From assembly GCA_023453655.1 (NCBI GenBank), contig JAEXTE010000358.1, positions 1-15,206 of the forward strand: DNA of 15,206 bases. Reading direction: 5' to 3'. A program made the translations under genes and the position numbers. Every line of letters starts with the position of its first letter. The stretch's first letter is position 1. The notes under the pieces are model-generated. The model worked only from the letters and a program-made list of their open reading frames with translations. It was not told the origin of the DNA and made no database searches. The DNA is from Pseudomonadota bacterium. GTDB taxonomy: Bacteria; Pseudomonadota; Gammaproteobacteria; Xanthomonadales; Xanthomonadaceae. Shown piece after piece: positions 1 to 15,206 of this stretch.

Positions 1-2666
<2,666 letters not shown>

Positions 2667-2668
2667 GC

Positions 2669-3067
2669 ATGCGCCTGCTGCTGAACATCGACGTCCCCGA
2701 CCTGGCTGCGGCTGAACGGTTCTACGTCGATGCCTTCGGCCTGCGGCGCGGCCGCCGCCTCGGCGACACGGTGCTCGAACTGCTGGGGGCCGAGGTGCCC
2801 GTCTACCTGCTGCAGCAGCCGGCCGGCAGCACCGGCGCGGCCGCGCAGCCGCGCGACTACGCGCGCCACTGGACGCCGCTGCACCTGGACGTGGTGGTCG
2901 AGGACCTCGACGCCTCGCTCGCGGCCGCGCTGGCCGCCGGCGCAAAAACCGACGGCGACGTGCGCGAAGCGGCCTGGGGCCGCATCGTGCGGATCGCCGA
3001 CCCCTTCGGCCACGGCTGGTGCCTGCTGCAGTTCCTCGGCAACGGCTACGACGAGATCGCCACATGA
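2669..3067 (+). CDS. VOC-superfamily (glyoxalase/bleomycin-resistance fold) protein
   Basis: This 132-residue protein has two beta-alpha-beta-beta-beta half-modules typical of the vicinal oxygen chelate fold. Module one opens with [23 protein letters not shown] (3-25). Module two starts at [21 protein letters not shown] (71-91) and ends with the family-typical [15 protein letters not shown] (108-122). Members include glyoxalase I, extradiol dioxygenases and antibiotic-binding proteins, so the substrate cannot be inferred. Possible metal-site residues are N6 or D8, H72 and Q121; this set does not match classical glyoxalase I. The start is 2 bp after the purB stop, and its own stop overlaps the next start as ATGA, so it is clearly part of the operon. 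Sitting before a beta-lactamase it could be a resistance-type VOC protein, but that is speculation. Confidence 0.85.
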
Positions 3068-3987
3068 CCCCGCGCATCACCCCGCTCCACGCCGCCGCGC
3101 TCCTTCTGGCCGCCTGCACCCACGGCAAGGCCGCGACGCCGGACACCACGACCGCCTCCGCGGCCGCACCCGCGGCGCCGGCGGCCTGTCGCGACGACTC
3201 GGGCTGGGACGATCCGGCCACGCCGTTCAGGATCCACGGCAACACCTGGTACGTGGGCACCTGCGGCATTGCCGCCCTGCTGGTGACCTCGCCGGAAGGC
3301 CACGTGCTGGTCGACGCGGCCACGCCGGCCGCCGGCCCGCAGATCCTCGCCAACATCCGCAGCCTCGGCTTCGCGCCGCAGGACGTGCGCGCGATCGTGT
3401 TCTCGCACGAGCATTTCGACCATGTCGGCAGCCTGGCCGCCCTGCAGGCCGCCACCGGCGCGCCGGTGTACGCGCGTCCCGAGGCGATGGCCACGCTGCG
3501 GCGCGGCGCCAGCGACGAGAGCGATCCGCAGTTCGGCGAACTCGAACCCTTCGCGCCGGTCGCTGCGCCGCAGCCCGTGCCCGAAAGCGGCGTACTGGAG
3601 GTCGGACCGCTGCGCCTGCGGGCGGTCGCCACGCCCGGCCACGCGGTCGGCGGCACCAGCTGGACCTGGCGGTCCTGCGATGGCGAGGACTGCCAGCAGA
3701 TGGTCTACGGCGACAGCCTGACCGCGGTCTCCGCCGATGGCTACCGCTTCAGCGACCATCCCGACGCGCTCGCGCGCCTGCACGAGAGCTTCGCGCGCGT
3801 GGCCTCGCTGGAGTGCGGGATCCTGGTGACGCCGCACCCGTCCGCCAGCGGGCTGTGGGCGCGGCTGGGGCCGGACGCGACGCGGCCGCTGGTCGATGCC
3901 CAGGCCTGCCGCGCCTACGCCGACGCCGGGGCCGCGCGCCTGGAGCAGCGGCTCGCGCGGCAAGCCGGCGAAGGCACCGCGCCATGA
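3064..3987 (+). CDS. Subclass B3 metallo-beta-lactamase, predicted lipoprotein
   Basis: Predicted zinc hydrolase of beta-lactams, 307 residues. Residues 1-18 form a short lipoprotein signal ending in the lipobox LAAC (C18), followed by an Ala/Pro/Thr-rich linker to about residue 42, so it is probably membrane-anchored in the periplasm. The MBL domain carries SHEHFDH with H115, H117, D119 and H120. H193 and H258 (in VTPHP) complete the B3 zinc-ligand set, with D119 and H120 serving zinc 2. GTSWTW, YGDSL and the C-terminal ACRAYADA resemble L1 and its relatives, and C251 with C282 match the B3 C-terminal disulphide. The loop after H193 reads HAVGG instead of the usual HTPGG. The start overlaps the VOC stop (ATGA), and its stop overlaps roxA (ATGA). 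Activity on a specific drug class cannot be read from sequence; a B3-like hydrolase with another substrate remains possible. Confidence 0.9.
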
Positions 3988-5177
3988 GCCGCCCGCTGCC
4001 CATCGAAGTACAGGGCCGACCCGGCCAGTTGCTCGGCATGCCGCCGGCGCGTTTCCTGCGCGACTACTGGCAGAAGCGGCCGCTGCTGGTACGCGGCGCG
4101 ATCCCGGGCTACGTCTCGCCGATCGAGCCTGAAGACCTGGCCGGCCTGGCCTGCGAGGAACTCGCGCTCTCGCGCCTGATCCAGCACGACCGCGCAGGCG
4201 ACGCCTGGCAGGTGCGCTCGGGACCGTTCGCGGAGGAACTGTTTCCCACCCTGGGCGAGCGCGACTGGACCCTGCTGGTGCAGGACGTGGACAAGTGGGA
4301 CGCCGATGTCGCCGCCCTGCTCGGCCATTTCGATTTCATCCCGCGCTGGCGCATCGACGACATCATGGTCAGCTTCGCCGCGACCGGCGGCTCGGTCGGC
4401 GCCCACGTCGACCAGTACGACGTGTTCCTGCTGCAGGCCAAGGGCCACCGCCGCTGGCTGATCGACGCCGGCGAGGATCCGCCGCTGGATTTCCGCGACG
4501 ACGTCGAGCTCAAGCTGCTGCGGCAGTTCGACGCCAGCCACGACTGGGTGCTGGCGCCGGGCGACATGCTTTACCTGCCGCCGGGCGTGCCGCACCACGG
4601 CGTGGCCGAGGATCCCTGCCTGACGTTCTCGGTGGGCATGCGCGCTCCCTCGGCCGCCGAGCTGATGGGCGACTACATCGACACCCTCGCCGCGGCTGCG
4701 GACGAGGGCCTGCGCTATGGCGACCCGGACCTGGCGCCGGCGGAGGATCCCAACGAGATCGACGCGGAGGCGATGCGGCGCGTGGTCGAGGCGCTGAACG
4801 CGCTGCGCTTCCGCGATCCCGACCGGCTCGGCGACTGGTTCGGGCGGTTCATCACCCAGTACCGCAACGTCGACGTGGCCGCGGGCGACGGCCAGGCGCA
4901 GTCGCGCATCGAGGTCGAATGGTCGCTCGAGCACGCCGGCGGCGTGCTGCAGCGCCATCCCTATGCACGCATGGCCTGGCGCCGCGCCGCCGACGGCGCG
5001 CGCCTGTACGTCTCGGGCCAGGACCTGTCGATGCCGGCCGCCGACGCGTCGCGCATCGCCGCCAGCGAGCGCATCGACGGCGCGCTGTACGCGTCACTGT
5101 CGGACGCGGGCCGGGACGCGGTCCAGGCCCTGCTGCAGTCGGGCCACTTCCAGTGGCTGGACCAGGACGCGGGGTGA
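3984..5177 (+). CDS. roxA: Ribosomal protein uL16 3-hydroxylase (YcfD/RoxA, JmjC-type oxygenase)
   Basis: Fe(II)- and 2-oxoglutarate-dependent oxygenase; E. coli YcfD hydroxylates an arginine of ribosomal protein L16. The 397 residues compare with 373 in E. coli. The N-terminus has [23 protein letters not shown] (17-39), typical of this family. The cupin core has [14 protein letters not shown] with iron ligands H141 and D143, and [15 protein letters not shown] with the third ligand at H204. A helical dimerisation region and a C-terminal winged-helix domain follow, as known for YcfD. The iron triad is intact, so activity is expected. It is coupled to the genes on both sides by 4-bp overlaps. 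Its co-substrate 2-oxoglutarate is also the substrate of the complex encoded just downstream, but no regulatory link is visible. Confidence 0.93.
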
Positions 5178-6085
5178 GCGCGCCCGGTCCGTTCCAGATC
5201 GTCGAGGCCGACTACGGTTCGGACCAGGCGGCGCTGCGCGCGGTGCGCGAGGCCGTCTTCATCCGCGAACAGGGCGTGCCCGCCGAGCTGGAGCTCGACG
5301 CGCTCGACCCGCGCTGCCGCCACGTGCTGGCCCGCGATGCGGCCGGCACGGCGATCGGCACCGCGCGACTGGCGCCGGACGGCCGGATCGGACGCATGGC
5401 CGTGCTGGACGGCTGGCGCGCCCATGGCGTCGGAAGCGCGCTGCTGCAGGCACTGCTGCGCATCGCCCGCCAGGACGGGCTGCCGCGGGTCGGCCTGCAC
5501 GCCCAGGAGACGGCCATCGATTTCTACCGCCGGCACGGCTTCAGCCCGGTCGGCGAGCGCTTCGAGGAGGCCGGCATCGTCCATCTGGCCATGCAGTGCC
5601 GGATCGACCGGCCGGTCGCGGTGGAGGACCGCCCGGCGGCCGTCGTCGCCACCGTCGCGGTGGTCGCGGCTGCCCGCAGGCAGCTGGCCATTCACAGCCG
5701 CGCCCTCGACCCGGGCCTGTACGACCATCCGCGCGTGCTCGAGGCCCTGCGGCGCTTCGCCGTGGCCGGCGGCGGGCCGCAGGTCCGCATCCTGCTGCAG
5801 GATGCAATGGCGGTGCAGCGCGCGCAGGCGCCGCTGATCGCCCTGTGCCAGCGCCTGCCCAGCGTGTTCGCCCTGCGCGAAGCCGGGGATCCGGTGGACC
5901 GCGAGAACCCGGTGGCCCTGGTCGCCAGCGATACCGGCAGCTACTACCTGCGCCCGCTCGGCCATCGTTTCGAGGGCGAAACGGAGCATGGCGCCCGTGC
6001 ACGCACCCGCCAGCTGCTGCGGGCCTTCGACGAGGCCTGGGAGCGCGCCCGCCCCTGCACCGAGCTGCGCGCGCTCGGCCTCTGA
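5174..6085 (+). CDS. GNAT-family N-acetyltransferase with a separate C-terminal domain
   Basis: Two-domain protein of 303 residues. The first 140 are a GNAT fold of ElaA-like type: VREAVFIREQGVP (24-36), then motif A with RIGRMAVLDGWRAHGVGSALL (71-91). Its acetyl-CoA pyrophosphate loop is R82-A-H-G85-V-G87. AIDFYRRHGF (114-123) is the usual C-terminal GNAT helix and strand. Residues from about 145 to 303 form a second domain (VRILLQD, YYLRPLGHRFEGE, LLRAFDEAWERARPC) resembling the DUF7931-type tail I recall on Xanthomonadaceae GNAT proteins. It has faint similarity to phospholipase-D-like half-domains but no HKD motif. The start is GTG, overlapping the roxA stop (GTGA); the first in-frame ATG would delete the front of the GNAT fold. 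The substrate is unknown. It is the last gene of the purB operon. Confidence 0.85.
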   Translation: MSAPGPFQIVEADYGSDQAALRAVREAVFIREQGVPAELELDALDPRCRHVLARDAAGTAIGTARLAPDGRIGRMAVLDGWRAHGVGSALLQALLRIARQDGLPRVGLHAQETAIDFYRRHGFSPVGERFEEAGIVHLAMQCRIDRPVAVEDRPAAVVATVAVVAAARRQLAIHSRALDPGLYDHPRVLEALRRFAVAGGGPQVRILLQDAMAVQRAQAPLIALCQRLPSVFALREAGDPVDRENPVALVASDTGSYYLRPLGHRFEGETEHGARARTRQLLRAFDEAWERARPCTELRALGL

Positions 6086-6186
6086 GCCGGCGCGAATAGG
6101 CGAACTGCGTCGCAAAGGCCTGTCCGCGACCCGAACGCGCGTGTCCATCAGTCCAAAGCATGATGCAACGCCGCAACGCCAGTGGC

Positions 6187-6192
6187 TATAAT
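6187..6192 (+). promoter_or_regulatory. -10 box (TATAAT) of the sucA promoter
   Basis: A perfect TATAAT within the 195-bp gap between the GNAT gene and sucA. The -35 region 17 bp upstream reads TGCAAC at 6164-6169, a poor match, so an activator may be needed. Transcription would begin near 6199. This rules out the in-frame GTG at 6182 and ATG at 6191 as sucA starts from this promoter. Confidence 0.65.
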
Positions 6193-6215
6193 GGCGTGCT
6201 CCATATGCCGCCGAT

Positions 6216-6240
6216 TCCGGAAGCCAAAAATCTTTCCGGA
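6216..6240 (+). promoter_or_regulatory. Small hairpin / repeated TCCGGA in the sucA leader
   Basis: TCCGGAA at 6216-6222 can pair with TTCCGGA at 6234-6240 across an 11-nt A-rich loop. Because TCCGGA is self-complementary, the same bases also form a 19-bp-spaced direct repeat that could be two protein-binding half-sites. It lies in the predicted untranslated leader. Function is unknown. Confidence 0.35.
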
Positions 6241-6280
6241 TCAGCCATTTGCCTACCCAACCGAGTCCCAGACGCCCGAC

Positions 6281-9106
6281 GTGGACAGTCTTCTCAAGCA
6301 GTTTGCGCAGTCCTCCCAGCTTGGCGCCAATGCCGCCTACATCGAGGACCTCTACGAGCAGTACCTCGTGTCTCCCGACAGCGTCGGGCCGAAGTGGAAG
6401 GCCTGGTTCGACGGCTTCCAGGGGCGGGAGGCCGGTGATATCCCCCATTCCCCGGTCGTCGCCGCCGTGGCCGAAGCCGGCCGCCAGGCCGCGCGGGGCG
6501 TGGTCGCCGGCGGCACCAGCGACGAGCGCGAGCGCAACGTCGGGCGCCTGATCACCGCATACCGTTCGCGCGGCCACCTGGGCGCCAGGCTCGATCCGCT
6601 GTCGCTGTCGCCGCCGATGAACCCGCCGGACCTGGGCCTGGATTTCCACAGCCTGTCCGAACGCGACCTCGACGGCGAATTCAGCACCGGTGGCGTCGCC
6701 GGCCAGCCGCGCATGAAGCTGCGCGACCTGCTGGCCCGGCTCAAGGCCACCTACACCGGCCCGATCGGCGCCGAGTTCATGCACATCCCGGAGGTCGAGC
6801 AGCGCCAGTGGCTCTACCAGCGCCTGGAGGCCGCCGGCGGCGACTACAACCTCAGCGCCGAGACCCGCAAGCGCGTGCTCGAGCGCCTGACCGCCGCCGA
6901 GGGGCTGGAGCGCTACCTGCACACCAAGTACGTCGGCCAGAAGCGCTTCTCGCTCGAGGGCGGCGACTCGCTGATCCCGCTGCTCGACAGCGTGGTCCGC
7001 CAGGCGGGCATGGAAAAGGTCAAGGACATCGTGATCGGCATGGCCCACCGCGGCCGCCTCAACGTCCTGGTCAACACCCTGGGCAAGAATCCGCGCGCGC
7101 TGTTCGACGAGTTCGAGGGCAAGTTCGAGCACAACGAACTGGCCCATGCCGGCGACGTGAAGTACCACATGGGCTTCTCGGCCGACATCGCCACCCCCGG
7201 CGCGCCGGTGCACCTGGCGCTGGCCTTCAACCCCTCGCACCTGGAAATCGTCGACCCCGTGGTCGCCGGCTCGGTGCGTTCGCGCCAGGAGCGCCGCCAG
7301 GACGAGGAGCGGCGCCAGGTGCTGCCGATCCTGATCCACGGCGACGCCGCATTCGCCGGCCAGGGCGTGGTGATGGAGCTGTTCCAGATGTCGCAGGCGC
7401 GCGGCTTCGCCGTCGGCGGCACCCTGCACGTGGTGGTCAACAACCAGGTCGGCTTCCCCACCAGCAACAAGGAAGACGCCCGGTCCACGCTGTACTGCAC
7501 CGACGTGGCCAAGATGGTCGGGGCGCCGGTGTTCCACGTGAACGGCGACAATCCCGAAGCGGTGGTGTTCGTGGCCAAGCTGGCCTACGAGTTCCGCCAG
7601 CAGTTCAAGAAGGACGTGGTCATCGACCTGGTGTGCTACCGCCGCCACGGGCACAACGAGGCCGACGAGCCGGCGGCGACCCAGCCGGTGATGTACCAGA
7701 CCATCCGCAAGCACCCGACCACGCGCGAGCTCTATGCCGCGCAGCTGGAGAAGAGCGGCGTGATCGCGGCAGACGAGGCCAAGGCCCTGGTCGACGGTTT
7801 CCGCAACAAGCTCGACGCCGGCGAGGTGACCACCGAGCTGGCCGGTTCCAAGCCCGAGGACTACGAGCTGACCATCGACTGGTCGCAGTACCTGTCGGGC
7901 ACGCTGGCCGACAGCGTCGACACGCGCGTGCCGGCCGAGCGCCTGGGCGAGCTGGCCAGGACCATCAACGAGATCCCGGCCGACGTCACCCTGCATCCGC
8001 GCGTGGCCAAGATCTACGAGGACCGCCGCAAGATGAGCGCGGGCGAGCTGCCGGGCGACTGGGGTTTCGCCGAGAACCTGGCCTACGCCACCCTGCTGGC
8101 CGAGGGCCACGGGCTGCGCCTGGTCGGCCAGGACGCCGGCCGCGGCACCTTCTTCCACCGCCACGCGATCCTGCACGACCAGAAGACCGACAACTACTTC
8201 ATGCCGCTGCGCCAGCTGGTCGAGCGGCCGGAGCAGGCGACGGTCATCGACTCGCTGCTGAGCGAGGAAGCGGTGATGGCGTTCGAGTACGGCTTCTCCA
8301 CCACCGACCCGAACACGCTCGACATCTGGGAAGGCCAGTTCGGCGACTTCGCCAACGGCGCGCAGGTGGTGATCGACCAGTTCATCGCCTCGGGCGAAGC
8401 CAAGTGGGGCCGCATCTCCGGCCTGACCCTGCTGCTGCCGCACGGCTACGAAGGCCAGGGCCCCGAACACAGCTCGGCGCGCCTGGAGCGCTTCCTGCAG
8501 CTGTGCGCGCTGGACAACATGCTGGTCTGCGTGCCGACCACGCCCGCGCAGTGCTTCCACATGCTGCGCCGGCAGTTGAAGATGGCCACGCGCAAGCCGC
8601 TGGTGGTGATGAGCCCGAAGTCGCTGCTGCGCCACAAGCTCGCCGTGTCCACGCTGGACGAACTGGCCAACGGCGGCTTCCAGCACCTGATCCCGGATGC
8701 CTCGGCCGAGGCCAGGAAGGTCAAGCGCGTGGTGCTGTGCTCGGGCAAGGTCTACTACGACCTGCTCGAGGACGCGCAGAAGCGCGGCCAGGACGATGTC
8801 GCCCTGGTCCGCATCGAGCAGCTGTATCCGTTCCCGCGCGAACTGCTGGCCGCCGAACTGAAGAAGTACGGCAAGGCCAGCGACGTGATCTGGTGCCAGG
8901 AAGAGCCGCAGAACCAGGGCGCGTGGTACCAGATCAAGCACCACCTGCAGGCCTGCCTGGCCAAGGGCCAGGCGCTGAGCTACGCCGGCCGCAGCCGCTC
9001 GCCCTCGCCCGCCGTCGGCCATTTCGCCGACCACGTCGAGGAACAGCAGCGCCTGGTCGCCGATGCCCTGGTCAATCCGCCCGGCAACCAGATCGTCGCC
9101 GAATAA
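6281..9106 (+). CDS. sucA: 2-oxoglutarate dehydrogenase E1 component
   Basis: Thiamine-diphosphate enzyme that decarboxylates 2-oxoglutarate and transfers the succinyl group to the lipoyl arm of SucB. From the GTG start it has 941 residues (E. coli 933). The N-terminal segment SLLKQFAQSSQLGANAAYIEDLYEQY docks E1 to the complex in this family. GMAHRGRLN at 253-261 carries H256, matching the E. coli active-site histidine near 260. The thiamine-diphosphate/Mg motif runs from GDAAFAGQG (G354-D355) to NNQVGFPTS (from N387). GQDAGRGTFFHRHA and YEGQGPEHSSARLERF mark the transketolase-like pyrimidine domain, and the C-terminal domain is complete. The GTG at 6281 is the only start codon between the predicted transcription start and the conserved N-terminus, but no Shine-Dalgarno precedes it, so the start is less sure than the identity. 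It is followed by sucB and lpd. Confidence 0.96.
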   Translation: MDSLLKQFAQSSQLGANAAYIEDLYEQYLVSPDSVGPKWKAWFDGFQGREAGDIPHSPVVAAVAEAGRQAARGVVAGGTSDERERNVGRLITAYRSRGHLGARLDPLSLSPPMNPPDLGLDFHSLSERDLDGEFSTGGVAGQPRMKLRDLLARLKATYTGPIGAEFMHIPEVEQRQWLYQRLEAAGGDYNLSAETRKRVLERLTAAEGLERYLHTKYVGQKRFSLEGGDSLIPLLDSVVRQAGMEKVKDIVIGMAHRGRLNVLVNTLGKNPRALFDEFEGKFEHNELAHAGDVKYHMGFSADIATPGAPVHLALAFNPSHLEIVDPVVAGSVRSRQERRQDEERRQVLPILIHGDAAFAGQGVVMELFQMSQARGFAVGGTLHVVVNNQVGFPTSNKEDARSTLYCTDVAKMVGAPVFHVNGDNPEAVVFVAKLAYEFRQQFKKDVVIDLVCYRRHGHNEADEPAATQPVMYQTIRKHPTTRELYAAQLEKSGVIAADEAKALVDGFRNKLDAGEVTTELAGSKPEDYELTIDWSQYLSGTLADSVDTRVPAERLGELARTINEIPADVTLHPRVAKIYEDRRKMSAGELPGDWGFAENLAYATLLAEGHGLRLVGQDAGRGTFFHRHAILHDQKTDNYFMPLRQLVERPEQATVIDSLLSEEAVMAFEYGFSTTDPNTLDIWEGQFGDFANGAQVVIDQFIASGEAKWGRISGLTLLLPHGYEGQGPEHSSARLERFLQLCALDNMLVCVPTTPAQCFHMLRRQLKMATRKPLVVMSPKSLLRHKLAVSTLDELANGGFQHLIPDASAEARKVKRVVLCSGKVYYDLLEDAQKRGQDDVALVRIEQLYPFPRELLAAELKKYGKASDVIWCQEEPQNQGAWYQIKHHLQACLAKGQALSYAGRSRSPSPAVGHFADHVEEQQRLVADALVNPPGNQIVAE

Positions 9107-9128
9107 CACCGCCCGAATCCAACGCATC

Positions 9129-9133
9129 AAGGA
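9129..9133 (+). promoter_or_regulatory. Ribosome-binding site of sucB
   Basis: AAGGA lies 9 nt before the sucB ATG within the 36-bp gap after sucA and supports that start. Confidence 0.7.
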
Positions 9134-9142
9134 CGCCAGCCC

Positions 9143-11898
<2,756 letters not shown>

Positions 11899-11915
11899 GC
11901 CCGGACCGCGTCGGC

Positions 11916-11943
11916 CGAAGGCCCGGGCACGCCCGGGCCTTCG
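11916..11943 (+). terminator. Probable terminator of the sucA-sucB-lpd operon
   Basis: CGAAGGCCCGGGC and GCCCGGGCCTTCG are complementary over 13 bp with AC between them, effectively 12 bp with a 4-nt loop, starting 18 bp after the lpd stop. The downstream run is only TCGTTCC, so the U-tract is poor. The stem is very stable and well placed between two separate genes. The structure is symmetrical and could act from either strand. Confidence 0.7.
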
Positions 11944-11974
11944 TCGTTCCAGAGGCCAGGGCTCCCCAACTTTC

Positions 11975-11984
11975 CGGATATCCG
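11975..11984. promoter_or_regulatory. CGGATATCCG palindrome before the LOG gene
   Basis: A perfect 10-bp palindrome ends 3 nt before the LOG start codon, where a Shine-Dalgarno would normally be. It could be an operator or chance. The core GGATATCC recurs at 13125-13132 upstream of the acuI-like gene. Confidence 0.25.
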
Positions 11985-11987
11985 AAC

Positions 11988-12581
11988 ATGCGTTCGATCT
12001 GCGTCTACTGCGGTTCCAACAGCGGCAGCAAGCCCGTCTACAGCGAGCGCGCCATGCGCCTGGGCGAGCGCATCGCCCGCGAAGGCCTGCAGCTGGTGTA
12101 CGGCGGCGGCAATGTCGGCCTGATGGGCGTCGTCGCTGATGCGGTGCTGCAGGCCGGCGGCGAGGTGGTCGGCGTGATCCCCGAGCAGCTGGTCAACTGG
12201 GAGGTCGCGCACAAGGGCCTGACCCGGCTCGAGGTGGTCGGCTCGATGCATGAGCGCAAGATGCGCATGTTCGACCTGGCCGATGCTTTCGTCGCCCTGC
12301 CCGGCGGCTTCGGCACGCTCGACGAGATGTTCGAGATGCTGACCTGGCGCCAGCTCGGCATCGGCGACAAGCCCTGCGCGTTCCTCGACGTCGACGGTTT
12401 CTACCAGCCGCTGGTCGCGATGATCGACCACATGGTGCAGGAGCGCTTCCTGCACGCCGCGCAGCGCGCCGACCTGTGGCATGGCGAGGACATCGACGCG
12501 ATGTTCGCGTGGATGCGGAATTACGCGCCGGCGAGCGCGTCGAAGTGGCTGGACGAGAAGCACCGCAAGTCCCTGCGGTAA
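11988..12581 (+). CDS. LOG-family (TIGR00730) nucleoside 5'-monophosphate phosphoribohydrolase
   Basis: Predicted Lonely-Guy-type enzyme of 197 residues. Such proteins hydrolyse the N-glycosidic bond of nucleoside monophosphates, including cytokinin ribotides in plant-associated microbes; in other bacteria they are housekeeping or of unknown role. The N-terminus ICVYCGSNSGSKPVY is the family opening. GGGNVGLMGVVADAVL (39-54) forms the nucleotide-binding fold. MHERK (87-91) and PGGFGTLDE (105-113, with E113) are the conserved catalytic and binding motifs. No Shine-Dalgarno precedes the ATG, but the family N-terminus starts there. Oddly, the last nine codons (DEKHRKSLR) and the stop belong to the first unit of a tandem repeat array that continues downstream, so the C-terminal tail may be repeat-derived. 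Cytokinin activity cannot be claimed from sequence. Confidence 0.92.
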   Translation: MRSICVYCGSNSGSKPVYSERAMRLGERIAREGLQLVYGGGNVGLMGVVADAVLQAGGEVVGVIPEQLVNWEVAHKGLTRLEVVGSMHERKMRMFDLADAFVALPGGFGTLDEMFEMLTWRQLGIGDKPCAFLDVDGFYQPLVAMIDHMVQERFLHAAQRADLWHGEDIDAMFAWMRNYAPASASKWLDEKHRKSLR

Positions 12582-13040
12582 GTTGGCGGCGCGTGGCGGC
12601 GCGTTTGTCATCGGGGCGCCCGCGCGCTGATCGGGCGCGGACGAGAAGCACCGCAAGTCCCTGCGGTAAGTCCGGCGCGTGGCGGCGCGTTCGTCATCGG
12701 GGCGCCCGCGCGCTGATCGGGCGCGGACGGGAAATCCGCAAGTCCCTGCGATGAGCCATGGTGCGTAGCGACGCGCTTGCCATTGGGGCGCACGCGCGCT
12801 CATCGGGCGCGAACGGGAAATCCGCAAGCCCCTGCGGTGGCTTCGCGGCGCGCAGCGACGCGTTCGTGATCCGCGGCGCACCTGTGGCAACGGGGCGCGG
12901 CTCGACGCGAAACACCGCAAGTCACTGCGTAAGGTTCCGGCGCATGGCGAGGTGTTCGTCATCGGGCGCCCGTCTTCCATCCGGGCGCGGACGAGGAGCA
13001 GCGCACAACCCTGCGCGGAGCGCGAGGGCACTGCGCGGCT
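12551..13040. repeat. Tandem array of about 5.5 units of 86-90 bp, each with two hairpins
   Basis: Units begin at 12551, 12639, 12725, 12811, 12899 and 12989, giving lengths of 88, 86, 86, 88 and 90 bp plus a decayed partial sixth. Hairpin A (ACCGCA-AGTCCC-TGCGGT in units 1 and 2) has its stem and 6-nt loop kept in all six: 4 bp in units 3 and 5, 5 bp in unit 4, and in unit 6 a compensated GCGCA/TGCGC stem. Hairpin B (GCGCCCG and CGGGCGC around a 9-nt loop) is perfect in units 1, 2 and 5, where the loop of unit 5 is different. It has one mismatch in unit 3. Unit 4 has the same mismatch plus a swapped loop-closing pair (G-C to C-G). Units 1 and 2 are almost identical; the others have diverged. 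Lengths are not multiples of three, so it is not a protein repeat. There are no spacers of CRISPR type. I do not recognise the family. Confidence 0.9.
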
Positions 13041-13217
13041 CCCGTCCTTGCGCAATCTCCCGGCCCCACCCTCCTGCCACGGCTGCGCGCGGGCGCCAGT
13101 GCCCGATGGGCATGGCCCACGGACGGATATCCTGTGACAATGCGGCGGTTGGATGGACCGGCCGCGTCGCGCCGCCGGTGATCCCGCCCGGCGCCAACCG
13201 GCACGACAGGACGCAGC
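13041..13217. other. Rest of the intergenic region before the acuI-like gene
   Basis: No gene is seen here. It contains the GGATATCC palindrome at 13125-13132 and a weak -10-like GACAAT at 13136-13141 without a credible -35. AGGA at 13208-13211, 6 nt before the next ATG, is the likely ribosome-binding site. The promoter of the downstream gene should lie here or in the repeat array. Confidence 0.5.
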
Positions 13218-14213
13218 ATGACCCTACCCGACGGCTTCAACGCCTACCGTATCCACAGCGACGACAACGGCTATCGCAGCGGCGTCGAAGCGGTGTCGCT
13301 GGACGATCTGTCCCCCGGCGAGATCGTGGTCAAGGTCGCGTTCTCCTCGGTCAACTACAAGGATGCACTGGCGGGCACCGGCAAGGGCAAGATCCTCCGC
13401 CGCTTCCCGCTGGTGGGCGGCATCGACCTGGCCGGGCACGTGGTCGCTTCCACCGATCCGAAATTCCGCGAGGGCGACCAGGTCCTGGTCACCGGTTCGG
13501 GCCTGAGCGAGACCCGCGACGGCGGCTATTCGCAGTACGCGCGCATCGAGGCGAAGTGGGCGGTGCCGCTGCCGCTGGGCCTGTCGATGCGCGAAAGCAT
13601 GGTGCTGGGCACCGCAGGCTTCACCGCCGCGCTCGCCCTGCTGCGCATGCGCGACAACCGCCAGTCGCCCGACCTCGGCCCGCTCGCGGTGACCGGCGCC
13701 ACCGGCGGCGTCGGCTCGCTGGCCGTCGACATCTTCAGCCGCGCCGGCTACACCGTGCATGCGGTCAGCGGCAAGCCCGAGCAGGCCGGCTACCTGCGTG
13801 CCATCGGCGCCAGCGAGGTGCTGGGCCGCGACGCGCTGTCCACCACGCGGCCGATGGAATCGGTGCGTTTCGGCGGCGGCCTCGACAACGTCGGCGGGCC
13901 GATGCTGACCAGCCTGCTGGCGCAGACGCGTCCCTACGGCAACGTCGCCAGCGCCGGGCTGGCCGCCAGCGCCGACCTGCCGGCCTCGGTCATGCCCTTC
14001 ATCATCCGCGGGGTCTCGCTGCTGGGCGTGGCCTCCGCGGGCACCGCGCGCGACATCCGCGACGAGATCTGGCAGCTGCTGGCCAGCGACTGGAAACCGC
14101 GTTACCTCGACCGCATCTGCACGCGCGAAACCACGCTCGAAGGCCTGCCCCAGGTGTTTTCGGACATGCTGGCGGGCGGGTCGGTGGGCAGGACCCTGGT
14201 CACACTCCCTTAG
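13218..14213 (+). CDS. acuI: AcuI/YhdH-type NADPH-dependent oxidoreductase (acrylyl-CoA reductase-like)
   Basis: Medium-chain dehydrogenase/reductase of the YhdH/AcuI quinone-oxidoreductase-like group, 331 residues. Characterised members reduce acryloyl-CoA to propionyl-CoA with NADPH, detoxifying acrylate and allowing 3-hydroxypropionate use. The N-terminal GroES-like domain has EIVVKVAFSSVNYKDALAGTGKGKILRRFPLVGGIDLAGHV (35-75), highly typical of this group. The cofactor-binding Rossmann domain starts with VTGATGGVGSLAVDIF (158-173). The catalytic and structural zinc cysteines of alcohol dehydrogenases are absent, as expected for the zinc-free branch. AGGA 6 nt upstream supports the ATG. It is flanked by the repeat array and by the receiver-protein gene 60 bp downstream. 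The exact substrate is inferred from family membership; a general quinone or enone reductase is the alternative. Confidence 0.85.
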   Translation: MTLPDGFNAYRIHSDDNGYRSGVEAVSLDDLSPGEIVVKVAFSSVNYKDALAGTGKGKILRRFPLVGGIDLAGHVVASTDPKFREGDQVLVTGSGLSETRDGGYSQYARIEAKWAVPLPLGLSMRESMVLGTAGFTAALALLRMRDNRQSPDLGPLAVTGATGGVGSLAVDIFSRAGYTVHAVSGKPEQAGYLRAIGASEVLGRDALSTTRPMESVRFGGGLDNVGGPMLTSLLAQTRPYGNVASAGLAASADLPASVMPFIIRGVSLLGVASAGTARDIRDEIWQLLASDWKPRYLDRICTRETTLEGLPQVFSDMLAGGSVGRTLVTLP

Positions 14214-14224
14214 CCCGGAGCGTT

Positions 14225-14241
14225 GGCGGGCCCGTCCCGCC
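14225..14241 (+). terminator. Hairpin after the acuI-like gene, overlapping the next promoter
   Basis: GGCGGG and CCCGCC form a perfect 6-bp stem with a CCCGT loop, starting 11 bp after the acuI-like stop. No U-tract follows. It occupies the spacer of the presumed promoter of the next gene, so its role as a terminator is uncertain. Confidence 0.35.
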
Positions 14242-14243
14242 GC

Positions 14244-14249
14244 TACAAT
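14244..14249 (+). promoter_or_regulatory. Probable -10 box for the receiver-protein gene
   Basis: TACAAT differs from TATAAT at one base and lies 24 nt before the start codon. A TTGGCG at 14223-14228 could serve as -35, but the spacer would be only 15 bp. Confidence 0.5.
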
Positions 14250-14258
14250 CGGCCGTCC

Positions 14259-14266
14259 AAAAGGGG
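14259..14266 (+). promoter_or_regulatory. Ribosome-binding site of the receiver-protein gene
   Basis: AAAAGGGG followed by GAAAACG or similar A-rich spacing (7 nt) precedes the ATG at 14274. It favours that start over the in-frame GTG at 14223, which would add 17 residues lying upstream of the -10 box. Confidence 0.65.
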
Positions 14267-14273
14267 AAAACGA

Positions 14274-14672
14274 ATGGCCCGCATCCTCATCGTCGACGAC
14301 TCGCCCTCCCAGCTGATGGGTATCCGCCGCATCGTCGAGAAGCTGGGGCACGAGGCGGTCACCGCCGAGGACGGCGCGGCCGGCGTGGGCGCGGCGAAGG
14401 AATACCTGCCCGACCTGGTCCTGATGGACGTGGTCATGCCCAACCTCAACGGCTTCCAGGCCACGCGCACGATCAAGCGCGACCCCGCCACCAGCCACAT
14501 CCCGGTGATCCTGGTGACCACCAAGGACCAGGAAACCGACCGCATCTGGGGCATCCGCCAGGGCGCGCAGGGCTATCTCACCAAACCCTTCAGCGAAGCC
14601 GAGCTGACCGAGGCGATCGTCTCCACCATCGGCCACGGCAGCGAGACGCCGCCGTCCGGCGACGCGGCCTGA
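14274..14672 (+). CDS. Single-domain response regulator, PilH-like
   Basis: Stand-alone receiver (CheY-like) domain of 132 residues with no output domain. The acidic pocket is D8/D9 in LIVDDS. The phosphoacceptor is D52 in LVLMDVVMPNLNG, the conserved T82/T83 lies in LVTTKD, and K104 in YLTKPF. The segments GFQATRTIKRD and PVILVTTKDQETDRIWGIRQGAQGYLTKP closely resemble Pseudomonas PilH, the receiver that helps control type IV pilus twitching. No pil genes are adjacent, so it could be a PilH paralogue in another phosphorelay; I therefore give no symbol. The start is set by a good ribosome-binding site and the exact family N-terminus MARILIVDD. It has its own predicted promoter and is convergent with the cbpA-like gene, their stops one base apart. 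Confidence 0.9.
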   Translation: MARILIVDDSPSQLMGIRRIVEKLGHEAVTAEDGAAGVGAAKEYLPDLVLMDVVMPNLNGFQATRTIKRDPATSHIPVILVTTKDQETDRIWGIRQGAQGYLTKPFSEAELTEAIVSTIGHGSETPPSGDAA

Positions 14673-14673
14673 G

Positions 14674-15206
14674 TCAGCGCCGCCACTCGTCCGCGAAGGC
14701 GTCGCGCAGGCGCTCGTAGGCTTCGCGCTGGGCCTTCTTTCCGGGCGCCGGCGCCTGGATTTCGAGTTCCACCAGCTGGTCGCCCGCGGGCGCGCCAGCG
14801 GCGCCCGGCAGCCCCCGACCGCGCAGGCGCAGCTTGCGCCCGGCTTCCGAGCCCTGCGGAATCTTCAGTTCGACGCGCCCGCCCAGGGTCGGCACGCTGA
14901 CGCTCGCGCCCAGCGCCGCTTCCCAGGGCGCGAGCTGCAGGACGTGGATGATGTTGCGGCCGTCCACCTCGAAGTCCGGGTGGGCTGCGTACTCGATCTC
15001 CAGAAGCAGGTCGCCGCCGCGGCTGCCCTGCCGCGCCAGCCGGATCACCTGCCCCGGACGCACGCCCGGCGGTACGCGCACGTCGAAGGATCGGCCATCG
15101 ACGGAGATGCGCACGCTGTCGCCGCGGTAGACGGTCTCCAGCGACACGGCCACGCGGGCGCGCGTGTCGCCCGCGCCCGCCGCCGCGCCGCCGCGCGCGC
15201 GCGGAC
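14674..15206 (-). CDS. cbpA: CbpA-like J-domain co-chaperone, C-terminal part only
   Basis: About 177 C-terminal residues are visible; the start lies beyond the right edge of the window. They cover the two beta-sandwich peptide-binding domains of class B J-proteins, ending in a short helix (AYERLRDAFADEWRR). Marker segments are VRVPPGVRPGQVIRLARQGSRGGDLLLEIEY, HPDFEVDGRNIIHVLQLAPWEAALGASVSVPTLGGRVELKIPQGS and GRKLRLRGRGLPG, which match E. coli CbpA closely. No CxxCxGxG zinc repeats are seen, which argues against classical DnaJ, although the segment upstream of the visible part is unknown. The leftmost visible residues form a Gly/Ala/Arg-rich linker. The J-domain itself would be outside the window. 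CbpA stimulates DnaK and in E. coli also binds curved DNA. The gene is convergent with the receiver-protein gene. Confidence 0.85.
   Translation of the reverse strand, partial: PRARGGAAAGAGDTRARVAVSLETVYRGDSVRISVDGRSFDVRVPPGVRPGQVIRLARQGSRGGDLLLEIEYAAHPDFEVDGRNIIHVLQLAPWEAALGASVSVPTLGGRVELKIPQGSEAGRKLRLRGRGLPGAAGAPAGDQLVELEIQAPAPGKKAQREAYERLRDAFADEWRR

Follow-up and report, generated by a model that had tools for sequence, protein, structure and literature searches.

A candidate mobile hairpin element between duplicated gene ends downstream of a LOG-family gene in the Xanthomonadaceae

The window analysed here is a stretch of 15,206 nt from a bacterium of the Xanthomonadaceae. Using TRF, we identified a tandem array at 12551-13005 (period 86, 5.2 copies, 74% matches) between a LOG-family gene and an ORF at 13218-14213 that we take to encode an AcuI-like protein. 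The LOG gene carries the domain PF03641 (Possible lysine decarboxylase) and ends in ...DEKHRKSLR and a stop codon; many relatives have similar LOG C-termini of the type KW[LIM]DEK.R..LR before the stop. The initial annotation of this DNA had described a free-standing array of two-hairpin units. The tandem array is confirmed; however, it starts inside the LOG gene. Each unit is a decayed-to-intact copy of the last ~30 nt of this gene followed by ~55-60 nt of noncoding DNA, here called element E, and the array can be written as (gene end - E)5 - gene end. The gene-end copies start at 12551, 12639, 12725, 12811, 12904 (12899 with the full GGCT start) and 12989, yielding units of 88, 86, 86, 93 and 85 nt and a partial sixth, where 86-90 bp had been claimed. 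End 1 follows a T at 12546, which gives the same T^GG junction as in relatives (AAGT^GGCTGGACGAG..., with ^ marking the junction), and the covariance-model match of the first E copy overlaps the LOG gene end (Table 1). Comparing 12547-12551 with 12639, we observe that gene-end copies 2-4 and 6 are without a few post-junction nucleotides that copy 5 retains. The same short form is present at the LOG locus of a relative (L004), which suggests a common ancestry for part of the array. The nearest genome compared has 20% of the window's sampled 31-mers, and therefore the finding rests on relatives.

Table 1. Features of the LOG locus and its array in the window.
Feature	Position	Strand	Evidence or remark
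LOG-family gene, 3' end duplicated in the array	11988..12581	+	ORF; Pfam PF03641, E 4.1e-43
Gene's own 3' end (end 1)	12547..12581	+	T at 12546 precedes
Element E copy 1 (hairpins C, B)	12570..12640	+	CM R1 65.0 bits; training-set member
Gene-end copy 2	12639..12669	+	identical to gene end through stop codon
Element E copy 2	12658..12726	+	CM R1 60.0 bits; training-set member
Gene-end copy 3	12725..12754	+	out of frame, 1 base lost
Element E copy 3	12743..12812	+	CM R1 52.0 bits; training-set member
Gene-end copy 4, decayed	12811..12840	+	
Element E copy 4	12829..12900	+	CM R1 50.7 bits; training-set member
Gene-end copy 5 (GGCTCGACGCGAAACACCGCAAGTCACTGCG...)	12899..12932	+	full GGCT start kept
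Element E copy 5, most diverged	12922..12990	+	CM R1 42.6 bits; outside training set
Gene-end copy 6	12989..13020	+	no E match reported 3' of copy 6

Two hairpins per unit, A and B, had been proposed to be held by selection on their stems, and two of the underlying readings hold: unit 6 has GCGCA...TGCGC where unit 1 has CCGCA...TGCGG, and the fold of unit 5 includes hairpin B with 7 bp and a loop of 9 nt. When units were folded singly, the claimed stems were the minimum-energy structure in only some of them. Because unit 1 begins within the LOG gene, on its final codons and stop, hairpin A (CCGCAAGTCCCTGCGG) belongs to the coding sequence. As a conserved fold it does not stand: all five of its pairs are kept in just 24 of 98 related LOG gene ends, and the apparent compensatory change is thus weak evidence. 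Covariation is seen in hairpin B and in a third hairpin, C (GGCGCGT-GGCG-ACGCGCC type), the best-conserved part of the unit, which the initial annotation overlooked; hairpin A is no RNA element and stems from duplication of the host gene's 3' end.

Element E is ~60 nt long, has the two hairpins C and B and ends in a fixed GGCGC^GG, while its 5' end is not sharply defined. In an alignment of 32 copies it covers a ~71-nt stretch, in which hairpin C has a stem of up to 7 bp with a GGCG loop and hairpin B a core stem of 5 bp. The G+C content of the copies is 64-85%. Both stems covary, with changes on both sides at 6 of 12 pairs among 116 distinct rows, and 93.8% of cells are paired compared with 18-61% when partners are slid, in an alignment that was fitted to the model, which favours the structure, and whose related copies are non-independent. 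The GGCG loop is kept in 105 of the 116 sequences. GU-type cells outnumber AC-type cells in the stems (87 versus 35, cells not being independent), a mild sign that this strand folds. No match above the gathering score was found in Rfam for the window and 11 loci. We considered a small or otherwise known RNA and rejected it on this empty Rfam result and on the failure of relatives to keep hairpin A. For a tandem small-RNA array, one of three candidates initially offered, we found nothing in favour.

Using a covariance model (E value <= 1e-3), we found E in 24 of the 149 genomes sampled in the Lysobacteraceae/Xanthomonadaceae family, a search with strict filters and 33 candidates scored per genome. 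By group, genus g30 has the element in 12 of 17 genomes, genus g26 in 14 of 20 and the Luteimonas-like group in 11 of 40; two genomes, G172 and G217, carry 37 and 39 copies. Searches of the order (10 of 121 genomes) and class (3 of 229) gave matches within this same family only, under strict filters and with scoring limited to 41 or 21 candidates per genome, so that weak copies elsewhere could escape. Absence of copies from related genomes had been named initially among the results that would together reduce the array to a decayed local duplication. The copies sought in related genomes are present there and at other genes. A decayed local duplication is excluded as the sole account. Viral spread was considered and rejected: nine IMG/VR contigs fit a pattern, none of them with a good E (best 26.1 bits).

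At LOG and at six unrelated genes, a copy of the gene's 3' end stands on each side of E, and the second copy begins exactly at the 3' end of E. Altogether, a direct repeat starts at this position in 81 of 157 distinct E copies from selected loci (38 further E matches lie outside this set), versus 13 of 463 control draws; the other 76 copies are without a repeat at the threshold used. By manual reading, 13 of the 81 repeats are E-E tandems or amplified intergenic repeats and 68, arrays included, are the 3' end of the upstream gene. The families with clear sites are LOG, PlsB (GPAT_C), Psd, RlmD (tRNA_U5-meth_tr), a DUF2752 protein, a Peptidase_M23 (M23) protein and a ~206-aa protein. All 8 clear distinct sites in these 7 families have T^GG on the gene side, and the ~206-aa gene uses two different such sites. 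T precedes GG at 33.8% of positions in LOG genes (1904/5640), and the chance of 8 out of 8 is ~2e-4 if this background holds for other genes. Two more sites are degraded, with the exact junction unreadable: one at a gene that we take to be NadE-like (L160) and a second site in PlsB (L254). Exceptions to the T are A, C or G in amplified intergenic repeats of G172, G215 and G217, and a C before a weak third E (22.5 bits) inside the Psd array L261. Of 17 hand-picked loci, 16 have a readable duplication of 31-107 nt and one has 19 nt, these lengths being lower bounds where the ends have diverged and reaching into E at L015 and L095. The putative insert is ~110-210 nt in the pairs displayed. In every pair compared, end 1 terminates in frame at a stop codon, which at L236 lies beyond the duplication. 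Some second ends precede truncated E copies (L129, L256, L268-L272); at L210 the two ends are identical (69/69) and no E is seen after the second.

Several relatives carry arrays at their LOG loci with the same boundaries but with the gene-end sequence of their own species. Examples of these include L031 (2.0 copies of 92 bp at 100%), L010 and L013 (113 bp, 2.7 and 3.0 copies), L085 (105 bp, 6.3 copies) and L100 (110 bp, 2.0 copies), and one or more additional gene-end copies are found at L115, L117, L118, L129 and L130. A downstream gene-end copy scoring at least 19 is present in 10 of 110 LOG loci, each time directly after GGCGC; the 110 include 7 duplicates, the best match per strand was taken, the 10 loci represent 9 genomes (L001 = L031), and weaker copies such as that of L004 score below 19. 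A larger autonomous element between the LOG gene and its second end was rejected, as all 10 of these matches directly follow GGCGC. At most orthologous LOG loci the core motif of E is unrecognisable. Inheritance of E at LOG in genus g26 seems old and in part vertical, and at L275 E appears to have been lost by exchange between the two ends.

The RlmD gene offers a comparison of filled and empty sites. In the E-less Luteimonas-like genome G028, the gene ends FEHG-stop-C-ATG, the ATG being that of the next gene. In G001, the gene ends in FEPA-stop, followed by E and GGCGC^GG, and a second end then reads FEHD-stop-C-ATG, with a duplication of 48 nt and 3 mismatches. Since this second end has the native-looking junction, the first end and E are the likely insert, and the pair fits an insertion of gene end plus E. 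The RlmD locus of G012 is alike, with the second end stopping 3 nt before the next ATG. Among 30 RlmD loci, the next gene is 1-12 nt away in 11, none with E, and 139-198 nt away in three with E. Other E-less loci have 17-169 nt of different sequence (several 91-169 nt), and in six of the loci the next start was not found. Tight spacing is thus common, not universal.

Differences between the two ends inform on their history. Among 153 differing codons in 40 pairs of end 1 and end 2, 100 are synonymous and 53 are not, in non-independent pairs chosen without L203 (<70% identity) and without pairs having an unrecognised frame or an upstream base other than T. Random substitution in 2000 neutral runs gave a synonymous mean of 24% and a maximum of 36%, and one constrained plus one free copy would give ~39% by arithmetic estimate. 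Given this excess over the simulated mean, both copies seem to have been coding ends for some time. This seems to have come about through recombination with E-less strains, transfer of gene end plus E, or frequent contraction, which would turn the outer copy back into the gene end. At L263, the coding part shows six synonymous differences and the E part is nearly identical. Against constraint on the second end, several second ends are frameshifted or without a stop (L193, L008, window copies 3-4).

We think it probable that E is a mobile hairpin element that duplicates the end of its target gene on insertion and thereby keeps it intact, with the resulting direct repeats then expanding into arrays. 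E would be a small, non-autonomous, strand-oriented element of the Lysobacteraceae/Xanthomonadaceae family that enters by a transposition-like or template-switch-like reaction, using T^GG on the gene side and the foot of its hairpin B on the other and duplicating ~30-110 nt of target. At RlmD, gene end plus E would be the insertion. The duplicated ends would serve as direct repeats through which unequal exchange, itself an ordinary step, could expand, contract or remove E, and this could have produced the five-E array of the window. We infer the insertion step from the junctions and from one clean filled/empty pair. Finding T^GG and GGCGC^GG at unrelated genes, together with the RlmD pair, supports insertion over duplication alone. 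The same architecture with species-own LOG ends, the dispersal to 37 and 39 copies and the covariation also favour this reading; against it, a truncated E after some second ends would also be expected from tandem duplication in which the last E decayed. Also counting against it are the 76 E copies without a repeat, the apparent age and partly vertical inheritance of E at LOG in genus g26, and the junctions preceded by A, C or G. Of the three initial candidates, the one that comes closest is the mobile hairpin repeat multiplying in place, in that E is dispersed, its stems covary and other species have arrays at the matching position, and the initial interpretation is partly supported. More tentatively, and with some doubt, E may represent a new class of bacterial mobile element, a module of ~60 nt and two hairpins that would insert at T^GG within the 3' ends of conserved genes, make a 30-110 nt duplication that leaves the protein intact, rely on a putative host or trans-acting enzyme and move gene ends between species.

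The main rival is ordinary tandem duplication, in which a resident, terminator-like conserved hairpin provokes replication slippage at each gene independently and terminal hairpins decay later. Many loci are true whole-unit arrays (L031, with 92 bp x2 at 100%, L115, L085 and L263) and some last units have a truncated E, as this reading predicts; however, it does not anticipate the same GGCGC^GG and T^GG junctions at unrelated genes. Nor does it suit the second RlmD end of G001, which adjoins the next gene as in E-less G028 with scant space for a deleted E, or the identical ends of L210 with no E after the second, and we regard it as unlikely. A functional RNA in the 3' UTR, a stability or termination device held in arrays by selection, could account for the covarying stems, the prevalent GGCG loop and the location of E, which in the gene-end cases lies 3' of genes and on their sense strand. 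Such a device is nevertheless quite improbable, as the core motif is unrecognisable at most orthologous LOG loci, E is absent from most family genomes sampled, Rfam gives no match and, by eye, no U-tract follows hairpin B.

Two other routes of movement differ from the insertion that we favour. In one, gene end plus E would be an att-like module, a minute integrative element that excises and integrates as a circle via a site-specific recombinase at T^GG and is carried between species with its gene end. The 100 synonymous codons among 153 that differ, as if both ends coded, perhaps in different genomes, would agree with this, as would restoration of the gene on removal of end 1 and E. The module nonetheless leaves unexplained how E gains the end of a new gene, and end 1 could equally be swapped by ordinary homologous recombination with E-less strains, making this reading rather unlikely. 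In the other, an RNA ending in E would be reverse-transcribed at a T^GG nick, giving target duplications of variable length. The fixed 3' end, the variable duplication length and the excess of GU-type over AC-type cells (again not independent) point this way, but RVT_1, the sole reverse-transcriptase family tested, shows no association with E: 3 of 19 genomes with E have a match, as do 2 of 9 without E, and neither of the E-rich genomes G172 and G217 has one. A reverse-transcribed origin is disfavoured and seems to us highly improbable.

Several known systems resemble E in part. Integrative elements that use gene 3' ends insert a module whose own 3' end takes the place of the original copy, which is displaced. 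E shares this likeness, but its insert is tiny (~110-210 nt) and has no integrase within. Integron attC sites and CALIN arrays are folded hairpin sites in head-to-tail arrays; the attC core GTTRRRY was found near the 3' end in 0 of 152 distinct E copies. Among the systems whose descriptions were consulted, the nearest is YPAL/RU-2 of Yersinia, which passages of PMC2229807 present as small (~168 bp), neither A+T-rich nor bounded by TA, with inverted repeats in its interior and target duplications of variable length (3-26 bp), its mobility being judged from empty and filled sites. Compared by that description, E differs in its longer duplications (31-107 nt in 16 of 17 loci), which include the gene 3' end. 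The same source, in the passages concerned, describes bacterial MITEs (Correia/NEMIS, ERIC, RUP) as non-autonomous mobile units of <200 bp with target duplications, most of them A+T-rich with terminal inverted repeats and TA ends (PMC2229807). Like these, E is dispersed, noncoding, <200 bp and associated with a target duplication; it differs in its internal hairpins, its 3' end GGCGC^GG in place of TA and its 64-85% G+C. REP elements of the GTAG/CGTC super-families, with their RAYT transposases, are short palindromic dispersed repeats, and the main text of the source consulted contains "duplicat" 0 times, Stenotrophomonas twice and Xanthomonas 0 times (PMC3733652). E, by contrast, combines two hairpins with a conserved 3' end, and of 152 distinct copies 26 have GTRG or CGTC within their first 24 nt. 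In the open-access literature, with subscription papers outside the search, no title or abstract described gene-end duplication by such a repeat, and the novelty of this type of duplication is provisional. Insertions within conserved genes are normally damaging, and an element that rebuilds the end of its gene would, if true, follow a different insertion strategy and account for junk-looking arrays after housekeeping genes. The fixed T^GG and GGCGC^GG junctions and the filled and empty sites give a clear handle for finding the enzyme.

Other repeats and small ORFs are found near E or near LOG. In G172 (e.g. L170, L181, L185), many of the copies read sit inside a larger palindromic repeat, ..GACGCGGTAGCGCGGGGGTA.. 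E ..GACGCGGAACCGCGCGATGCGCCATACCCCCGCGCTGCCGCGG.., and a palindromic composite with E seems to have been amplified in this genome. L337 (G215:C15) has nine E-like copies in ~5 kb amid arrays of another repeat (..GTAGCCCGGGTAAGCGAAGCGCACC..), and in genus g48 (L195-L198) E matches adjoin repeats of the GTAGAGCCGAGC/GCTCGGCTCTAC type, not gene-end copies. Downstream of LOG in several of L268-L283, E copies or their relics adjoin repeats of the GTAGGAGCGGCTTCAGCCGCGAC type, whose GTAG tag makes them REP-like. At L034, where E is faint, and L043, where E is not seen, the stretch from the LOG gene to the AcuI-like gene contains small ORFs that presumably resemble GIY-YIG nucleases and that are flanked by palindromic repeats of the CCCGGCG...CGGGA type.
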